Below are positions 1 to 64,000 of a stretch of 64,000 nucleotides of DNA, piece by piece. This DNA is from Succinispira mobilis DSM 6222 (GTDB lineage Bacteria; Bacillota; Negativicutes; Acidaminococcales; Succinispiraceae). Every line of letters starts with the position of its first letter. Within the stretch, counting starts at the first letter, position 1. The notes under the pieces were generated by a model. That model was given only the letters and a program-made list of their open reading frames with translations. It made no database searches and had not been told where the DNA came from. The translations under genes and the position numbers were made by a program. The stretch is from positions 709,351 through 773,350 of the forward strand of contig NZ_KB913028.1 of assembly GCF_000384135.1 (NCBI RefSeq), given 5' to 3'.

Positions 1-2636
<2,636 letters not shown>

Positions 2637-2721
2637 AAACAAGAATAAATATATCTCGTGGTAAAAAATTAATCTGTGAAGGTTTTGAGGGAGTTTACCC
2701 AATTGGAAATTCACCTCGATA

Positions 2722-2839
2722 ATCTGGTGGCGATAGCTAAGAGGATACACCTGTTCCCATACCGAACACAGTAGTTAAGCTCTTATACGTCGAAAGTACT
2801 TGGCTGGAGACGGCCTGGTAGGATAGATAGTTGCCAGTT
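2722..2839 (+). rRNA. 5S ribosomal RNA
   Basis: It follows the 23S gene by about 85 nt. Diagnostic 5S segments are 'CTGGTGGCGATAGC' at the 5' end, 'CCATACCGAACACAGTAGTTAAGC' broken across 2758-2780, and a 3' end that re-pairs with the 5' end (TTGCCAGTT). The length of about 118 nt is normal. The ends are set by helix I pairing and may be off by one or two bases. Confidence 0.95.
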
Positions 2840-2841
2840 AA

Positions 2842-2868
2842 GCCTTACGTCTTGGCGTAAGGTTTTTT
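2842..2868 (+). terminator. intrinsic terminator after the rRNA operon
   Basis: A 7-8 bp stem (CCTTACG/CGTAAGG) with a 6-nt loop is followed by six T. It sits 2 nt after the 5S gene and only 2 nt before the tRNA-Asn 5' end, so the tRNA must either be read through or be freed by processing. Confidence 0.85.
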
Positions 2869-2870
2869 AT

Positions 2871-2946
2871 TCCTCGATAGCTCAGTTGGTAGAGCAATCG
2901 GCTGTTAACCGATCGGTCGTAGGTTCGAGTCCTACTCGAGGAGCCA
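2871..2946 (+). tRNA. tRNA-Asn (anticodon GTT)
   Basis: This 76-nt cloverleaf has acceptor arms TCCTCGA/TCGAGGA, a D-loop with AGCTCAGTTGGTAGAGC, the anticodon loop CTGTTAA (anticodon GTT, Asn), a T-loop GGTTCGAGTCC and an encoded CCA at 2944-2946. It has no obvious promoter of its own. It sits between two terminator-like hairpins directly downstream of the 5S gene. Confidence 0.97.
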
Positions 2947-2955
2947 AATGAAATC

Positions 2956-2988
2956 AAAGCTAGATAACTTAAGTTATCTAGCTTTTTT
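2956..2988 (+). terminator. intrinsic terminator after tRNA-Asn
   Basis: A perfect 30-nt palindrome (arms AAAGCTAGATAACTT/AAGTTATCTAGCTTT) runs into six T. The very long stem with no unpaired loop bases makes it strong and probably bidirectional. It is the true end of the rRNA-tRNA unit. Confidence 0.9.
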
Positions 2989-3074
2989 ATGTGTAGTTCA
3001 AGCATTAATTTCCTGCGATTAGTTAACTAAAATAGTCTCTACTCTAGCATAAATATAAATAGTAAATTAAGTAG

Positions 3075-3103
3075 TAGGCAATAAGCATTAAGTTTAGTAT
3101 AAT
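3075..3103 (+). promoter_or_regulatory. sigma-A-type promoter of nadE
   Basis: A perfect -10 TATAAT at 3098-3103 lies 17 nt after a 4/6 -35 TAGGCA at 3075-3080. Transcription would start near 3110. The upstream ATG at 3102 lies inside the -10 box, so it cannot be the nadE start. Confidence 0.6.
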
Positions 3104-3155
3104 GGTTATTAAAATATATTTTGGAAATATAATTAATATTATGGAGGCATGTAAA

Positions 3156-5024
3156 GTGCAATATTCGTTTGTGAAGGTAGCAAGTGTTTCTATTGAAACG
3201 CAAGTTGCTAATGTAGAAGCAAATTTAGAGAAAATTATTCTAAAGACTAGAGAGGCTGCCGAAAATGGAGCTAAAATAATTGTTTTTCCAGAATTAACTT
3301 TAACAGGCTATAGCTGCCAAGATTTGTTTTATAGTAGTAGTTTACAAGAACAAGTTTTGAAAGGTTTGGAAAAACTCTTAAAAGCAACTAAAATGTTAGA
3401 TGTATTAGTATTTGTAGGGGCGCCACTTGCTTGGAAAAACGAGTTGTACAATTGTGCTGTGATTATGCTAAAAGGCGAAATTTTGGCGGTTATACCTAAA
3501 ATGAATATTCCCGAATATGGTGAGTTTTTTGAAGGACGCTATTTTTCTTCGGGAGCTAACTTAATAGAGAATAAAATTAATTTATTAGGGAAAGAGATAA
3601 ATTGTAGTAGTTCGATTATCTTACAACATAAAAAATATAATAATCTGCGAATTGGTTGCGAGCTGTGTGAAGATTTATGGTCGCCATTATCGCCAAGCAC
3701 AGTTCACGCACTTCAAGGCGCAAATATTGTTTGTAATTTATCAGCAAGCAATGAGTACTTAGGTAAAAGCAAGCAAAGAGCGGAGTTGCTAAAAGCTCAC
3801 ACGCAAAAAACTAAATTAGCTTATATTTATACTTCCGCAGGTCGGGGAGAATCGACTATGGATGTTGTTTATTCAGACTACAAGGCTATTGTAGAACTAG
3901 GAGAAATCTTGGTTGAAGCTGACTATGATCAAGAAATTATATATGCACAAATTGATTTAGAAGCAGTTCATAATTTCAGAAGAACCAAGACTGCTTTTCA
4001 AAATAAATTGCTGAAACTTCCCGAATACACTTTGATACACTTTGAGATGCAAATTATTGATATTAATGAAGGTGTAGGTCGTTATAGCGAAAAACAGCCG
4101 TTTTTGCCCAAATGGGTGGATAAAAATAATGCTTTACAGGAGTTATTTGAATTACAGAAGATTAGTTTAAAACGTCGATTGAGAGCAGTAGATACTAAGT
4201 GTATGATCATAGGCTTATCTGGGGGATTGGATTCCACTTTAACAACTTTAGTCGCTCATAGTTTGGTTCAAGAAGATCCTAAATTGCAACTAAAGCTAGT
4301 AACTATGCCTGGATTTGGAACCAGTTCGCAAACTAAAAGTAATGCTGTTAGGCTAGCGGAAGGGTTAGGTCTACAAATACAAGTTATTGATATTGCTAAA
4401 ATTTGTGAAGCACAATTACAATTGTTAGAACATACTGAGATAAACGATATAACTTACGAAAATGTTCAAGCTCGTCAAAGGACACAAATTTTATTGAATT
4501 TGGCTAATAAATGCCAAGGAATTTTATTAGGGACAGCAGATTTATCAGAAATAGCGCTAGGTTTTTGCACTTATGGTGGGGATCATTTAAGTATGTATAA
4601 TGTTAACGCTAGTATCCCCAAGACTTTGGTAAGATTATTGGTTTCGTGGTATGCTGAGCAAAAAGCCAGTATTTTAAAACAATTGTTGATGGAAATTGTG
4701 GATACAGTAATAAGTCCAGAATTGTTGAAAACTGAGGATACACAAGTACAGGCGACCGAAGAAATTGTCGGAAATTATGAAGTAATTGATTATATTTTAC
4801 ATTACCATTTGCAACATAATTTTTCACGCGAAAAAATTACACATATGACTTATTTAACTTTTGCTGAGCTGTATTCAGCTAAAGAAATTGAATTAGCTTT
4901 AGAAAATTATTTTAAACGGTTTTATCGTAATCAATTTAAACGTAGCTGTATGCCCGATGGAGCTAAATTGACTTGTGTTTCGCTATCACCACGTTCAAGT
5001 TGGCGTCAAATTAGTGATTTGTAG
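3156..5024 (+). CDS. nadE: glutamine-dependent NAD+ synthetase
   Basis: It amidates nicotinic acid adenine dinucleotide to NAD+ using glutamine and ATP, the last step of NAD synthesis, in the cytosol. The N-terminal half is a nitrilase/CN-hydrolase glutaminase with the expected Glu (FPELTLTGYS, about E46), Lys (PKMNIPEYGEF) and Cys (CELCEDLW) residues. The C-terminal half is an ATP-pyrophosphatase synthetase with the P-loop SGGLDST and the downstream GTADLSEIALGFCTYGGD motif. The GTG start at 3156 is chosen because GGAGG (3143-3147) lies 8 nt upstream and the earlier in-frame ATG falls in the promoter. The 622-aa length fits the bacterial glutaminase-containing type. trkA follows after 31 nt. 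Confidence 0.93.
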   Translation: MQYSFVKVASVSIETQVANVEANLEKIILKTREAAENGAKIIVFPELTLTGYSCQDLFYSSSLQEQVLKGLEKLLKATKMLDVLVFVGAPLAWKNELYNCAVIMLKGEILAVIPKMNIPEYGEFFEGRYFSSGANLIENKINLLGKEINCSSSIILQHKKYNNLRIGCELCEDLWSPLSPSTVHALQGANIVCNLSASNEYLGKSKQRAELLKAHTQKTKLAYIYTSAGRGESTMDVVYSDYKAIVELGEILVEADYDQEIIYAQIDLEAVHNFRRTKTAFQNKLLKLPEYTLIHFEMQIIDINEGVGRYSEKQPFLPKWVDKNNALQELFELQKISLKRRLRAVDTKCMIIGLSGGLDSTLTTLVAHSLVQEDPKLQLKLVTMPGFGTSSQTKSNAVRLAEGLGLQIQVIDIAKICEAQLQLLEHTEINDITYENVQARQRTQILLNLANKCQGILLGTADLSEIALGFCTYGGDHLSMYNVNASIPKTLVRLLVSWYAEQKASILKQLLMEIVDTVISPELLKTEDTQVQATEEIVGNYEVIDYILHYHLQHNFSREKITHMTYLTFAELYSAKEIELALENYFKRFYRNQFKRSCMPDGAKLTCVSLSPRSSWRQISDL

Positions 5025-5055
5025 AAAATAAGAAATTGTAAATGGATGGATGGAA

Positions 5056-6402
5056 ATGAGAATTATAATAGTAGGTGCTGGTAAAGTTGGTTATGCTCTA
5101 GCAAGACATTTGGCGGAAGATAATAATGATGTCGTGGTAATTGAAGAAAATGAAGAACGCCGCGATATTGTACAAAACAATTTAGATGTAATGACTTTAG
5201 GCGGCAATGGAGCTAGTGCAGTTAATTTACTTGAAGCTGGAGTGAAAGATGCTGGTATGCTAATCGCAGTTACGGCGAGTGATGAAGTAAATATGATTGC
5301 GTGTATGACGGCTAAGCGACTAGGAGTAAGTAGAACTATTGCACGGATACGCAATGAAGATTATGCCCAACAAGGAGATATCTCTATCAGTAAAACTTTG
5401 GGTATTGATGTTGTTATAAATCCAGAGTTGGTAACAGCCTTAGAAATCAATAAAATTTTGAGTACTCCTTCTAGTTTAGATATTGAGGATTTTGCCGATG
5501 GAAAGGTGCGAATGTTAGAAGTAAAAATGCGTCCTACTTCTAAAATTATTGAAATTCCTTTGCAAGATTTGGTTTTACCTAAACATATTTTAGTTGCGGG
5601 AATTTTGCGCAATAACAAAATGATTATTCCACGCGGCCAAGATATTTTAAAAGCTTCAGACCATGTTTTTTTTCTAGGGGAAACGGAAACAGTAAAGGAT
5701 TTTGAGCAAAATTTTATAACAACACGCTCCACAAAGTTGAAAAAAGTATTCATTATTGGAGCGGGGCGAGTGGGACGATATTTAGCTGTAATGTTAGAAA
5801 ATGCGGGATTTGATTTAAAAATTATCGATAGTGATAAAATAAGATGTGAATTAGTTGCCGGACAATTATCGAAGAGTATGGTTCTCTTTGGAGATGCTAC
5901 TGATAAAGAATTGTTAGTGGAAGAGGGAATTGCGCAAGCAGATGCGGTAATTTGTTTAACGGAAGATGATAAATTAAACATGTTAGCAGCCTTATTGACC
6001 AAAAATCTTGGCGCAGAGAGAACTTTTGCTAAGGTTGGCAGAGTTGAATATATTCCCATAATGGAACAAATTGGGATAGATGTAACTTTTACGCCACAAT
6101 TAATCACTGCTGGGACAATACTGCGGATGGCGCGTAGTGATGATATTTTATCGATGTCTTTAATTGAAGGTGATCAAGCGGAGGCAATGGAAATTTTATT
6201 AACTGAAGATAGCCCTGTTATTGATAAGCAACTTAAGAACATTGATATGTTTACCGAATGTCTAGTAGGTGCGATAATTAGAAATGGAGAGGTTATTGTT
6301 CCAACGGGTGAAGATTACCTGCTAAATGGTGACCGAATAGTTGTTTTTGCATTGCATAATGTTGCCAAAAAAGTTCTAGTGATATTTAAAGGTAGGAGAT
6401 AG
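5056..6402 (+). CDS. trkA: Trk system potassium uptake regulatory subunit TrkA
   Basis: This is the cytosolic NAD(H)-binding gating subunit of the Trk K+ channel. The 448 residues hold two tandem RCK units: a Rossmann fold starting MRIIIVGAGKVG and a second starting KKVFIIGAGRVG near residue 232, each followed by a TrkA_C domain. The start at 5056 is preferred over the in-frame ATG at 5050, because 5050 overlaps the GGATGG Shine-Dalgarno sequence. It ends 5 nt before trkH, so the two are translationally linked partners. Confidence 0.93.
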   Translation: MRIIIVGAGKVGYALARHLAEDNNDVVVIEENEERRDIVQNNLDVMTLGGNGASAVNLLEAGVKDAGMLIAVTASDEVNMIACMTAKRLGVSRTIARIRNEDYAQQGDISISKTLGIDVVINPELVTALEINKILSTPSSLDIEDFADGKVRMLEVKMRPTSKIIEIPLQDLVLPKHILVAGILRNNKMIIPRGQDILKASDHVFFLGETETVKDFEQNFITTRSTKLKKVFIIGAGRVGRYLAVMLENAGFDLKIIDSDKIRCELVAGQLSKSMVLFGDATDKELLVEEGIAQADAVICLTEDDKLNMLAALLTKNLGAERTFAKVGRVEYIPIMEQIGIDVTFTPQLITAGTILRMARSDDILSMSLIEGDQAEAMEILLTEDSPVIDKQLKNIDMFTECLVGAIIRNGEVIVPTGEDYLLNGDRIVVFALHNVAKKVLVIFKGRR

Positions 6403-6407
6403 TAGGT

Positions 6408-7868
6408 ATGAATTGGCATTTTGTAGGGCAAAGTTTAGGCAAGTTTTTGCAAGGCTATGCTTTAATTTTAACTACAGCACTAATGATGGGAATTTATGAT
6501 ACCGATAAAGGTGTTAAAGCTTTTACAATAACAGTTCTAGTAACTTTTTTATTAGGTAAAATATTAGCTCGCTTGAAAGTTGCTGGGGATAAGAGTATCG
6601 GTATTCGCGAAGGGTATACAATTGTATTGGGAATTTGGTTTTTAGCTACAATATTTGGGGCAATGCCCTTATACATTTATGGGGCAACGCCAACCTTGAT
6701 AAGTGCCTGGTTTGAGTCTGTGTCAGGTTTGACGACTACGGGTGCGACTGTTATTGGTAATTTAGGGGAAATGCCCCGTTCGATCTTATTATGGCGTAGT
6801 ATTATGCATTGGATTGGTGGCGTGGGCATAATTATGATGTTTGTGGCGGTTTTACCGCATATGGGCGTAGGTGTGATAAATTTAGTTAAAGCAGAGGCTT
6901 CTGGACCTACGACGGAGCGTTTAGTGCCCAGGTTGAAAGATACAGCAATAAGGTTATGGATAATTTATAGTTGTTTAACTTTGGCTGAAATTGTGCTGCT
7001 GCTATTTACGGGGATGAGTCTGTTTGATGCGGTAAATCACTCAATGTCAAGTATGGCTTGTGGCGGTTTTTCAACAAAAGATTCTAGTGTTAGCCATTTT
7101 GGTAGTTGGCAGGCAGAACTTATAATTGCGCTGTTCATGACGATTGCGGGCGGAAATTTTAATTTATATATGCATGTTTGGCGTAAGGGCTTTAAGGTTC
7201 TTTGGCATAATACAGAATTTAAGACTTATATTGGAATTTTGCTGGGAGCAATAGCGATTGTGACAGCCGATATTTTTGTAGTAGAAAATTACATGTTTAA
7301 TATTACTTATTTTCGTGATACAATATTTCAGGTAGTATCTTTTCTTACGGGGACAGGGTTTGCATCTGCTAACTTTGAAGTTTGGCCAGAACTATCAAAA
7401 ACAGTGTTAGTAATTTTGATGTTTTTAGGTGGTTGCGCTGGTTCAACTGCTGGGGGCTTAAAGATAATACGTGTTGTGATTGTTTGTAAGCAAATTTGGG
7501 CAGAAATTAAGCGGACTTTGCATCCGCGGATGATTATGACGATAAAGCTAGACAATCGAATTTTAGAAAGTAGTGTGTTAAATAGTGTTTCGCAATTTTT
7601 CGCATTATATATGTTGACAGTTGCAGTATCTGTACTGTTAGTTACAGCCTGTGGGTTAGATTTTAACAATGCATTAAGTGCTACTTTATCGACACTGGGG
7701 AACGTTGGTTTAGGATTTGGCGTAGTTGGACCATCGAGTAATGCCGGACAATTGCCTGAATCCGCTAAATTTATTTTATCTTGGTGTATGTTATTAGGAC
7801 GTTTAGAATTTTTTACTTTATTAGTGGTATTTCAAGCGGACTTTTGGCGTGGAAAAAAGGGTTGGTAA
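6408..7868 (+). CDS. trkH: Trk-type K+ transport membrane subunit TrkH
   Basis: This is the membrane pore that imports K+, partnered with the TrkA regulator encoded immediately upstream. The 486-aa length is normal. Four pore-loop motifs are visible, including SGLTTTGATV, SMACGGFSTK, GTGFASANF and STLGNVGLGFG, with many transmembrane helices between them. The conserved GGCAGSTAGGLK stretch is present. An AGGAG site lies 9 nt before the ATG. The SIMPL gene follows after 12 nt and probably shares the transcript. Confidence 0.95.
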   Translation: MNWHFVGQSLGKFLQGYALILTTALMMGIYDTDKGVKAFTITVLVTFLLGKILARLKVAGDKSIGIREGYTIVLGIWFLATIFGAMPLYIYGATPTLISAWFESVSGLTTTGATVIGNLGEMPRSILLWRSIMHWIGGVGIIMMFVAVLPHMGVGVINLVKAEASGPTTERLVPRLKDTAIRLWIIYSCLTLAEIVLLLFTGMSLFDAVNHSMSSMACGGFSTKDSSVSHFGSWQAELIIALFMTIAGGNFNLYMHVWRKGFKVLWHNTEFKTYIGILLGAIAIVTADIFVVENYMFNITYFRDTIFQVVSFLTGTGFASANFEVWPELSKTVLVILMFLGGCAGSTAGGLKIIRVVIVCKQIWAEIKRTLHPRMIMTIKLDNRILESSVLNSVSQFFALYMLTVAVSVLLVTACGLDFNNALSATLSTLGNVGLGFGVVGPSSNAGQLPESAKFILSWCMLLGRLEFFTLLVVFQADFWRGKKGW

Positions 7869-7880
7869 GGAGGTTTATTT

Positions 7881-8585
7881 ATGTATAAATTATTAAAAAA
7901 ATATTTGTTTATGATTTTGACAGTAACTTTTATGATGAACTTAGGTTCAGCCGAAGCCAGAGAAGCAAATCAAGTTAATACAATTAGTGTACGTTCTAGA
8001 GTAGAACAAGCAGTACAGGCAAATACAGCAGTAATTACTGTAGGTATCAGGGTGCAGGATTCTAAATTGCAAATAGCACAGGATAAGGCAAATTTAGTTA
8101 TGCAGAATCTTGTGCAAGAAATGCTTACTTTAGGTGTAAGCAAGTCAGATATGCAAACTAGTGACTTTAATCTTAATTATAACAAAGAAGACAAAAATAG
8201 CTTTAGAGGCTATACTTTAGAAAACAATTTAGTAATAAAAGTACGAGATATTGATAAAGCTGGAATAGTGTTGGATAAAGCACTAGAATCAGGCGCAAAT
8301 CAAATTCTTGGAATTAATTTTACCTATGAGGGTGCAGAAGAATTAAAAGATCAGTTACTTAAATTGGCAATAGAAAATGGCCGTAAAAAAGCGGATATTG
8401 TGGCTAGTGCTGATGGTCGAATTGCAGGTAGACTCTTAGAAGTTAATATCTATACTGATAGTTATCAAAAAGCAGAAATGCGAGTGAATAAGATGATGTT
8501 AGATAGCAGTGCTTTAGGTAGTCAAGTTTTAGCTGGTAACGTAGTTATAAGTTCGGAGGCAACTTTGCTATTTGAGCTTAACTAA
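7881..8585 (+). CDS. SIMPL (DUF541) domain secreted protein
   Basis: The 234-residue protein has an N-terminal signal peptide (basic KLLKKYL, hydrophobic core, then GSAEA as a likely cleavage site near residue 26) and a single SIMPL/DUF541 domain. Typical features are ISVRSRVEQAVQANTAVITVGI, here spanning roughly residues 32-54, and the FRGYTLENNLVIKVRDIDKAG block. SIMPL proteins are exported oligomers of the cell envelope with poorly defined, sometimes stress-related roles. A strong AAGGAGG precedes the ATG. No substrate can be inferred. Confidence 0.85.
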   Translation: MYKLLKKYLFMILTVTFMMNLGSAEAREANQVNTISVRSRVEQAVQANTAVITVGIRVQDSKLQIAQDKANLVMQNLVQEMLTLGVSKSDMQTSDFNLNYNKEDKNSFRGYTLENNLVIKVRDIDKAGIVLDKALESGANQILGINFTYEGAEELKDQLLKLAIENGRKKADIVASADGRIAGRLLEVNIYTDSYQKAEMRVNKMMLDSSALGSQVLAGNVVISSEATLLFELN

Positions 8586-8625
8586 TATATTAAAATAATT
8601 TGTGAATTTACTAGGAGGAACTGGC

Positions 8626-9933
8626 ATGGAAAAGCTTTTAACTCAAGCACAAGCACTAAAACAAGAAATTATCGCAAGACGTAGAGATCTACACAAACAT
8701 CCAGAATCAGCTTGGACGGAATTTAGAACAGCTAGTATCGTGGCTCAAGAGCTAACGCAGTTGGGATTTGAAGTTTTGGTTGGTGACCAGGTAATTGTGG
8801 CTTCAGAAATGATGGGTGTTCCCGATGCACTTACTTTACAAAAATGCCAAGAACGAGCTCTAAAAGAGGGCGCTGATCCTAAATGGGTAGATAAAATGCA
8901 AGGTGGGAAAACAGGGGTAATGGGTGTTATGAAGTTTTCTAAGCCTGGCAAAACAGTAGCTATTCGTGTGGATATGGACGCTAATGATGTTGAAGAAAGT
9001 AAAGATGCACAACATCAGCCTAACCAAGAAGGATTTGCTTCTGTACATGCCAATGTAATGCACGCCTGTGGTCATGATGGACACACGGCCATGGGGTTGG
9101 CTATTGCTAAATTAATTGCCGAAAATAAGGATTTATACGCAGGTACAATAAAATTAATTTTTCAACCAGGGGAAGAGGGTGTGCGTGGTGCTAAAGCCAT
9201 GGTCGCCAGTGGAATAGTAGATGATGTAGATTATTTATTTGGAATGCATGTAGGCTTTAATGCCAATCGTAATGATACTATTGTTTGTATGACCGATGGT
9301 TTCTTAGCAACGACGAAATTAGATGCTAGATTTAAAGGCTTATCAAGTCATGCTGGTTCGGCACCACATGAAGGGAAAAATGCTCTACTTGCAGCTGCTC
9401 AAGCTAGTATTTCGATGCACTCGATTGCTCGTCATGGGCAAGGAGCATCAAGAATTAATGTAGGTGTACTACAAGCTGGAACCGGTAGAAATGTGTTGCC
9501 AGATGTTGCTGTGGTGAAGCTAGAGACTCGCGGTGCGAATACCGAAATTAACGAGTACATGATGGTTGAAGCCAAAAGAATGATTCAAGCAGCAGCAATG
9601 ATGTATGATGTGGAAGTTGAAGTAGAAGAAATGGGTGGAGCACCTTCTTGCTCTTTAGACCGGGAAATGGGCGAAGAAATTCAAAAAATTCTTTTAGCCA
9701 GCGGTTACTTTGCACCTGAAGGTGTAATTAAAGAAGTTAGTCTAGGAGCTAGTGAAGATTGCTCTTACTTTATGCAACGGGTACAAGAAAAAGGTGGTAA
9801 AGCAGTTTATATGATGGCTGGTTCAGAATTGAAAGCGGGACATCATAACAGCAAATTTGACTTCAATGAAGAAACATTAGTGCGTGGTGCAGCTAGTTTA
9901 GCTCTTTTAGCTGAAAAATATACAAATAGATAG
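8626..9933 (+). CDS. M20-family amidohydrolase (AbgA/aminoacylase-like)
   Basis: A zinc amidohydrolase of peptidase family M20D that cleaves N-acyl amino acids or p-aminobenzoyl-glutamate-like amides. Metal-ligand motifs are visible: HACGHDGHTAMGL, FQPGEEGVRGAKAM, GMHVGF and a C-terminal AGHHNSKFDF. An insert after the first strand (DALTLQKCQERALKEGADPK) resembles the AbgA-type subfamily, so p-aminobenzoyl-glutamate hydrolase is possible but unproven. The start at 8626 is chosen over an upstream in-frame TTG/GTG because AGGAGG ends 7 nt before it. It has 435 aa, a usual length. Confidence 0.85.
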   Translation: MEKLLTQAQALKQEIIARRRDLHKHPESAWTEFRTASIVAQELTQLGFEVLVGDQVIVASEMMGVPDALTLQKCQERALKEGADPKWVDKMQGGKTGVMGVMKFSKPGKTVAIRVDMDANDVEESKDAQHQPNQEGFASVHANVMHACGHDGHTAMGLAIAKLIAENKDLYAGTIKLIFQPGEEGVRGAKAMVASGIVDDVDYLFGMHVGFNANRNDTIVCMTDGFLATTKLDARFKGLSSHAGSAPHEGKNALLAAAQASISMHSIARHGQGASRINVGVLQAGTGRNVLPDVAVVKLETRGANTEINEYMMVEAKRMIQAAAMMYDVEVEVEEMGGAPSCSLDREMGEEIQKILLASGYFAPEGVIKEVSLGASEDCSYFMQRVQEKGGKAVYMMAGSELKAGHHNSKFDFNEETLVRGAASLALLAEKYTNR

Positions 9934-10003
9934 TTGTAAGACTCTAGTTAATTTAAATAAAACCTATTTAAATTACAAAGGTTATATGTGAATTTATAAC
10001 TTG

Positions 10004-10040
10004 AACAGCCATGAAGGTTATTACCTTCATGGCTGTTTTT
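10004..10040 (+). terminator. intrinsic terminator between the amidohydrolase and cbiM
   Basis: A perfect 15-bp stem (arms 10004-10018 and 10023-10037, loop TATT) ends in a T-run. It lies only 25 nt before the cbiM start codon, so it may act as a leader attenuator for cbiMQO as well as ending the upstream gene. Confidence 0.85.
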
Positions 10041-10065
10041 AAATTATGTGAAAGGTGTGATTATT

Positions 10066-11043
10066 ATGCATATGGCCGATGCGCTGCTGTCACCTGGGGT
10101 GGCTCTAAGTTTTACTGGTATAAGCGCGGTTTTATTGGTGAAAAATTGTAGAAAAATTAAAGCAGAATTAAGTGAAGAAAAAATTCCTTTGATGGGAATA
10201 ATGGGAGCGTTTATCTTTGCGGCGCAGATGATTAATTTTACAATTCCTGGGACTGGTTCTAGCGGTCATCTAGGTGGAGGTTTATTACTAGCGGCATTAC
10301 TAGGTAAAGAAGCGGCTTTTATTGTAATGAGTTCAATATTGATAATTCAAGCCTTGTTTTTTGCAGATGGAGGTTTATTGGCATTAGGCTGTAATATTTT
10401 CAACTTAGGATTTTTTCCTTGTTACATCGCCTATCCTTATATTTATAAGCAATTTACACAAAAAAGTTATGAACGAAGAAATTTAAATATATCTAGCATT
10501 TTAGGGGCAATAATAGCTTTGCAAATGGGTGCCTTTATGGTGGTATTACAGACGATGCTTTCCGGAAAAACCCAATTGCCATTTATAAACTTTGTGACGC
10601 TTATGTTACCAATTCACCTAGCAATCGGACTAGTAGAGGGGTTAGTTACTGCAGCCGTTTTAAATTACATCTATCAAGTACGCCCTAATATTTTAGTGCC
10701 CAATCTAGTAGTGGAAAAACAATTTAGCATGAAAAAAGTAATTATGATCATAGGCCTCAGTAGTATCTTAGTAGCGGGGGGATTTTCTTTAATGGCCTCT
10801 GAATATCCTGATGGTTTAGAATGGTCGATAGATAAAATAACTAGTGGGCAAGAATTAGAAACTCAAGGAGAAATTTATGCTAAATTAGCGGCTTTACAAG
10901 AAAAATTTAGTTTTTTGCCAGACTATAATTTTACCGAACCGCAGACAGTAGGAACTAGTGTTGCCGGACTTGTTGGTGCTAGTATAACTTTTATAGTATT
11001 ATTATTTACGGGGAAATTATTTCGACTAAATAAGGATAATTAA
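10066..11043 (+). CDS. cbiM: cobalt ECF transporter S component CbiM fused to a PDGLE domain
   Basis: Substrate-binding membrane subunit of a cobalt (possibly nickel) ECF transporter. The mature N-terminus MHMADALLSP carries the His2 metal ligand characteristic of CbiM/NikM, which fixes the start at the ATG at 10066. Several transmembrane helices follow, with the conserved GTGSSGHLGGG metal-site motif. The last ~90 residues contain EYPDGLEWS, the PDGLE/CbiN-like domain, followed by a final membrane helix, so no separate cbiN is needed. It is first in the cbiM-cbiQ-cbiO operon; cbiQ follows after 6 nt. No cobalamin riboswitch is seen upstream. Confidence 0.92.
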   Translation: MHMADALLSPGVALSFTGISAVLLVKNCRKIKAELSEEKIPLMGIMGAFIFAAQMINFTIPGTGSSGHLGGGLLLAALLGKEAAFIVMSSILIIQALFFADGGLLALGCNIFNLGFFPCYIAYPYIYKQFTQKSYERRNLNISSILGAIIALQMGAFMVVLQTMLSGKTQLPFINFVTLMLPIHLAIGLVEGLVTAAVLNYIYQVRPNILVPNLVVEKQFSMKKVIMIIGLSSILVAGGFSLMASEYPDGLEWSIDKITSGQELETQGEIYAKLAALQEKFSFLPDYNFTEPQTVGTSVAGLVGASITFIVLLFTGKLFRLNKDN

Positions 11044-11049
11044 ATATTA

Positions 11050-11808
11050 ATGTTTAAATTAAGAAATATTCAACAAAGATTAATTACAATCAAAAAGTTG
11101 ACAGAGCTTGAATCGAGTGTACACAATCTTGATGCGGCAAGTAAGGTGTTAATTACAATAGGTTTTGTTCTAGCTATTATTTCCCTAGATTATTTTGAAT
11201 TGCCTAAATTAATGTATTTTGCCTGCTATTTAATATTTTTAATTAGACTAAGCACGATACCACTAAAAACATTTTTAATTCCAGTAATGATGAGCTCAAT
11301 ATTTGTGGGTAGCCTTGGATTAGCTAGTTGGTATTGGGCAGAAACAGAGCAAATATTGTTTTTAAATACAGTTATAGTTGATAAGAGTGTTTTAATTGGG
11401 CTTACATTGCTTTTAAAAACGATACTAACAGTATGTGCGACTACTTTGTTAGCCGTAACAACTAAAAAATTAGAACTGTACCAAGGATTGTTACGCTTGC
11501 GCGTCCCAGAAATTTTTATTTGGCAACTTATGCTATTGGGAACTTATTTACAAGTAATCCTTAATGAATGCATAAAAATGCTAGAAGCTTATGCACTACG
11601 GAGTAACACGCAAACTATTTTATGGCCGGATTATCCGTTGTTATTGGGACAACTCTTTTTATTAAGTCATAAAAGAGCGATACAAATATATCAAGCAATG
11701 TTGTGTCGCGGGTTTAGTAATATAAATAGCTTTACTGTAGAGAGTAGGTTTAATTATCTAAGCATTACTGTAAGTTTTATTTTATTTTTTTATTGGAGTA
11801 TAAATTAA
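11050..11808 (+). CDS. cbiQ: cobalt ECF transporter transmembrane subunit CbiQ
   Basis: EcfT-type membrane coupling protein linking CbiM to the ATPase CbiO. The 252 aa contain hydrophobic segments after LDAASKVLITIG (the usual CbiQ N-terminal motif H-LDPxxK-like). Two coupling-helix signatures near the C-terminus, AYALRSN and MLCRGFSN, correspond to the A-x-x-RG motifs. The first has S in place of G, a mild deviation. It lies 6 nt after cbiM and 13 nt before cbiO. Confidence 0.88.
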   Translation: MFKLRNIQQRLITIKKLTELESSVHNLDAASKVLITIGFVLAIISLDYFELPKLMYFACYLIFLIRLSTIPLKTFLIPVMMSSIFVGSLGLASWYWAETEQILFLNTVIVDKSVLIGLTLLLKTILTVCATTLLAVTTKKLELYQGLLRLRVPEIFIWQLMLLGTYLQVILNECIKMLEAYALRSNTQTILWPDYPLLLGQLFLLSHKRAIQIYQAMLCRGFSNINSFTVESRFNYLSITVSFILFFYWSIN

Positions 11809-11821
11809 AGGAGGCTTAATA

Positions 11822-12508
11822 ATGCTAGCAATAAAAGACTTGCAGTTTGCCTATACGAAGGGAGTTTTAGTATTAGATAACTTAAACTTAACAGTTGCAG
11901 ACCAAGAAAATGTGGCTCTGTTCGGAGATACTGGTTCGGGTAAATCGACACTGTTAGGTTTGCTAACGGGATTGTTAACACCAGTTCAAGGTTCTATTTT
12001 TATTGATAAAATAAAAATAGAACGAAAGAATATTGCTCAAGTTAGGCAACAGGTTGGTTTAGTTTTTCAAAATCCAGAAAATCAATTGTTTATGCCGACT
12101 ATTTATGAAGACTTAGCCTTTGGCTTGCGTAATAATGGTGTTGATGCAAACGAAATAGCCAGAAGGGTATCAGAATTAGCTCAAGAGATGGGGATTGCTA
12201 AACTTTTGAGTAAAAATTCTTTTGAACTCTCGGGGGGAGAACAGCGGATGGCCGCTTTAGCTTGTGTTTTGATTATGCAGCCTAAAATATTATTGTTAGA
12301 CGAGCCGACGGCTTTTTTAGATTTGAAATCTAGGAAAATTTTGCAGGATTACTTAAAAAAAATAAGCGTCACTAAAATTATAGTGACGCATGATTTAGAT
12401 TTTGCCGTTCAGCTTTGCCCACGAGCTATTTGTTTAGCCGCGGGTAAAATTATAGAAGATGCAGCTAGCGCTAAAATTGCAGAACAACTGAAAATTAGCA
12501 ATGCTTAA
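11822..12508 (+). CDS. cbiO: cobalt ECF transporter ATPase CbiO
   Basis: ABC ATPase energising the CbiMQ transporter. Walker A GDTGSGKST (about residue 37), Q-loop VFQNPENQLF, signature LSGGEQRMAALA, Walker B ILLLDEPTAFLD and switch His in VTHD are all intact. At 228 aa it is shorter than most CbiO proteins (about 270), lacking a C-terminal extension. An AAAGGAGG site precedes the ATG. The stop codon overlaps the stop codon of the convergent lipase gene by a few bases, leaving no room for a dedicated terminator. Confidence 0.92.
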   Translation: MLAIKDLQFAYTKGVLVLDNLNLTVADQENVALFGDTGSGKSTLLGLLTGLLTPVQGSIFIDKIKIERKNIAQVRQQVGLVFQNPENQLFMPTIYEDLAFGLRNNGVDANEIARRVSELAQEMGIAKLLSKNSFELSGGEQRMAALACVLIMQPKILLLDEPTAFLDLKSRKILQDYLKKISVTKIIVTHDLDFAVQLCPRAICLAAGKIIEDAASAKIAEQLKISNA

Positions 12509-13845
12509 TTTAAAGTAAATTGCTTTAGCACACTGGGGATACTTTGCGAAGTTTGAATTAAAGTTTGCAAAATACCGTTATAAGAAGCTAGGCTACTGCT
12601 ATATGTAGCTGTGGTTAAAACTTGATTGGTATTTAAATCCAATAATACATAACTAAAGATTAAGGAACGTTTTTCCGTATCACTATTTAAAGCTGTATCT
12701 ACTTGATTTATTAGCAAATATCTTGCTTGATGTGTTTTAGCAACACTATTTATTTGGGGTAACATTTCATAAATATTAGTTGTAGATACAGTTAAATTGT
12801 TATTTAAAAGGATATAACTGGGGACAAATTTGCGCATTTGGTCATCTAAGAGAAGTTTTAGATAGGGATAGTCAGGGATTTTTTTTAATGCGGCTGTATA
12901 GTCGTTATAGATGGCCACTAAGGCATAATCTGCTGTTAGTTGACTATTTGTGGGAGGGGCTAAAAGCTTGCTATTTAGGGCTTGCTGATATAAGTCATAA
13001 TATCTTTTTAAGCTTTCACTAAAATAGAAACTCATACTGTGTTGATCTGCATAGCTATATTTGGTTAATTTGGCCTTGTACTCTAGATGTTTTCCGAAAT
13101 TTTTATAGCCGCCCACAAACTTATTTAAGCTTATGGGTATGAGATCTTGGCTACTAGTGATTCGTAGTAGCGGTAAACGATCTTGAAATTTATTAGCGTA
13201 AGCGGAATTGCCTACCTCGGGAGCGCCAAAGGTAATAACTTGGATTCGCTCGGCAGGTACACCTAAATCTAAAAGGCGACTGGCATATAAAGTAGCCACG
13301 GCTCCACCCAAGCTATGACCAGTTATTATGATGGGGGCGCTGGGATCCTCGACTAGGAAATCAGTAAGCTTTTTACCTTGCTGGTCAGTTACTTCTAGGG
13401 CTAATTTAGCATATTCATTGAACCCTTTATGAACCATAGCTTGGTTTTGTTTATCGGCAATATCAGTTGGAGAAGTTTCTACTTGATAAGGGACTTTGGC
13501 AGTTTTGAAGTTTAAAATCCAATCTTGTTTACTTTCAGAACCGCGGAAAGCTAAGATATAGAAATTAGTATTTTTTACTGGGTTTATGCGTTGGGCAAAG
13601 ATGAAGTTTGTATTGAGAATTTTACTTTCAATGATAAAGGGCTCTAAATCAAGAGAGTAATATTTACTCAGGTTAAATAGACTTGCGGCAGCACGATCGG
13701 AGTAGGTTGCCTTGCAATTACCGGCAGCTAAAGCTATTAATTCTGCTTCAGATAGTTCATTTAGCAGTTGGCTGGCTAGAGTTGCGGGTTGATTAATCAA
13801 GAGACAAGATAATAAAATAAAGATGCAAAGCGCCTGTTTTAACAT
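12505..13845 (-). CDS. secreted class 3 lipase
   Basis: A 446-aa alpha/beta hydrolase with a signal peptide (MLKQALCIFILLSCLLINQP, cleavage probably after ATLAS). The lipase class 3 core has the nucleophile elbow TGHSLGGA (Ser near 178), an AFRGSESKQDW oxyanion-type motif, and downstream Asp and His candidates (SQDLIPIS, NFGKHLEY). The C-terminal ~150 residues are not recognised and may be a separate envelope domain. It is convergent with cbiO (4-bp overlap) and divergent from the Asp23 gene. The AAGGAGG site sits just before the ATG. The true substrate (triglyceride, phospholipid or other ester) is unknown. Confidence 0.82.
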   Translation of the reverse strand: MLKQALCIFILLSCLLINQPATLASQLLNELSEAELIALAAGNCKATYSDRAAASLFNLSKYYSLDLEPFIIESKILNTNFIFAQRINPVKNTNFYILAFRGSESKQDWILNFKTAKVPYQVETSPTDIADKQNQAMVHKGFNEYAKLALEVTDQQGKKLTDFLVEDPSAPIIITGHSLGGAVATLYASRLLDLGVPAERIQVITFGAPEVGNSAYANKFQDRLPLLRITSSQDLIPISLNKFVGGYKNFGKHLEYKAKLTKYSYADQHSMSFYFSESLKRYYDLYQQALNSKLLAPPTNSQLTADYALVAIYNDYTAALKKIPDYPYLKLLLDDQMRKFVPSYILLNNNLTVSTTNIYEMLPQINSVAKTHQARYLLINQVDTALNSDTEKRSLIFSYVLLDLNTNQVLTTATYSSSLASYNGILQTLIQTSQSIPSVLKQFTLN

Positions 13846-13989
13846 AAAAGACCTCCTTACTTAACAACAGCTTAATTCTATCAAAAAAAAAGCTTAAATA
13901 AAAGGATTTTAACAAAAAGTAGCGAATATATAGCATGAAAGGGTTAATAAAATAACGATTTCAAGTCAAATGTATTGGAGGGGAAAATT

Positions 13990-14403
13990 ATGGGATTAGG
14001 CCGAATGATAATAAGTGAAGAAGTATTTGTGGAATTGGCCAAAACGGCAATGAATAAGGTTGAAAATGTAGTTACAGACAGCCAAAGTAAAGATACCTTA
14101 GGGCAAATAGTGAAAAGCGTAGCACAACGGTTAAGCCCGCATATTCATGTAAAGAAAAACGATCGTGAAAAAGACAAACCAGAAGCTGACATTGAGGCTG
14201 GTTTTGTGGCGACAGTGGCTTTTGAATTAAAACTGACAATAGTTTATGGCGTAAGTATTCCAGAAGTAGTAAATGTTGTTCGTCAAAAAGTAAAAGAAGA
14301 AGTTGAAACAATATCTGGATATAAAGTTGATAGAATAGATGTAATTGTAGAGAAGTTAGTAAAACCAGAAAAATTAATGCTGGCTACTGAAGAAGAAAAA
14401 TAA
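13990..14403 (+). CDS. Asp23/Gls24 family protein
   Basis: A 137-aa protein of the alkaline shock protein 23 family. The segment AGFVATVAFELKLTIVYGVSIP followed by VVNVVRQKVKEEVETISGYKVDRIDVIVEKL (here given across residues 71-125) is the family's beta-strand-rich core. The N-terminal third is diverged from Asp23. Family members are envelope-stress or membrane-associated small proteins. The ATG at 13990, 7 nt after GGAGGGG, is preferred to an upstream in-frame codon that overlaps the Shine-Dalgarno sequence. Confidence 0.75.
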   Translation: MGLGRMIISEEVFVELAKTAMNKVENVVTDSQSKDTLGQIVKSVAQRLSPHIHVKKNDREKDKPEADIEAGFVATVAFELKLTIVYGVSIPEVVNVVRQKVKEEVETISGYKVDRIDVIVEKLVKPEKLMLATEEEK

Positions 14404-14411
14404 ATAAATAT

Positions 14412-14459
14412 AATGGCGAGGCAATGTATACTTACAACAGCCTTGCCATTAATTTTTTT
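14412..14459 (+). terminator. intrinsic terminator after the Asp23 gene
   Basis: An 11-bp stem with one G:T wobble (AATGGCGAGGC / GCCTTGCCATT) and an AATTTTTTT tail closes the Asp23 unit. Confidence 0.85.
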
Positions 14460-14510
14460 CTCGTAGTAATTTGCAAATAATGACAAATAAAATATTTTTT
14501 AGGTTGCATA

Positions 14511-14539
14511 TTGTCTTTTTGTAAAAGAGGGTGTATAAT
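14511..14539 (+). promoter_or_regulatory. promoter of the glycine-riboswitch transcript
   Basis: -35 TTGTCT (14511-14516) and a perfect -10 TATAAT (14534-14539) are separated by 17 nt. It lies about 30 nt upstream of the riboswitch aptamer. Confidence 0.8.
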
Positions 14540-14577
14540 ACTAAACATCTTACAAGTTAATATGATTATGGATGAAG

Positions 14578-14742
14578 TATATGGGAGAATGGCAGTGATG
14601 TCTACCGAAGGATTTAAACTCTCAGGTGCCTTGAAAAAGGTGGAACCGTATATGGACATAACTCTGGAGAGCCCCTTTAAGTAGGGCGCCGAAGGTGCAC
14701 GGGTTTAGGCCCTTATCTCTCAGGCAAAAGGACAGAGAATGT
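14578..14742 (+). ncRNA. tandem glycine riboswitch (gcvT motif)
   Basis: Two consecutive glycine aptamers are visible. The first contains ACCGAAGGATTTAAACTCTC and CAGGTGCC. The second contains GGAGAGCCCC, GCGCCGAAGG and CTCTCAGGCAAAAGGACAG, the hallmark end of glycine riboswitches. It is followed by a terminator hairpin at 14786 and then the alsT gene, so glycine binding probably controls transcription of this amino-acid:Na+ symporter. Whether it acts ON or OFF cannot be read safely; a short 'AGAGA'/'TCTCT' alternative pairing between the aptamer end and the region before the terminator is possible. Confidence 0.92.
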
Positions 14743-14785
14743 AAAATTTAAATGTAGTGTTAGTGCTATGTTTTCTTTCTCTATT

Positions 14786-14830
14786 CCTGTTTGCGAAGTT
14801 TATTAAATTAAACTTGTAACAGGTTTTTTT
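14786..14830 (+). terminator. terminator of the glycine riboswitch expression platform
   Basis: Imperfect long stem CCTGTT...AAGTTTA / TAAACTT...AACAGG followed by seven T, located between the aptamers and the alsT ribosome-binding site. This is the likely on/off element of the switch. Confidence 0.8.
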
Positions 14831-14856
14831 ATTTTATAGGAAAGAGGCGATTTATT

Positions 14857-16245
14857 TTGGATTTCATGCAATTATTGGACAGTATTGACAACTTTATTTG
14901 GGGGCCGCCTTTGTTGGCACTCTTGGTAGGAACAGGTATTTGGCTAACATTAAGACTAAGTTTGTTGCAAATTATCCGTTTACCTTTAGCTTTAAAATTG
15001 ATTTTTTCAGCGAAGAGTGATGGTAAAGGAGATATAAGCAGTTTCCAAGCTTTGTGCACGGCTTTAGCCGCTACAGTAGGTACTGGTAATATCGTCGGAG
15101 TAGCGACTGCGATGAAAGCTGGTGGACCAGGGGCATTATTTTGGATGTGGATGGCCGCATTTTTTGGTATGGCGACTAAATATGCCGAAGGTCTATTAGC
15201 GATAAAATATCGTTCGGTGGATGCTAATGGACAAGTTGCTGGTGGCCCGATGTATTATATAGAACAGGGATTAGGCAAAAAATATCGTCCGCTAGCCGTG
15301 ATGTTTGCAGCGAGCGGCGTACTAGTTGCATACTTTGGGATTGGGACTTTTGCCCAAGTAAATGCTATTGTAGATGCTACTAAAGGCGCTTTTGGTGTAC
15401 CAGAATATGTAACTGCAATTATCTTGACAGTACTGGTTGCAGCTGTAACAATCGGAGGTTTACAATCGATTGCTAAAGTGTCTAGTAAGGTAGTTCCGTT
15501 TATGGCAGTAGTATATGTTGTAACAGCTATGGGCGTATTAATAGTCCACGCGGATAAAGTTCCAGGGGCGATAAAATTAGTTATTGATAGTGCCTTTAAT
15601 ACTACAGCAGCAACAGGTGGTTTTTTGGGCGCTACAGTAATGATGGCAATGCGTAATGGGATTGCGCGCGGTGTGTTTTCTAATGAATCAGGCTTAGGTT
15701 CGGCACCAATTGCGGCAGCAGCGGCAAAAACAAAATGGCCGGCAGAACAAGGTTTAGTATCAATGACTGGGACTTTCATTGACACAATTATAATTTGTAC
15801 CATGACAGGGTTGTGTTTGATAGTAAGCGATGTTTGGGTAGGCGATTTAAAAGGTGCAGCCTTGACGCAAGCAGCTTTTGCTAGTGCTTTTCCTGCAACT
15901 GGTACAGCTTTATTAACTTTTGGGTTAATATTGTTTGCCTTTACTACAATCTTGGGTTGGAACTATTACGGCGAACGTTGTATAGAGTACCTATTCGGAG
16001 TAAAGAGCATTATGCCGTACCGAATTGTATTTATTGGTCTTATCGCTTCAGGAGCATTCTTGAAGTTAGAGGCAATCTGGTTATTGGCAGATATTGTAAA
16101 TGGTTTGATGGCAATTCCAAACTTGATTGCTTTGCTAGGGTTGACTGGTGTGGTTGTCGCGGAAACTAAGCGATACCTCGCTTATGTGAAAAACAATGAA
16201 GTTGAGGAAGAAATAGAAGACTTAGAAGTTGAACAAATAAAATAA
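14857..16245 (+). CDS. alsT: alanine/glycine:cation symporter family protein
   Basis: A Na+-coupled amino acid carrier (AGCS family, 462 aa, about 10-11 membrane helices). Family motifs include ALAATVGTGNIVGVATA, GGPGALFWMWMAAFFGM, GGPMYYIEQGLG, FSNESGLGSAPIAAAA and the C-terminal LGWNYYGERCIEYLFG. The TTG start at 14857 lies 9 nt after AAAGAGG; the next ATG (14866) is too far away. The glycine riboswitch upstream suggests glycine and/or alanine as substrate. A terminator follows. Confidence 0.92.
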   Translation: MDFMQLLDSIDNFIWGPPLLALLVGTGIWLTLRLSLLQIIRLPLALKLIFSAKSDGKGDISSFQALCTALAATVGTGNIVGVATAMKAGGPGALFWMWMAAFFGMATKYAEGLLAIKYRSVDANGQVAGGPMYYIEQGLGKKYRPLAVMFAASGVLVAYFGIGTFAQVNAIVDATKGAFGVPEYVTAIILTVLVAAVTIGGLQSIAKVSSKVVPFMAVVYVVTAMGVLIVHADKVPGAIKLVIDSAFNTTAATGGFLGATVMMAMRNGIARGVFSNESGLGSAPIAAAAAKTKWPAEQGLVSMTGTFIDTIIICTMTGLCLIVSDVWVGDLKGAALTQAAFASAFPATGTALLTFGLILFAFTTILGWNYYGERCIEYLFGVKSIMPYRIVFIGLIASGAFLKLEAIWLLADIVNGLMAIPNLIALLGLTGVVVAETKRYLAYVKNNEVEEEIEDLEVEQIK

Positions 16246-16254
16246 GAAAAAAAC

Positions 16255-16296
16255 AAAGACATTGTGCAGGAAAAAGCTTGCACAATGTCTTTACTT
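16255..16296 (+). terminator. intrinsic terminator after alsT
   Basis: A perfect 14-bp stem (AAAGACATTGTGCA / TGCACAATGTCTTT) has a poly-A on its left and a short T-rich right flank. The symmetry suggests it may work on both strands. Confidence 0.75.
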
Positions 16297-16319
16297 TATG
16301 TATACTAAGACATTATAAT
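16290..16319 (+). promoter_or_regulatory. promoter of guaA
   Basis: -35 TTTACT (16290-16295) and perfect -10 TATAAT (16314-16319), 18-nt spacer. It begins at the edge of the alsT terminator. No purine riboswitch is visible in the short leader. Confidence 0.55.
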
Positions 16320-16355
16320 TAATTAAGGTTAGCAAAGAGAAAGGGAGACGAGGCT

Positions 16356-17888
16356 GTGAAAAAACATGATATGGTACTAATTTTAGACTTTGGTGGACAA
16401 TATAGTCAATTAATTGCTAGAAGAATTAGAGAATGTGGGGTTTATTGTGAAATAGTTCCATATGATTACAGCATAGATAAAATAAAAGCTAAAAATCCCA
16501 AAGGTATAGTGTTTTCTGGTGGACCGAATAGTGTGTATGGGGAAGACACTCCTAAAGCAGATCCACAAGTATTTGAATTAGATGTACCTGTTTTAGGAAT
16601 TTGCTATGGACATCAGTTTATGGCCCATACTTTAGGCGGCAAAGTAGAAAGTGCGGTTATTCGGGAATATGGTAAAACAGCACTTACTTTACAAGAATGT
16701 GAACTTTTTGCAGGTATTGCTCTAGAAAATGAGTGTTGGATGAGCCATACGGATTTTGTTTCTGGAGTGCCAGCTGGTTTTGAAATAACGTCAACAACAA
16801 AACAATGTCCTGTTGCAGCTATGGCTAATGTTGCGAAAAACTTATATGGAGTCCAATTTCATCCGGAAGTAGAGCATACACCATTTGGTAAAACCATGCT
16901 TTCTAACTTTTTATTTAAAATTTGCGGCTTAAGCGGCGACTGGAATATGATGTCTTTTGCAGAAGAAAAGATTGCAGAGATCAAAAAATATGTTGGTGAC
17001 AGAAAAGTATTATGTGCTTTATCTGGTGGGGTAGATTCATCAGTAGCGGCGGTTTTGGTTCATAAAGCTGTAGGTAAACAATTAACTTGCGTGTTTGTCG
17101 ACCATGGTTTATTGAGAAAAGATGAAGGCGATCAAGTTGAAACGATTTTTAGAAAACAATTTGACATGAATTTGATTCGGGTTGATGCTAAAGAGCGTTT
17201 CTTAGGTAAATTAGCAGGCGTTTCTGATCCAGAACGGAAACGTAAAATTATTGGCGAAGAATTTATTCGGGTGTTTGAAGAAGAATCTAATAAATTAGGT
17301 AAAATTGATTTCTTAGTTCAAGGCACAATTTATCCAGATGTTGTCGAAAGTGGTACAAAAACTTCAGCAACAATTAAAAGTCATCATAATGTAGGTGGCT
17401 TGCCAGAAGATATGGATTTGGAATTAATTGAACCGCTACGCGAATTATTTAAAGACGAAGTGCGCGCAGTAGGTGAAGAAATTGGGATTCCACATCATTT
17501 GGTATGGCGTCAACCATTCCCAGGGCCAGGACTTGCTATTCGGGTATTAGGGGAAATTACTGAAGAAAAATTAGAAATTACACGTGAAGCAGATGCGATT
17601 TTCCGTGAAGAAATTGCGAATGCTGGTTTAGAAGGAAAAATTTGGCAATACTTTGCTTGCCTGCCTAATATTCGTTCTGTAGGTGTAATGGGTGATGAGC
17701 GGACTTATTGCCATACAGTAGCTTTAAGAGCAGTTACAAGTTCTGACGGGATGACTTCAGATTGGGCACATATTCCTTATGAAGTCTTAGATATTGTATC
17801 GAGAAGAATAGTAAATGAAGTAAAAGGCGTTAATCGTATTGTATATGATGTAACGAGCAAACCACCATCTACAATCGAGTGGGAATAA
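16356..17888 (+). CDS. guaA: GMP synthase (glutamine-hydrolysing)
   Basis: Converts XMP to GMP with ATP and glutamine. The N-terminal class I amidotransferase has nucleophile Cys83 in GICYGHQF and the His/Glu pair in [11 protein letters not shown]. The ATP-pyrophosphatase domain has the P-loop LSGGVDSS. The C-terminal dimerisation domain ends in [15 protein letters not shown], the universal GuaA terminus. It has 510 aa. The GTG start sits 7 nt after a GGGAGACGAGG Shine-Dalgarno region. It is monocistronic; its terminator is the docking site of the group II intron. Confidence 0.97.
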
Positions 17889-17982
17889 GATTTTTAAGTC
17901 GAAAAAGCCTGTAACCATGGGGCTTTGCGGGGTTTTGATATCCATCTTGGCAACAAAATGGCAACATAAATTATAAAAAGAT

Positions 17983-18024
17983 AAACAGGTAACTGATTTT
18001 TTGAAAATCGGTTACCTGTTTTTT
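17983..18024 (+). terminator. guaA terminator, target of the intron
   Basis: An 18-bp near-perfect stem (arms 17983-18000 and 18004-18021, 3-nt loop) continues into TTTTTT. It lies about 95 nt after the guaA stop and directly abuts the intron 5' end, the classical insertion context of group IIC introns. Confidence 0.88.
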
Positions 18025-18449
18025 GCGGTTTGCCCTGAATGGGCGATAACTTGGTGGTGAAAGTCCACTACAGGCTTGGCAGTAGGAACTTAGCAGAGGG
18101 CAAGGGCGTCCATCGTGAGGTGGAGTCTGAAGTAAGCCTAATGCAAACTCTCGGTCTGACGAATAGAAATTACATATAAGGCATTTGCAGGGTGGACGAG
18201 TTTGCTGCACAAAACAAAGTCCAATACTGTCCGTAAATGTAGCAGATATATGAGGGGAAGGTTATCGTTCTTAACGGGGGAGGTCTTGCAAGGCTTCGAA
18301 GGACATCGGCAACCCCATGACACCCAAAGAACCCATGTAGTGATGTATGGCTAAATTGCAAGAAGTCAGCAGAGGTCATAGTACCGAAGGTTTTTTTTCG
18401 GGAAGGACTGAACAATAGTAGTTTTTTTGAACGAGAGGATGGTGAAGCC

Positions 18450-19841
18450 ATGTTAAGAGAGCAGAAAACGGCTAAGGTCGGCTGCCGTTATGAGGGTATG
18501 TTGGAAACCAAGAGTAATAATGGAGCGCGGAGCATGGTGACACTTGAAACCGCAGAGAAAGACGGTGCAAACAAATTACTCGAAGAAATACTGCATAGAG
18601 ATAACCTCAATATAGCCTATCTAAGAGTAAAACGAAACGGCGGAGCGCCTGGCATTGACGGAATGACAGTAGAAGAAATGTTATCCTATTTAAAGAAACA
18701 TAAGGAAGAATTGCTGGCAAGCATACGAGGTGGCTGGTATAAACCTAAACCCGTGAGAAGGGTAGAAATACCAAAACAAGATGGAGGAAAGAGGAACCTT
18801 GGAGTACCAACGGTAATAGACCGCATGATACAACAGGCTGTAGCACAAGTGCTACAGCCGATATTTGAACCACTATTCTCCGAAAATAGCTATGGTTTTC
18901 GACCTGGGCGCAATGCATATCAAGCAATAAAGAAAGCCGAAGAATATTATAAACAAGGATATGTCAGAGTAGTAGACATTGACCTTGCAAAATATTTCGA
19001 CACGGTGAATCATGACATTCTAATAAATAGGCTACGAAAAGAAATAAAAGAGGAAGCTGTAATAAGTCTAATACGCAAGTTCCTAAAGAGTGGCGTAATG
19101 ATAAACGGCATAGTTAATAAGATGCAGGAAGGGACACCACAAGGTGGCAACCTATCACCGCTGTTAAGCAACATATATCTTACCGCATCTGACCAAATGC
19201 TAGAAAGCAGAGGACATAAATTCGTAAGATATGCGGATGACTGTAACATTTACGTCAAAAGCCAGAGAGCCGCCGAGCGAGTTATGACCAGTTGCACAAA
19301 ATACCTTGAGAATAAGCTAAAGCTCAAGGTGAACCAAGAAAAGAGTAAAGCGGGAAGTCCGTTAAGACTCAAATTTCTAGGATTCTCACTCTATAAAACA
19401 GGGAAAAGAACGGGAATACGTCCTCATGGTAAGCCAATAGAGAAATTCAAGTCAAAAATCAGGCAACTAACAACAAGCAGGAAACAAGCCAAACCGATAG
19501 CGGAAATTCTTAAAAGCATAAAGAATTACACGATAGGATGGCTAGGTTATTATTCCATAGCAAATATGAGTTCAAGGATAAACACTTTGAACGAATGGAC
19601 ACGAAGAAGAATAAGACAAATCTTCTGGAAGCAATGGAAGAAACCTTCTGCGAGGTTCGAAAACCTCAAACGGCTAGGAATACCAAAACGAAAAGCCTGG
19701 GAATGGGCAAATTCTCGTCTCGGCTACTGGCGTATCGCCGATAGTTGGATATTGCATAGGTCATTAACAAACGAATACCTCGCATCCATTGGCTATGATG
19801 ACATAGCTAAAAGATACGAGGCATTGCACTCAAACTATTGA
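18450..19841 (+). CDS. ltrA: group II intron reverse transcriptase/maturase
   Basis: A 463-aa intron-encoded protein. RT blocks are in order: GAPGIDGMTVEEM, RRVEIPKQDGGKRNLGVPTVIDR, SYGFRPGRNAYQA, VVDIDLAKYFDTVNHDIL, GTPQGGNLSPLLSNIYL, the active-site FVRYADDCNI, and KFLGFSLY. The maturase/X domain includes TIGWLGYYSIANM, and the C-terminus SRLGYWRIADSWILHRSLTN is typical of class C proteins. There is no HNH endonuclease domain, as expected for IIC introns that target terminators. The reading frame is intact, so the element may still move. The stop codon lies just before domain V. Confidence 0.95.
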   Translation: MLREQKTAKVGCRYEGMLETKSNNGARSMVTLETAEKDGANKLLEEILHRDNLNIAYLRVKRNGGAPGIDGMTVEEMLSYLKKHKEELLASIRGGWYKPKPVRRVEIPKQDGGKRNLGVPTVIDRMIQQAVAQVLQPIFEPLFSENSYGFRPGRNAYQAIKKAEEYYKQGYVRVVDIDLAKYFDTVNHDILINRLRKEIKEEAVISLIRKFLKSGVMINGIVNKMQEGTPQGGNLSPLLSNIYLTASDQMLESRGHKFVRYADDCNIYVKSQRAAERVMTSCTKYLENKLKLKVNQEKSKAGSPLRLKFLGFSLYKTGKRTGIRPHGKPIEKFKSKIRQLTTSRKQAKPIAEILKSIKNYTIGWLGYYSIANMSSRINTLNEWTRRRIRQIFWKQWKKPSARFENLKRLGIPKRKAWEWANSRLGYWRIADSWILHRSLTNEYLASIGYDDIAKRYEALHSNY

Positions 19842-19842
19842 A

Positions 19843-19876
19843 CCGCCGTATACCGAACGGTACGTACGGTGGTGTG
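19843..19876 (+). ncRNA. domain V (catalytic hairpin) of the group II intron
   Basis: The stem CCGCCGTA / TACGGTGG encloses the inner helix TACCGAACGGTA. The lower stem shows a CGC triad in place of the common AGC, which marks group IIC. The hairpin begins two nucleotides after the maturase stop codon. Confidence 0.85.
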
Positions 19877-19997
19877 AGAGGTCGGCTATTCAACTAATGG
19901 GTAGCCTCCTACTCGATTTAAGGTAATGGTCTAAATCGAAGATTTTCAATAGATTATTTATAAAAAATAAAGATACTATTTTTAAACAAGCACTTAA

Positions 19998-20026
19998 TTG
20001 TATGTTCAGTAACTCTGAAGTATAAT
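19998..20026 (+). promoter_or_regulatory. promoter with inverted repeat in its spacer, driving the PLD/DpnD-like pair
   Basis: -35 TTGTAT (19998-20003) and perfect -10 TATAAT (20021-20026) with a 17-nt spacer. The spacer contains the perfect inverted repeat TTCAG-TAACT-CTGAA (20005-20019), a likely operator. About 95 nt of AT-rich leader separate it from the GGAGG of the first gene. Confidence 0.65.
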
Positions 20027-20121
20027 ATCATTGATAATGTAAAGGTTAAGTAGGTAAACAAAAAATAATTAAAAAAATGAAATATTTTTTTGGGGAAAAT
20101 TAATTTTATTGGAGGTTGTAG

Positions 20122-20916
20122 ATGCAGATTATTAATACACATTTTTACAATCAATTTAGAGATTTATGCGCAAAATCATCTGAGAGTATAAAGCTTTGCT
20201 CACCTTTTGTAAAAAAGAATATAATAAATGATATTTTTTCTTTAAAGAAAAAAAGTGTTGATTTATCATTAATTACTAATGTTAATCTTAATAGTTTATA
20301 TAAGGGAGCCTTAGATATCGAAGTGTTAGAGGCTTTAGCAGAGAGAAATCTACCAATTATAAACGCACAACGTTTGCATGCAAAAATATATATTTTTGAT
20401 AATATAAAATGTGTTATTACTTCGGCTAATTTAACATCTGCTGGCTTGAAAGCCAACCTTGAATATGGTGTATTTATTGATGACAAAGAAATAGTAAATA
20501 ATGTTGTATCTGATTACCAAGATATTTGTAAAAATGAAAATAATGGTATAGTTGAAAAAAAGCATATTTTAAAAATAAAAGAAATTTTATTAACTTTACC
20601 TAATTTTCATAGTGAAAAATTATCTAGATTTGAAGCAGATAATTCAACAGAAATCGAAAATATTATTCAAATAGGCAGTAATAATCTGCTAAATAATTTT
20701 TCGGGATGGAAAAATTTGGTTTTGACATTAATAGTTAGATTAGACAAGGATATTTTTACAAGAGAAGATTTGAAATATTACCAAGACTTTTTATTGAAAA
20801 AATATCCTAAAGCTAAAACACCATTACAGACGGTTAGCCGTGTATTACAGGAACTGAGAGATTTAGGGTTGATTAAATTCTTAGGTAATGGCTATTATCA
20901 AAAACTTTGGAGGTAA
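20122..20916 (+). CDS. PLD-superfamily nuclease with DpnI-like C-terminal winged helix
   Basis: The 264-aa protein has an N-terminal phospholipase-D-type domain with one HKD site: LHAKIYIFD (H86, K88) then TSANLTSAGLKANLEYGVF (S101, N103, E114). With one HKD per chain it would act as a dimer, like Nuc or the BfiI nuclease. The C-terminal ~60 residues, from FTREDLKYY through VLQELRDLGLIKFLGNGYY, look like the winged helix that ends DpnI and the Dam-replacing protein family. I infer a DNA nuclease, perhaps restriction- or defence-related; the substrate is unknown. No methyltransferase is adjacent. Its last codons overlap the Shine-Dalgarno sequence of the next small gene. Base composition is more AT-rich than neighbouring housekeeping genes. 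Confidence 0.72.
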   Translation: MQIINTHFYNQFRDLCAKSSESIKLCSPFVKKNIINDIFSLKKKSVDLSLITNVNLNSLYKGALDIEVLEALAERNLPIINAQRLHAKIYIFDNIKCVITSANLTSAGLKANLEYGVFIDDKEIVNNVVSDYQDICKNENNGIVEKKHILKIKEILLTLPNFHSEKLSRFEADNSTEIENIIQIGSNNLLNNFSGWKNLVLTLIVRLDKDIFTREDLKYYQDFLLKKYPKAKTPLQTVSRVLQELRDLGLIKFLGNGYYQKLWR

Positions 20917-20917
20917 A

Positions 20918-21079
20918 ATGAAATATTTTGTTGAAATAAAAGAAACTCTTACTAAAGTAGTAAAAATAGAGGCAAATAATGCAGAAGAAGCATTAGATGT
21001 AGTTGAAAAACAATATAAAAATTCAGAAATTATATTAGTTGCGGATGATTATGTTAAAACTGAGATATTGGTAAAATAG
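20918..21079 (+). CDS. DpnD/PcfM-like small protein
   Basis: The 53-aa protein begins MKYFVEIKETLTKVVKIEAN, followed by AEEALDVVEKQYKNSEIILVADDY. This pattern (a strand, ETL, V-I-A-N-A-EEA, a YxNxEIxL strand) resembles the DpnD/PcfM family, first seen beside DpnI in the pneumococcal restriction locus and in conjugative elements. Its function is unknown. The start at ATG 20918 is set by GGAGG (20909-20913), which lies within the last codons of the PLD gene, so the two are translationally coupled. A longer in-frame ATG at 20888 overlaps the PLD gene and has no ribosome site. Confidence 0.65.
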   Translation: MKYFVEIKETLTKVVKIEANNAEEALDVVEKQYKNSEIILVADDYVKTEILVK

Positions 21080-21128
21080 TAATATTCATTTGAGTTTAAG
21101 AAATTTTTAATGCATAAGGAGTGAAATT

Positions 21129-21965
21129 GTGGATAAAGAATTTGTGAGGCGAATTTTAGCTGAATTTGTTAATAACTCTGAGGATAACTTTATAAAAGTA
21201 GAAAAAGCTTTAAAATCAGAAGTCATAGGTCTGAAAATGTTTGAACAACCTAGTTGCTTTATTGCCAGTGCCACAGATCCTTTGTTTGAAGTGCTAAAAA
21301 GCGACCAAGGAATGGGGGAATATTTTACCTGTCCCAAAGAATGGTTACCTACTGCTAAAACTGTTATTGCAATATTTTTACCTTTTACTAAAGCTGTAAA
21401 AGTAGCAAACTCGATGGCTGAAGAGCCTGCTGAGGAATGGCTACATGCAAGATTAGAAGGTCAAGTCTATATAGACAAGTTAACTGCATACCTAAGAGAT
21501 GAATTGCTAGAGCTTGGTTATAAAACGGTTGCACCATCACTAGATGAGCGGTTTTGGTCCAAGACAAAGTTTAATCCACAAACAGCACATCCTGATGTAG
21601 CTTATACTAGCAATTGGTCAGAGCGGCATGTGGCTTTTGTTTGTGGTGCGGGAACGTTTGGTTTGTCTAAGGGATTGATTACAGCGCAAGGGATGGCAGG
21701 AAGATTTACTAGTTTAATAACAGAGTTGGAACTTCCTCGAGATAGGCGAGACTATCAAGATGTTTATGAATATTGTAGCGAGTGTGGCGCTTGTATTAGA
21801 AAATGTCCAGCTCAAGCAATTTCTTTAAAAAATGGCAAAAATCATCAAATTTGTGCTCAATATTTAGAGGAAATCAAAGCACGCTATGCTCCTTATTATG
21901 GTTGTGGAAAATGTCAAGTCGGCGTTCCGTGCGGTGACAAGATCCCGAGTAAAAATAAAAAATAA
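21129..21965 (+). CDS. QueG-like (epoxyqueuosine reductase family) Fe-S protein
   Basis: A 278-aa protein of the COG1600 type. The N-terminal part resembles the corrinoid-binding region of QueG-like proteins. SNWSERHVAFVCGAGTFGLSKGLIT matches the family's central 'hvA..aGLG..GksgllI' motif, spanning about residues 158-182. One ferredoxin-type cluster is clear (CSECGACIRKCPA). The second set of cysteines (ICAQY, then CGKCQVGVPC) is atypically spaced and lacks the usual CP. It may be a true queuosine enzyme or a related reductase of unknown substrate. The GTG start lies 8 nt after AAGGAGTG. Confidence 0.72.
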   Translation: MDKEFVRRILAEFVNNSEDNFIKVEKALKSEVIGLKMFEQPSCFIASATDPLFEVLKSDQGMGEYFTCPKEWLPTAKTVIAIFLPFTKAVKVANSMAEEPAEEWLHARLEGQVYIDKLTAYLRDELLELGYKTVAPSLDERFWSKTKFNPQTAHPDVAYTSNWSERHVAFVCGAGTFGLSKGLITAQGMAGRFTSLITELELPRDRRDYQDVYEYCSECGACIRKCPAQAISLKNGKNHQICAQYLEEIKARYAPYYGCGKCQVGVPCGDKIPSKNKK

Positions 21966-21982
21966 TTTTTCTGTGAAATATT

Positions 21983-24181
21983 TTAAAACATGTGAAAAAA
22001 TTTGATGTCTTCTTGTAAAAGATGGCCCATAACCACATCGTTAATTATGAAAGCAACAATTGTCTGTGAGAGTAATTCATTAGTGGGTGTGTTTTTGAGA
22101 ATATTAGCTAGTTTAAGTAAAAGTTTTTGATGTAATTCACAGTGTTTTGTTAAATCTGGATAATTAATTTCCCGCAGTACTTGTTCTTCAGATTCAAAGT
22201 GTACTTGGACATTTTTTATTAGCTGTGAAAAAATACTCGTAAGTTTCTCAGCTTTTTTGGGTTCGAGAGCGGTTTTCATAATCATAACGCAAATATCCAG
22301 TAATTCACGATGTTGCTTGTCAATTTTAGAGTGCCCGCTATTAAAACTATCACTCCAAGTCAAGTTTAGTGGGTCAACTGTCTCAATACTGGTACTTACT
22401 TCAACCCGATTTCGACCATTATGTTTGGCGCTATACAAAGCTTTATCAGCACGTTTAAACCAATTGGCGGGGATTTCGGTTGCTTGCCATTCAGCGACAC
22501 CGATACTAATGGTAACAGAACCTGTTTCTGGGTGAGGAATTTCTGCAATTGCTTGTCTAAGTTGTTCGGCACGTTCTTTGGCTGTAGTTAGTGAAGTTTT
22601 GGGCATTAAGATTACAAATTCTTCCCCACCCCAACGTGCAAAGAGGTCGGTAGCGCGAATAATATTAGTGGTTGTCTGGGTAATCCGAATAATTATTTTA
22701 TCGCCAATATCATGACCATAGGTACCATTAACTTTCTTAAAGTTGTCAATATCAAAAAGCAATAAAGCCAAAGGCTGTTTATTATAATCAGCAATTTTTA
22801 TTTCCTCGAGTACACGTTGTTCGAAATAATAGCGATTTTTAATTCCGGTCATTTTATCGATGGATATATTTTCATGGAGCAGTTTGTTTTGAGCCTCGAG
22901 ATCAGAGACGAGTTCTTGATATTTGTTGGCGCGATACTGTAAAAGGAGCTCATTATTTATTTTTTCCGTGGCGTTTCTGATGATGGAGATCATCTTATGA
23001 GTCCCATCTTGGGGATTTGTAATTACTCGGCTATTAACTTCGATAAAAATTTTTTCAGCAGAACTGTTATTAAGTTGATAAAAGGTGGTGCCTAAAGGTT
23101 CAGCATTTTTTAGTTTGCTGATATTGTCTTGGACTTTAGCGTGTTCTGTAGGAACAATGAAGTCAATTAAATATTTGCCGATTAAATTGTCAACCGAAGT
23201 AACATCAATGATGTTTTTGGTGGAGGGGGAAGCCATAATAATTTTTTCGTCAGTATCAGAAACAATAATTGCCTCTGGCGAAGCCTGAAGAATTGATTTA
23301 TAGAAAAATTCACTTTCGGCGAGCTGGCTACTTAATTCTGTAAGTTCTTCTTGACGTTGTTGCAATTTTTTATTAACTTTGTAGAGCTTACGCATCCAAA
23401 AAACTGAAACCAAAAAGATTAGAAAACAAGCACTAAGTACGAGGAAAAATAAATGGCAATCAAAGCCTTTTTGAATTTTTATAGAGATATGGTGATTGAT
23501 CGCTTCTTGAACTTCTTGGGGCGTGATTGTAGCAATACCCTTATTAAGGATATTTTGCAAAGTAGTGTCTTGTTTGGTTATTCCAATTCTAAAATCGTTA
23601 ACATAATTAGGCATTTCGCCAGCAACTTTTAAATTGAAATAGCCGTATTTATTAATATGATAAGCGGCCATACTTAGGGAACGCAAAGTCATATCGGCTT
23701 TTCGTTCTTTGACCATTTGTATTGCTTGGGGCTCGCTTTCGACTAAGATAATTTTTAAACTTGGATAATCTTTGCGGAGTTTTTCTTCAATGCTAGTACC
23801 GGTAGGCAAAACCATTGTTTCCTGAGTAAAGCGTGAAAGGTCGGAAATATAGTCGTGTTCTTCACGCGTAATTAGAACATTGGGGTCTGAATAATAGACA
23901 TTAGAAAACAACAACCATTCGCGGCGATCTTTAGTTGAGTTCAACAAACTAACCGCATCGGCCTTGCCTTCTTGCACCAGACGAATTGTTTCATTCCAGT
24001 TTTTAGTAGGCACGACTTCAAAAATAAGTCCGGTACGTTCGCTAATAAGTTTAAGTAAGTCTGGAGCAATGCCCCGATAATTAGATTTTTTATCAAGTTC
24101 TTCGTAGGGATACCAATCTGGATCAACAACTAGTTTTACAGGGCCGTGGTTTTGGATATAGGCTTTTTCTTTAGCGGTCAA
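21983..24181 (-). CDS. sensor diguanylate cyclase: SBP3-TM-PAS-GGDEF-hemerythrin (5' end damaged)
   Basis: The readable part (732 aa, from a TTG) has a periplasmic-type solute-binding domain (residues ~5-225), one membrane helix (243-262), a short coiled coil, a PAS domain (~290-405), a GGDEF domain with GGEEF at 518-522 and an RxxD inhibitory site at 509-512, and a bacteriohemerythrin domain (~608-732). That last domain has the full ligand pattern (GHSKIDKQH, HFESEEQ, HCELH, GHLLQED). It would make c-di-GMP in response to an extracytoplasmic ligand and possibly O2 or NO. No signal peptide is in frame; one lies upstream in another frame (24182-24250), suggesting a 1-nt deletion. It may be non-functional or mis-sequenced. 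Confidence 0.82.
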   Translation of the reverse strand: MTAKEKAYIQNHGPVKLVVDPDWYPYEELDKKSNYRGIAPDLLKLISERTGLIFEVVPTKNWNETIRLVQEGKADAVSLLNSTKDRREWLLFSNVYYSDPNVLITREEHDYISDLSRFTQETMVLPTGTSIEEKLRKDYPSLKIILVESEPQAIQMVKERKADMTLRSLSMAAYHINKYGYFNLKVAGEMPNYVNDFRIGITKQDTTLQNILNKGIATITPQEVQEAINHHISIKIQKGFDCHLFFLVLSACFLIFLVSVFWMRKLYKVNKKLQQRQEELTELSSQLAESEFFYKSILQASPEAIIVSDTDEKIIMASPSTKNIIDVTSVDNLIGKYLIDFIVPTEHAKVQDNISKLKNAEPLGTTFYQLNNSSAEKIFIEVNSRVITNPQDGTHKMISIIRNATEKINNELLLQYRANKYQELVSDLEAQNKLLHENISIDKMTGIKNRYYFEQRVLEEIKIADYNKQPLALLLFDIDNFKKVNGTYGHDIGDKIIIRITQTTTNIIRATDLFARWGGEEFVILMPKTSLTTAKERAEQLRQAIAEIPHPETGSVTISIGVAEWQATEIPANWFKRADKALYSAKHNGRNRVEVSTSIETVDPLNLTWSDSFNSGHSKIDKQHRELLDICVMIMKTALEPKKAEKLTSIFSQLIKNVQVHFESEEQVLREINYPDLTKHCELHQKLLLKLANILKNTPTNELLSQTIVAFIINDVVMGHLLQEDIKFFHMF

Positions 24182-24252
24182 TTCTAAAACCGGGGCGGCT
24201 TGTCAGGGGAACAGTTATTCATGAGAATGAGTAATGCTAAGAAAAATAAACT
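24182..24252 (-). other. out-of-frame signal-peptide remnant upstream of the diguanylate cyclase
   Basis: Read on the minus strand in a frame shifted from the main ORF, this encodes a hydrophobic segment FFLALLILMNNCSPDKPPRF and then a stop. Adding one C to the CCCC run at about 24191-24194 would join it to ...PVLELTAKEKAY of the main ORF. No ATG, GTG or TTG precedes the hydrophobic part before an in-frame stop, so the start codon also seems lost. Confidence 0.5.
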
Positions 24253-24273
24253 TTTTAAAAACTAATAATAAAT

Positions 24274-24330
24274 AAAAAAGCCCTTTGAAATTTGACGTCG
24301 CATTAACGCCAGATTTTCAAGGGCTTTTTA
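24274..24330 (-). terminator. intrinsic terminator after the nucleoside kinase gene
   Basis: Long stem AAAAAGCCCTTTGAAA / TTTTCAAGGGCTTTTT with A/T runs on both sides, downstream of the kinase stop. It separates the kinase from the diguanylate cyclase gene, leaving about 80 nt for any promoter of the latter. Confidence 0.85.
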
Positions 24331-24336
24331 AAAATT

Positions 24337-25980
24337 TTAGCCAATAAACTCCTTTAAAATAGAATTATCAGGGATGTTAAATTTATCAATTTCTAAAACA
24401 TGATTTAAAAGATTTAAGAGGCGGCGAGCTTCGGAGTATTCATCTTGTTCGCTGGTAACTTGATTTAGGAGTTCGGTAGCATACTGCTTAATTACCAATA
24501 GTTCATAGAGTAAAGAAGTATTAAACATAATGTCGGCATCTTCCTGGTAAGGAAAAATATTTTCCTCTTCACCAGCACGCACACTAGGCCATAGTCTCAG
24601 AGTTTCCCGAGCATCATGGGCCCTAAATTGACTATCGCGGACAATGCGACGTAGCAGACGACAATCAGTAGTACGAATACGATTGTAGGGATCTAGGGAT
24701 ATTCCTGTTATGGCACTAACATAGATTTTAAGTTTGTATTCAGCGGCAATACTAGCGGTCAACTGCTCATTAAGAGCATGAATTCCTTCTACTAAGATAG
24801 GTTGACCTGGTTCTAACTGAATACTATTACCACGATATTCTGTGCAACCAGAAACAAAGTTAAAGGTTGGAATTTTCACACGTTCGCCACGTAAAATGCG
24901 GCATAAATGTTCATTGAAAAGTTTTAAGTCGATGGCATGAATACTTTCAAAATCATAGTCACCATTGCTTTTGCGTGGTGTATGAGAACGACTGAGAAAA
25001 TAATCATCAATAGATAAATTTGCTGGTTTTAGACCATTAACGCGCAAGTGTATATTTAGTCGTTTGGTAAAAGTTGTTTTCCCAGAAGAAGAAGGACCGG
25101 CAATAAGAATAAGTCGCTTGTGAAGGCTGTCGCTTTTTATTTTATCAGCAATTTCGGCAATTTTCTTTTCATGCAAGGCCTCGGAAATACTGATAATATC
25201 ATTGAATTCTTGGCTAACCACTTTATTATTTAGATCTGAAACTGTATCACACTCAATTAGTTTTGCCCAATTAGAAGCTTCTTCGAAAATATCAGCTAAT
25301 TTAGTTTGATTTTTATAAGGCTGAAGTACTGTGGGTGCGTGGTACTTAGGGTAGCGAATTAAAATTCCCTGACGATAGGCTAAAACATCAAAAATTTTCA
25401 AAATGCCAGTAAAAGGAACTAAGGGAGAAAAAAAGTAGTTAGAAATACCTAGACAGCTATAATAGGTGATTTCATCTTGTTTAAGATATTTTATTAAGCC
25501 GATATTTTTTTCAAGATTTAATTTGTGAAATAAGTCACAAGCTTTTTGTTTGGGCATTCGATTATATTCAATAGCGGTATTGGAAGCTACAATTTCTAAC
25601 ATTTTTTCTTTCAACTGGGCGATAAAATTAGCTGTTATTTCAATTTCAGGAGCTAGTTCACAATAAATGGCATCCCCGAGATTATGTTTAGCCGAGAAGT
25701 TTAAATTATATTTTAATTGCTTGAGGGCAATTTGTAAAAGCATAATTAAGCTGCGCGAATAGATGCGCATGCCAATTGGTGTTTGCAGTTCTAAAAAACT
25801 AATTGCTGTTTGGTCGGTGTCAAGTTTAAAATGAAGACTTTTTTCTTCGCCATTGACAATAGCGGCAACAATAGGAGTAGAAAAACTTGAAGAAAATTCT
25901 TGACTAAGTTCTAAGAGACTAGTTTGGCTAGTGATAGTACGGGTAAACGTTTTGTTAATAAGAACGGTTATATTATTCAT
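24337..25980 (-). CDS. nucleoside kinase (TGS-like N-terminus, uridine-kinase-like C-terminus)
   Basis: The 547-aa protein combines an N-terminal TGS/threonyl-tRNA-synthetase-like region (roughly residues 1-200) with a P-loop kinase related to uridine kinase: Walker A GPSSSGKTTF (295-304), LSIDDYF, DFESIHAIDL, and the RRIVRDSQFRAHDARETL lid region. Such fusions are widespread in Bacillota and are annotated as nucleoside kinases; the physiological substrate is not settled. The minus-strand start has a GGAGGTTGGC Shine-Dalgarno region. It is probably a single-gene unit between two terminators. Confidence 0.88.
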   Translation of the reverse strand: MNNITVLINKTFTRTITSQTSLLELSQEFSSSFSTPIVAAIVNGEEKSLHFKLDTDQTAISFLELQTPIGMRIYSRSLIMLLQIALKQLKYNLNFSAKHNLGDAIYCELAPEIEITANFIAQLKEKMLEIVASNTAIEYNRMPKQKACDLFHKLNLEKNIGLIKYLKQDEITYYSCLGISNYFFSPLVPFTGILKIFDVLAYRQGILIRYPKYHAPTVLQPYKNQTKLADIFEEASNWAKLIECDTVSDLNNKVVSQEFNDIISISEALHEKKIAEIADKIKSDSLHKRLILIAGPSSSGKTTFTKRLNIHLRVNGLKPANLSIDDYFLSRSHTPRKSNGDYDFESIHAIDLKLFNEHLCRILRGERVKIPTFNFVSGCTEYRGNSIQLEPGQPILVEGIHALNEQLTASIAAEYKLKIYVSAITGISLDPYNRIRTTDCRLLRRIVRDSQFRAHDARETLRLWPSVRAGEEENIFPYQEDADIMFNTSLLYELLVIKQYATELLNQVTSEQDEYSEARRLLNLLNHVLEIDKFNIPDNSILKEFIG

Positions 25981-26002
25981 AAATAGCCAACCTCCAATTT
26001 GT

Positions 26003-26068
26003 TAAAAAGGCTACTTTTAAATTAGTGTTCCCTTGAGTTAGGGGACGAGCATATTTTAAAAGTAGCCT
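26003..26068 (-). terminator. terminator after the aminotransferase gene
   Basis: 14-bp arms AGGCTACTTTTAAA / TTTAAAAGTAGCCT enclose a second small hairpin (TCCCCTAA/TTAGGG-like). On the minus strand the stem runs into TTTTT. The AGGCTACTTTT arm resembles those of the terminator at 27534-27572. Confidence 0.75.
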
Positions 26069-26098
26069 AAATTTTTTATAAAAATGTGAGTGAATTAA

Positions 26099-27340
26099 TT
26101 AAGCAAGAGAATCAATAGCTTTTTTAATTTTGCTGGCCATACCTTTTATTTTATTTAAAGGTACAGCACAAACGGCAACTCTAACTCCGCGTGCTAGTGG
26201 TACTGCGAAAATATTATCTTCGTGTAATTTATCACAAACAGCATCGGAATTATCAGTTGGAATTGATAAGAAGAAACCAGCTACGTATGGTAACATCAAC
26301 AATCCAGCTTCTTTAGCTTCAGCGGTGAATAAATCAGCGCGAGCTTTAATCATTTGATAGTAATCAGCCCGCTCTTTTTCTACTGCAGCAAGTAGTTTAG
26401 GATCATTGTAAATTGTAGCCAATGTTGTCATACAAGGGCGATTGATATTTGACCAAGTAGCACGACTCGTAAATTGGTTAATATCGTCGAATTCTTTGAT
26501 TACTTCAGCGCTAGAAGAAATAGCTAGTAGCGCGCCAGTGCGTTGTCCATAAAGGGTAAAGCCTTTAGACATACTGTAAGGTACAAGCACTAAGATATTA
26601 GAAGGTAGGTTAGAAAATTTCTTGAAGAATTTACGCACTTCTTCTTTTTCACCAGCAAAATCAAGATAAGCCACATCCACAGTTAAGATGATGTTTTTAC
26701 CTTTAGCTGCTTGTTCTTTTAAAATATTTAAAACGCCATCCCAGTCATGGTCGCTCAGACTATAACCAGTTGGATTATGTGCAGGAGTATTGATTATTAA
26801 TACTAAACTATCTTGTTTTTCTAAAATTGTAGCTACTTTAGCTTTTAAAGCTGGGAGATTATACTGCAAGTTATCATCTAACATTTGATATGTATCAAGC
26901 TTGCGTAACATATCTTTGCAAAAAACGTTATAAGGACCCCAATACCAGTCAGAAGTTAAAATAGTATCTCCTTCAGAGGTATAATTCCAAACCACATGAT
27001 GCAAAGCACCAGAACCGCCAGAAGTTGCTACTGCCGAAATATGACCTTCAGGAATAGATTTGCCGAAGGCAGCTACTTTTACACTTTCTAAATAGGCAGG
27101 TAGACCAGCAATTGGTGCATAAGCTATTAGGTCATTAGTAGAAAGTTTTCTATAAGTTTCTTCTACTGTTGGTAAGCAAACTAATACTTCGTTTTCATCT
27201 AAAATTGCTCCAATTGTAGCATTAGTTACATTTTCTTTACCAAATTGGGCGGCAGCTTTATTAGCAGCAGCACTTGCACCAAAAATTTTATCTTGGGCAA
27301 ATTTTCCTTTGGCATGGGGAGCAGCGATACTGATTGTCAT
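26099..27340 (-). CDS. PLP-dependent aminotransferase (class I, aspartate/aromatic type)
   Basis: 413-aa fold-type I aminotransferase. The substrate-binding and PLP motifs include SGGSGALHH, SDWYWGPYN, NTPAHNPTGYS, DVAYLDF and the Schiff-base lysine in PYSMSKGFTLYGQRTG. The architecture resembles aspartate/tyrosine aminotransferases of the Asp family used with amino acids as substrates. The precise amino acid is not readable. It is preceded on the minus strand by a near-consensus promoter (27450-27478) and a ~110-nt leader with a GGAGGG Shine-Dalgarno sequence. Confidence 0.85.
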   Translation of the reverse strand: MTISIAAPHAKGKFAQDKIFGASAAANKAAAQFGKENVTNATIGAILDENEVLVCLPTVEETYRKLSTNDLIAYAPIAGLPAYLESVKVAAFGKSIPEGHISAVATSGGSGALHHVVWNYTSEGDTILTSDWYWGPYNVFCKDMLRKLDTYQMLDDNLQYNLPALKAKVATILEKQDSLVLIINTPAHNPTGYSLSDHDWDGVLNILKEQAAKGKNIILTVDVAYLDFAGEKEEVRKFFKKFSNLPSNILVLVPYSMSKGFTLYGQRTGALLAISSSAEVIKEFDDINQFTSRATWSNINRPCMTTLATIYNDPKLLAAVEKERADYYQMIKARADLFTAEAKEAGLLMLPYVAGFFLSIPTDNSDAVCDKLHEDNIFAVPLARGVRVAVCAVPLNKIKGMASKIKKAIDSLA

Positions 27341-27449
27341 AATTATAAACCCTCCTAAAAATATTGGTTAAATTTAAAATAACTCGTAGTTATTTATTTA
27401 CTTCAAAAAGAACACAAAAATTCGCAAATCTGTTTAGAAGTATGTTTAT

Positions 27450-27478
27450 AGTATACACTTTTTGCGAATCGTAGACAA
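27450..27478 (-). promoter_or_regulatory. promoter of the aminotransferase gene, flanked by a 9-bp inverted repeat
   Basis: Minus strand: TTGTCT (27478-27473), 17-nt spacer, TATACT (27455-27450). A perfect 9-bp inverted repeat ATTCGCAAA (27420-27428) / TTTGCGAAT (27461-27469) has one arm in the spacer and one just downstream of the start site. Confidence 0.7.
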
Positions 27479-27533
27479 TAAAAAAAGCTATTGTTTGCTT
27501 GGATAATGAAAAATTATTATGTATATTTACTGT

Positions 27534-27572
27534 TGAAAATAGGCTACTTCCAAGAAACAGAAAGTAGCCTAT
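27534..27572 (-). terminator. terminator after the superoxide reductase gene
   Basis: Stem ATAGGCTACTT / AAGTAGCCTAT followed on the minus strand by a short T-run, 13 nt after the stop codon of the superoxide reductase gene. Confidence 0.8.
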
Positions 27573-27584
27573 TAGTTTATGAAA

Positions 27585-27956
27585 TTAAAGAACTTTTACT
27601 TCTACACTGTCTTCCCAAAGACCATGAATATTACAATAACTAAGGGCAATAAAAGTACCGTTAGTGTTTATTTTGGTATTTAGACAAAGACAAGGATTAG
27701 TGAAGGTATCGCTTTCGCCATGAGCTGTAAATACAGCTTTACCTAACTCAATTGCAAATTTACCTCCTTCAGGTTTGAAAAATAATTGAACCCATTGGAT
27801 ATTATGTTCTAAAGTGTTAGGATGTGCAATATCCTTACCTACACAAGCTTGAACAGTGAAAAATTCTCCTGCTTTAATCTCCGCAGGTACGGTAATAGCA
27901 GGTACGTGTTTTTCTGCTTTCCAGTCGGCAGTTTGAATGCAATCGGCTAATTTCAT
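27585..27956 (-). CDS. class II superoxide reductase (neelaredoxin/desulfoferrodoxin-type)
   Basis: Reduces superoxide to hydrogen peroxide without making O2, an anaerobe defence. The 123 aa contain the iron-site motifs EKHVPAI (catalytic Glu/Lys and first His), HPNTLEHNIQW (two His ligands) and the C-terminal SYCNIHGLWE (Cys and His ligands). The N-terminal rubredoxin-like Fe centre of class I enzymes is absent, so it is class II. A GGGAGGGAT Shine-Dalgarno region precedes the minus-strand ATG. Confidence 0.92.
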   Translation of the reverse strand: MKLADCIQTADWKAEKHVPAITVPAEIKAGEFFTVQACVGKDIAHPNTLEHNIQWVQLFFKPEGGKFAIELGKAVFTAHGESDTFTNPCLCLNTKINTNGTFIALSYCNIHGLWEDSVEVKVL

Positions 27957-27982
27957 TGTTTATCCCTCCCAAATTATCATTC

Positions 27983-28002
27983 GCCTGTAAAATAATACAG
28001 GC
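27983..28002. promoter_or_regulatory. perfect inverted repeat in the superoxide reductase leader
   Basis: 7-bp arms GCCTGTA and TACAGGC with a 6-nt AT loop lie about 27 nt upstream of the superoxide reductase ATG. This may be an operator or an mRNA hairpin; no regulator is identified. Confidence 0.4.
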
Positions 28003-28129
28003 ATCTATCTAAAATACTATCATATTTGAATAGTTTTGTGTAGAATTCTGAAATAAATATTTTTTGGGAATTTGTAAAATAAAACTAGAAATTTTATTGT
28101 TATTGTGGTATTATTTTTGTGTAAAACTA

Positions 28130-28246
28130 TTATCCTTTAAATTTAGCACTGAGAGGCTAAAAAGGTGTTGAAATTAATTTTTTATAGTTGTATTTAAATT
28201 TCAATTCCCTTTGAGGTCGCTAAGACTTTGAAGGGCTTTTATTTTG
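28130..28246 (+). promoter_or_regulatory. PyrR-binding attenuator upstream of uracil permease
   Basis: The sequence TTAGCACTGAGAGGCTAA (28143-28160) has the TTAG/CTAA stem and the conserved 'GAGAGGCT' loop of the PyrR RNA-binding site. Downstream, CCCTTTGAGGTC / GACTTTGAAGGG (28207-28235) with CTTTT forms a terminator. AT-rich sequence between them (AAATTTA / TATTTAAATTT) could form the antiterminator. UMP-bound PyrR would favour termination. PyrR itself is not encoded here. Confidence 0.75.
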
Positions 28247-28292
28247 CCGTTTTTAAGGATAGTTTAAAATTAAATTTTTAGGAGTGAGAGCC

Positions 28293-29552
28293 GTGCAAAA
28301 CAATATTATTCAAGTTGAAGACCGTCCAGCTTTATTAAAGGCAATTCCCCTTAGTTTACAGCATCTGTTTGCGATGTTTGGGGCAACTGTTTTAGTACCA
28401 TTTTTATTTAAAATTGATCCTGCAATCTGTTTAATGATTAATGGAATCGGAACATTGTTGTATATTTTGCTAACTAAAGGAAAAATCCCTTCTTATTTAG
28501 GTTCTAGCTTTGCGTTTATTTCACCAGTGTTAGCGATAATACCAGTTTATGGTTATGCAGCTGCGCAATCGGGATTTATTGCTTTTGGCTTAACTTTTTG
28601 TCTGCTAGCGCTATTGATTAGATTGGTAGGAACTAATTGGATTAATGTTCTTTTCCCGCCGGCAGCAATGGGGGCGATAGCTGCTGTTATTGGTTTAGAG
28701 TTAGCACCAGTAGCTGCTTCTATGGCTGGCTTGACTGCTGAAATCGCTGATCCTAAAGCAATAACTGTTTCTTTGGCAACTTTAGCTGTAGCTGTTATTA
28801 GTTCCGTAGCTTTTAGAGGATTCTTAGCAATAATTCCAGTGTTGTTAGCTGTTATTTTTGGCTATATATTATCTTTTAGTTTGGGACTAGTTGATTTAGC
28901 ACCGGTTTATGCTGCCCCTTGGTTTAAAATGCCCGTGTTTCATGTACCGGAATTTAATTTACAAGCAATTATAATTATTTTGCCAGCTACTTTGGTTGTT
29001 CTGGCTGAACATATTAGTCATTTAGTTGTAACAGGTAATATTATCGGGCGGGACCTAATGAAACAACCAGGGTTAGCACGCTCTTTGTTTGCCGATGGAG
29101 TTTCTAATGTGTTTTCAGGATTTTTTGGAGCTACTCCTAATACTACTTATGGAGAAAACATTGGAGTAATGGCAATAACAAAAGTTTATAGTGTTTGGAT
29201 TATTGGTGGGGCAGCTGTATTTGCGATTATTCTTTCGTTTGTGGGTAAACTTTCAGAATTAATTAGAGGTATTCCTACACCTGTAATGGGCGGTATTTGT
29301 ATCTTGTTATTTGGAGTTATTGCAGCTTCGGGAATTAGAATGTTAGTAGATAGTAAAGTTGATTATAGTAAAACACAAAACTTAGTTTTAACGGCGATAA
29401 TTTTGACGGTGGGTGTTAGTGGCGCTAAATTAACCATTGGTACTGTAGCTTTACAGGGAATGGCTTTAGCTACTGTGGTTGCGATAGTTATGAGCTTGGT
29501 GTTTAAAATTTTCGAGTATCTAGGAATAACTAAATCTTTGCTAGCTAAGTAA
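28293..29552 (+). CDS. uraA: uracil permease (NCS2 family)
   Basis: 419-aa nucleobase:cation symporter of the xanthine/uracil permease family. Motifs include SLQHLFAMFGATVLVPFL, SYLGSSFAFI, the substrate-site LAEHISHLVV and GFFGATPNTTYGENIGVMAIT (residues ~285-305). The PyrR attenuator in the leader supports uracil as substrate. The GTG at 28293 is preferred because AGGAG ends 8 nt upstream; the earlier in-frame GTG (28284) overlaps it. No other pyrimidine gene is adjacent. Confidence 0.92.
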   Translation: MQNNIIQVEDRPALLKAIPLSLQHLFAMFGATVLVPFLFKIDPAICLMINGIGTLLYILLTKGKIPSYLGSSFAFISPVLAIIPVYGYAAAQSGFIAFGLTFCLLALLIRLVGTNWINVLFPPAAMGAIAAVIGLELAPVAASMAGLTAEIADPKAITVSLATLAVAVISSVAFRGFLAIIPVLLAVIFGYILSFSLGLVDLAPVYAAPWFKMPVFHVPEFNLQAIIIILPATLVVLAEHISHLVVTGNIIGRDLMKQPGLARSLFADGVSNVFSGFFGATPNTTYGENIGVMAITKVYSVWIIGGAAVFAIILSFVGKLSELIRGIPTPVMGGICILLFGVIAASGIRMLVDSKVDYSKTQNLVLTAIILTVGVSGAKLTIGTVALQGMALATVVAIVMSLVFKIFEYLGITKSLLAK

Positions 29553-29612
29553 TAAAGAAATTACTGAAAATTAGTGTCAAATTAAAAACTTTTATTACAA
29601 AAAATAAATAAA

Positions 29613-29641
29613 AAAGGATTTTTGCTTTTGGTGTAGAATAC
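29613..29641 (+). promoter_or_regulatory. sigma-H-type promoter upstream of hpf
   Basis: AAAGGATTT (29613-29621), an 11-nt spacer and GTAGAATAC (29633-29641) match the Bacillus SigH pattern RNAGGAWWW-N11/12-RNNGAATWW. It lies about 75 nt upstream of the hpf ATG. In B. subtilis hpf (yvyD) is transcribed by SigB and SigH, which makes the match credible. Confidence 0.6.
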
Positions 29642-29716
29642 TATCATTAATAGAAGTTGTAATCTAAAATTATTAACTGATTTCAACACTAACTATCCAG
29701 AGAGGATGTGTGACTT

Positions 29717-30259
29717 ATGATGGTAAACGTTAAAGGTAGAAACATTGAAATTACTCCTGCTTTAAAAGATTATGTAGAAAAACGCGTTAGTAAGGTTACA
29801 AGATATTTTTCAGATATCAAGGATATTAGTGCTTTATTAAAAGTAGAGAAAAATAAACAAATTGTTGAACTAACTGTTAATGCTGGTTATGTTTTACTTA
29901 GAGCTGAAGAAGGCACTAAGGATATGTATGAAGCGATTGATTTGGTAGTGGAAAAAATTGAAAAACAAATATCTAAACATAAAACTAAATTAACTAGACG
30001 CTTTAGAGATAGTGCTAGTTTTAAAAGTGAGTTAGTGGTTCCTTCTAAACAAGAAGAAGCAGATAATGAAGAGTTTAAAGTAGTGCGAAGCAAACGTTTT
30101 CCAATTAAACCAATGTCTATTGAAGAGGCAATTATGCAAATGAACTTGCTTAATCATTCCTTCTTTGTATATATTGATGCGGAAGATGATAGTATGGGAA
30201 TTGTTTATAAACGTCACGATGGAAATTATGGTTTAATCCAACCTGATATTAAAAAGTAA
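29717..30259 (+). CDS. hpf: ribosome hibernation promoting factor, long form
   Basis: The 180-aa protein binds 30S subunits and dimerises 70S ribosomes into inactive 100S particles in stationary phase. The N-terminal S30AE domain (MVNVKGRNIEITPALKDYV, KHKTKLTRRFRD) and the C-terminal dimerisation domain (KRFPIKPMSIEEAIMQMNLL, FFVYIDAED) are both present, which makes it the long type. The ATG at 29717 or 29720 could be used. A sigma-H-like promoter precedes it and a terminator follows, separating it from secA. Confidence 0.93.
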   Translation: MMVNVKGRNIEITPALKDYVEKRVSKVTRYFSDIKDISALLKVEKNKQIVELTVNAGYVLLRAEEGTKDMYEAIDLVVEKIEKQISKHKTKLTRRFRDSASFKSELVVPSKQEEADNEEFKVVRSKRFPIKPMSIEEAIMQMNLLNHSFFVYIDAEDDSMGIVYKRHDGNYGLIQPDIKK

Positions 30260-30270
30260 ATAAAAAAATT

Positions 30271-30318
30271 ACTCGCCCGTTAGAAATCATAAAGATACTA
30301 ATTGGGCGAGTTTTTTTG
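30271..30318 (+). terminator. intrinsic terminator after hpf
   Basis: Stem ACTCGCCC / GGGCGAGT with inner pairing and seven T. A further weaker hairpin (AAGCCTAA / TTAGGCTT, 30328-30364) follows before the secA promoter. Confidence 0.88.
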
Positions 30319-30373
30319 TATGAATAAAAGCCTAAATAATCTTTAGTACAGGAAGATTAGGCTTGCTTTGTTT

Positions 30374-30402
30374 TTGACTTTTACAGACCTTTCTGTTACA
30401 AT
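30374..30402 (+). promoter_or_regulatory. promoter of the secA-prfB operon
   Basis: -35 TTGACT (30374-30379), 17-nt spacer, -10 TACAAT (30397-30402). Close to consensus, about 80 nt before the secA start. Confidence 0.8.
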
Positions 30403-30481
30403 AAATAATTAGCAAACTATTGAAAAATAGCTGTTTTTACGAGAGTTAAACAATAGATAAAGATGATGAGGAGTGGTTTTT

Positions 30482-32998
30482 TTGCTCGGTTTTTTAAAGA
30501 AATTATTTGGCGACTCTAATGAAAAAGAATTAAAGAGAATGCAAGTTTACGTAGATAAAATAAATGCTCTTGAGCAAGATATGATTAATCTTACAGATGC
30601 AAAGCTTATTGCAAAAACTGATGATTTCAAGTGGCGCTTAGAAAAAGGTGAAACTTTAGATGAGTTGTTGCCTGAGGCGTTTGCAGTAGTTCGAGAAGCT
30701 TCAAAACGTGTTTTAGGGATGCGCCATTTTGATGTACAACTTATTGGTGGTATTGCTTTACACGAAGGTAAAATTGCAGAAATGCGAACTGGTGAGGGTA
30801 AAACTTTAGTATCCACTTTAGCTGCTTATTTAAACGCACTTTCAGGTAAAGGCGTGCATGTAGTTACGGTAAATGATTATCTAGCTAAACGTGATAGCAA
30901 TTGGATGGGTAAGTTACATAAATTTTTAGGTATGAATGTGGGCTTAATTATGCAAGGAATGGATTTTCCAGAACGTAAAGCTGCTTACAATGCTGATATT
31001 ACTTATGGAACTAATAATGAATTTGGTTTTGACTATTTAAGAGATAACATGGTTATTTATCCAGAACAAATGGTACAAAGACCTTTGAATTTTGCGATTG
31101 TTGATGAAGTGGATAGTATTTTAATAGATGAAGCGAGAACACCATTGATAATCTCTGGTCCAGGGGAACGCTCTACGGGCTTATATAATGTTTTAGCTGA
31201 AGTTGTAAAAAAATTAACTATTGAAGAAGATTATAAAATAGATGAAAAAGCTAAAACCGTAGCGCCAACGGAAAGCGGGATAGCTAAAGTTGAAAAAATG
31301 ATGAATATTACCAATATGTTTGATGGTGAAAACATTGAAGTTTCGCATCTGTTTAATCAGGCTTTACGGGCTAAAGAATTAATGCGTAGAGATCGTGATT
31401 ATGTTGTAAAAGATGGTGAAATTGTAATAATTGATGAATTTACAGGCCGGATGATGTTTGGTCGTCGTTATTCAGATGGATTACATCAATCTATTGAAGC
31501 TAAGGAAGGTGTAGTTGTTGAACGCGAAAGCCAAACTTTGGCGGCAATTACTTTTCAAAACTACTTTAGAATGTATGATAAATTAGGCGGGATGACTGGT
31601 ACAGCAAAAACAGAAGAACAAGAATTTCAAAATATTTATGGCGTAGATGTTTTAGTAATTCCTACGAATAAACCTTCGATGCGTAAAGATTTGCCAGATG
31701 TTGTTTATAAAAATAAACGTGCTAAATATAAAGCAGCGATTAATGAAATTACGGAATTACATGCAAAAGGGCAACCAGTATTGGTGGGCACTACTTCTAT
31801 TGAGCAATCTGAAAATCTTTCTAATATGTTAAAAAAGCAAGGCGTACCACATGCAGTATTAAATGCTAAACATCATGAAAAAGAAGCGGAAATTATTGCT
31901 AAAGCCGGTCAAAAAGGAGCGGTTACCATTGCCACTAACATGGCTGGTCGTGGGACTGACATTGTACTAGGTGAAGGTGTAGTAGAGCTTGGGGGCTTAC
32001 ATATTGTAGGTACGGAACGCCATGAAAGTCGTCGGATTGATAATCAATTGCGGGGTAGAGCGGCACGTCAAGGCGACCCTGGCTCAACTCGTTTCTATTT
32101 ATCTTTAGAGGATGATTTGATGCGTTTATTTGGCTCAGATAGTATCTCTAACATCATGGAAAAATTGGGGATGGAAGAAGATGACCCAATCGAACATGGT
32201 TTAGTTACGAAATCTATTGAGCAGGCACAAAAGAAAGTAGAGGCACATAACTTTAGTATTCGGAAATATGTTTTGGAATATGATGATGTTATGAATCAAC
32301 AACGGGAAGTAATCTACGCACAACGTAAGAAAATTTTAAGAGAAGAAAATCTTCCAGAAAATATTAGTGGCATGATTAGTAAAGTCGTAGAGCGGACCGT
32401 GGAAATGTATGCTCCTAAAGAAGTTTATCCCGAAGATTGGGATTTGGTAGCGATGATTGCTTATGCTGAAGAATATTACATGCCTACTGGTAAGTACACC
32501 CCTGAAGACTTAGGTAAATATAGCCGTGAAGAGCTTGGTGAATTTTTGCAGCAAGTTGCTGATGATAATTATCAAGAGCGCGAAAATGCCTTGGGCGAAG
32601 CAACCATGCGTGAATTAGAAAAAGTAATTATGTTAAAGATTGTGGATCAAAAGTGGATGGAACATCTAGATGCGATGGATATGTTGCGTGAAGGCATTGG
32701 ACTTAGAGCCTACGGACAAAAAGATCCTTTGGTGGAATATAAATTTGAAGCTTATGATATGTTTCAAGCCATGATAGATGCTATCCAAGATGACATTGTT
32801 AAGTATCTATATAAAATTAATTTTTTCAGCCAGCCGCAATTAGAAGATCACTTAGCTGAAGCAGAAACAGTACATGGTGAATCTCAAGAAGAAATTAAAA
32901 AAAAACCAATAGTTAATAAACATGATATTGGGCGAAATGATGATTGTCCCTGCAAAAGTGGCAGAAAATATAAAAACTGCTGTGGAAAAAACAAATAA
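30482..32998 (+). CDS. secA: preprotein translocase ATPase SecA
   Basis: Motor ATPase pushing preproteins through SecYEG. About 838 aa with Walker [14 protein letters not shown]-like [20 protein letters not shown], the [12 protein letters not shown] preprotein region, motor domain 2 ([25 protein letters not shown]), and the C-terminal zinc-binding SEC-C motif ([14 protein letters not shown]). TTG at 30482 is the likely start since GAGGAG ends 9 nt upstream, whereas the GTG at 30473 overlaps it. prfB begins 19 nt later, the usual secA-prfB pairing. Confidence 0.97.
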
Positions 32999-33017
32999 AT
33001 TTGGTTAGGTGGAGCAA

Positions 33018-34113
33018 GTGTTATTAGATGATTATAAATTAGAATTAGTTAGCTTAAGTAATAAAGCCAAGCAACTTAGGAGGTCTCTTTGAAATTGCTA
33101 GCAAAATAGAGCGAATAGAGCAGCTAGAATATGAAATGGGCCGACAAGATTTTTGGGATGAAGTAGAAAAGGCCCAGAAAATTGCTCAAGAATTAAATGC
33201 TCTAAAAAGCAGCGTTGACCTATTTGCTAAGTTGGAAAATCGCTTAGAAGATGCCAATGTTTTATTAGCAATGGCGCTAGAAGAAGATGATCAAGAACTA
33301 GGTAAGGAAATAGCTTGTGAGGTAGAGAGTTTGCAAAGTGATTTGCATAATTTAGAGTTGGCCACTTTGCTTAAGGGTGAGTACGATAAGAGTAATGCAA
33401 TCATTACTTTACATGCAGGAGCAGGCGGAACCGAGGCTCAAGATTGGGTACAAATGTTGTTGCGAATGTATGGACGCTATGCTGAACGAGCTGGTTTTAA
33501 ATTGGAATTATTAGACTATTTGGCCGGCGATGAAGCTGGTGTTAAAAGTGCAACTTTGCAGATTAATGGCTATAATGCCTACGGCTATCTAAAGTCGGAA
33601 AAAGGTGTGCATCGGTTAGTGCGTATTTCTCCATTTGATGCTAATGCTAGACGACACACTTCTTTTGCGGCTGTGGATGTGATGCCAGAGGTAGCGGACA
33701 ATATTGAAGTTGTTATTAATAGTGCTGATTTGCGTATTGATACTTATCGAGCTAGTGGAGCAGGTGGACAGCATATCAATAAAACGGATTCTGCGGTACG
33801 GATCACACATATACCCACGGGAGTTGTAGTGCAATGTCAGAGTGAACGTTCCCAGATTCAAAATAGAGAACGCTGTATGCGCTTACTTAGAGCAAGGTTA
33901 TTTGAATTGGAATTAGAAAAACAAGCTAAAATTCGCGACGGTATTGCCGGAGAATATCAAGCTATAGAGTGGGGAAGTCAAATTCGCAGTTATGTTTTTC
34001 ATCCCTATAATTTAGTTAAAGATCATCGTACAGGCGCAGAAACAGGAAACTCTCAAGCAGTCATGGATGGTGATTTAGATATTTTCATACAAGCATATTT
34101 GCGCAAGGGATAG
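33018..34113 (+). CDS. prfB: peptide chain release factor 2, with programmed +1 frameshift
   Basis: Releases peptides at UGA/UAA. The gene is in two frames: 24 codons from GTG 33018 to CTT 33087-33089, then TGA at 33090. Slippage on CTTTGA continues in the +1 frame from 33091. The internal Shine-Dalgarno AGGAGG (33078-33083) that stimulates the shift is present. The joined product is about 364 aa, with the SPF-type tripeptide in VRISPFDANARR and the catalytic GGQ in SGAGGQHINKT. Low RF2 lets the ribosome pause at TGA and shift, giving autoregulation. The first frame could be missed by automated annotation. Confidence 0.95.
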
Positions 34114-34125
34114 GTGGAGAGGTTC

Positions 34126-36180
34126 TTGCAATTAAAAAAACAGAACATATTTTTATATGTATTAATTATTGCAGGCTTGGCTTGCGCATTGCTGATAAAT
34201 TTTCAGCGTCATAAAGTTGAGCAGGCTAACAATCAAGTTGAAATGCTTATGGAATATGAAGACCTGCTAAAATTAGCTGCAAATACTGGTCATAGCTCTA
34301 GAGAGACTTTGGCTGATTTCAAAGCTAAGGGTATTACTAGTTTAGCGGTTTATGAAACAACTTTAGAAAAATTAGTAGCCAAAGGCACAGTAAGTGTTTT
34401 AAGTAATGGCGAAGTTGCAAATTGGCAACGCTTAGATTTAGATGCACGCTTGCCTTGGGCAAAGAACTTAACTAAGGAACAATTGTCGGAAACTGGTGTT
34501 TATGTTATCGGTGAACAGGGTGTTCACTGGCAAGAACTAGTAGCAGACGTACAACAAAGATTTGCAAAAAGCAAAATAATTGCAGATGGACAAAAACCAG
34601 TATTGTTTATTGCTGGTGACTATAAGAGTATTATTGAACAGCACTTGGGCTTTTCAACTCAAGAAATGCAAGCAGTAGTACAAGCTGGTTTTTATTTAAC
34701 CGTAAGGCCAACTAACTATCAAAACGTGAACAAAGAAAATATAAATCACGTTTTTGCACGCCTAGATGCCGCTAAAGTGCCAGTTACTTCGATGTTATTT
34801 TCGGGGAAACAATCTTTGGGAGCTGAAGCTGAGTTAGAGTTAACAGCGCAAAAATTAAAAGAACGCCATATTACCTTGGCTATGACAGAACATATTGTTC
34901 AGTTGCAATTTGCACCAATGGCGGGGATCGAAAAATTAGCAAAAATGCTAGATTATAATGTAGCTAGGCTATATGTTATTGATCCTGCTGAACAAAAGAA
35001 AATTTCAGTAAAAGAAGCGGTACGCAGATTTGCTTTGACTGATGAAGAACGAAATATTAGAGTGAATTTTTTGAAAACCTTTGAACAAGCAGAGTTAGAT
35101 CAAGATTTATATGCAATGAACCTTGATTACATAGATCAAATTGCTCAAAAGGTTCAAGCGCGTGGTTTTGCTTTAAACAAGGCGGGCGTTTTTAGTGAGT
35201 TTTTTCCTAGTAAATTGTTGTTGATTCCGATAATTGCAGGTGCTGTAGCCGCTTGTGTGTTGTATTTAAGCTGTTATTGGCAGTTTTCTTATTATAGACA
35301 AAATTTACTGGCCCTGATATTGACGGTGATATTAAGTGCTTTGTTGTTGATAACTAATGGTACTAGCGTGCGACAACTGATTGCATTTGCTAGCGCTGTA
35401 GTTTTTCCAACTCTGAGCATGTTGTATATTATAACCATTTGGGATAAAACACAACAACCGTTAAAAAGTTTTGCTAGGATTTTATTAAATGCTAGTGGTC
35501 AACTAAGTTTAGCGGTGACCTTGTCGTTAATTGGCGGTATGTATTTGGCTGCTATCTTGAGTGATTTGAGATTCTTTTTGGAATTAGATATCTACCGCGG
35601 CGTTAAGCTAACTTTTATTATGCCAATTGTTTTAGTGGCCTTGTATTATGTTTATAAACATAATTTGTTTAATAACAAGAGTACAAAAGCTGGATTTGCT
35701 GGTTTATTGAGCCAATTAAAAACATTTTTGAATTATCCAATTTATGTGAAGAGCTTAGTTGTTGCGGGAATATTATTATTTGTAGCTTGGGTTTTTATTG
35801 GTCGTTCGGGACATACAGCTGGTGTACCTGTGCCAGCAATTGAAGTCAAGTTGCGTCTTTTTTTAGAAGAAGTAATGTATGCCCGTCCACGTGAAAAAGA
35901 ATTTATGGTCGGACATGTTGCTTTCTTTTTAGCAGCTATCGCGAGCTATAGATTTTATCCGCGAATTTTAACTTTTATATTTGTGTGCTTGGCTACTATT
36001 GGACAAGGATCTTTAGTGCAAACATTTGCACATATGCGAACTCCAGTTGTTATGTCGGTGATTAGGGCTTTAGATGGCTTAGCATTAGGGATAGTTTGCG
36101 CGGTATTAGTTAGTTTTATTTTTAATATAATTTACCCCTATGCAAAAAAACTGGAAAGTGAGTTAAATACCGATGAATAG
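34126..36180 (+). CDS. DUF5693 family polytopic membrane protein
   Basis: 684 aa: an N-terminal membrane helix (NIFLYVLIIAGLACALLI), an extracytoplasmic domain of about 320 residues, then some eight membrane helices in the C-terminal half. Family members are usually encoded next to csaB, as here, where the next gene overlaps by 8 bp. It may act in envelope polymer modification or SLH-domain anchoring, but no function is proven. The start is uncertain: TTG 34126 follows a GGTGGAGAGG site; an in-frame GTG at 34114 directly follows the prfB stop. Confidence 0.75.
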   Translation: MQLKKQNIFLYVLIIAGLACALLINFQRHKVEQANNQVEMLMEYEDLLKLAANTGHSSRETLADFKAKGITSLAVYETTLEKLVAKGTVSVLSNGEVANWQRLDLDARLPWAKNLTKEQLSETGVYVIGEQGVHWQELVADVQQRFAKSKIIADGQKPVLFIAGDYKSIIEQHLGFSTQEMQAVVQAGFYLTVRPTNYQNVNKENINHVFARLDAAKVPVTSMLFSGKQSLGAEAELELTAQKLKERHITLAMTEHIVQLQFAPMAGIEKLAKMLDYNVARLYVIDPAEQKKISVKEAVRRFALTDEERNIRVNFLKTFEQAELDQDLYAMNLDYIDQIAQKVQARGFALNKAGVFSEFFPSKLLLIPIIAGAVAACVLYLSCYWQFSYYRQNLLALILTVILSALLLITNGTSVRQLIAFASAVVFPTLSMLYIITIWDKTQQPLKSFARILLNASGQLSLAVTLSLIGGMYLAAILSDLRFFLELDIYRGVKLTFIMPIVLVALYYVYKHNLFNNKSTKAGFAGLLSQLKTFLNYPIYVKSLVVAGILLFVAWVFIGRSGHTAGVPVPAIEVKLRLFLEEVMYARPREKEFMVGHVAFFLAAIASYRFYPRILTFIFVCLATIGQGSLVQTFAHMRTPVVMSVIRALDGLALGIVCAVLVSFIFNIIYPYAKKLESELNTDE

Positions 36181-37273
36181 GGTATTGATTTCAGGCTATT
36201 ATGGATTTGCCAATGCTGGAGACGAGGCAATGTTATCGGCCATTATAGCCTCACTAAAAGATATAAAGTCTGATATTGAGATTGTGGTTATCTCTGGTAA
36301 TCCAGAAGTTACTGCAAAAGCATATAATATAAAAGCAATTCCGAGGTTTAGTTTTTGGCAAATTTTAAAGCAACTTTGTAAAGCTGACTTGCTTATTTCA
36401 GGCGGTGGGAGCCTATTGCAAGATATAACTAGTGAACGGAGTTTGTATTATTATTTGTCGATTATTCAAATGGCAAAAATTTTAGGCAAAAAAGTAATGC
36501 TATACGGACAAGGCATTGGCCCATTGCAAGGCAGTTTGGCAAAGAAAATTACAGCTTTGGTTTGTAACCAAGCAGATTGTATTACCGTGCGTGACGAAGG
36601 ATCTGCTTTAGAACTAAAGGCTTTGGGCTTAAAACAGCAACAATTGTTTGTTACTGCTGATCCAGTCTTTGCGATGCATGCTGTTAGTAAAGATTTAGGA
36701 CAAAGAATTTTAAAAAAATATAATTTTAAAGGGGCTAAGCCTGTAATTGGAATTTCAGTAAGACAATGGTTAAAATTAGAAAATTATAAGTATGTATTAG
36801 CTAAAGTTGCTGATTATGCTGTGACAAAATATGATGCGCGAATAGTTTTTTTACCAATGCATTATCCTCAGGATTTGAAAGTGTCACAAGAAATTGCCGA
36901 TCTGATGCTACATAAGCAAAGGGCGTTAGTTTTAGAAGAATTGTATAGTACAGAAGAATTTTTGTCGGTGATTGGCAACTTTGATTTATTAATTGGAGTG
37001 CGGTTGCATGCACTAATATTTGCCGCGGTTATGCAAGTACCAATAATTGGAATTTCTTATGATCCCAAAATTGATCGATTTTTGCAAGGGGTGCAAGCTA
37101 CTGCTGTAGCTTGTTTAGACACTTTAAGTCTAGATGTTTTAATAGAAAAAGTGGATGCTGTTTTGCATAATATCGAGCAAGAAAGGCAGATACAAAGCAC
37201 TTGTGTCAAAAAATTGCGGGAAGCAGCACAAGAAAACGCACAAATTGCTATGGATTTGTTACTTAGAAAATAA
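36173..37273 (+). CDS. csaB: polysaccharide pyruvyl transferase CsaB
   Basis: Transfers pyruvate from PEP to envelope polysaccharide; in Bacillus this makes the ligand for SLH-domain surface proteins. 366 aa with the N-terminal GYYGFANAGDEAMLSAI, DLLISGGGSLLQD and GQGIGPL motifs, and a C-terminal GVRLHALIFAA block, all typical of CsaB. It overlaps the DUF5693 gene by 8 bp, so they are co-translated. SLH-domain proteins are not in the window. Confidence 0.9.
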   Translation: MNRVLISGYYGFANAGDEAMLSAIIASLKDIKSDIEIVVISGNPEVTAKAYNIKAIPRFSFWQILKQLCKADLLISGGGSLLQDITSERSLYYYLSIIQMAKILGKKVMLYGQGIGPLQGSLAKKITALVCNQADCITVRDEGSALELKALGLKQQQLFVTADPVFAMHAVSKDLGQRILKKYNFKGAKPVIGISVRQWLKLENYKYVLAKVADYAVTKYDARIVFLPMHYPQDLKVSQEIADLMLHKQRALVLEELYSTEEFLSVIGNFDLLIGVRLHALIFAAVMQVPIIGISYDPKIDRFLQGVQATAVACLDTLSLDVLIEKVDAVLHNIEQERQIQSTCVKKLREAAQENAQIAMDLLLRK

Positions 37274-37282
37274 ATATGTTAA

Positions 37283-37312
37283 AGATAGGCTACAAAATTT
37301 GGCCTATCTCTA
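37283..37312 (+). terminator. terminator-like hairpin after csaB
   Basis: Stem AGATAGGC / GCCTATCT with a 10-nt loop; the following sequence CTAACTTTATA is only weakly T-rich. Confidence 0.55.
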
Positions 37313-37355
37313 ACTTTATAATAACGATTTAGCGTAATTTTAAGGTGGTGTGAAT

Positions 37356-38324
37356 GTGATAAAGTTTCAAAGTGCCAGTGAGTGTGTCCGTTACTTTTAT
37401 AATAGTTATCTAATTGAGCGCAATCATGAAAATCTAGCTGTAATTTTAAATGAAAAAAGTAGTTTTTTTGGAACAAAATTAATGGAAGTTGCCAGTTGTT
37501 ATGAAGAGACAGTTGAACTATTACATGGACGAAATAATACTGAGGCAAAAAATTTTGAGGTGAAAGAATTATGGCTAACTGAAACACCACTTAGCCAAGA
37601 AATATTTTTAGTAAATGGCGAGTTGGAATTAACTAATACAGCGATGGGTAACCTTGACTTGGAGGGGAAAAATCGAATCCGTTTGACAGCTATTTGTAAA
37701 AAAAATGCAGATACTGCAAAAATTACGCATTTTCATTTATCCGTACCAGAGCAAGGGGTTGCTAGTGAGCTACTAAATCCTTTGGCGGAGTTACTAAAAA
37801 AGAATAAACAGTTAGAAGATATTTTATTAATGCAGACGCAAGCTCTTGAAAAACAGGCGCAATTAGATGTGATGACCAATATTTTGAATCACAAAGCAAT
37901 AGTAGCTACTTTACAAAACATGACTACGACAGAAAAGTGTAAGTATAAAGAGTTAGCAATTTTAATTATTGACATTGATGATTTTAAACTAATTAATGAT
38001 TCGCAGGGGCGTGCCGCTGGCGATGCAGTAATTTTGGATCTGGTGGCTTTAATTCAAGATAATATTCGTCCCAGTGATATATTAGGTCGTTATGGTGGGG
38101 ATGAATTTATGTTATTACTACCGAATGCAGATCGCAAACAGGCTAAAATTGTGGTAGAGCGGCTTAAAAGAGTAGCTTTAAATCGTAATTTCAAAGATTA
38201 TGATGGGGTGGTTAGTGTTAGCATTGGTTGTGCACAGTACGAAACTGGTAAAGATATCGAAAATCTTATCAAAGAAGCAGAAGAAAACTTGGAAAATGAT
38301 AAAAAAGATAAATTGTACTCTTGA
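37356..38324 (+). CDS. GGDEF diguanylate cyclase with SnoaL-like N-terminal domain
   Basis: 323 aa. The N-terminal ~150 residues (SASECVRYFYNSYLIERNHE...) resemble the nuclear-transport-factor-2/SnoaL-like sensory fold found before some GGDEF domains, followed by a coiled coil (LAELLKKNKQLEDILL). The GGDEF domain has IIDIDDFKLINDSQGRAAGD and the intact active site RYGGDEF, with an inhibitory RPSD I-site five residues upstream. It probably makes c-di-GMP in the cytosol. The N-terminal ligand is unknown. GTG 37356 follows AAGGTGG by 7 nt; an earlier in-frame GTG at 37350 is less likely. Confidence 0.85.
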   Translation: MIKFQSASECVRYFYNSYLIERNHENLAVILNEKSSFFGTKLMEVASCYEETVELLHGRNNTEAKNFEVKELWLTETPLSQEIFLVNGELELTNTAMGNLDLEGKNRIRLTAICKKNADTAKITHFHLSVPEQGVASELLNPLAELLKKNKQLEDILLMQTQALEKQAQLDVMTNILNHKAIVATLQNMTTTEKCKYKELAILIIDIDDFKLINDSQGRAAGDAVILDLVALIQDNIRPSDILGRYGGDEFMLLLPNADRKQAKIVVERLKRVALNRNFKDYDGVVSVSIGCAQYETGKDIENLIKEAEENLENDKKDKLYS

Positions 38325-38340
38325 TATTTAACTATTATCT

Positions 38341-38374
38341 GAGGTGAGATAATTATTCTTACCTCTTTTTATTT
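38341..38374 (+). terminator. intrinsic terminator after the GGDEF gene
   Basis: Stem GAGGT(GAGA) / (TCTT)ACCTC with a TTTTTATTTT tail. This is the only structure in the short gap before thiT, so no TPP riboswitch precedes thiT. Confidence 0.75.
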
Positions 38375-38421
38375 TAAAAGACAAATAAGTTTGGGTGAAG
38401 TCAGAATTCAAGGAGAAGATA

Positions 38422-39024
38422 ATGCTATTACTAACAACAATTATTACAAGCCTACTAATGATTGGTTATTTATGGGTTGTGCGAGAAGAGAAATTTACAA
38501 CTAAGAAAATAGTTATAATTGGAATGTTTAGTGCAATGTCTTTTGTTCTTTACCTTATTCAGTTTATAAAATATCCACAAGGTGGTGGAATAAGCCTATT
38601 TTCTATGTTACCAACCTTGGTATTAGCAGTTTTATATGGTTATCGTCTTGGTTTAACAGCTGGCTTGATTTTTGGTTTACTTAAGTGTTTAAACGGCGCA
38701 GTAATTGTTCATCCGGTGCAATTTGTTTTGGATTATTTGCTAGCGAATATGGCGTTAGGGTTAGCGGGAATTGGTAAAAAAAATAATCGAGTGAGTCTAT
38801 TTTTAAGTGCTTTTTTAGCTATGATGTTAGGTGTATTTTTTTTGATTGTGTCTGGAGGCGTTTTTTTTGCCGAATATGCACCTGCGGGTATGAATATTTG
38901 GTGGTACTCATTGCTGTATAATATGTCTTCTGCAGGTATAGAGAGTCTGTTAACGGCGATAATTTTCACCTTTATTCCGTTGAAACGCTTGGAAAAAATT
39001 TTAAATTTATCGAAAAACAGCTAG
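38422..39024 (+). CDS. thiT: energy-coupled thiamine transporter ThiT
   Basis: Membrane S component of an ECF thiamine transporter (200 aa, six helices). The family block appears as YPQGGGISLFSMLPTLVLAV, YGYRLGLTAGLIFGLLKCLN, HPVQFVLDYLLANMALGLAG and the C-terminal NIWWYSLLYNMSSAGIESL. It needs a shared EcfAAT module, which is not in this window. The start ATG 38422 lies 7 nt after AAGGAG. A TPP riboswitch, common upstream of thiT, was not seen. Confidence 0.88.
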   Translation: MLLLTTIITSLLMIGYLWVVREEKFTTKKIVIIGMFSAMSFVLYLIQFIKYPQGGGISLFSMLPTLVLAVLYGYRLGLTAGLIFGLLKCLNGAVIVHPVQFVLDYLLANMALGLAGIGKKNNRVSLFLSAFLAMMLGVFFLIVSGGVFFAEYAPAGMNIWWYSLLYNMSSAGIESLLTAIIFTFIPLKRLEKILNLSKNS

Positions 39025-39076
39025 TGAGTGAGAATTAAAATGCATTTTATTTATAAAAAAATATTCTGAGATGGCA

Positions 39077-39130
39077 AAAGTCCTGTAAATAATGTTAAAA
39101 AAGTAACATTATTTACAGGACTTTACTTTT
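39077..39130 (+). terminator. strong intrinsic terminator after thiT
   Basis: A 21-bp perfect stem (39077-39097 with 39104-39124, AAAAAG loop) followed by ACTTTTT. Confidence 0.88.
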
Positions 39131-39188
39131 TGAAGAATAACAATGCATTAATATTTAATAAAAATGTAGAAATAATTAAAAAAAACTA

Positions 39189-39218
39189 TTGCATTTTTAA
39201 TATATTTTGCTGTATAAT
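39189..39218 (+). promoter_or_regulatory. argC promoter with a possible ArgR box over the -35
   Basis: -35 TTGCAT (39189-39194), 18-nt spacer, perfect -10 TATAAT (39213-39218). The -35 lies in TTGCATTTTTAATATAT, which resembles the reverse complement of the Bacillus ARG box (TTGCATTTTTATTCATG). A hairpin AATTCTT / AAGAATT follows at 39229-39251. Confidence 0.55.
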
Positions 39219-39274
39219 TAGGGCTACAAATTCTTGAAAATGAAAAGAATTATAAAAACATAGGGAGTGATTAT

Positions 39275-40312
39275 ATGCTAAAAGTTAGTATTATTGGAGC
39301 AACAGGTTATACAGGTGTCGAATTATTGAGGTTATTAGCTAATCACTCGGACACTACTGTTTCGCATATAACTTCTGAAAGTCAAACAGGAAACTGTATT
39401 GCGGATATATATCCACAGTTGCGTAAAAAATATGATCTGCAATTGAGTAGTTTAAATGATGTTGAAAAAATATGCAGTGAAAGCGATGTAGTGTTTATTG
39501 CCTTACCACACGGGCATGCAATGAAAATATATAAACAAGTTCAGCATACTAAAGCAAGGATAATTGATTTAGGGGCAGATTATCGTTTTAAGGATCCTGC
39601 AGTTTATGAACAATGGTATAAGGTAGAACATACGGACAAAAGCACGGATGCGGTATATGGTTTGGCCGAATTATATCGCTCGCAAATTAAAACGGCTAAG
39701 TTAGTTGCCAATGCTGGTTGTTATACTACCGCAAGCATTTTAGCTTTAGCTCCTCTAGTTAAGAATAAGCTAGTGGATTTGCAAAGCATAATTATTGACG
39801 CAAAATCAGGAACTACTGGTGCTGGACGGGCTTTGAAATTGGGCAGTCTGTTTTGCGAAGTGAATGAGAATTTCAACGCCTATGGGGTTACAAGCCATCG
39901 GCATACACCGGAGATTGAACAAGCACTAGGAGAAATTGCCGGGCAGAATTTAGTTTTAAATTTCACACCACATTTATTACCAGTAAATAGAGGGATCTTG
40001 GCAACTTGCTATGTAAATCTTTTACCAGGGGTTACAGAAACTTTGATAGAACAAGCTTATACAGAAATGTATAATAATGAATATTTTATTCGTTTGTTGG
40101 GTAAAGGCATGTGTCCAACTATTAAACAAGTTCAAAGTTCGAATTTTGTTGACTTGGGTTGGCAAATTGATAAGCGGACGAATCGAATAATTGTAATGTC
40201 GGCAATTGATAACCTAGTAAAAGGTGCTGCTGGACAAGCTATTCAGAACATGAATATTATGTTTGGTTTACCAGAAGAACAAGGTCTAGATTTTTTACCA
40301 GTATATCCATAA
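39275..40312 (+). CDS. argC: N-acetyl-gamma-glutamyl-phosphate reductase
   Basis: NADPH reduction of N-acetylglutamyl-phosphate to the semialdehyde (arginine step 3). 345 aa with the Rossmann motif GATGYTGVELLRLL, catalytic Cys149 in VANAGCYTTAS, and the conserved HRHTPEIEQ and PHLLPVNRGILAT segments. First gene of argCJBD. Confidence 0.95.
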   Translation: MLKVSIIGATGYTGVELLRLLANHSDTTVSHITSESQTGNCIADIYPQLRKKYDLQLSSLNDVEKICSESDVVFIALPHGHAMKIYKQVQHTKARIIDLGADYRFKDPAVYEQWYKVEHTDKSTDAVYGLAELYRSQIKTAKLVANAGCYTTASILALAPLVKNKLVDLQSIIIDAKSGTTGAGRALKLGSLFCEVNENFNAYGVTSHRHTPEIEQALGEIAGQNLVLNFTPHLLPVNRGILATCYVNLLPGVTETLIEQAYTEMYNNEYFIRLLGKGMCPTIKQVQSSNFVDLGWQIDKRTNRIIVMSAIDNLVKGAAGQAIQNMNIMFGLPEEQGLDFLPVYP

Positions 40313-40359
40313 AAATTTAAGTAATAAATAAGAAAACAGGAAAAATTAAGGGGAATAAA

Positions 40360-41565
40360 ATGAAAAAAATTGATGCAACGATTAGTGCACCGCAAGGATT
40401 TTGCGCTGCAGGCGTTAAGGCCAATATAAAAAAGAGTGGCAAACATGATGTGGGGTTGCTTTATTGTGAAACTCCTGCTAGTGTTGCCGGGGTATTTACA
40501 CAAAATAAAATGGCAGCAGCGCCAGTACATATTAGTAGAGCGGCAGCAGGCAGAGATTATGCTCGGGCATTGATTGTCAACTCAGGTTGTGCCAATGCTT
40601 GTACTGGGGACCAAGGCATGTTAGATGCTCGGGCAATGGTGCAAATGACGGCAAATGCGTTGGATATTTCTACTAATGAAGTTTTGGTTTGTTCAACTGG
40701 TGTTATAGGACAGTTATTGCCGATGGGCAAAGTTGCTGACGGGATCCGTGATGTTGCTAAAGAAATTGGAAAACAAGATGGTTCGGAATTTGCCTTAGCA
40801 ATTATGACTACCGACACTTTTATGAAAAAAGCGGCATATGAAATAGAAATAGACGGTCATAAAGTTTTACTATCAGGGGTAGCTAAAGGAGCTGGCATGA
40901 TTCATCCTAATATGGCTACTATGCTTTGCTTTATTACTACTGATGTAAATATTTGCCCTAAAGTTTTGAAAAAAATGGTTAGTGAAATAGCCAATAAATC
41001 TTTTAATATGATAGTTGTTGATGGTGATACCAGCACTAATGACACCATGTTGGTGATGGCCAGTAATTTAGCCGGTAATTGTCAAATTGATAGTGAACAA
41101 CATCCAGATTACAATAATTTTTATCAAGCGTTATTAGCGATAAGCCAAGATTTGGCGAAACTAATTGTTCGTGATGGTGAAGGTGCGACAAAATTTTTGG
41201 AGATAAATGTAAAAGGTGCTAAAGATTTTGCACAAGCTAAAATGGCAGCAATGAGTATTGCTAAATCCCCATTGGTGAAGACGGCATTTTTTGGTAAAGA
41301 TGCTAATTGGGGGAGAATAATTTGCGCGGCTGGTTATTCTGGAGCTGATTTAGATCCTAAAAATGTCACTTTACACATTGAGGACTTGTGCATTATGAAA
41401 AACGGCTTAGATACGGAGTATAATGTACAGCGATTAACAGCGATTATGCAAAACACTGATATCAAGATCACTTTAGATTTGGCGGTTGGCAATGAAGAAG
41501 CTACCGTTTGGACATGTGATTTTAGCTACGATTATGTTAAAATAAATGCAGAATACCATACGTGA
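40360..41565 (+). CDS. argJ: bifunctional glutamate N-acetyltransferase/ornithine acetyltransferase
   Basis: Recycles acetyl from N-acetylornithine to glutamate and may also use acetyl-CoA (arginine steps 1 and 5). 401 aa, Ntn-like. Autocleavage occurs before Thr187 in KGAGMIHPNMATML, giving alpha and beta chains. GKDANWGRIICAAGYSG and the C-terminal DFSYDYVKINAEYHT are typical. No argA is seen, consistent with the cyclic pathway. Confidence 0.95.
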   Translation: MKKIDATISAPQGFCAAGVKANIKKSGKHDVGLLYCETPASVAGVFTQNKMAAAPVHISRAAAGRDYARALIVNSGCANACTGDQGMLDARAMVQMTANALDISTNEVLVCSTGVIGQLLPMGKVADGIRDVAKEIGKQDGSEFALAIMTTDTFMKKAAYEIEIDGHKVLLSGVAKGAGMIHPNMATMLCFITTDVNICPKVLKKMVSEIANKSFNMIVVDGDTSTNDTMLVMASNLAGNCQIDSEQHPDYNNFYQALLAISQDLAKLIVRDGEGATKFLEINVKGAKDFAQAKMAAMSIAKSPLVKTAFFGKDANWGRIICAAGYSGADLDPKNVTLHIEDLCIMKNGLDTEYNVQRLTAIMQNTDIKITLDLAVGNEEATVWTCDFSYDYVKINAEYHT

Positions 41566-41597
41566 TATTATACAAAAAATGAGGAGCTGATAAAAAT

Positions 41598-42485
41598 ATG
41601 TTAAATGAGAGCATGGCGCAAGTTAAGACTTTGGTGGAAGCATTACCATATTTGAAAAAATTTAAAGGGGCAACAGTAGTAATAAAATATGGTGGGCACG
41701 CAATGTTAAATAGTGAATTGAAAGAGCAAGTTCTTCAAGATATTATTTTCCTTCAATTCGCAGGTCTAAAACCAGTTGTTGTCCATGGCGGCGGCCCTGA
41801 AATAACTAGTTTGCTGAAACAACTAGGTAAAAAATCAGAATTTATTAACGGCTTAAGAGTAACAGATGAAGAAACGATGGCTATTGCCGAAATGGTGCTG
41901 GTTGGGAAAATTAATACCGAATTAGTGGCGATGTTAAATAAGCAAGGTAGTAAAGCAATCGGTTTAAGTGGTAAAGATGGCAACTTAATTGTGGCAAGAA
42001 AATACTTATCCGATATATATGAAAATGGTGAAATAAAGTCGGTTGATATTGGGTTTGTTGGTGATGTAGAGCAAGTTAATATTGAATTGATAGAAACATT
42101 ATTAACTGCGGGCTATATTCCAATAATTGCACCAATTGGAGTAGGTATTAATGGCGAAAGTTATAATATTAATGCTGATAGTGTTGCCGGTGAAATTGCA
42201 GGAGCTTTGAAAGCTGAAAAACTCTTATTGTTAACTGATACCAAAGGAATTTATTCGGATTTTGGTGACGAGGATAGTTTTATTACTACCTTATCCTTTG
42301 AAAGTGCACAAGAATTGATGAATGAAGGTAAAATTGATGGGGGAATGATACCTAAAGTTAAAGCATGTGTTACAGCTTTAGCTGCGGGGGCTAAAAAGAC
42401 ACATATTGTTGATGGGCGTCAACCACATACAATTTTATTGGAAATATTTACAGATTCAGGTGTGGGTACAGAGGTGATTAGATAA
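41598..42485 (+). CDS. argB: N-acetylglutamate kinase
   Basis: Phosphorylates N-acetylglutamate (arginine step 2). 295 aa of the amino-acid kinase fold: VIKYGGHAMLNSELKEQVL, VVVHGGGPEITSLL, INADSVAGEIAGALKAEKL and LLTDTKGIYSDFGDED. The length and the N-terminal helix (MLNESMAQVKTLVEALPYL) resemble arginine-sensitive hexameric enzymes, so feedback inhibition by arginine is likely. Its stop overlaps the argD start (TAATG). Confidence 0.95.
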   Translation: MLNESMAQVKTLVEALPYLKKFKGATVVIKYGGHAMLNSELKEQVLQDIIFLQFAGLKPVVVHGGGPEITSLLKQLGKKSEFINGLRVTDEETMAIAEMVLVGKINTELVAMLNKQGSKAIGLSGKDGNLIVARKYLSDIYENGEIKSVDIGFVGDVEQVNIELIETLLTAGYIPIIAPIGVGINGESYNINADSVAGEIAGALKAEKLLLLTDTKGIYSDFGDEDSFITTLSFESAQELMNEGKIDGGMIPKVKACVTALAAGAKKTHIVDGRQPHTILLEIFTDSGVGTEVIR

Positions 42486-43684
42486 TGAATTTAACCGTTC
42501 AGGAGAAAACAGAAAAATATTATATGCCCTCTTTTTCTAGAACAGATTTGGTTTTAGAAAGAGGAGAGGGCTGTTATGTTTATGACCAATCTGGTGAGGC
42601 GTATTTAGATGTCTTGGCCGGTATTGCTGTTAACGCTTTAGGTTATGCACATCCAGTGGTGATTAAAGCCATTACTGAACAGTCTCAAAAGTTGATGCAT
42701 ACTTCTAATTTATTTTATAGTAAAATTCAGGCGGATTTAGTAGAAAAATTAGCTAATGTTACGGGCTTTGATAAAGTGTTTTTATGTAATAGTGGGGCTG
42801 AGGCCAATGAGGGTGCAATAAAATTAGCGCGTAAATATGGTCATCAACTTAGTCCTCAAAAATATAAAATTATTACAGCGGTACATTCCTTTCACGGGAG
42901 AACTCTAACAACTTTAACGGCCACTGGACAAACTAAATATCAACAAGGATTTGAACCATTACCAGCTGGTTTTGCCTATGTTGAGTTTGGAGATATTAGT
43001 GCTTTAGAACAACTAATCGATTCTGAAGTATGTGCAGTGATGTTGGAAGTAATTCAAGGTGAAGGTGGCGTAAACGTTGCTACACAAGAATATCTTAAAA
43101 AAGTGCAAGAACTGTGTGCGCGCCATCAAGCTTTGCTTATTTTTGATGAGGTACAAACAGGGGTTTGTCGTACAGGCGAATGGTTTGCCTATCAAGGGGT
43201 TGGTGTGAAGCCCGACATTATGACTTTAGCTAAGGCCTTGGGAGCAGGGTTTCCGATTGGTGCTTTTGTAGCAGACGATAAAATTGCAAATGCTTTTAAA
43301 GCAGGAGATCATGGCTCGACCTTTGGGGGGAATCAATTGGCTTGTGCAGTCGCTTTGGCAGTTTTGAATTATATGCAGGTAGAGCAAATGCCGCAGCAAG
43401 TTCGGGAAAAAGGTCAGTACTTACAAGAAGCATTGACAAATTTACAAAGTAAATATCCAGCTTATATCAAAGATGTAAGGGGAAAAGGCTTATTAATTGG
43501 TTTGCAGCTAAACTTAGATGGAAAATTGTTTGTGAAAAAATGCTTGCAGAAGCATTTGATTATTAACAATACAGCCGACAATGTTATTAGAATTGCGCCG
43601 CCGCTTATAATCAGTAAAGCAGAGATAGACAAACTGGTGCAGATTATTAATGAAGTTTTGCAAGAAATGATTAAAGAAGCTTAA
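42485..43684 (+). CDS. argD: acetylornithine aminotransferase
   Basis: PLP enzyme converting N-acetylglutamate semialdehyde to N-acetylornithine. 399 aa, class III aminotransferase with CNSGAEANEGAIKLARKYG, SFHGRTLTTLTATGQ, LIFDEVQTGVCRTG, and Lys250 in TLAKALGAGFPIGAF as Schiff base. Translationally coupled to argB (1-nt overlap). The argF, argG and argH genes are not in the window. Confidence 0.94.
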   Translation: MNLTVQEKTEKYYMPSFSRTDLVLERGEGCYVYDQSGEAYLDVLAGIAVNALGYAHPVVIKAITEQSQKLMHTSNLFYSKIQADLVEKLANVTGFDKVFLCNSGAEANEGAIKLARKYGHQLSPQKYKIITAVHSFHGRTLTTLTATGQTKYQQGFEPLPAGFAYVEFGDISALEQLIDSEVCAVMLEVIQGEGGVNVATQEYLKKVQELCARHQALLIFDEVQTGVCRTGEWFAYQGVGVKPDIMTLAKALGAGFPIGAFVADDKIANAFKAGDHGSTFGGNQLACAVALAVLNYMQVEQMPQQVREKGQYLQEALTNLQSKYPAYIKDVRGKGLLIGLQLNLDGKLFVKKCLQKHLIINNTADNVIRIAPPLIISKAEIDKLVQIINEVLQEMIKEA

Positions 43685-43691
43685 AAAGAAG

Positions 43692-43740
43692 GAGCTGCGC
43701 ATTAGTGATGAAAAATTATCGCTAGCGTCAGCTCTTTTTA
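43692..43740 (+). terminator. terminator after argD
   Basis: Arms GAGCTG-CGC-AT / (AT)-GCT-AGC-GT-CAGCTC with CTTTTTA tail, 8 nt after the argD stop. Confidence 0.75.
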
Positions 43741-43767
43741 CTCTTTGAAATTTTTAAATTTAGATAT

Positions 43768-43812
43768 AAGAAGGTGCTGGCACACTAGTTTAATGCGCCA
43801 GCACCTTCTTTG
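43768..43812 (-). terminator. terminator after cbiK
   Basis: 14-bp stem AAGAAGGTGCTGGC / GCCAGCACCTTCTT lies just beyond the cbiK stop on the minus strand. It may also serve as a second terminator for argD. Confidence 0.7.
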
Positions 43813-43831
43813 TTTATGTTTTACATTTATA

Positions 43832-44707
43832 TTAGTTTTTTAAAGCTTGTTTAGCATGAGCTACATAGATTTTTTGAATTTCAGAGTTGCGACCCAAGCC
43901 GCCTAAAACTACACTTACTTTATAACCATCGGCACTAAGAAGATTTTTCCAAGAATCATCTTCATCGCCAGCCATATCATTATTAGCGTGGTCACCAGCA
44001 ACTACCATTAGTGGCATAAGGATTACTTCTTTGATTTTACGCTTGGCAATTGTTGCTTGCATATCTTCGAAATTAGGATGATCATCTTCTTCAACCACAC
44101 CAATTACAGCGGGGATATTTAATTTATCAAAAGCAGCCTGTAATTTATCATATGCCACATTATGCATATGTGGTGAACCATGTCCCATAAACACAACGCT
44201 TTGATCTGAATTAAGGTTTTTAGGCATTTGAGTTGTTAAAGCTTTGGCTACGAGATTGAAGTCTTTATCTTCAGTTAGCAAAGGTTTGCCAATAACTAAT
44301 TTTTGAAAAGTTTTGTTTGTTTGATATTCTTTAATTGCAGGTAAAATCTTGTTGTTATACTCTTCTGCTGGTGTAAGCAAAGTTGTTTGCACTAGTACAT
44401 CTGTATAGCCTTGAGCGGCAAGTTTATCTAGTGCTGTTTTCAAGTCATCAATAACAATACCATCACGTTCTGCAATACGTTTTTTAACGATGTTAGAAGT
44501 AAATACGCGATAAAAATCGCGATCTGGGAAAGCTTTTTTTAGAGCATTTTCAATGCCTTCGATATCATTTTTTAAAGTGTCTGGAAATGTTGTACCAAAA
44601 CTAGCTACAACTAAAGCTTTTTTAGTAGGTGCTGCTTGAGCACTGGCACTCATCGTGAAAGATAACATTAAACACACCGCCAATAATAATTTTATAAATT
44701 TTTGCAT
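43832..44707 (-). CDS. cbiK: exported sirohydrochlorin cobaltochelatase CbiK
   Basis: Type II chelatase inserting Co2+ (or Fe2+) into sirohydrochlorin. Chelatase signatures are ALVVASFGTTFPDT, VFMGHGSPHMHN (metal-site His) and AGDHANNDMAGDE (second His). The start at 44707 gives an N-terminal signal peptide, residues 1-24 (KFIKLLLAVCLMLSFTMSASA, then QAAP), so it is probably exported, as known for Desulfovibrio CbiK-P. A cobalamin riboswitch in the leader ties it to B12 supply. It lies opposite citDEF. Confidence 0.9.
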   Translation of the reverse strand: MQKFIKLLLAVCLMLSFTMSASAQAAPTKKALVVASFGTTFPDTLKNDIEGIENALKKAFPDRDFYRVFTSNIVKKRIAERDGIVIDDLKTALDKLAAQGYTDVLVQTTLLTPAEEYNNKILPAIKEYQTNKTFQKLVIGKPLLTEDKDFNLVAKALTTQMPKNLNSDQSVVFMGHGSPHMHNVAYDKLQAAFDKLNIPAVIGVVEEDDHPNFEDMQATIAKRKIKEVILMPLMVVAGDHANNDMAGDEDDSWKNLLSADGYKVSVVLGGLGRNSEIQKIYVAHAKQALKN

Positions 44708-44750
44708 AATCCAAGAAACCTCTTTTCTTAATTTGTTAGTCTTAAAAAAC

Positions 44751-44777
44751 AAAAAAATCCTGCCCAAAGGCAAGGAT
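44751..44777 (-). terminator. terminator of the cobalamin riboswitch expression platform
   Basis: On the minus strand, ATCCTTGCC / GGGCAGGAT is followed by seven T. Upstream, GAAGGATAG (44810-44817 region) is complementary to CTATCCTT, a ready antiterminator. Binding of cobalamin would free the terminator and switch cbiK off. Confidence 0.82.
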
Positions 44778-44837
44778 AGAAAAAACTAGCTTCTAACCCC
44801 CTCCCTATCCTTCGTAGGTAAATTTCGGTGATTGTAC

Positions 44838-44986
44838 ATAGGCAGTTCTCCTGACTTGGATTCATCGTACATTTGCGCCTTCCCAGTTTTACCAGTGGCA
44901 TTGTGCAAAATACTCCTCCATACAGTGGCGGGACCGTATCAGCTTTTACTGATTTCTCTATTGAGCCCTTGCGGGCACCTATGTTT
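44838..44986 (-). ncRNA. cobalamin riboswitch
   Basis: Minus strand order: CATAGGTGCCCGC, CAATAGAGAAATCAG, CTGATACGGTCCCGCCACTG, GCCACTGG, GGGAAGGC, and the B12-box-like AGTCAGGAGAACTGCC. These match the cobalamin riboswitch core. It precedes the terminator at 44751 and cbiK. On the plus strand the complementary ORFs are shadows of this RNA. Confidence 0.92.
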
Positions 44987-45061
44987 TTATTCATCTAGAA
45001 CTGATTATAGCTAAAAATTTTTTTTGTGTCAAGTAAAGAGCCAATTAACCGGAAGGAAGAG

Positions 45062-45090
45062 TTGCTAAAAAAAAGTTTAAATGTTACAAT
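45062..45090 (+). promoter_or_regulatory. promoter of the citrate lyase operon
   Basis: -35 TTGCTA (45062-45067), 17-nt spacer, -10 TACAAT (45085-45090), about 60 nt before citD, whose Shine-Dalgarno sequence is AAGGAG. Confidence 0.65.
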
Positions 45091-45148
45091 TTTAACAAGA
45101 AAATGGCTGAATAAAGCTAAATTTAGCCTAAAGATAAGGAGATAAGAT

Positions 45149-45436
45149 ATGGGAACAGAGATTGTCATGGCTAAAGCAGGAACACTAGAGTCGGGAGATA
45201 TTTCAATTGTTGTTACGCCCAACAATAGTGGTAATAATAATATCGATTTAGATAGTATTGTAATGCTACAATATGGAGAAACCATTACAAAGTTAATGCA
45301 TAAAGTTTTAGCAGATTATCAGGTTTTGGGTTTAGATATTAAGGCTTTTGATCGAGGGGCAGTAGACTTTACGATTGAAGCACGGTTAGTTACTGCCTTA
45401 TTGCGTAGCGGGGCAATTAAGGAGGCGAAAATCTAA
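45149..45436 (+). CDS. citD: citrate lyase acyl carrier protein (gamma subunit)
   Basis: 95 aa carrier for the 2'-(5''-phosphoribosyl)-3'-dephospho-CoA prosthetic group. Ser15 in AGTLESGDISI is the modified residue, close to the usual Ser14. The core IDLDSIVMLQYGETITKLM and VDFTIEARLVTAL is typical. citE begins 2 nt later. Confidence 0.93.
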   Translation: MGTEIVMAKAGTLESGDISIVVTPNNSGNNNIDLDSIVMLQYGETITKLMHKVLADYQVLGLDIKAFDRGAVDFTIEARLVTALLRSGAIKEAKI

Positions 45437-45437
45437 A

Positions 45438-46310
45438 ATGAGAATGAGACGAAGCTTATTGTTTATGCCAGGCAATAACCCAGCGATGCTTTTAGCGGGT
45501 AATTTATTTGAAGCTGATGGGGTTATCTTAGATTTAGAAGATGCCGTGGCACCAACGGAAAAGGATGCGGCAAGAATTTTAGTAGCACAGGCTTTGAAAA
45601 CTATTGATTATGGAACTTGTGAAAAAGTTGTGCGGGTGAATCCGTTAGATACTTATGGTCTAGAAGATATTCCGTTTATTGCAAAGTGTGCTCCCGACAC
45701 TTTGTTGATTCCTAAAGTAGAAAGTGGCGCAGATATAAAAAAAGTTACAGAACTTTTGGATGGACAAGGTGCGATAGCTAATAATATTAAGTTAATTGCT
45801 TTGTTAGAAACTCCGCGTGGGATAGCTAATGCTTATGAGATTGCAGGTGCAAGTTCTCGGTTAGTTGCTTTAGCCTTAGGGGCGGAGGATTATACAGCAT
45901 TTTTAGGAGCAAAAAGAACTAAATCAGGGGAAGAGATTTTTGCAGCAAGGATGGCAATTGTTAATGCCGCAGCGGCATTTAGCTTGCAATCTATTGATAC
46001 GCCTTTCACAGATGCGGCTGATGATGAGGGTCTAGTTGAAGATACTCGCTTAGCCAAAGCGCTAGGTTTTAAAGGCAAACTATCAATTAATCCCAGACAA
46101 ATAGAAGGCATCCATGCAGTATTTAATCCTACACTGGAGGATATAAATTGGGCTAGAAAAGTTGTTAATGCTTTAGAACAGGCTAAAAACGCAGGTTTAG
46201 GTGTGGCTTCTTTGGGGGGCAAGATGATTGATGCACCAGTTGCAAATAGAGCCAATATCGTCTTGGATTTAGCGTTAAGAGCAGGTTTAATTAGCAAGGA
46301 GGATTTATAA
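45438..46310 (+). CDS. citE: citrate lyase beta subunit (citryl-ACP lyase)
   Basis: Splits citryl-ACP to oxaloacetate and acetyl-ACP. 290 aa, HpcH/HpaI-type TIM barrel with RRSLLFMPGNNPAML, LDLEDAVAPTEKDAAR, LIPKVESGADI, LGAEDYTAFLG and INPRQIEGIHAVFNP. citF begins 2 nt after its stop. The GAGGCGAAA spacer region supplies its ribosome site. Confidence 0.94.
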   Translation: MRMRRSLLFMPGNNPAMLLAGNLFEADGVILDLEDAVAPTEKDAARILVAQALKTIDYGTCEKVVRVNPLDTYGLEDIPFIAKCAPDTLLIPKVESGADIKKVTELLDGQGAIANNIKLIALLETPRGIANAYEIAGASSRLVALALGAEDYTAFLGAKRTKSGEEIFAARMAIVNAAAAFSLQSIDTPFTDAADDEGLVEDTRLAKALGFKGKLSINPRQIEGIHAVFNPTLEDINWARKVVNALEQAKNAGLGVASLGGKMIDAPVANRANIVLDLALRAGLISKEDL

Positions 46311-46311
46311 A

Positions 46312-47802
46312 ATGCGTGAGATAGATTTTCAAGGAGCGTTTTGTTTACAACCAGAGATGCGTAGATATGCACCGCTAGTTAAAAGAAATTTACCTAGTGA
46401 CAATAAGCTATTGGCAAGTATTGAAGATGCTTTTAAAACTCTGAAAATTACAAGTGGTATGACCTTATCTTTTCATCATCATTTACGTAATGGCGATTAT
46501 GTTTTAAATATGGTATTAGCAGTAGCCGCTAAGTTGCAGTTAAAAGACTTAAAAATTGCGGTTAGTTCTATTTTTCCTAGCCATAAACCATTAATTGAAC
46601 ATATTAAAAATGGTGTAGTAACTGAATTAGATACTAATTACATTTCAGGCCCAGTGGCTGAGGCGGTTTCACAAGGAATTTTAGCTAAACCAATTACAAT
46701 GCGTACTCATGGAGGACGGGCCAGAGCCATAGAGTGTGGACAATTAAAGATCGATGTTGCGTTTATTGCAGCTCCTGCTGCAGATTGCTACGGCAATCTT
46801 AACGGTGTATATGGAAAATCAGCTTGCGGCTCATTGGGTTACGCAATGCCAGACGCACAGTATGCTGAGAAAGTAGTTGCGATAACTGACAATTTAATGC
46901 CTTATCCGCTATATCCAGTTTCGATAGCTCAAGATCGTGTAGATTATGTATTGGTGGTTGAAAGCATTGGCGATGCCGCGGGTATTGTCTCAGGGACAAC
47001 CAAAATTACCAAGGACCCAGTGGGTTTGATAATTGCAAGAAATGCTGCTCAAGTAATTAAAGGCTCGGGCTTGTTAAAAGAGGGATTTTCTTTTCAAACA
47101 GGTGCAGGTGGAGCTTCATTAGCTACTGCTCATTTTGTAAAACAAATTATGCAAAAAGAGCAAATTAAGGGAAGTTTTATGCTTGGTGGAATAACAAATT
47201 ATATGGTCGAAATGTTAGAAGAAGGTTATTTTCAGGCAATTATGGATGTTCAAGGCTTTGAACATGGTGCAATACGCTCGCTTTTAGAAAATCCTAACCA
47301 TTTGGAAATTAGCGCCGGTGTTTATGCAAGTCCTTTTAATAGTGGTGCAGCTGTCAATAAATTGGATGCAGTTATTTTGGGGGCGACAGAAATTGATACT
47401 GGCTTTAATGTTAATGTCACAACTGGTTCAGATGGAAAATTGATGGGGGGATCTGGTGGACATAGTGATGCTGCAGCTGGAGCGAAAACTACAATTATTG
47501 TCGCTAATCTATTGCGCGGTCGATTGCCAATAATTATTGATAAAGTAACAACTAGAACTACACCAGGCGAAACGGTAGATGTTTTAGTGACAGAGCGGGG
47601 AATCGCTGTAAATCCTAAACGTAAAGACTTACAAGAACAACTGAAAACAGCAGGGATTAAGGTTTTTGCCATTGAAGAATTAAAACAAATTGCAGAAAAT
47701 ATTGCAGGGAAACCAGCGGTTTATAAACCAGCAGGAAAAGTAATTGCCCAAGTTGAATATCGTGATGGCACAATTATTGACCAAGTATATCAAACTAAGT
47801 AA
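46312..47802 (+). CDS. citF: citrate lyase alpha subunit (acetyl-ACP:citrate CoA-transferase)
   Basis: Exchanges acetyl for citrate on the carrier CitD. 496 aa with GMTLSFHHHLRNGDYVLN, THGGRARAIECGQLKIDVAF, GGASLATAHFVKQI, SGGHSDAAAGAKTTIIV and the C-terminal YRDGTIIDQVYQ. citD-citE-citF are spaced by 1-2 nt. citC (ligase), citX and a citrate carrier are not here; citG lies 2.8 kb downstream. Confidence 0.94.
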   Translation: MREIDFQGAFCLQPEMRRYAPLVKRNLPSDNKLLASIEDAFKTLKITSGMTLSFHHHLRNGDYVLNMVLAVAAKLQLKDLKIAVSSIFPSHKPLIEHIKNGVVTELDTNYISGPVAEAVSQGILAKPITMRTHGGRARAIECGQLKIDVAFIAAPAADCYGNLNGVYGKSACGSLGYAMPDAQYAEKVVAITDNLMPYPLYPVSIAQDRVDYVLVVESIGDAAGIVSGTTKITKDPVGLIIARNAAQVIKGSGLLKEGFSFQTGAGGASLATAHFVKQIMQKEQIKGSFMLGGITNYMVEMLEEGYFQAIMDVQGFEHGAIRSLLENPNHLEISAGVYASPFNSGAAVNKLDAVILGATEIDTGFNVNVTTGSDGKLMGGSGGHSDAAAGAKTTIIVANLLRGRLPIIIDKVTTRTTPGETVDVLVTERGIAVNPKRKDLQEQLKTAGIKVFAIEELKQIAENIAGKPAVYKPAGKVIAQVEYRDGTIIDQVYQTK

Positions 47803-47817
47803 TGAGGTAGTTTTTTG

Positions 47818-47997
47818 ATGGAAATGAAAGAATTAATTATCAGAATTAATTTTCTGGCAAACAAAAAAAAGACTGTAGGCTTAACTGAAGCAGAACAAGC
47901 GGAACAAATTAAAGTTAGACGCGCTTATTTAGATCTCATCAAAGGTCAGGTAAAAGCTACATTAGATCGAGTAATTATTGTCGATCAAGAGCAATAG
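47818..47997 (+). CDS. DUF896 (YnzC-like) small protein
   Basis: 59 aa: IIRINFLANKKKTVGLTEAE followed by a helical EQIKVRRAYLDLIKGQVK segment is the DUF896/UPF0291 pattern. Function is unknown; the related YneA-region protein of Bacillus is in the SOS operon. It starts 15 nt after the citF stop, where TAATGAGG gives a ribosome site, so it is in the citrate lyase transcript. A terminator follows. Confidence 0.82.
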   Translation: MEMKELIIRINFLANKKKTVGLTEAEQAEQIKVRRAYLDLIKGQVKATLDRVIIVDQEQ

Positions 47998-48003
47998 GAA
48001 ATG

Positions 48004-48053
48004 AACCTAGAAAGGCAATGGAAGAACTACCGTTGTTTGGCTAGGTTTTTTTT
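48004..48053 (+). terminator. terminator after the citDEF-DUF896 operon
   Basis: Stem AACCTAG / CTAGGTT with inner CAATGG / CCGTTG pairing and eight T. Confidence 0.85.
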
Positions 48054-48088
48054 ATAGATAAATATCGGAAAAAATCTTATAATTCAGC

Positions 48089-48138
48089 TTGCTAATGTGA
48101 TATAAATCACATACAATAGATTGTGTAAGGGATATACT
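48089..48138 (+). promoter_or_regulatory. hcp control region with CRP/FNR-type operator
   Basis: The palindrome TGTGATATAAATCACA (48096-48111) fits HcpR or other CRP/FNR-family sites. A -10 TATACT at 48133-48138 has a poor -35, and the operator centre lies at about -41.5 from its likely start, the class II activator position. Alternatively TTGCTA (48089) and TACAAT (48112) with a 17-nt spacer would put the operator between -35 and -10, giving repression. Confidence 0.65.
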
Positions 48139-48180
48139 GTACTCAAGTTAAAAATATTTAAATTTTGAGGAGGGTTAAAT

Positions 48181-49815
48181 ATGTTTTGTTATCAATGTGA
48201 ACAAACAGCAGGACAAAAAGGTTGCTCGGTGGCAGGAGTATGTGGCAAAAGTAATGAGGTTGCACTATTACAAGATTTATTATTTTACACCAGTAAAGGC
48301 TTAGCCTGTTATGCTCATGAATTAGCTAAAAAAGATGTTTTTGAAGAAAAAATAAATATGGCGATTATCCAAGCATTATTTACAACCGTAACTAATGTAA
48401 ATTTCGATACAGCAAGATTAGAGTCAGAAATAAAAGATGTTGCAGAACTTACGGTTTGCGCACATGATATGTGTGTTAAACTAGGGGTTGATGTGGCTAG
48501 CTTGCCAGCACCAGCACATTTTAAAGTGGCGACAACTTTAGCCGAAAAATTGACCCAAGCCGAAAATATCGGCATTCAAAGCAGAATAAAAGCTAAAGGC
48601 GAAGATGTTACCGCTTTAATCGAATTGATAACTTATGGATTAAAAGGGATTGCAGCATATTTAGATCATGCACATGTTTTAGGTTATACAAATATTGCTG
48701 ACTATGCAAAAATATTTGAAATTTTAGCTAAACTAGATACAGAACTCAGTGTAGATCAATTAGTGGCAATGGCTTTACAAACAGGAGAAATCAATATTGC
48801 CGCTATGCAAATTCTTGACCAAGCCAATACCGATACCTATGGTCATCCAGAAATAACCAAGGTTAGAGTTACACCTAAAGCGGGTAAGGCTATTTTAGTG
48901 TCGGGACATGATCTAAAAGACTTGCATTTGCTATTAGAACAGACTAAAGATAAAGGGATAAATATCTACACACATGGCGAGATGTTACCTACAAATGCTT
49001 ATCCAGAGTTGAAAAAATATCCGCATTTAGCAGGAAATTATGGTGGAGCTTGGCAAGATCAACAAAAAGAATTTGCAGAATTTCCTGGCGCAATTTTAAT
49101 GACTACAAACTGTATTCAAAAACCTAGTGCTAAATATCAAGATAATATTTTTACTACTGGTTTAGTAGCTTTCCCAGGCGTAAAACATATTGATGAAAAC
49201 AAAGATTTTACAGCGGTAATTGAGAGAGCCTTAGCTTTACCAGGATTTAGTGCTGATGAACAAGAAAAGTATATTACAATTGGCTTTGCACGTAACACAG
49301 TTCTTTCCGTAGCCGGCAAGGTAATTGAGTTAGTTCAAGCTGGAAAAATTAAGCACTTTTTCTTAATCGGTGGTTGTGATGGTGCAAAATCAGGCCGTAA
49401 CTATTATACAGATTTTGCTAAACAAGTACCTGATGATTGTGTGATTTTAACTTTAGCTTGTGGTAAATATCGGTTTAACAAACTAGAATTCGGCGATATT
49501 GAAGGCATTCCAAGATTGTTGGATGTTGGACAATGTAATGATGCTTATTCAGCGGTAGTTATTGCTACAGCCTTAGCAGAAGCTTTTAAAACAGATGTTA
49601 ATGGCTTGCCATTATCCTTGATTTTATCTTGGTATGAACAAAAAGCCGTAGCAATTCTGCTTTCATTATTGCATTTAGGAATTAAGAATATTCGCTTAGG
49701 CCCAACATTGCCAGCTTTTGTGACACCGGCTATTTTGAAAGTATTGCAAGATAACTTTAATATAATGCCAATTACAACTCCAGAACAAGATTTAGCTACA
49801 ATTCTAAAAAAATAA
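48181..49815 (+). CDS. hcp: hydroxylamine reductase (hybrid-cluster protein)
   Basis: 544-aa class I hybrid-cluster protein; reduces hydroxylamine and acts on NO in nitrosative stress. N-terminal cysteines C3, C6, C15, C21 (MFCYQCEQTAGQKGC, GVCG) bind the cubane cluster. Hybrid-cluster ligands are in YTHGEMLPTNAYP, TTNCIQKP, GGCDGAKSGRNYY, ACGKYRFNK and GQCNDAYSA. GGAGGG precedes the ATG. It stands alone between terminators under the operator described above. Confidence 0.95.
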   Translation: MFCYQCEQTAGQKGCSVAGVCGKSNEVALLQDLLFYTSKGLACYAHELAKKDVFEEKINMAIIQALFTTVTNVNFDTARLESEIKDVAELTVCAHDMCVKLGVDVASLPAPAHFKVATTLAEKLTQAENIGIQSRIKAKGEDVTALIELITYGLKGIAAYLDHAHVLGYTNIADYAKIFEILAKLDTELSVDQLVAMALQTGEINIAAMQILDQANTDTYGHPEITKVRVTPKAGKAILVSGHDLKDLHLLLEQTKDKGINIYTHGEMLPTNAYPELKKYPHLAGNYGGAWQDQQKEFAEFPGAILMTTNCIQKPSAKYQDNIFTTGLVAFPGVKHIDENKDFTAVIERALALPGFSADEQEKYITIGFARNTVLSVAGKVIELVQAGKIKHFFLIGGCDGAKSGRNYYTDFAKQVPDDCVILTLACGKYRFNKLEFGDIEGIPRLLDVGQCNDAYSAVVIATALAEAFKTDVNGLPLSLILSWYEQKAVAILLSLLHLGIKNIRLGPTLPAFVTPAILKVLQDNFNIMPITTPEQDLATILKK

Positions 49816-49832
49816 GATTTAGATAAAATTTA

Positions 49833-49876
49833 AAATATCCGAGACAAGAATAAATCTATGTCTCGGATATTTTTGT
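49833..49876 (+). terminator. terminator after hcp
   Basis: Perfect 14-bp stem AAATATCCGAGACA / TGTCTCGGATATTT followed by TTG and T-rich sequence. Confidence 0.88.
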
Positions 49877-49969
49877 TATATATTTAATAAAAGCCATAAT
49901 AATACTGGATAAAAAAGTTAATATTGTTATATAATAGCAATGAAAGAATAAACGGGTAGGGTGTAGAAG

Positions 49970-50617
49970 ATGTACTATGTTGTAAAAGTAGGACGAGTAA
50001 AAGGTATTTATCGCACGTGGGCAGAATGTCAAGCCCAAGTGAAAGGTTATCCAAATGCAGTCTTCAAAAAATTTCCCTTGAAAACGCAGGCGGAAGATTT
50101 TTTGCGTGGCGATAGTTTAGAACATATAAAAAGAGATGTTGCTCATGGTAATTTAGATATACAGGTTTCTAATGCTTTAAAAGAAAAAAATTATGAGATA
50201 TATACAGATGGTTCTTATTCTGAAAATTTATATGCCTGGGCCTTTGTAGTAGTTTATCAAGGAGAAGTTATTCATCAAGATTATGGGGTTGGGACAGATA
50301 GTGAAGCTGTAAAAACAAGAAACATTGCTGGCGAGTTAACAGCGGTAATGCGTGCCTGTAGTTGGGCTAAAAACAAAGGTTTGGACAAAATAATAATAAG
50401 ACATGATTTGCAAGGAGTTGCTACGTGGGCGAAAGGAGAGTGGAAACGCAACAACCAAGTAACTACAAAATACTATGAATTTATGAAAAAATATGCACCA
50501 GATTTCGTGAAATTTCAACATGTCAAAGGTCATTCAGGTAATCAGTATAATGATTTAGCCGATACTTTAGCTAAAAAAGCAATTAGCGAACATTTAGAAC
50601 GATTGGAAATGGAGTAA
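49970..50617 (+). CDS. rnhA: ribonuclease H1 with N-terminal viroplasmin/HBD domain
   Basis: 215 aa. Residues 1-45 (YYVVKVGRVKGIYRTWAECQ...FKKFPLKTQAEDFL) are the RNA:DNA hybrid-binding domain. The RNase H fold follows with catalytic residues in YTDGSYSE, IAGELTAVM, IIRHDLQG and YNDLADTLAKKA. It degrades RNA in hybrids. The citG gene follows after 21 nt, so it may be co-transcribed with it. Confidence 0.93.
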   Translation: MYYVVKVGRVKGIYRTWAECQAQVKGYPNAVFKKFPLKTQAEDFLRGDSLEHIKRDVAHGNLDIQVSNALKEKNYEIYTDGSYSENLYAWAFVVVYQGEVIHQDYGVGTDSEAVKTRNIAGELTAVMRACSWAKNKGLDKIIIRHDLQGVATWAKGEWKRNNQVTTKYYEFMKKYAPDFVKFQHVKGHSGNQYNDLADTLAKKAISEHLERLEME

Positions 50618-50638
50618 AGATAAAACGAGGTGTAAACA

Positions 50639-51523
50639 ATGCAGTTACTAGCTAAGACGGAAAAAATTGATTTTATAGCGGATTCACTAGGGAAAGCAAT
50701 TTTATTTGAAGTTTGTACGCATCCTAAACCAGGTTTGGTTACACGATTTTCCAAAGGTGCGCATTGTGATATGAATGTATTTACTTTTATGTCTAGCTCA
50801 GTAGTATTAATCAGGGCTTTTAAAGAATTTGCCAATTACGGCTATGAATATGATGATTCCTTGTCGAAATTGCTACCGCAACTACGTGAATTGGGGATTG
50901 AATACGAAAAACAAATTTTGACAGCAACTGGAAATATAAATACACAAAGAGGCATACTGTTTGCTGGTGGTGTTTTAGCAGCAGCTACGGGCAATTATTT
51001 ACGGGAACACCAGCAAGTAAATAGTAATGAAGTTTTTAGTAGAATTAGGTTGATTTGTAAAGGTTTAGTTGAACGAGAATTAGAAACTTGCGAAAAGACA
51101 AAGTTTACGGCGGGTGAACTTTTATATAAAAAATATGGAATTACAGGAATCCGAGGCGAAGTGCAAGAAGGGTTTAAAAGTGTGAAAAATAAAGGATTAC
51201 CAGCATTGAAAGAAGCTTTGGCAAATGGAGCTAATATTAATAATTCTTTAGTGCATACTTTATTGTCGCTACTTACGGTAACAGAAGATTCGAATATTTT
51301 ATGGCGTACTGATAAACAAATCTTAGATAAAGTTCAGAAGCAAGCTACTAAAGCTTTGGAACTTGGGAGTATTTTCTCACAGTCAGGACAGGATTATATT
51401 GAGTTTTTAGAGCGAGATTTTATTAAACAACGAATTAGTCCTGGTGGGACTGCGGACTTATTATCGATTACTTTAGCAATGTATTTAATGGAAAACAGAG
51501 ATGCGAAAATAAAAATGTTTTAG
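50639..51523 (+). CDS. citG: triphosphoribosyl-dephospho-CoA synthase
   Basis: Makes the precursor of the citrate lyase prosthetic group from ATP and dephospho-CoA. 294 aa. The family signature is THPKPGLVTRFSKGAHCDMN, with later FAGGVLAAATGNYL (ordering as in CitG/MdcB), TKFTAGELLYKKYGITGIRG and SPGGTADLLSITLA. The nearby citDEF supports CitG rather than MdcB. citX, which would attach the group to CitD, was not found. Confidence 0.88.
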   Translation: MQLLAKTEKIDFIADSLGKAILFEVCTHPKPGLVTRFSKGAHCDMNVFTFMSSSVVLIRAFKEFANYGYEYDDSLSKLLPQLRELGIEYEKQILTATGNINTQRGILFAGGVLAAATGNYLREHQQVNSNEVFSRIRLICKGLVERELETCEKTKFTAGELLYKKYGITGIRGEVQEGFKSVKNKGLPALKEALANGANINNSLVHTLLSLLTVTEDSNILWRTDKQILDKVQKQATKALELGSIFSQSGQDYIEFLERDFIKQRISPGGTADLLSITLAMYLMENRDAKIKMF

Positions 51524-51562
51524 CTGTATAAGTTTTTGGCCTTTATTTGATTGAAGTTACAA

Positions 51563-51617
51563 AAAAGCAAAAGCAAGTTTTCTTATAAATCGTAAGAGAG
51601 AACTTGCTTTTGCTTTT
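51563..51617. terminator. bidirectional terminator between citG and the UPF0173 gene
   Basis: 17-bp stem AAAAGCAAAAGCAAGTT / AACTTGCTTTTGCTTTT placed between two convergent genes; runs of A/T flank both sides. Confidence 0.8.
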
Positions 51618-51633
51618 GAAAAGACTTACTAAA

Positions 51634-52299
51634 CTATAAAGTTATTTTTTCACCAGGGTTTACAATCAAAACTTGAGCATAGCCAAGTTTTTCGACTTGT
51701 TGCTTAAATAAGCTAGGATCTTGGTTGATTAAAGGCCAAGTATTGTAATGTATAGGAATTACATGCGTAGCTGCTAATAACTTACAAGCTATTGTGGCGT
51801 CATTGGGGCCCATAGTAAAATTATCTCCAATTGGTAATAAAGCATAGTCGATTTTTTCTAATTGCCCTAGAAGTTGCATATCACCAAACAAAGCAGTATC
51901 ACCAGCAAAATAAATTGTTTTTCCTGCTACCTTAACGATAAAACCACAAGCGTGTCCGCCGGGGATTCCTGATCCGTGGAAAGCCAAGGTCACTCTAACT
52001 GTTCCAAAAGAGAATTCGTGGGTGCCACCAAGATGCATAGCATGAGCTTGACAACCATTTTCGGTAGCTAAATGAGCAATTTCTGCGGTAGAAATTATAG
52101 TTGCATTGCAGCTTTTAGCGATTTTAAGGGCATCACCTAAATGATCAAAATGTCCATGACTAACGAAAATATAATCAGCCTGAATTTGTGATATTTGCGC
52201 TATTTGAAAAGGATTATCTGTAAAGAATGGATCGAATAATAGAGTAGTTTGGTCAGTTGTGAGCGTAAAGCAAGCATGTCCGTAGAATTTCAATTCCAT
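51634..52299 (-). CDS. UPF0173 metal-dependent hydrolase
   Basis: 221 aa, metallo-beta-lactamase fold. The metal site HGHFDHLGDA is present, as are the FAGDTALFGDM and LLPIGDNFTMGP motifs of the UPF0173 family. It is cytosolic and its substrate is unknown. The minus-strand start has GGGGGTAATCC upstream. Confidence 0.9.
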   Translation of the reverse strand: MELKFYGHACFTLTTDQTTLLFDPFFTDNPFQIAQISQIQADYIFVSHGHFDHLGDALKIAKSCNATIISTAEIAHLATENGCQAHAMHLGGTHEFSFGTVRVTLAFHGSGIPGGHACGFIVKVAGKTIYFAGDTALFGDMQLLGQLEKIDYALLPIGDNFTMGPNDATIACKLLAATHVIPIHYNTWPLINQDPSLFKQQVEKLGYAQVLIVNPGEKITL

Positions 52300-52415
52300 A
52301 GGATTACCCCCTAATAATGTTTTTATATATTATATCATAAGTAGCCTAACTGTTGATACAGGGCTGATTATAACGAACGTGACAACAATTAAACTGGCTA
52401 TTTAATAGGGAATTC

Positions 52416-52445
52416 TTGCCTTGGAAAAAAAGAGTATGCTATAAT
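52416..52445 (+). promoter_or_regulatory. promoter upstream of the SSS symporter gene
   Basis: TTGCCT (52416-52421), 18-nt spacer, perfect TATAAT (52440-52445), about 50 nt before the ATG. Confidence 0.65.
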
Positions 52446-52497
52446 GAGACGGTCAGAATTAAGAATTTAAGTATCAAAGGAGAGGACGGTATCTTTT

Positions 52498-53931
52498 ATG
52501 AACGTGTACCTTTTAATGATTTTGTTGTATGCAATATTATTAATTTTTCTTGGTTGGTTTATCGGTAAACATGTTAAGGGCGCAGCTGATTTTTTTGTGG
52601 CTGGGAGAAATCTAGATTGGCGGTTATTATTTACTACTTTATTAGCGGCGAATATTGGAGCAGGTTCTACAGTAGGTGTAGCGGGGATCGCATATAAATA
52701 TGGTATTTCTAGCTGGTGGTGGATTGGTAGTTCAGCTATTGGATCAATTTTCTTAGCTTATTTTGTAGGCCCTAAAATTTGGCAGGTTGCTAAAAAATAC
52801 AATTTATATACTTTAGGTGACTATCTAGATCTACGCTATGCAAAAGTATTAAGAGCGGTAATATCTTTAATGATGTCAATTGGCACACTGGCACTTTTTT
52901 CTGGGCAACTAATCGGCATTGCCTGGATTTTAAATGTAGTAGCGGGACTTGAAAAAATTTATGGTACTTTGATTGGAGCTGTAGTAGTTGTAGTGTATTT
53001 TGGGGCTGGGGGATTGCTTTCCGCAACGATTGTTAATATTTTAGAGCTGGTTGTCATTTTAGCAGGTTTCATTATAGCTTTGCCATATGCCTTAGCTCAT
53101 GTTGGTGGCGTAACTGGGTTACAAAACTTGGTAGGACAGCATATGGCTGATCCGGTACAAGCGGCTAATTATTTTGCTTGGGATGGAATTGGACATACTA
53201 CTATTTTAGGCTACTTGATAGTTTTAGTGCCTGCTTTTTGTATTTCACCAGGCTTGATTGGTAAAATTTATGGAGCTAAAGATGTTGCTACAGTAAAATT
53301 AGGCACCGTTTTAAACGCGGCGGTACAGTTTGTTTTTGCGTTTTTTCCAGTTATCATTGGGATGTGTGCTTTTGCAGCTTTCCCCAATTTAGAACAAAGG
53401 GAGTTAGCTTTACCTATGGCAATGAAGGAATTAATGCCTTTTGCTGTTTCAGCCCTGGCTTTGGCTGCTATTTTTGCCGCGGAAGTTAGCACGGCTGATG
53501 CAGTTTTGTATATGTTGGCTACTTCTTTTTCTAAAGATTTATATAAGACTTTTATTGATCCAGAGATAACAGAAGAAAAACTATTGAGGATTAGTAGGAT
53601 TGTAACTGGTGTTGCTGGAATTTTAGGTGTTATAATGGCGTTATATATGCCCAATATAATTACAGCCCTGCAAATTTTTTATTCCCTAATGAGCGTTTCT
53701 TTGGCGGCACCGTTTTTATTTGGTTTGTTTTCGCAACGGGCTTCAGTTAAGGGGGCTTTTATTGCTGCAGGCTTAGGTGTAGCTACTACTTTGTATCTAC
53801 AGTTTTTTGCTGCGGGCAAAGGAATCTGGATATTAAATGCAGCTTCTACGGGAATTTTAGTGGCAATTATTGCCATGTTTTTAAGTTTGTATATACTACC
53901 CAATACTAAACCCAAACTTATTGTTGAGTAA
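52498..53931 (+). CDS. sodium:solute symporter family protein
   Basis: 477 aa with about 13 membrane helices, SSS family. Features are GWFIGKHVKGAADFFVAGRN, LLAANIGAGSTVGVAGIAYK near the N-terminus, KYNLYTLGDYLDLRY, and FAAEVSTADAVLYMLATSFSKDLY. These are the usual symporter blocks, but substrate residues do not point to one compound. It could carry an organic acid, amino acid or vitamin. AAAGGAGAGGA precedes the ATG. Confidence 0.88.
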   Translation: MNVYLLMILLYAILLIFLGWFIGKHVKGAADFFVAGRNLDWRLLFTTLLAANIGAGSTVGVAGIAYKYGISSWWWIGSSAIGSIFLAYFVGPKIWQVAKKYNLYTLGDYLDLRYAKVLRAVISLMMSIGTLALFSGQLIGIAWILNVVAGLEKIYGTLIGAVVVVVYFGAGGLLSATIVNILELVVILAGFIIALPYALAHVGGVTGLQNLVGQHMADPVQAANYFAWDGIGHTTILGYLIVLVPAFCISPGLIGKIYGAKDVATVKLGTVLNAAVQFVFAFFPVIIGMCAFAAFPNLEQRELALPMAMKELMPFAVSALALAAIFAAEVSTADAVLYMLATSFSKDLYKTFIDPEITEEKLLRISRIVTGVAGILGVIMALYMPNIITALQIFYSLMSVSLAAPFLFGLFSQRASVKGAFIAAGLGVATTLYLQFFAAGKGIWILNAASTGILVAIIAMFLSLYILPNTKPKLIVE

Positions 53932-53965
53932 GGTAATTTAAGTAAATAATATTAGGGGTGATACT

Positions 53966-54694
53966 TTGAAAAAATTATGCTTAAGTATTTGTCTGTTAGG
54001 ACTAACATTATTTAGTAGTTGCGATTTAGCACAAGCACAGGATTTTAAAGCTAAAGCAGTAATGATTAGCAATCAAAATTTAACAATTTTGGGGGAAAAT
54101 TTGGCTACCCCAGAGCAAGCTGTACGATTAATAAAAACAGTAAATCCTAAACCATTATTGACTTGTTCGGTAGAAGAACTGGTGGAACATTATTTTCAAG
54201 AAGCGCAAAAAGAAGGTATCAGAGGTGATGTAGCTTTGAGTCAAGCCTTGTTAGAGACTGGATTTTTTCGATATGGTGGCTCGGTAGATTATCGGCAAAA
54301 TAATTTTTGCGGCTTAGGTAGTACGGGTAAAAATGTAGGCGGAGCAAGATTTACTGATGCTAAATTGGGAGTAAGAGCACATATTCAGCACTTATTAGTT
54401 TACTCAAGTAAGAAAGCTCCGAGTGAAAATGTAGTAGATCCTAGGTTTGAAACAGTGAAAAAAATTCCGCGTTTATATGCAAGTGCTAAAACCTGGCATG
54501 ATTTAGATGGTCGTTGGGCAATGAGTCGTCCTTATGGTAGTAAAATATTAGATATTCATAGCCGGATGTTGGCAATACCGGTAAGTCCTACGCAAAAGAG
54601 TGTTGCTCAAAAAAAAGTTGCGGCTTCTAAAGAAAAAACAGAAAATAAAAATATAAAAGCGCGAATCCAAGCAATTTTAAAAAATGAGAAATAA
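53966..54694 (+). CDS. exported GH73-type endo-beta-N-acetylglucosaminidase
   Basis: 242 aa from a TTG start 6 nt after GGGGTGA. The signal peptide (KKLCLSICLLGLTLFSSC) ends in a possible lipobox LFSSC. The glucosaminidase domain has AQKEGIRGDVALSQALLETG, NNFCGLGSTGKN, and WAMSRPYGSKILDIHSRML. It probably cleaves peptidoglycan glycan strands. A Lys-rich C-terminus follows. Confidence 0.85.
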   Translation: MKKLCLSICLLGLTLFSSCDLAQAQDFKAKAVMISNQNLTILGENLATPEQAVRLIKTVNPKPLLTCSVEELVEHYFQEAQKEGIRGDVALSQALLETGFFRYGGSVDYRQNNFCGLGSTGKNVGGARFTDAKLGVRAHIQHLLVYSSKKAPSENVVDPRFETVKKIPRLYASAKTWHDLDGRWAMSRPYGSKILDIHSRMLAIPVSPTQKSVAQKKVAASKEKTENKNIKARIQAILKNEK

Positions 54695-54703
54695 GGTGAC
54701 AAA

Positions 54704-55162
54704 ATGCATATTGTACTAGTTGAACCAGAAATTCCCCAAAATACAGGAAATATTGCCAGATTATGTGCTGCAAATAATTTTAAACTACATTTAGTTAGGC
54801 CCTTGGGTTTTTCGACTGATGATAAAACCTTGAAGCGTGCCGGTTTGGATTATTGGCATTTAATAGAGGTTTATTATCATAATAGCATTCAAGAAGTGAT
54901 AGAGTTATATAAGGATTTGGACTTTTATTTTTTGACAACTAAAGTAGAACAAAGTTATACGCAGGTAAAATATTCTGAGAACTGTGTTTTAGTTTTTGGC
55001 AAGGAAACTAAGGGATTACCAGAAAGCCTGCTGGCTTCCTACCCCGATAACTGTGTGCGTATTCCAATGCGAGCTGAAGCAAGATCTTTAAATTTATCTA
55101 ATGCGGTGGCGATAGTTTCTTATGAAGCTTTGCGTCAAAACGGCTTCGGTGGTTTATCTTGA
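54704..55162 (+). CDS. trmL: tRNA (cytidine/uridine-2'-O-)-methyltransferase TrmL
   Basis: 152-aa SPOUT methyltransferase that 2'-O-methylates the wobble base of Leu tRNAs. Motifs are VEPEIPQNTGNIARLCAAN, HLVRPLGF, VFGKETKGLPESLL and RSLNLSNAVAIVSYEALRQ, all diagnostic. It ends inside the start of the next gene (4-bp overlap). Confidence 0.92.
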   Translation: MHIVLVEPEIPQNTGNIARLCAANNFKLHLVRPLGFSTDDKTLKRAGLDYWHLIEVYYHNSIQEVIELYKDLDFYFLTTKVEQSYTQVKYSENCVLVFGKETKGLPESLLASYPDNCVRIPMRAEARSLNLSNAVAIVSYEALRQNGFGGLS

Positions 55163-56010
55163 ATGAGAGTATTCGCTTTGGCAGTGCTGGTAATCCAGAT
55201 GCATTTTATAAAGCTGGTTTAAAAAGTTCTTGGCAAATGCCAGCATGGTTAGCTGCGCAAGGGTTATCGGCTTATGAATATTCAGCTGGGCGCGGCGTTA
55301 AAATTGGAAAAGATTCAGCACAAAAAATTGCTGAACAAGCGCAAGAACATAATATTGCGCTTAGTATTCACGCGCCTTATTACATTAATCTAGCAACATT
55401 TGATGCAGATAAAATAGCGAATAATGAACGTTATTTAACGGAGAGTTTTCAAGCCGCAGAGTATTTAGGCGCAGATCGAGTTGTTTTTCATGTCGGCAGT
55501 CCCGTAAAATTAGAGCGCAACTTAGCTTTCACGCAAGTGCAAAAGAATTTGTATCAATTTTTGGAAAAATTAGAGACAACAGATGAAAAAATATTTCTTT
55601 GCCCCGAGACAATGGGAAAGAAAAATCAAATTGGTACTTTAGAAGAAATAGTAACGTTGTGTAAATTATCACCGCGGCTTTTACCAACTATTGATTTTGG
55701 ACATTTGCACGCGGCACAAAATGGCGGCTTTGATATTATTGATGATTATCTCAAAACTTTTGAGTATCTTGCTCAAAAGTTGGGAGAAGCTATATTATAT
55801 AAGTTTCATGTGCACTTTAGCAAAATAGAATTTACTAAAGCGGGTGAAAAGAAGCATTGGACTTTTGCAGATTCCTATGGACCTCCTTTTGAACCTTTTA
55901 TGCAAGCTTTAGCAAAAACAGGCTATAAACCGAGGATTATTTGTGAATCTAATGGGACGCAAGCGCAAGATGCTAAAGAAATGTTTGAGTACTATAAGAA
56001 ATTAAACTGA
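55159..56010 (+). CDS. TIM-barrel protein, AP endonuclease 2 (Nfo)-like
   Basis: 283 aa from a TTG overlapping the trmL stop. Endonuclease IV-like residues are SIHAPYYINLA, VVFHVGSPVK, LCPETMGKKNQIGT, PTIDFGHLHAAQNG and YKFHVHFSKIEFT. These carry the His/Glu/Asp metal ligands of the fold, so it may be an AP endonuclease or related isomerase. It lacks some Nfo signatures, and I leave the gene symbol empty. Confidence 0.8.
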   Translation: MNESIRFGSAGNPDAFYKAGLKSSWQMPAWLAAQGLSAYEYSAGRGVKIGKDSAQKIAEQAQEHNIALSIHAPYYINLATFDADKIANNERYLTESFQAAEYLGADRVVFHVGSPVKLERNLAFTQVQKNLYQFLEKLETTDEKIFLCPETMGKKNQIGTLEEIVTLCKLSPRLLPTIDFGHLHAAQNGGFDIIDDYLKTFEYLAQKLGEAILYKFHVHFSKIEFTKAGEKKHWTFADSYGPPFEPFMQALAKTGYKPRIICESNGTQAQDAKEMFEYYKKLN

Positions 56011-56048
56011 AAATTAAACGATAATAATTTAGAAAAGGATGTGTTTGA

Positions 56049-56390
56049 ATGAGTGTTTATGATAAAGCTCATGATTTGGCTAAAGCTTTGCAAGGCAGTG
56101 ATGAATATCGTCGATTAAGTGAATTACAAGGCCCACTATTGCAAAATAACGAGGCTCATACAATGGTAAATGATTTCTTGAAAAAACAGGCAGAAGTACA
56201 ATTGGAAATGATGCAAGGCAAACAGGATTCTAGCAAAATGCAACAGTTGCAAAAGATGTATGAATTATTAGCAATTAATCCACAAGCAGGGGCTTATATC
56301 CAAACTTATATGCGTTTTCAATTGATGATGCAGGATGTGAGCAAAATTATTACAGAAAGTGTTCAAGATGTAGCAGGTGGGATAAAATAA
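56049..56390 (+). CDS. ylbF: YlbF/YmcA family regulator
   Basis: 113-aa helical protein. The pattern VYDKAHDLAKALQGSDEYRR and FLKKQAEVQLEMMQGKQ (approx.) is typical of the YlbF family, which in Bacillus forms the Y-complex affecting RNase Y and competence/sporulation. Its stop shares a base with the murB start (TAATG). Confidence 0.85.
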   Translation: MSVYDKAHDLAKALQGSDEYRRLSELQGPLLQNNEAHTMVNDFLKKQAEVQLEMMQGKQDSSKMQQLQKMYELLAINPQAGAYIQTYMRFQLMMQDVSKIITESVQDVAGGIK

Positions 56391-57304
56391 TGTCGAGTAC
56401 TTTATTTTTAGAGTTTACACGGTCGAAAAATTTTGAAAGCAAGGTTTTAAAAAATACATTATTGAAAGAATATACGACATTCAAAATTGGCGGTCCGGCA
56501 GATGTCGTATTCATTCCCGAAAATCTTCAAGAATTACAACTAGCGATAAAATTTATCTATGAACATAAAATTCCTGTAACCATCTTTGGTTGCGGCTCTA
56601 ATATTTTAGTTAGCGATAAAGGTATTAGAGGTGTCGTAATTATCATGACTGAGAAGTTTAGTAAAGTTGATATTGTAGGCGACATTATAAGCGCTCAGGC
56701 TGGAATTAGTGTCACGGATTTAAGTAAATTAGTAGTGGAAAATGGTTTCGCGGGCATGGAATTTGCCGTAGGAATTCCTGGTAGTGTTGGTGGAGCTGTT
56801 TTTATGAATGCTGGGGCTTATGGTGGTGAGTTTGCCAATATTGTTCATAAAGTTATTACCGTTAATTCTTTAGGGGAGCTTTGTGAATATCGACCAGAAC
56901 AGCTTCAATTTGGTTATCGGCATAGTGTTTTTCAAGAAAATAGAGAATTGATTTTACAAGTTGAATTTAAACTTGCAACTGGTGATAAAGAACAGCTAAG
57001 GCAAATTGTTGAAGAGTTAACACAAAAACGTAGTAGCAAGCAGCCTTTAGAAATGCCTAGTGCAGGTAGTGTTTTTAAAAGACCAGTTGGAAATTATGCA
57101 GGAACTTTAATTGAACAAGCGGGCTTAAAAGGTAAATGTATTGGCGGTGCACAGGTTTCTGAAAAACACGCAGGCTTTATTGTCAATAAAGGTGATGCCA
57201 CGGCTAAAGATGTCTTAGATTTAATAGAATATATTCGAGAAATTGTCTGGGACAAATTTGCGGTGCGATTAGAATCGGAAGTAAGGTTTATTGGTGAAGC
57301 ATAA
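56390..57304 (+). CDS. murB: UDP-N-acetylenolpyruvoylglucosamine reductase
   Basis: FAD/NADPH enzyme giving UDP-MurNAc for peptidoglycan. 304 aa, with TTFKIGGPADVVFIPE, TIFGCGSNILVSDKGIRGVV, AVGIPGSVGGAVFMNAGAYG, GYRHSVFQE, MPSAGSVFKRP and IEQAGLKGKCIGGAQVSEKH. These are the type IIa signatures. It is coupled to ylbF. Confidence 0.95.
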   Translation: MSSTLFLEFTRSKNFESKVLKNTLLKEYTTFKIGGPADVVFIPENLQELQLAIKFIYEHKIPVTIFGCGSNILVSDKGIRGVVIIMTEKFSKVDIVGDIISAQAGISVTDLSKLVVENGFAGMEFAVGIPGSVGGAVFMNAGAYGGEFANIVHKVITVNSLGELCEYRPEQLQFGYRHSVFQENRELILQVEFKLATGDKEQLRQIVEELTQKRSSKQPLEMPSAGSVFKRPVGNYAGTLIEQAGLKGKCIGGAQVSEKHAGFIVNKGDATAKDVLDLIEYIREIVWDKFAVRLESEVRFIGEA

Positions 57305-57327
57305 AATAAAGTGCTAATAGGCCTTAT

Positions 57328-57382
57328 AAAACATGTTGTAGTGTGTGGAAATTTTCTACGAGCCACAACATGTTTTTTTTGT
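57328..57382 (+). terminator. terminator after murB
   Basis: 12-bp arms AAAACATGTTGT / ACAACATGTTTT and a run of eight T. Confidence 0.88.
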
Positions 57383-57516
57383 TGTAATTTAGCAGTATTT
57401 TTTTAGTTAATTAATCCAGCTCAATGGCTAAATATTTAAAAATATGTTATAATATTAAGCAAATAATCTAAAAATATTAGTAGAAATGGTAAAATAAACA
57501 ATAAGAAGGTGTAGAT

Positions 57517-59124
57517 ATGAAAATAACATTTTTAGGTGCTGCACGTACAGTTACAGGTTCATGCTTTTTGCTAGAGACAGAAAAAACTAAGATAATAATT
57601 GATTGTGGGATGTTTCAAGGCTCGAAAAATATAACAGAATTAAATCGACGTGAATTTATGTTCCAGCCGAGTGAATTAACAGCTGTGATTTTAACTCACG
57701 CCCATATAGATCATAGTGGTTTAATACCTAAATTAATTAAAAATGGCTATAATGGCAAAGTGTTTTGTACTAAGGTTACAAAAGAACTTTGTGGAATTTT
57801 ATTGCCGGATAGTGCGCATATTCAAGAGTCAGATGCGGAAATTGCCATGCGAAAAAATAAGCGTTCCGGCAAAGAAACACCACAGCCGCTATATACTATA
57901 GATGATGCCTATACAGCTTTAAAATATTTCCAAGAAGTCCCTTTGTATGACAAAATAAAAATTAGTGAAGATGTTGCGGTGCGTTATCGTTCGGCTGGAC
58001 ACATTATGGGGGCAGCGATGGTTGAAGTTTATGTTAAAGAGGCTGATAAAGAGATTAAACTCCTATTCTCTGGGGACTTAGGACAGCCGAAACAGCCGAT
58101 CGTGCGCGAACCAGATGAAATTCGTAATACGGATTATTTGATAGTCGAGTCGACTTATGGGGACCGGGAGCATTTTGAATATGATAAGGAAGCTGAACTG
58201 GCTAAAATCATCAATGAAACATATGCGCGGGGGGGCAATCTAATAATCCCAGCTTTTGCGGTAGGCAGGACACAAACTTTATTATATTATTTTCAAAAAC
58301 TCATCCAAGAAAATAAGATTCCGGAAATGCCGATTATTATTGATAGCCCTTTGGCAATCAAGGCTACGGATATAATTTTACGCAATCCGCAAGAATTTGA
58401 TGAAGAAGCCTGTGATATTTATCGCAATCAAAATCAAAAACTGATTAATATTAAAACGTTAAGATTTGTTGAAACAAGTGAAGAATCGAAAGCTTTAAAT
58501 AGTTTAGACACGCCGGCGATTATTATTTCGGCTAGTGGCATGGCAGATGCCGGTAGAATTTTACATCACTTGAAACACAATTTATGGCGGCCAGAGTGTA
58601 GTGTTTTATTTGCTGGATTCCAAGCTCGGGGTAGTTTGGGACGCTTGATTTTAGATGGTGCCAAAGTAGTTAAAATCATGGGGGAAAGAATCAGCGTAAA
58701 GGCTAAAATATATAATTTGCGTGGTTTTTCGGCACATGCTGATCGAGAACAAATTTTTGAATGGTTAGAAGGATTGGAATGTCGCCCGAGTGGTGTTTTT
58801 GTTGTACATGGCGAGTCAGATGTAGCAGATGTATTTGCTAATGATTTGCGTAAAGTTCTGGGGGCCGCTACTTATGTGCCACAATATGGTGATATAGCCT
58901 TAATTGATGGCTACAATTGGAAAATTAAGGAATCAGAAATCATTACTAAAGTACCGGCTATTCAAGAATTGCGCCAAGAATTACGGGGGATGGAAAAAAA
59001 TTATTATGAATACAGAATGCGCTTAGAACAGTTGTTAAACCGCGATGAGAGCAAATTGAAAGAAATAAGACGGCGTTTGCAAAAAATAAATAAATATATG
59101 GAAGAAAATCTTAACGGTTTGTAA
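57517..59124 (+). CDS. beta-CASP metallo-beta-lactamase RNA hydrolase
   Basis: 535 aa. The metallo-beta-lactamase motif LTHAHIDHSGLIP is followed by GHIMGAAMVEV, FSGDLGQ, a beta-CASP domain (VESTYGDREHFEYD, IIPAFAVGRTQTLLYYF) and ISASGMADAGRILHHL, then LRGFSAHADREQ and FVVHGES. This resembles YSH1/CPSF-73-type nucleases and the bacterial KH-less group (YhfI/ RNase-like). It is likely an RNA endo/exonuclease, distinct from RNase J. The Lys-rich coiled-coil C-terminus is unusual. Confidence 0.85.
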   Translation: MKITFLGAARTVTGSCFLLETEKTKIIIDCGMFQGSKNITELNRREFMFQPSELTAVILTHAHIDHSGLIPKLIKNGYNGKVFCTKVTKELCGILLPDSAHIQESDAEIAMRKNKRSGKETPQPLYTIDDAYTALKYFQEVPLYDKIKISEDVAVRYRSAGHIMGAAMVEVYVKEADKEIKLLFSGDLGQPKQPIVREPDEIRNTDYLIVESTYGDREHFEYDKEAELAKIINETYARGGNLIIPAFAVGRTQTLLYYFQKLIQENKIPEMPIIIDSPLAIKATDIILRNPQEFDEEACDIYRNQNQKLINIKTLRFVETSEESKALNSLDTPAIIISASGMADAGRILHHLKHNLWRPECSVLFAGFQARGSLGRLILDGAKVVKIMGERISVKAKIYNLRGFSAHADREQIFEWLEGLECRPSGVFVVHGESDVADVFANDLRKVLGAATYVPQYGDIALIDGYNWKIKESEIITKVPAIQELRQELRGMEKNYYEYRMRLEQLLNRDESKLKEIRRRLQKINKYMEENLNGL

Positions 59125-59133
59125 ATATTTCTT

Positions 59134-59162
59134 TTGACATATGGAATATTAGAATATATAAT
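59134..59162 (+). promoter_or_regulatory. consensus sigma-A promoter of typA
   Basis: TTGACA (59134-59139), 17-nt spacer, TATAAT (59157-59162): 12/12 bases match. Transcription would begin near 59169. Confidence 0.9.
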
Positions 59163-59184
59163 ATATGAACGTGAATGTATCTAG

Positions 59185-59224
59185 AAAAGGATGCACTATT
59201 TGGTGGCGTCCTTTTCTTTTGTTT
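59185..59224 (+). promoter_or_regulatory. typA leader hairpin, terminator-like
   Basis: Arms AAAAGGATGC / GCGTCCTTTT (one G:T) followed by CTTTTGTTT, located after the promoter and before the typA Shine-Dalgarno sequence AGGAGG (59230-59235). This suggests transcription attenuation or a leader thermosensor, though it could simply be a shared terminator of the upstream gene. Confidence 0.55.
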
Positions 59225-59245
59225 AACTTAGGAGGAGAAATTTTA

Positions 59246-61048
59246 ATGCAAAGAACAGACCTACGTAATATCGCTATAATCGCTCATGTTGACCACGGTA
59301 AGACCACTTTAGTAGATGCAATGTTAAGACAGAGCGGGGTTTTTCGTGCTAATGAAAACGTTGCGGAAAGAGTTATGGATTCTAATGATTTGGAGCGTGA
59401 AAGAGGTATTACGATTTTAGCTAAGAATACTTCAGTTATGTATAACGATGTTAAAATAAACATCTTAGACACTCCAGGTCATGCTGATTTTGGTGGTGAA
59501 GTTGAGCGTGTCTTAAATATGGTTGACGGGGTCGTGTTGTTAGTTGACGCCTTTGAAGGACCAATGCCGCAAACGAAGTATGTGTTGCGCAAAGCTTTAG
59601 AACAAAAGTTAAAACCAATAGTTGTTGTAAATAAAATTGATCGCCCAGATCAACGGGTGGAAGAAGTAGTTGATGAAGTTTTAGATTTGTTTATTGAGTT
59701 AGGTGCAAATGAGGAGCAAATTGAATTTCCAGTAGTTTATGCTTCAGCACGTAGCGGGATTGCTAAATTAAAAATGGAAGATGAAAGTACAGATATCAGT
59801 CCATTGTTTAAAGTTATTTTAGAACATATGCCTGCACCTCAAGGTGATGAAGAGGCACCACTGCAAATTATGGTTAATAATTTGGATTATGATGATTATG
59901 TAGGTAGAATTGTAATTGGTAGAATAATTAGAGGTACAATTAGTACTGGACAACAAGTAGCTGTAGTAGGCGAAGAACGCGAATATAAAACTAAAATTGG
60001 GAGATTATATACTTACCAAGGGTTAAAACGTGCAGAAACAGCTAACGCCAAATATGGTGAGATTGTTGCTTTAATTGGCTTATCAGACGTAAATATTGGC
60101 GATACTATTACACATCCGGATTTTCCCGAAGCTTTAGTCGGCACAAAAATTGATGAACCAACACTGTCAATGATTTTCAGTGTAAACAATAGTCCTTTTG
60201 CAGGCCGAGAAGGAGAATTTATTACCAGCAGACACTTACGCGATCGCTTATTTAAAGAAGTGAAAACTAATGTAAGTATGCGGTTAGAAGAAACTGAAAG
60301 TCCAGATTCCTTTATTGTTTCTGGTCGAGGCGAGTTACACTTATCGATTTTGATTGAGACTATGCGTCGTGAAGGTTATGAGCTACAAGTTGGTAAGCCA
60401 AAAGTAATTATGCATGACATCGATGGTGTTAAAAACGAACCAATGGAATATTTAACAATTGATGTACCACAAGAATTTATGGGTTCAGTTATGGAAGGGC
60501 TAGGCCTAAGAAGGGCTGAACTAGTTAATATGACAGAATTTGCAGGTTACTTAAGGATGGAATTTGTGGTTCCAGCAAGAGGCTTGATTGGTTTTAGAAA
60601 TCAATTTTTGACAGATACGAAGGGTAACGGAACTATGCATCATGTATTCCATGGTTACGCTCCTTATAAAGGGGATATACCTGGTAGAACTCGTGGCGCC
60701 TTAGTTGCTTTTGAAAATGGCGAAACAACGCCTTATGGAATTAGTAATGTGCAAGAACGGGGCGTGGTGTTTGTATCTCCAGTTCAAGCTATTTACGAAG
60801 GACAAATTATTGGCGAAAATAGTCGCGAACAGGATATGGACGTAAATCCATGTAAAAAGAAGCATGTAACTAATATGCGTTCTAGTAGCGCAGATGATGC
60901 TGTAAGACTAGTGCCACCAAGACTACATTCTTTAGAGCAGGCCTTAGAGCATATTAATGAAGATGAACTAGTAGAAGTAACACCTAAAAGCATTAGAATG
61001 CGGAAAAAGATTCTTGATCGCGTACAAAGAAGTCGGATGCGTAAATAA
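59246..61048 (+). CDS. typA: translational GTPase TypA/BipA
   Basis: 600-aa ribosome-associated GTPase involved in stress and low-temperature 50S assembly. G motifs are [30 protein letters not shown] and NKIDRP; EF-G-like domains follow, and the C-terminal domain has [24 protein letters not shown] 59246 is favoured (AGGAGG 10 nt upstream) over an in-frame ATG at 59165 that overlaps the promoter. Confidence 0.96.
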
Positions 61049-61067
61049 ATGTGCCAATGGTCCTGCC

Positions 61068-61096
61068 TTGCTGGGAACTAAAAAAATTGATATAAT
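61068..61096 (+). promoter_or_regulatory. promoter of sepF
   Basis: TTGCTG (61068-61073), 17-nt spacer, TATAAT (61091-61096), 45 nt before the start codon. Confidence 0.65.
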
Positions 61097-61140
61097 AATG
61101 TTAATATTATGTGGATAAACCTTTAGAAGGGGGTCTTAAT

Positions 61141-61545
61141 GTGTTAGCTGAAATGGTATCAGCGGTGAAAAGCAAGTTTTTGACTGAGGAACATGATGAA
61201 TTCGAGCAAGAAGATTTTCCAGAAATAATAAAAGAAGAAATTATTAAACCAACCCCCAAGGTTAGCAAGTTAGCAATTTTAACTGTTTGCCCAAGTGGTT
61301 TTGAAGAAGCAAAAGCTTTAGTTAAAGAGTTGGTTCAAGGAAAAGCGCTGTTGTTTTCTTTTAGTAAACTGAATAATGAAGACAAACAACGTACGTTTGA
61401 TTTTCTAAATGGGGTGGCTTATGTAATAAACGCCAATGTGGAAAAGGTTACAAGAGAAACGATCCTTTATTCACCAGCGAATGCTAAGGTTGAACGTTTG
61501 ACTAAGTTAAGCAGTTTAGAGAAAAAAGGTTTTCAAATAATTTAG
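61141..61545 (+). CDS. sepF: cell division protein SepF
   Basis: 134 aa. FtsZ-binding membrane-anchor protein. The core VSKLAILTVCPSGFEEAKAL, FSFSKLNNEDKQRTFDFLNG and YVINANVEKVTRETILYSP is diagnostic. An acidic linker separates it from the N-terminal amphipathic helix (MLAEMVSAVKSKFL). The GTG at 61141 follows AAGGGGG; the earlier in-frame GTG at 61111 would add an unlikely segment. Confidence 0.92.
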   Translation: MLAEMVSAVKSKFLTEEHDEFEQEDFPEIIKEEIIKPTPKVSKLAILTVCPSGFEEAKALVKELVQGKALLFSFSKLNNEDKQRTFDFLNGVAYVINANVEKVTRETILYSPANAKVERLTKLSSLEKKGFQII

Positions 61546-61553
61546 ATAAGAAT

Positions 61554-61588
61554 AAAATAACCTATTGAAAGATAGGTTATTTTTATTT
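61554..61588 (+). terminator. terminator after sepF
   Basis: Stem AAAATAACCTAT / ATAGGTTATTTT and a T-rich tail. The next 230 nt to nhaD hold an 11-nt tandem repeat (ATAGTTATTAG twice, 61726-61748) and a hairpin TTGGT / ACCAA, but no recognised gene. Confidence 0.8.
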
Positions 61589-61824
61589 TATAATTAAAAG
61601 GATTTTCTAATTGTTTATAGAATATATAAAGTAATGGTATTGGCTATGTGCAGAAAAATTCAGAGGAAGATTAGAAAGAAGGTGACGATGTACTTAAAAG
61701 CAGTTTAAAAGTATCAAAATTAATGGATAGTTATTAGATAGTTATTAGACTTTCTAGTTTTTGCTGTCTCATAGGAAATTGGTTTCTGGTTTTATACCAA
61801 GGACGGTGTGGGAGGAATGCTGAA

Positions 61825-63408
61825 ATGAAAAATAGGGTTTACAAGTTATTTAGTTTAGGTGGAAGCTGGGCAGTTCTAGCTTTGTTGGTGATAGTATTTT
61901 TTACTCCAAATAATGTTGAAGCTGCGGCAGAAACACATTCTTCATTTGTATTTCCTTTGTGGAGTGTAATACCTTTTGTAGGTATGCTATTGTCTATTGC
62001 GGTATGTCCGCTAGTAAATGCTCATTGGTGGGAAGAAAATATGGGCAAGGTTAGTTTGTTTTGGGCCGCTCTATTTACAATTCCTTCAGGGATCTTTTGG
62101 GGATTTGGTCAAGCTGCATACGAATTTATACATATTATGTTAGTTGATTACGTGCCGTTTTTAACCCTAGTTGCGGGCTTGTTTGTTGTGGCAGGTGGAA
62201 TTAATGTTAGTGGACGTTTACCAAATACACCACTTTCTAATACAATAATGTTATTTATTGGCACTTTTTTAGCTAGTATTGTTGGAACTACGGGAGCTAC
62301 AATGCTGGTTATTAGACCACTAATTAATGCTAATAGTGATAGACGTATGAAAATGCATACAATAATTTTCTTGATTTTCCTAGTAAGTAATATTGGCGGG
62401 GCCTTGACACCAGTCGGCGATCCTCCGCTATTTTTAGGGTTTTTACATGGGGTGCCTTTTTTTTGGACGTTAAAATTAATTGGCCCATGGTTAGTCAATA
62501 TTTTCTTGCTGTTGACAGTATATTTTGCTTTAGATGCATTTTTTTATACACGACATAAATTACATATTAGTGAAGAAAGAGTTGCGGGTAGTGTAACTGG
62601 CCCAGCAAAATGGAATGAAATTACAGCTAAAGAACAAGTAGCGGAAATTTTTAGTGTACATGTACATAATGACGAGATGCATGGCGAAAAAACTATTCCC
62701 AAAATAAAAATTCTTGGACTACATAACTTGATTTTTTTAGCGGGCATTTTAGCAGCAGTTATTTTAAGTGGTACGCTGGCACATCATCCAATGTTTTATG
62801 ATACTGCCAATAGTTGCTTAAAAGGTATAACTGTTATGCAGCATGCGGGACATGATTTTAATATAGCTTATATAAATATCGCAAGAGATGTAACAATTTT
62901 ATTGATGGCATTGTGTTCTTTAAAGTTTACGTCGAAAGAAATTAGAACAAATAATAAATTTACTTGGATGCCAGTACAAGAGGTAGGCTTACTATTTGCC
63001 GGCATTTTCGCCACTATAGTTCCAGCTTTGCAAATTTTGCAAGTACGTGGTAATGAGCTTGGTGTTAATACTCCGGTAGAGTTTTTTTGGGCAACTGGAA
63101 TACTTTCGAGTTTTCTTGATAATGCTCCTACTTATTTGGTGTTTACGAGTATGGCTGGGCAAATGGGTGCCACAACGGGTGTTATTACTGACTTGGGCAT
63201 ACTCAATGAACAGGTTTTAATGGCCATCTCCTGTGGAGCGGTGTTCATGGGTGCGAATACTTATATAGGCAATGCGCCTAATTTTATGACAAAGTCAATT
63301 GCTGAAGAAAATGGGATAAGGATGCCAAGCTTCTTTGGTTATATGCTTTGGTCGGGTGCGATTTTAATTCCGTTGTTTTTATTAAATACAGTATTGTTTT
63401 TCCGGTAG
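61825..63408 (+). CDS. nhaD: sodium:proton antiporter, NhaD/UIT family
   Basis: 527-aa polytopic protein with an N-terminal signal-like helix. The motif block SNIGGALTPVGDPPLFLGFL and the C-terminal GANTYIGNAPNFMTKSIAEENGI belong to the arsenite/NhaD-like (ion transporter) superfamily; conserved SFLDNAPTYLVF matches NhaD. It probably exports Na+ for protons; a dicarboxylate role is possible in the superfamily. GGGAGG lies 9 nt before the ATG. Confidence 0.82.
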   Translation: MKNRVYKLFSLGGSWAVLALLVIVFFTPNNVEAAAETHSSFVFPLWSVIPFVGMLLSIAVCPLVNAHWWEENMGKVSLFWAALFTIPSGIFWGFGQAAYEFIHIMLVDYVPFLTLVAGLFVVAGGINVSGRLPNTPLSNTIMLFIGTFLASIVGTTGATMLVIRPLINANSDRRMKMHTIIFLIFLVSNIGGALTPVGDPPLFLGFLHGVPFFWTLKLIGPWLVNIFLLLTVYFALDAFFYTRHKLHISEERVAGSVTGPAKWNEITAKEQVAEIFSVHVHNDEMHGEKTIPKIKILGLHNLIFLAGILAAVILSGTLAHHPMFYDTANSCLKGITVMQHAGHDFNIAYINIARDVTILLMALCSLKFTSKEIRTNNKFTWMPVQEVGLLFAGIFATIVPALQILQVRGNELGVNTPVEFFWATGILSSFLDNAPTYLVFTSMAGQMGATTGVITDLGILNEQVLMAISCGAVFMGANTYIGNAPNFMTKSIAEENGIRMPSFFGYMLWSGAILIPLFLLNTVLFFR

Positions 63409-63463
63409 TTTTGTATAAAAAAGCTATTAATATTAAAGGAAATTTGCTATAATAAAGGTTGCG

Positions 63464-63495
63464 AAGAGGCAGAAAGTATCTTCTGCCTCTTTAAA
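63464..63495 (+). terminator. terminator after nhaD
   Basis: Stem AAGAGGCAGAA / TTCTGCCTCTT with TTAAATTT; just upstream lies TATAAT at 63448-63453, with no convincing -35. Confidence 0.75.
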
Positions 63496-63525
63496 TTTAT
63501 AAAAACTAGTATAGGAGGTTGTAAT

Positions 63526-64000
63526 TTGGAAATTTATCGGGAAGTATCCAGAGAAGATTCGGAAAGAAACTTTTATCGCTATGGCGCTCTATTAGTAATA
63601 TTAGCATTATTTGCCTGGGAAGCCTATCAGTCTAGTTTAGGGAAGATTAGTTTATTAGGCTGGTCTTATGCAACAATATTTTTAGGCTTATGGGTCTGGC
63701 GCTGTATATTTACATACACATATATACTTACAGATACAGAATTTATTGTATTAAGCCATGGATTAGGATTTACGCGTAAATATGTGAACAAATTAGAGCT
63801 TACAGAAAGTTATACTAATAAATATGTAAAAAGCTTTTTTAAGAAAACGAAGTTGCGACATTATATTCATCGCTATTCTTCAGTGGACGACGAAACAATG
63901 CGTTTGATTGTATTTAATGAAAATGGCTCGTTAAGAGGAGTTTTGTTTAAAGTAAGTGATAGATTTATCAAAGAATTGAGAAAAAAAATGCCTGAGAAAT
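63526..64000 (+). CDS. hypothetical membrane protein, 3' end outside window
   Basis: 158 codons from a TTG 7 nt after AGGAGG. The N-terminus (MEIYREVSREDSERNFYRYG) is followed by two membrane segments (ALLVILALFAWEAY, WSYATIFLGLWVWRCIF) and a likely PH-like beta region (YILTDTEFIVLSHGLGFTRK). No family is identified. The length of the remainder is unknown. Confidence 0.75.
   Translation, partial: MEIYREVSREDSERNFYRYGALLVILALFAWEAYQSSLGKISLLGWSYATIFLGLWVWRCIFTYTYILTDTEFIVLSHGLGFTRKYVNKLELTESYTNKYVKSFFKKTKLRHYIHRYSSVDDETMRLIVFNENGSLRGVLFKVSDRFIKELRKKMPEK

Follow-up and report, generated by a model that had tools for sequence, protein, structure and literature searches.

A PLD nuclease with a DpnI-type winged helix lies beside a DpnD-family gene in Succinispira mobilis

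The two genes described here were found in the genome of Succinispira mobilis DSM 6222, within a stretch of 64,000 nucleotides of contig NZ_KB913028.1 that was analysed as a whole (the window). They are flanked on one side by a group II intron, itself located behind guaA, and on the other by the gene encoding a 4Fe-4S protein (Table 1). Elsewhere, the window carries 23S and 5S rRNA and tRNA (1-2943) as well as cobalamin and glycine riboswitches (44824-44997 and 14654-14745, respectively).

Table 1. Features of the locus, in window coordinates
Feature	Position	Strand	Details
Group II intron with reverse transcriptase ORF 18450-19841	18022..19917	+	Rfam, RVT_1, GIIM; 5' end approximate
PLD-wH nuclease gene	20122..20916	+	264 aa, pI 9.0
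PLD (single HKD) catalytic domain	20170..20514	+	residues 17-131; H86, K88, D93; PLDc_2, invariant residues
DpnI-type winged helix	20704..20904	+	residues 195-261; recognition helix KAKTPLQTVSRVLQELRD; DpnI_C, PDB profile, helix comparison
Shine-Dalgarno GGAGG of small gene	20909..20913	+	directly before nuclease stop TAA (20914-20916)
DpnD/PcfM-family small protein	20918..21079	+	53 aa, pI 4.8; PF14207; AlphaFold2

The first open reading frame (ORF) of the pair encodes an HKD/PLD nuclease domain followed, at the C-terminus, by a DpnI-type winged helix (wH), as an earlier sequence-only reading of this DNA had proposed. Pfam matches above the curated cut-offs were obtained with PLDc_2 (6.5e-16), DpnI_C (2.4e-12) and RE_NgoFVII (2.8e-8), and the complete HKD motif (LHAKIYIFD...TSANLT) precedes the winged helix in one chain. 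H86, K88 and D93 are invariant across seven full-length family members (the window protein and six relatives). When a profile of seven wH domains was searched against the whole PDB, DpnI was the sole match (1.7e-18). In the AlphaFold2 model of the nuclease (mean pLDDT 82.9), residues 163-186 appear as a disordered linker and the helix/strand order of the C-terminus fits a winged helix, while the fold matches returned from the PDB by Foldseek were SauUSI, Nuc, Zucchini and NucT, all PLD proteins. The PD-(D/E)XK family of DpnI proper (PF06044) was not found in the ORF by Pfam; a PLD domain is present instead. Identity with DISARM DrmC was rejected, as the score was 52 bits against an equivalog cut-off of 133 and came from a short match to the PLD/HKD motif only, and no DISARM genes were found among the neighbours inspected around the locus.

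The protein resembles BfiI and NgoFVII as a metal-independent type of PLD nuclease with one HKD per chain and a C-terminal DNA-binding domain, a likeness also visible in the RE_NgoFVII match. BfiI, however, binds DNA with a B3-like domain and is paired with a methylase, whereas the window has a DpnI wH and no methylase. The PLD-wH architecture is not new: 27 such fusions were reported in 2024 as candidate N6-methyladenine-dependent type IV enzymes (Helbrecht et al., PMC11037411), so that the earlier claim of a new module has to be given up, and what is new is the pairing with DpnD. CbaI and Aba4572I, in which a DpnI-type wH likewise follows the PLD nuclease domain and which were proposed to be type IV enzymes, come from Anaerolineaceae/Chloroflexi; hypothetical proteins are mentioned next to their genes, and a DpnD partner is not, the name DpnD having 0 occurrences in the main text (PMC11037411).

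The G+C content is 26% for the nuclease gene and 24% for the DpnD gene, and at 25.8% the two-gene stretch falls within the lowest 0.6% of same-size stretches (window mean 36.6%), which bears out the AT-rich composition noted before. The nearest flanking genes (guaA, the intron reverse transcriptase, DpnD, the 4Fe-4S protein and a GGDEF-like protein) include no methylase, making this a stand-alone PLD-wH fusion. The neighbours look like housekeeping genes, with a cargo of just two genes, and no defence genes were recognised near the locus in the stretch inspected. A promoter scan gave sites that were not more numerous than in shuffled sequence. Behind guaA there is a near-perfect hairpin resembling a terminator of this gene (17983-18021), and the group II intron starts directly after it. 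Sites behind terminators are the usual targets of class C introns, so the position of this intron says little about the two genes, to which it needs no tie. We therefore rejected it as an island marker and regard it as probably a neighbour of the cassette rather than a part of it. Of the accessory island put forward by the sequence-only reading, the AT-rich two-gene cargo is retained; the intron is real, but does not serve as its sign.

The second gene, identified from the start as DpnD/PcfM-like, does belong to the DpnD-PcfM family (PF14207, 5e-16; 58.9 bits against a gathering cut-off of 25). Its ATG lies just past the nuclease stop codon, and its Shine-Dalgarno sequence, located where it had been described, overlaps the end of the nuclease gene, which suggests that the two genes are translationally coupled. 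AlphaFold2 predicted the 53-aa protein with high confidence (pLDDT 95.4). No PDB match was found for this fold, and a known fold or function could not be assigned, the sole matches being PcfM-like viral proteins; nor was any tested function of DpnD found in the literature examined. PcfM-like proteins of conjugative elements are members of the same family, but there they adjoin mobilisation genes and not nucleases. The closest plasmid copies show 46-61% identity to the window protein.

The link between DpnI and DpnD is itself old knowledge. In Streptococcus pneumoniae, where the system is named DpnC plus DpnD (PMC8515895), a DpnD-family gene also lies beside a nuclease with a DpnI-type wH; the nuclease is PD-(D/E)XK there and PLD in the window, and the window protein has not retained the recognition helix of DpnI. 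Among the genomes that we sampled, DpnD (PF14207) was present in 3 out of 299 and 14 out of 344, and directly adjoined 5 of the 25 non-redundant DpnI_C loci, within about 70 nt and in the same direction. Three types of nuclease are represented at these loci, namely PD-(D/E)XK, PLD and GmrSD: in addition to the window, G441 and G421 have DpnI with DpnD downstream, G592 has a GmrSD_N...DpnI_C fusion with DpnD downstream, and in G270 an upstream DpnD is fused to a D12 methylase remnant and its end overlaps the start of DpnI. About 0.0003 loci with DpnD within 300 nt of DpnI_C would be expected by chance, against the five observed, an estimate based on rough genome sizes that takes no account of mobile-gene clustering or of G147 and G182 being close relatives. 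The extension of the DpnD link to PLD and GmrSD nucleases is the new part of this observation.

One of the two main competing explanations treats DpnD as a passenger of mobile elements that has nothing to do with the nuclease and came to lie by it by accident, an explanation that concerns the partner only and is compatible with other readings of the nuclease. Most DpnD/PcfM genes are indeed in mobilisation regions and not beside nucleases, commonly next to genes read (partly by eye) as relaxase, MobC, RadC, ParB and primase, and the window copy is no more similar to the other nuclease-linked copies than to those of mobilisation regions. The recurrence at five DpnI_C loci with three nuclease types, so far above the chance expectation, and the overlap of the Shine-Dalgarno sequence with the nuclease gene make a passenger somewhat unlikely.

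Some arrangements of these domains are noteworthy. In L041 (3-1318) a D12 (Dam-type) methylase, of which the C-terminal part is present, is fused in frame to DpnD and followed by an overlapping DpnI gene, as if recombination had joined a DpnII-type to a DpnI-type cassette; the start of the methylase is cut by the contig edge. In L095 (2908-8083), the gene for a GmrSD_N protein with DpnI_C at its end is followed by DpnD, by an integrase-like gene and by a fused D12-N6_N4 methylase that has DSPY in place of DPPY in its first motif IV; in L094, a similar GmrSD-wH gene is followed at about 1.1 kb by a D12-like methylase. Recurrent in Bacilli are proteins of about 208 aa with a short DpnI-type wH and a GIY-YIG-like C-terminal domain (YLxSNESIPGWVKIGRTxS; L098, L100, L101, L102 and L103), likely the published wH-GIY-YIG type.

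Full-length PLD-wH relatives with 30-42% identity are encoded in seven other genomes (L031-L036 and L097; L036 and L002 are one and the same contig). Viral contigs and phage records yielded none, and a phage origin was set aside; matches on plasmids are limited to the PLD part, with none for the wH. Defence genes lie close to four of the eight PLD-wH genes (L031, L034, L035 and L097), so that the family is not confined to housekeeping surroundings. The L035 gene has PDC-S53 and AbiH as neighbours, that of L034 overlaps a MkoC/MkoA-like helicase gene and an AbiEii-like gene lies 1.5 kb from that of L031. No defence neighbour was recognised in the stretches inspected for L032, L033 and L036.

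The fourth case, L097 (3969-10299), contains in one row intact DpnII genes (D12 MTase, N6_N4 MTase and DpnII nuclease, 1.3e-93), AbiU/AIPR, a PLD-wH protein with its HKD destroyed (H86N, K88R, N103S) and its DpnI-type helix retained, and an HSDR_N protein. From the gene content, GATC should be methylated in this organism, and the loss of the PLD motif beside an intact DpnII system, a single case, is what one would expect if self-restriction had to be avoided. G458 and G461, which combine PLD-wH genes of intact HKD with D12 methylases of unknown specificity, may be counter-examples. Since the gene that follows is nuclease-like, the L097 protein may be a reader for another nuclease, and it is possible that the row is a composite defence operon with the dead PLD as a reader or dimer module.

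DpnD is not the only small partner seen in this family. A conserved gene for a protein of 83-85 aa, whose start overlaps the PLD-wH stop, is found in L031 (6786-7037), L033 (6798-7052) and L036 (6801-7058); it has no Pfam family, and a profile comparison did not support it as a diverged DpnD. No small partner gene adjoins PLD-wH in L032, and none was recognised beside it in L034 and L035. In the second main competitor, the PLD-wH protein would be a toxic nuclease that cuts with little dependence on modification, and DpnD its antitoxin or immunity protein. A small acidic protein coupled to a basic nuclease with no cognate methylase by its gene would suit this, as would the published behaviour of PLD-wH proteins in E. 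coli without their neighbours: Aba4572I is toxic even without Dam, over-expression of CbaI and Aba4572I for purification failed, and two more were too toxic (PMC11037411). The substituted recognition helix described below also fits. The three relatives beside which no small partner was recognised, together with most DpnI homologues in our sample, which have no adjoining DpnD, lead us to consider this explanation unlikely.

What the window protein may read was approached through the methylases of the host and through the recognition helix. In the host genome (98.4% complete, one contig), neither a D12/Dam methylase (PF02086; the search control was positive in E. coli) nor an N6_N4 methylase (PF01555) was found, and there is one DpnI_C protein and one DpnD. 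The lack of a Dam-type methylase in the host, and of any methylase beside the locus, would suit a stand-alone modification-dependent nuclease, although the host does carry several N6_Mtase/HsdM genes.

The recognition helix of DpnI, taken from the PDB match, is NNHIKEKIRQQLQILRD, and mutation of either of two of its residues (K229A or R231A) impairs activity (PMC4117772). It is kept as 'KIRQ' in L031, L033-L036 and L097. The corresponding helix is AKTPLQTVSRVLQELRD in the window and SKTPDRTLSRVLQELRD in L032, with T and S at the positions equivalent to K229 and R231 in both proteins, a difference that also separates the window protein from Aba4572I and CbaI. The motif for reading N6-methyladenine (6mA) in GATC is thus absent. 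The GATC specificity of DpnI is therefore not transferable to the window protein, and the reading of a modified base finds no support in the protein's own residues. The DpnI-like methyl-dependence first proposed is accordingly sustained by the type of winged helix but not by its recognition helix. As the published 6mA motif is present in only about 10% of wH fusions (PMC11037411), its absence does not exclude membership of the family. The PLD domain of the window is closest to that of L031 (47%), whereas its recognition stretch is 74% identical to that of L032 and 42% to that of L031, which suggests that reading specificity changes separately from the nuclease.

The divergent helix common to the window and L032 would also be consistent with a sequence-specific enzyme for an unmodified site, protected by another methylase of the host, where several N6_Mtase/HsdM genes, four of them strong N6_Mtase matches, are indeed present. 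None of these is near the locus, and 87% of over 1,000 wH fusions have no methylase within three genes (PMC11037411), so that we find such an enzyme quite improbable. That an inactive PLD fold acts as a DNA-binding regulator, like TrmB-type proteins, is highly improbable with the complete HKD conserved in the window and six relatives, even if TrmBL2 was also among the fold matches from the PDB and the motif is lost in L097.

We consider it fairly probable that the two genes form a stand-alone restriction cassette of the modification-dependent (type IV-like) kind, with a PLD dimer as nuclease, the wH as reader and DpnD as modulator. The toxicity of the published PLD-wH protein CbaI in E. coli, which depends on Dam (PMC11037411), speaks for this reading. 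PLD nucleases such as Nuc and BfiI have one active site built from two chains; as the window protein carries one HKD per chain, it probably acts as a homodimer. The winged helix would dock on a modified site; homology points to N6-methyladenine in an ApT context, but the alterations in the recognition helix suggest that this context is not GATC. Metal-free cleavage of the DNA by the PLD dimer would then follow, via a covalent phosphohistidine intermediate, and the acidic DpnD most likely binds to the nuclease, either restraining or licensing it.

DpnI is in standard use in the laboratory, and the pairing of DpnD with a PLD-wH protein could help to show what its old companion does. Since the DpnI-type readers that DpnD accompanies are attached to three unrelated nuclease folds, DpnD can be linked to the reader domain, and its role becomes testable. 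We propose, tentatively, that DpnD-family and 83-85-aa proteins are dedicated regulatory or licensing subunits of wH modification-reading nucleases, whatever the nuclease fold. If this is true, the missing DpnD or 83-85-aa partner would explain the failures to express PLD-wH proteins in E. coli. The divergent recognition helix common to the window protein and L032 may in turn mark a second reading specificity in this family.
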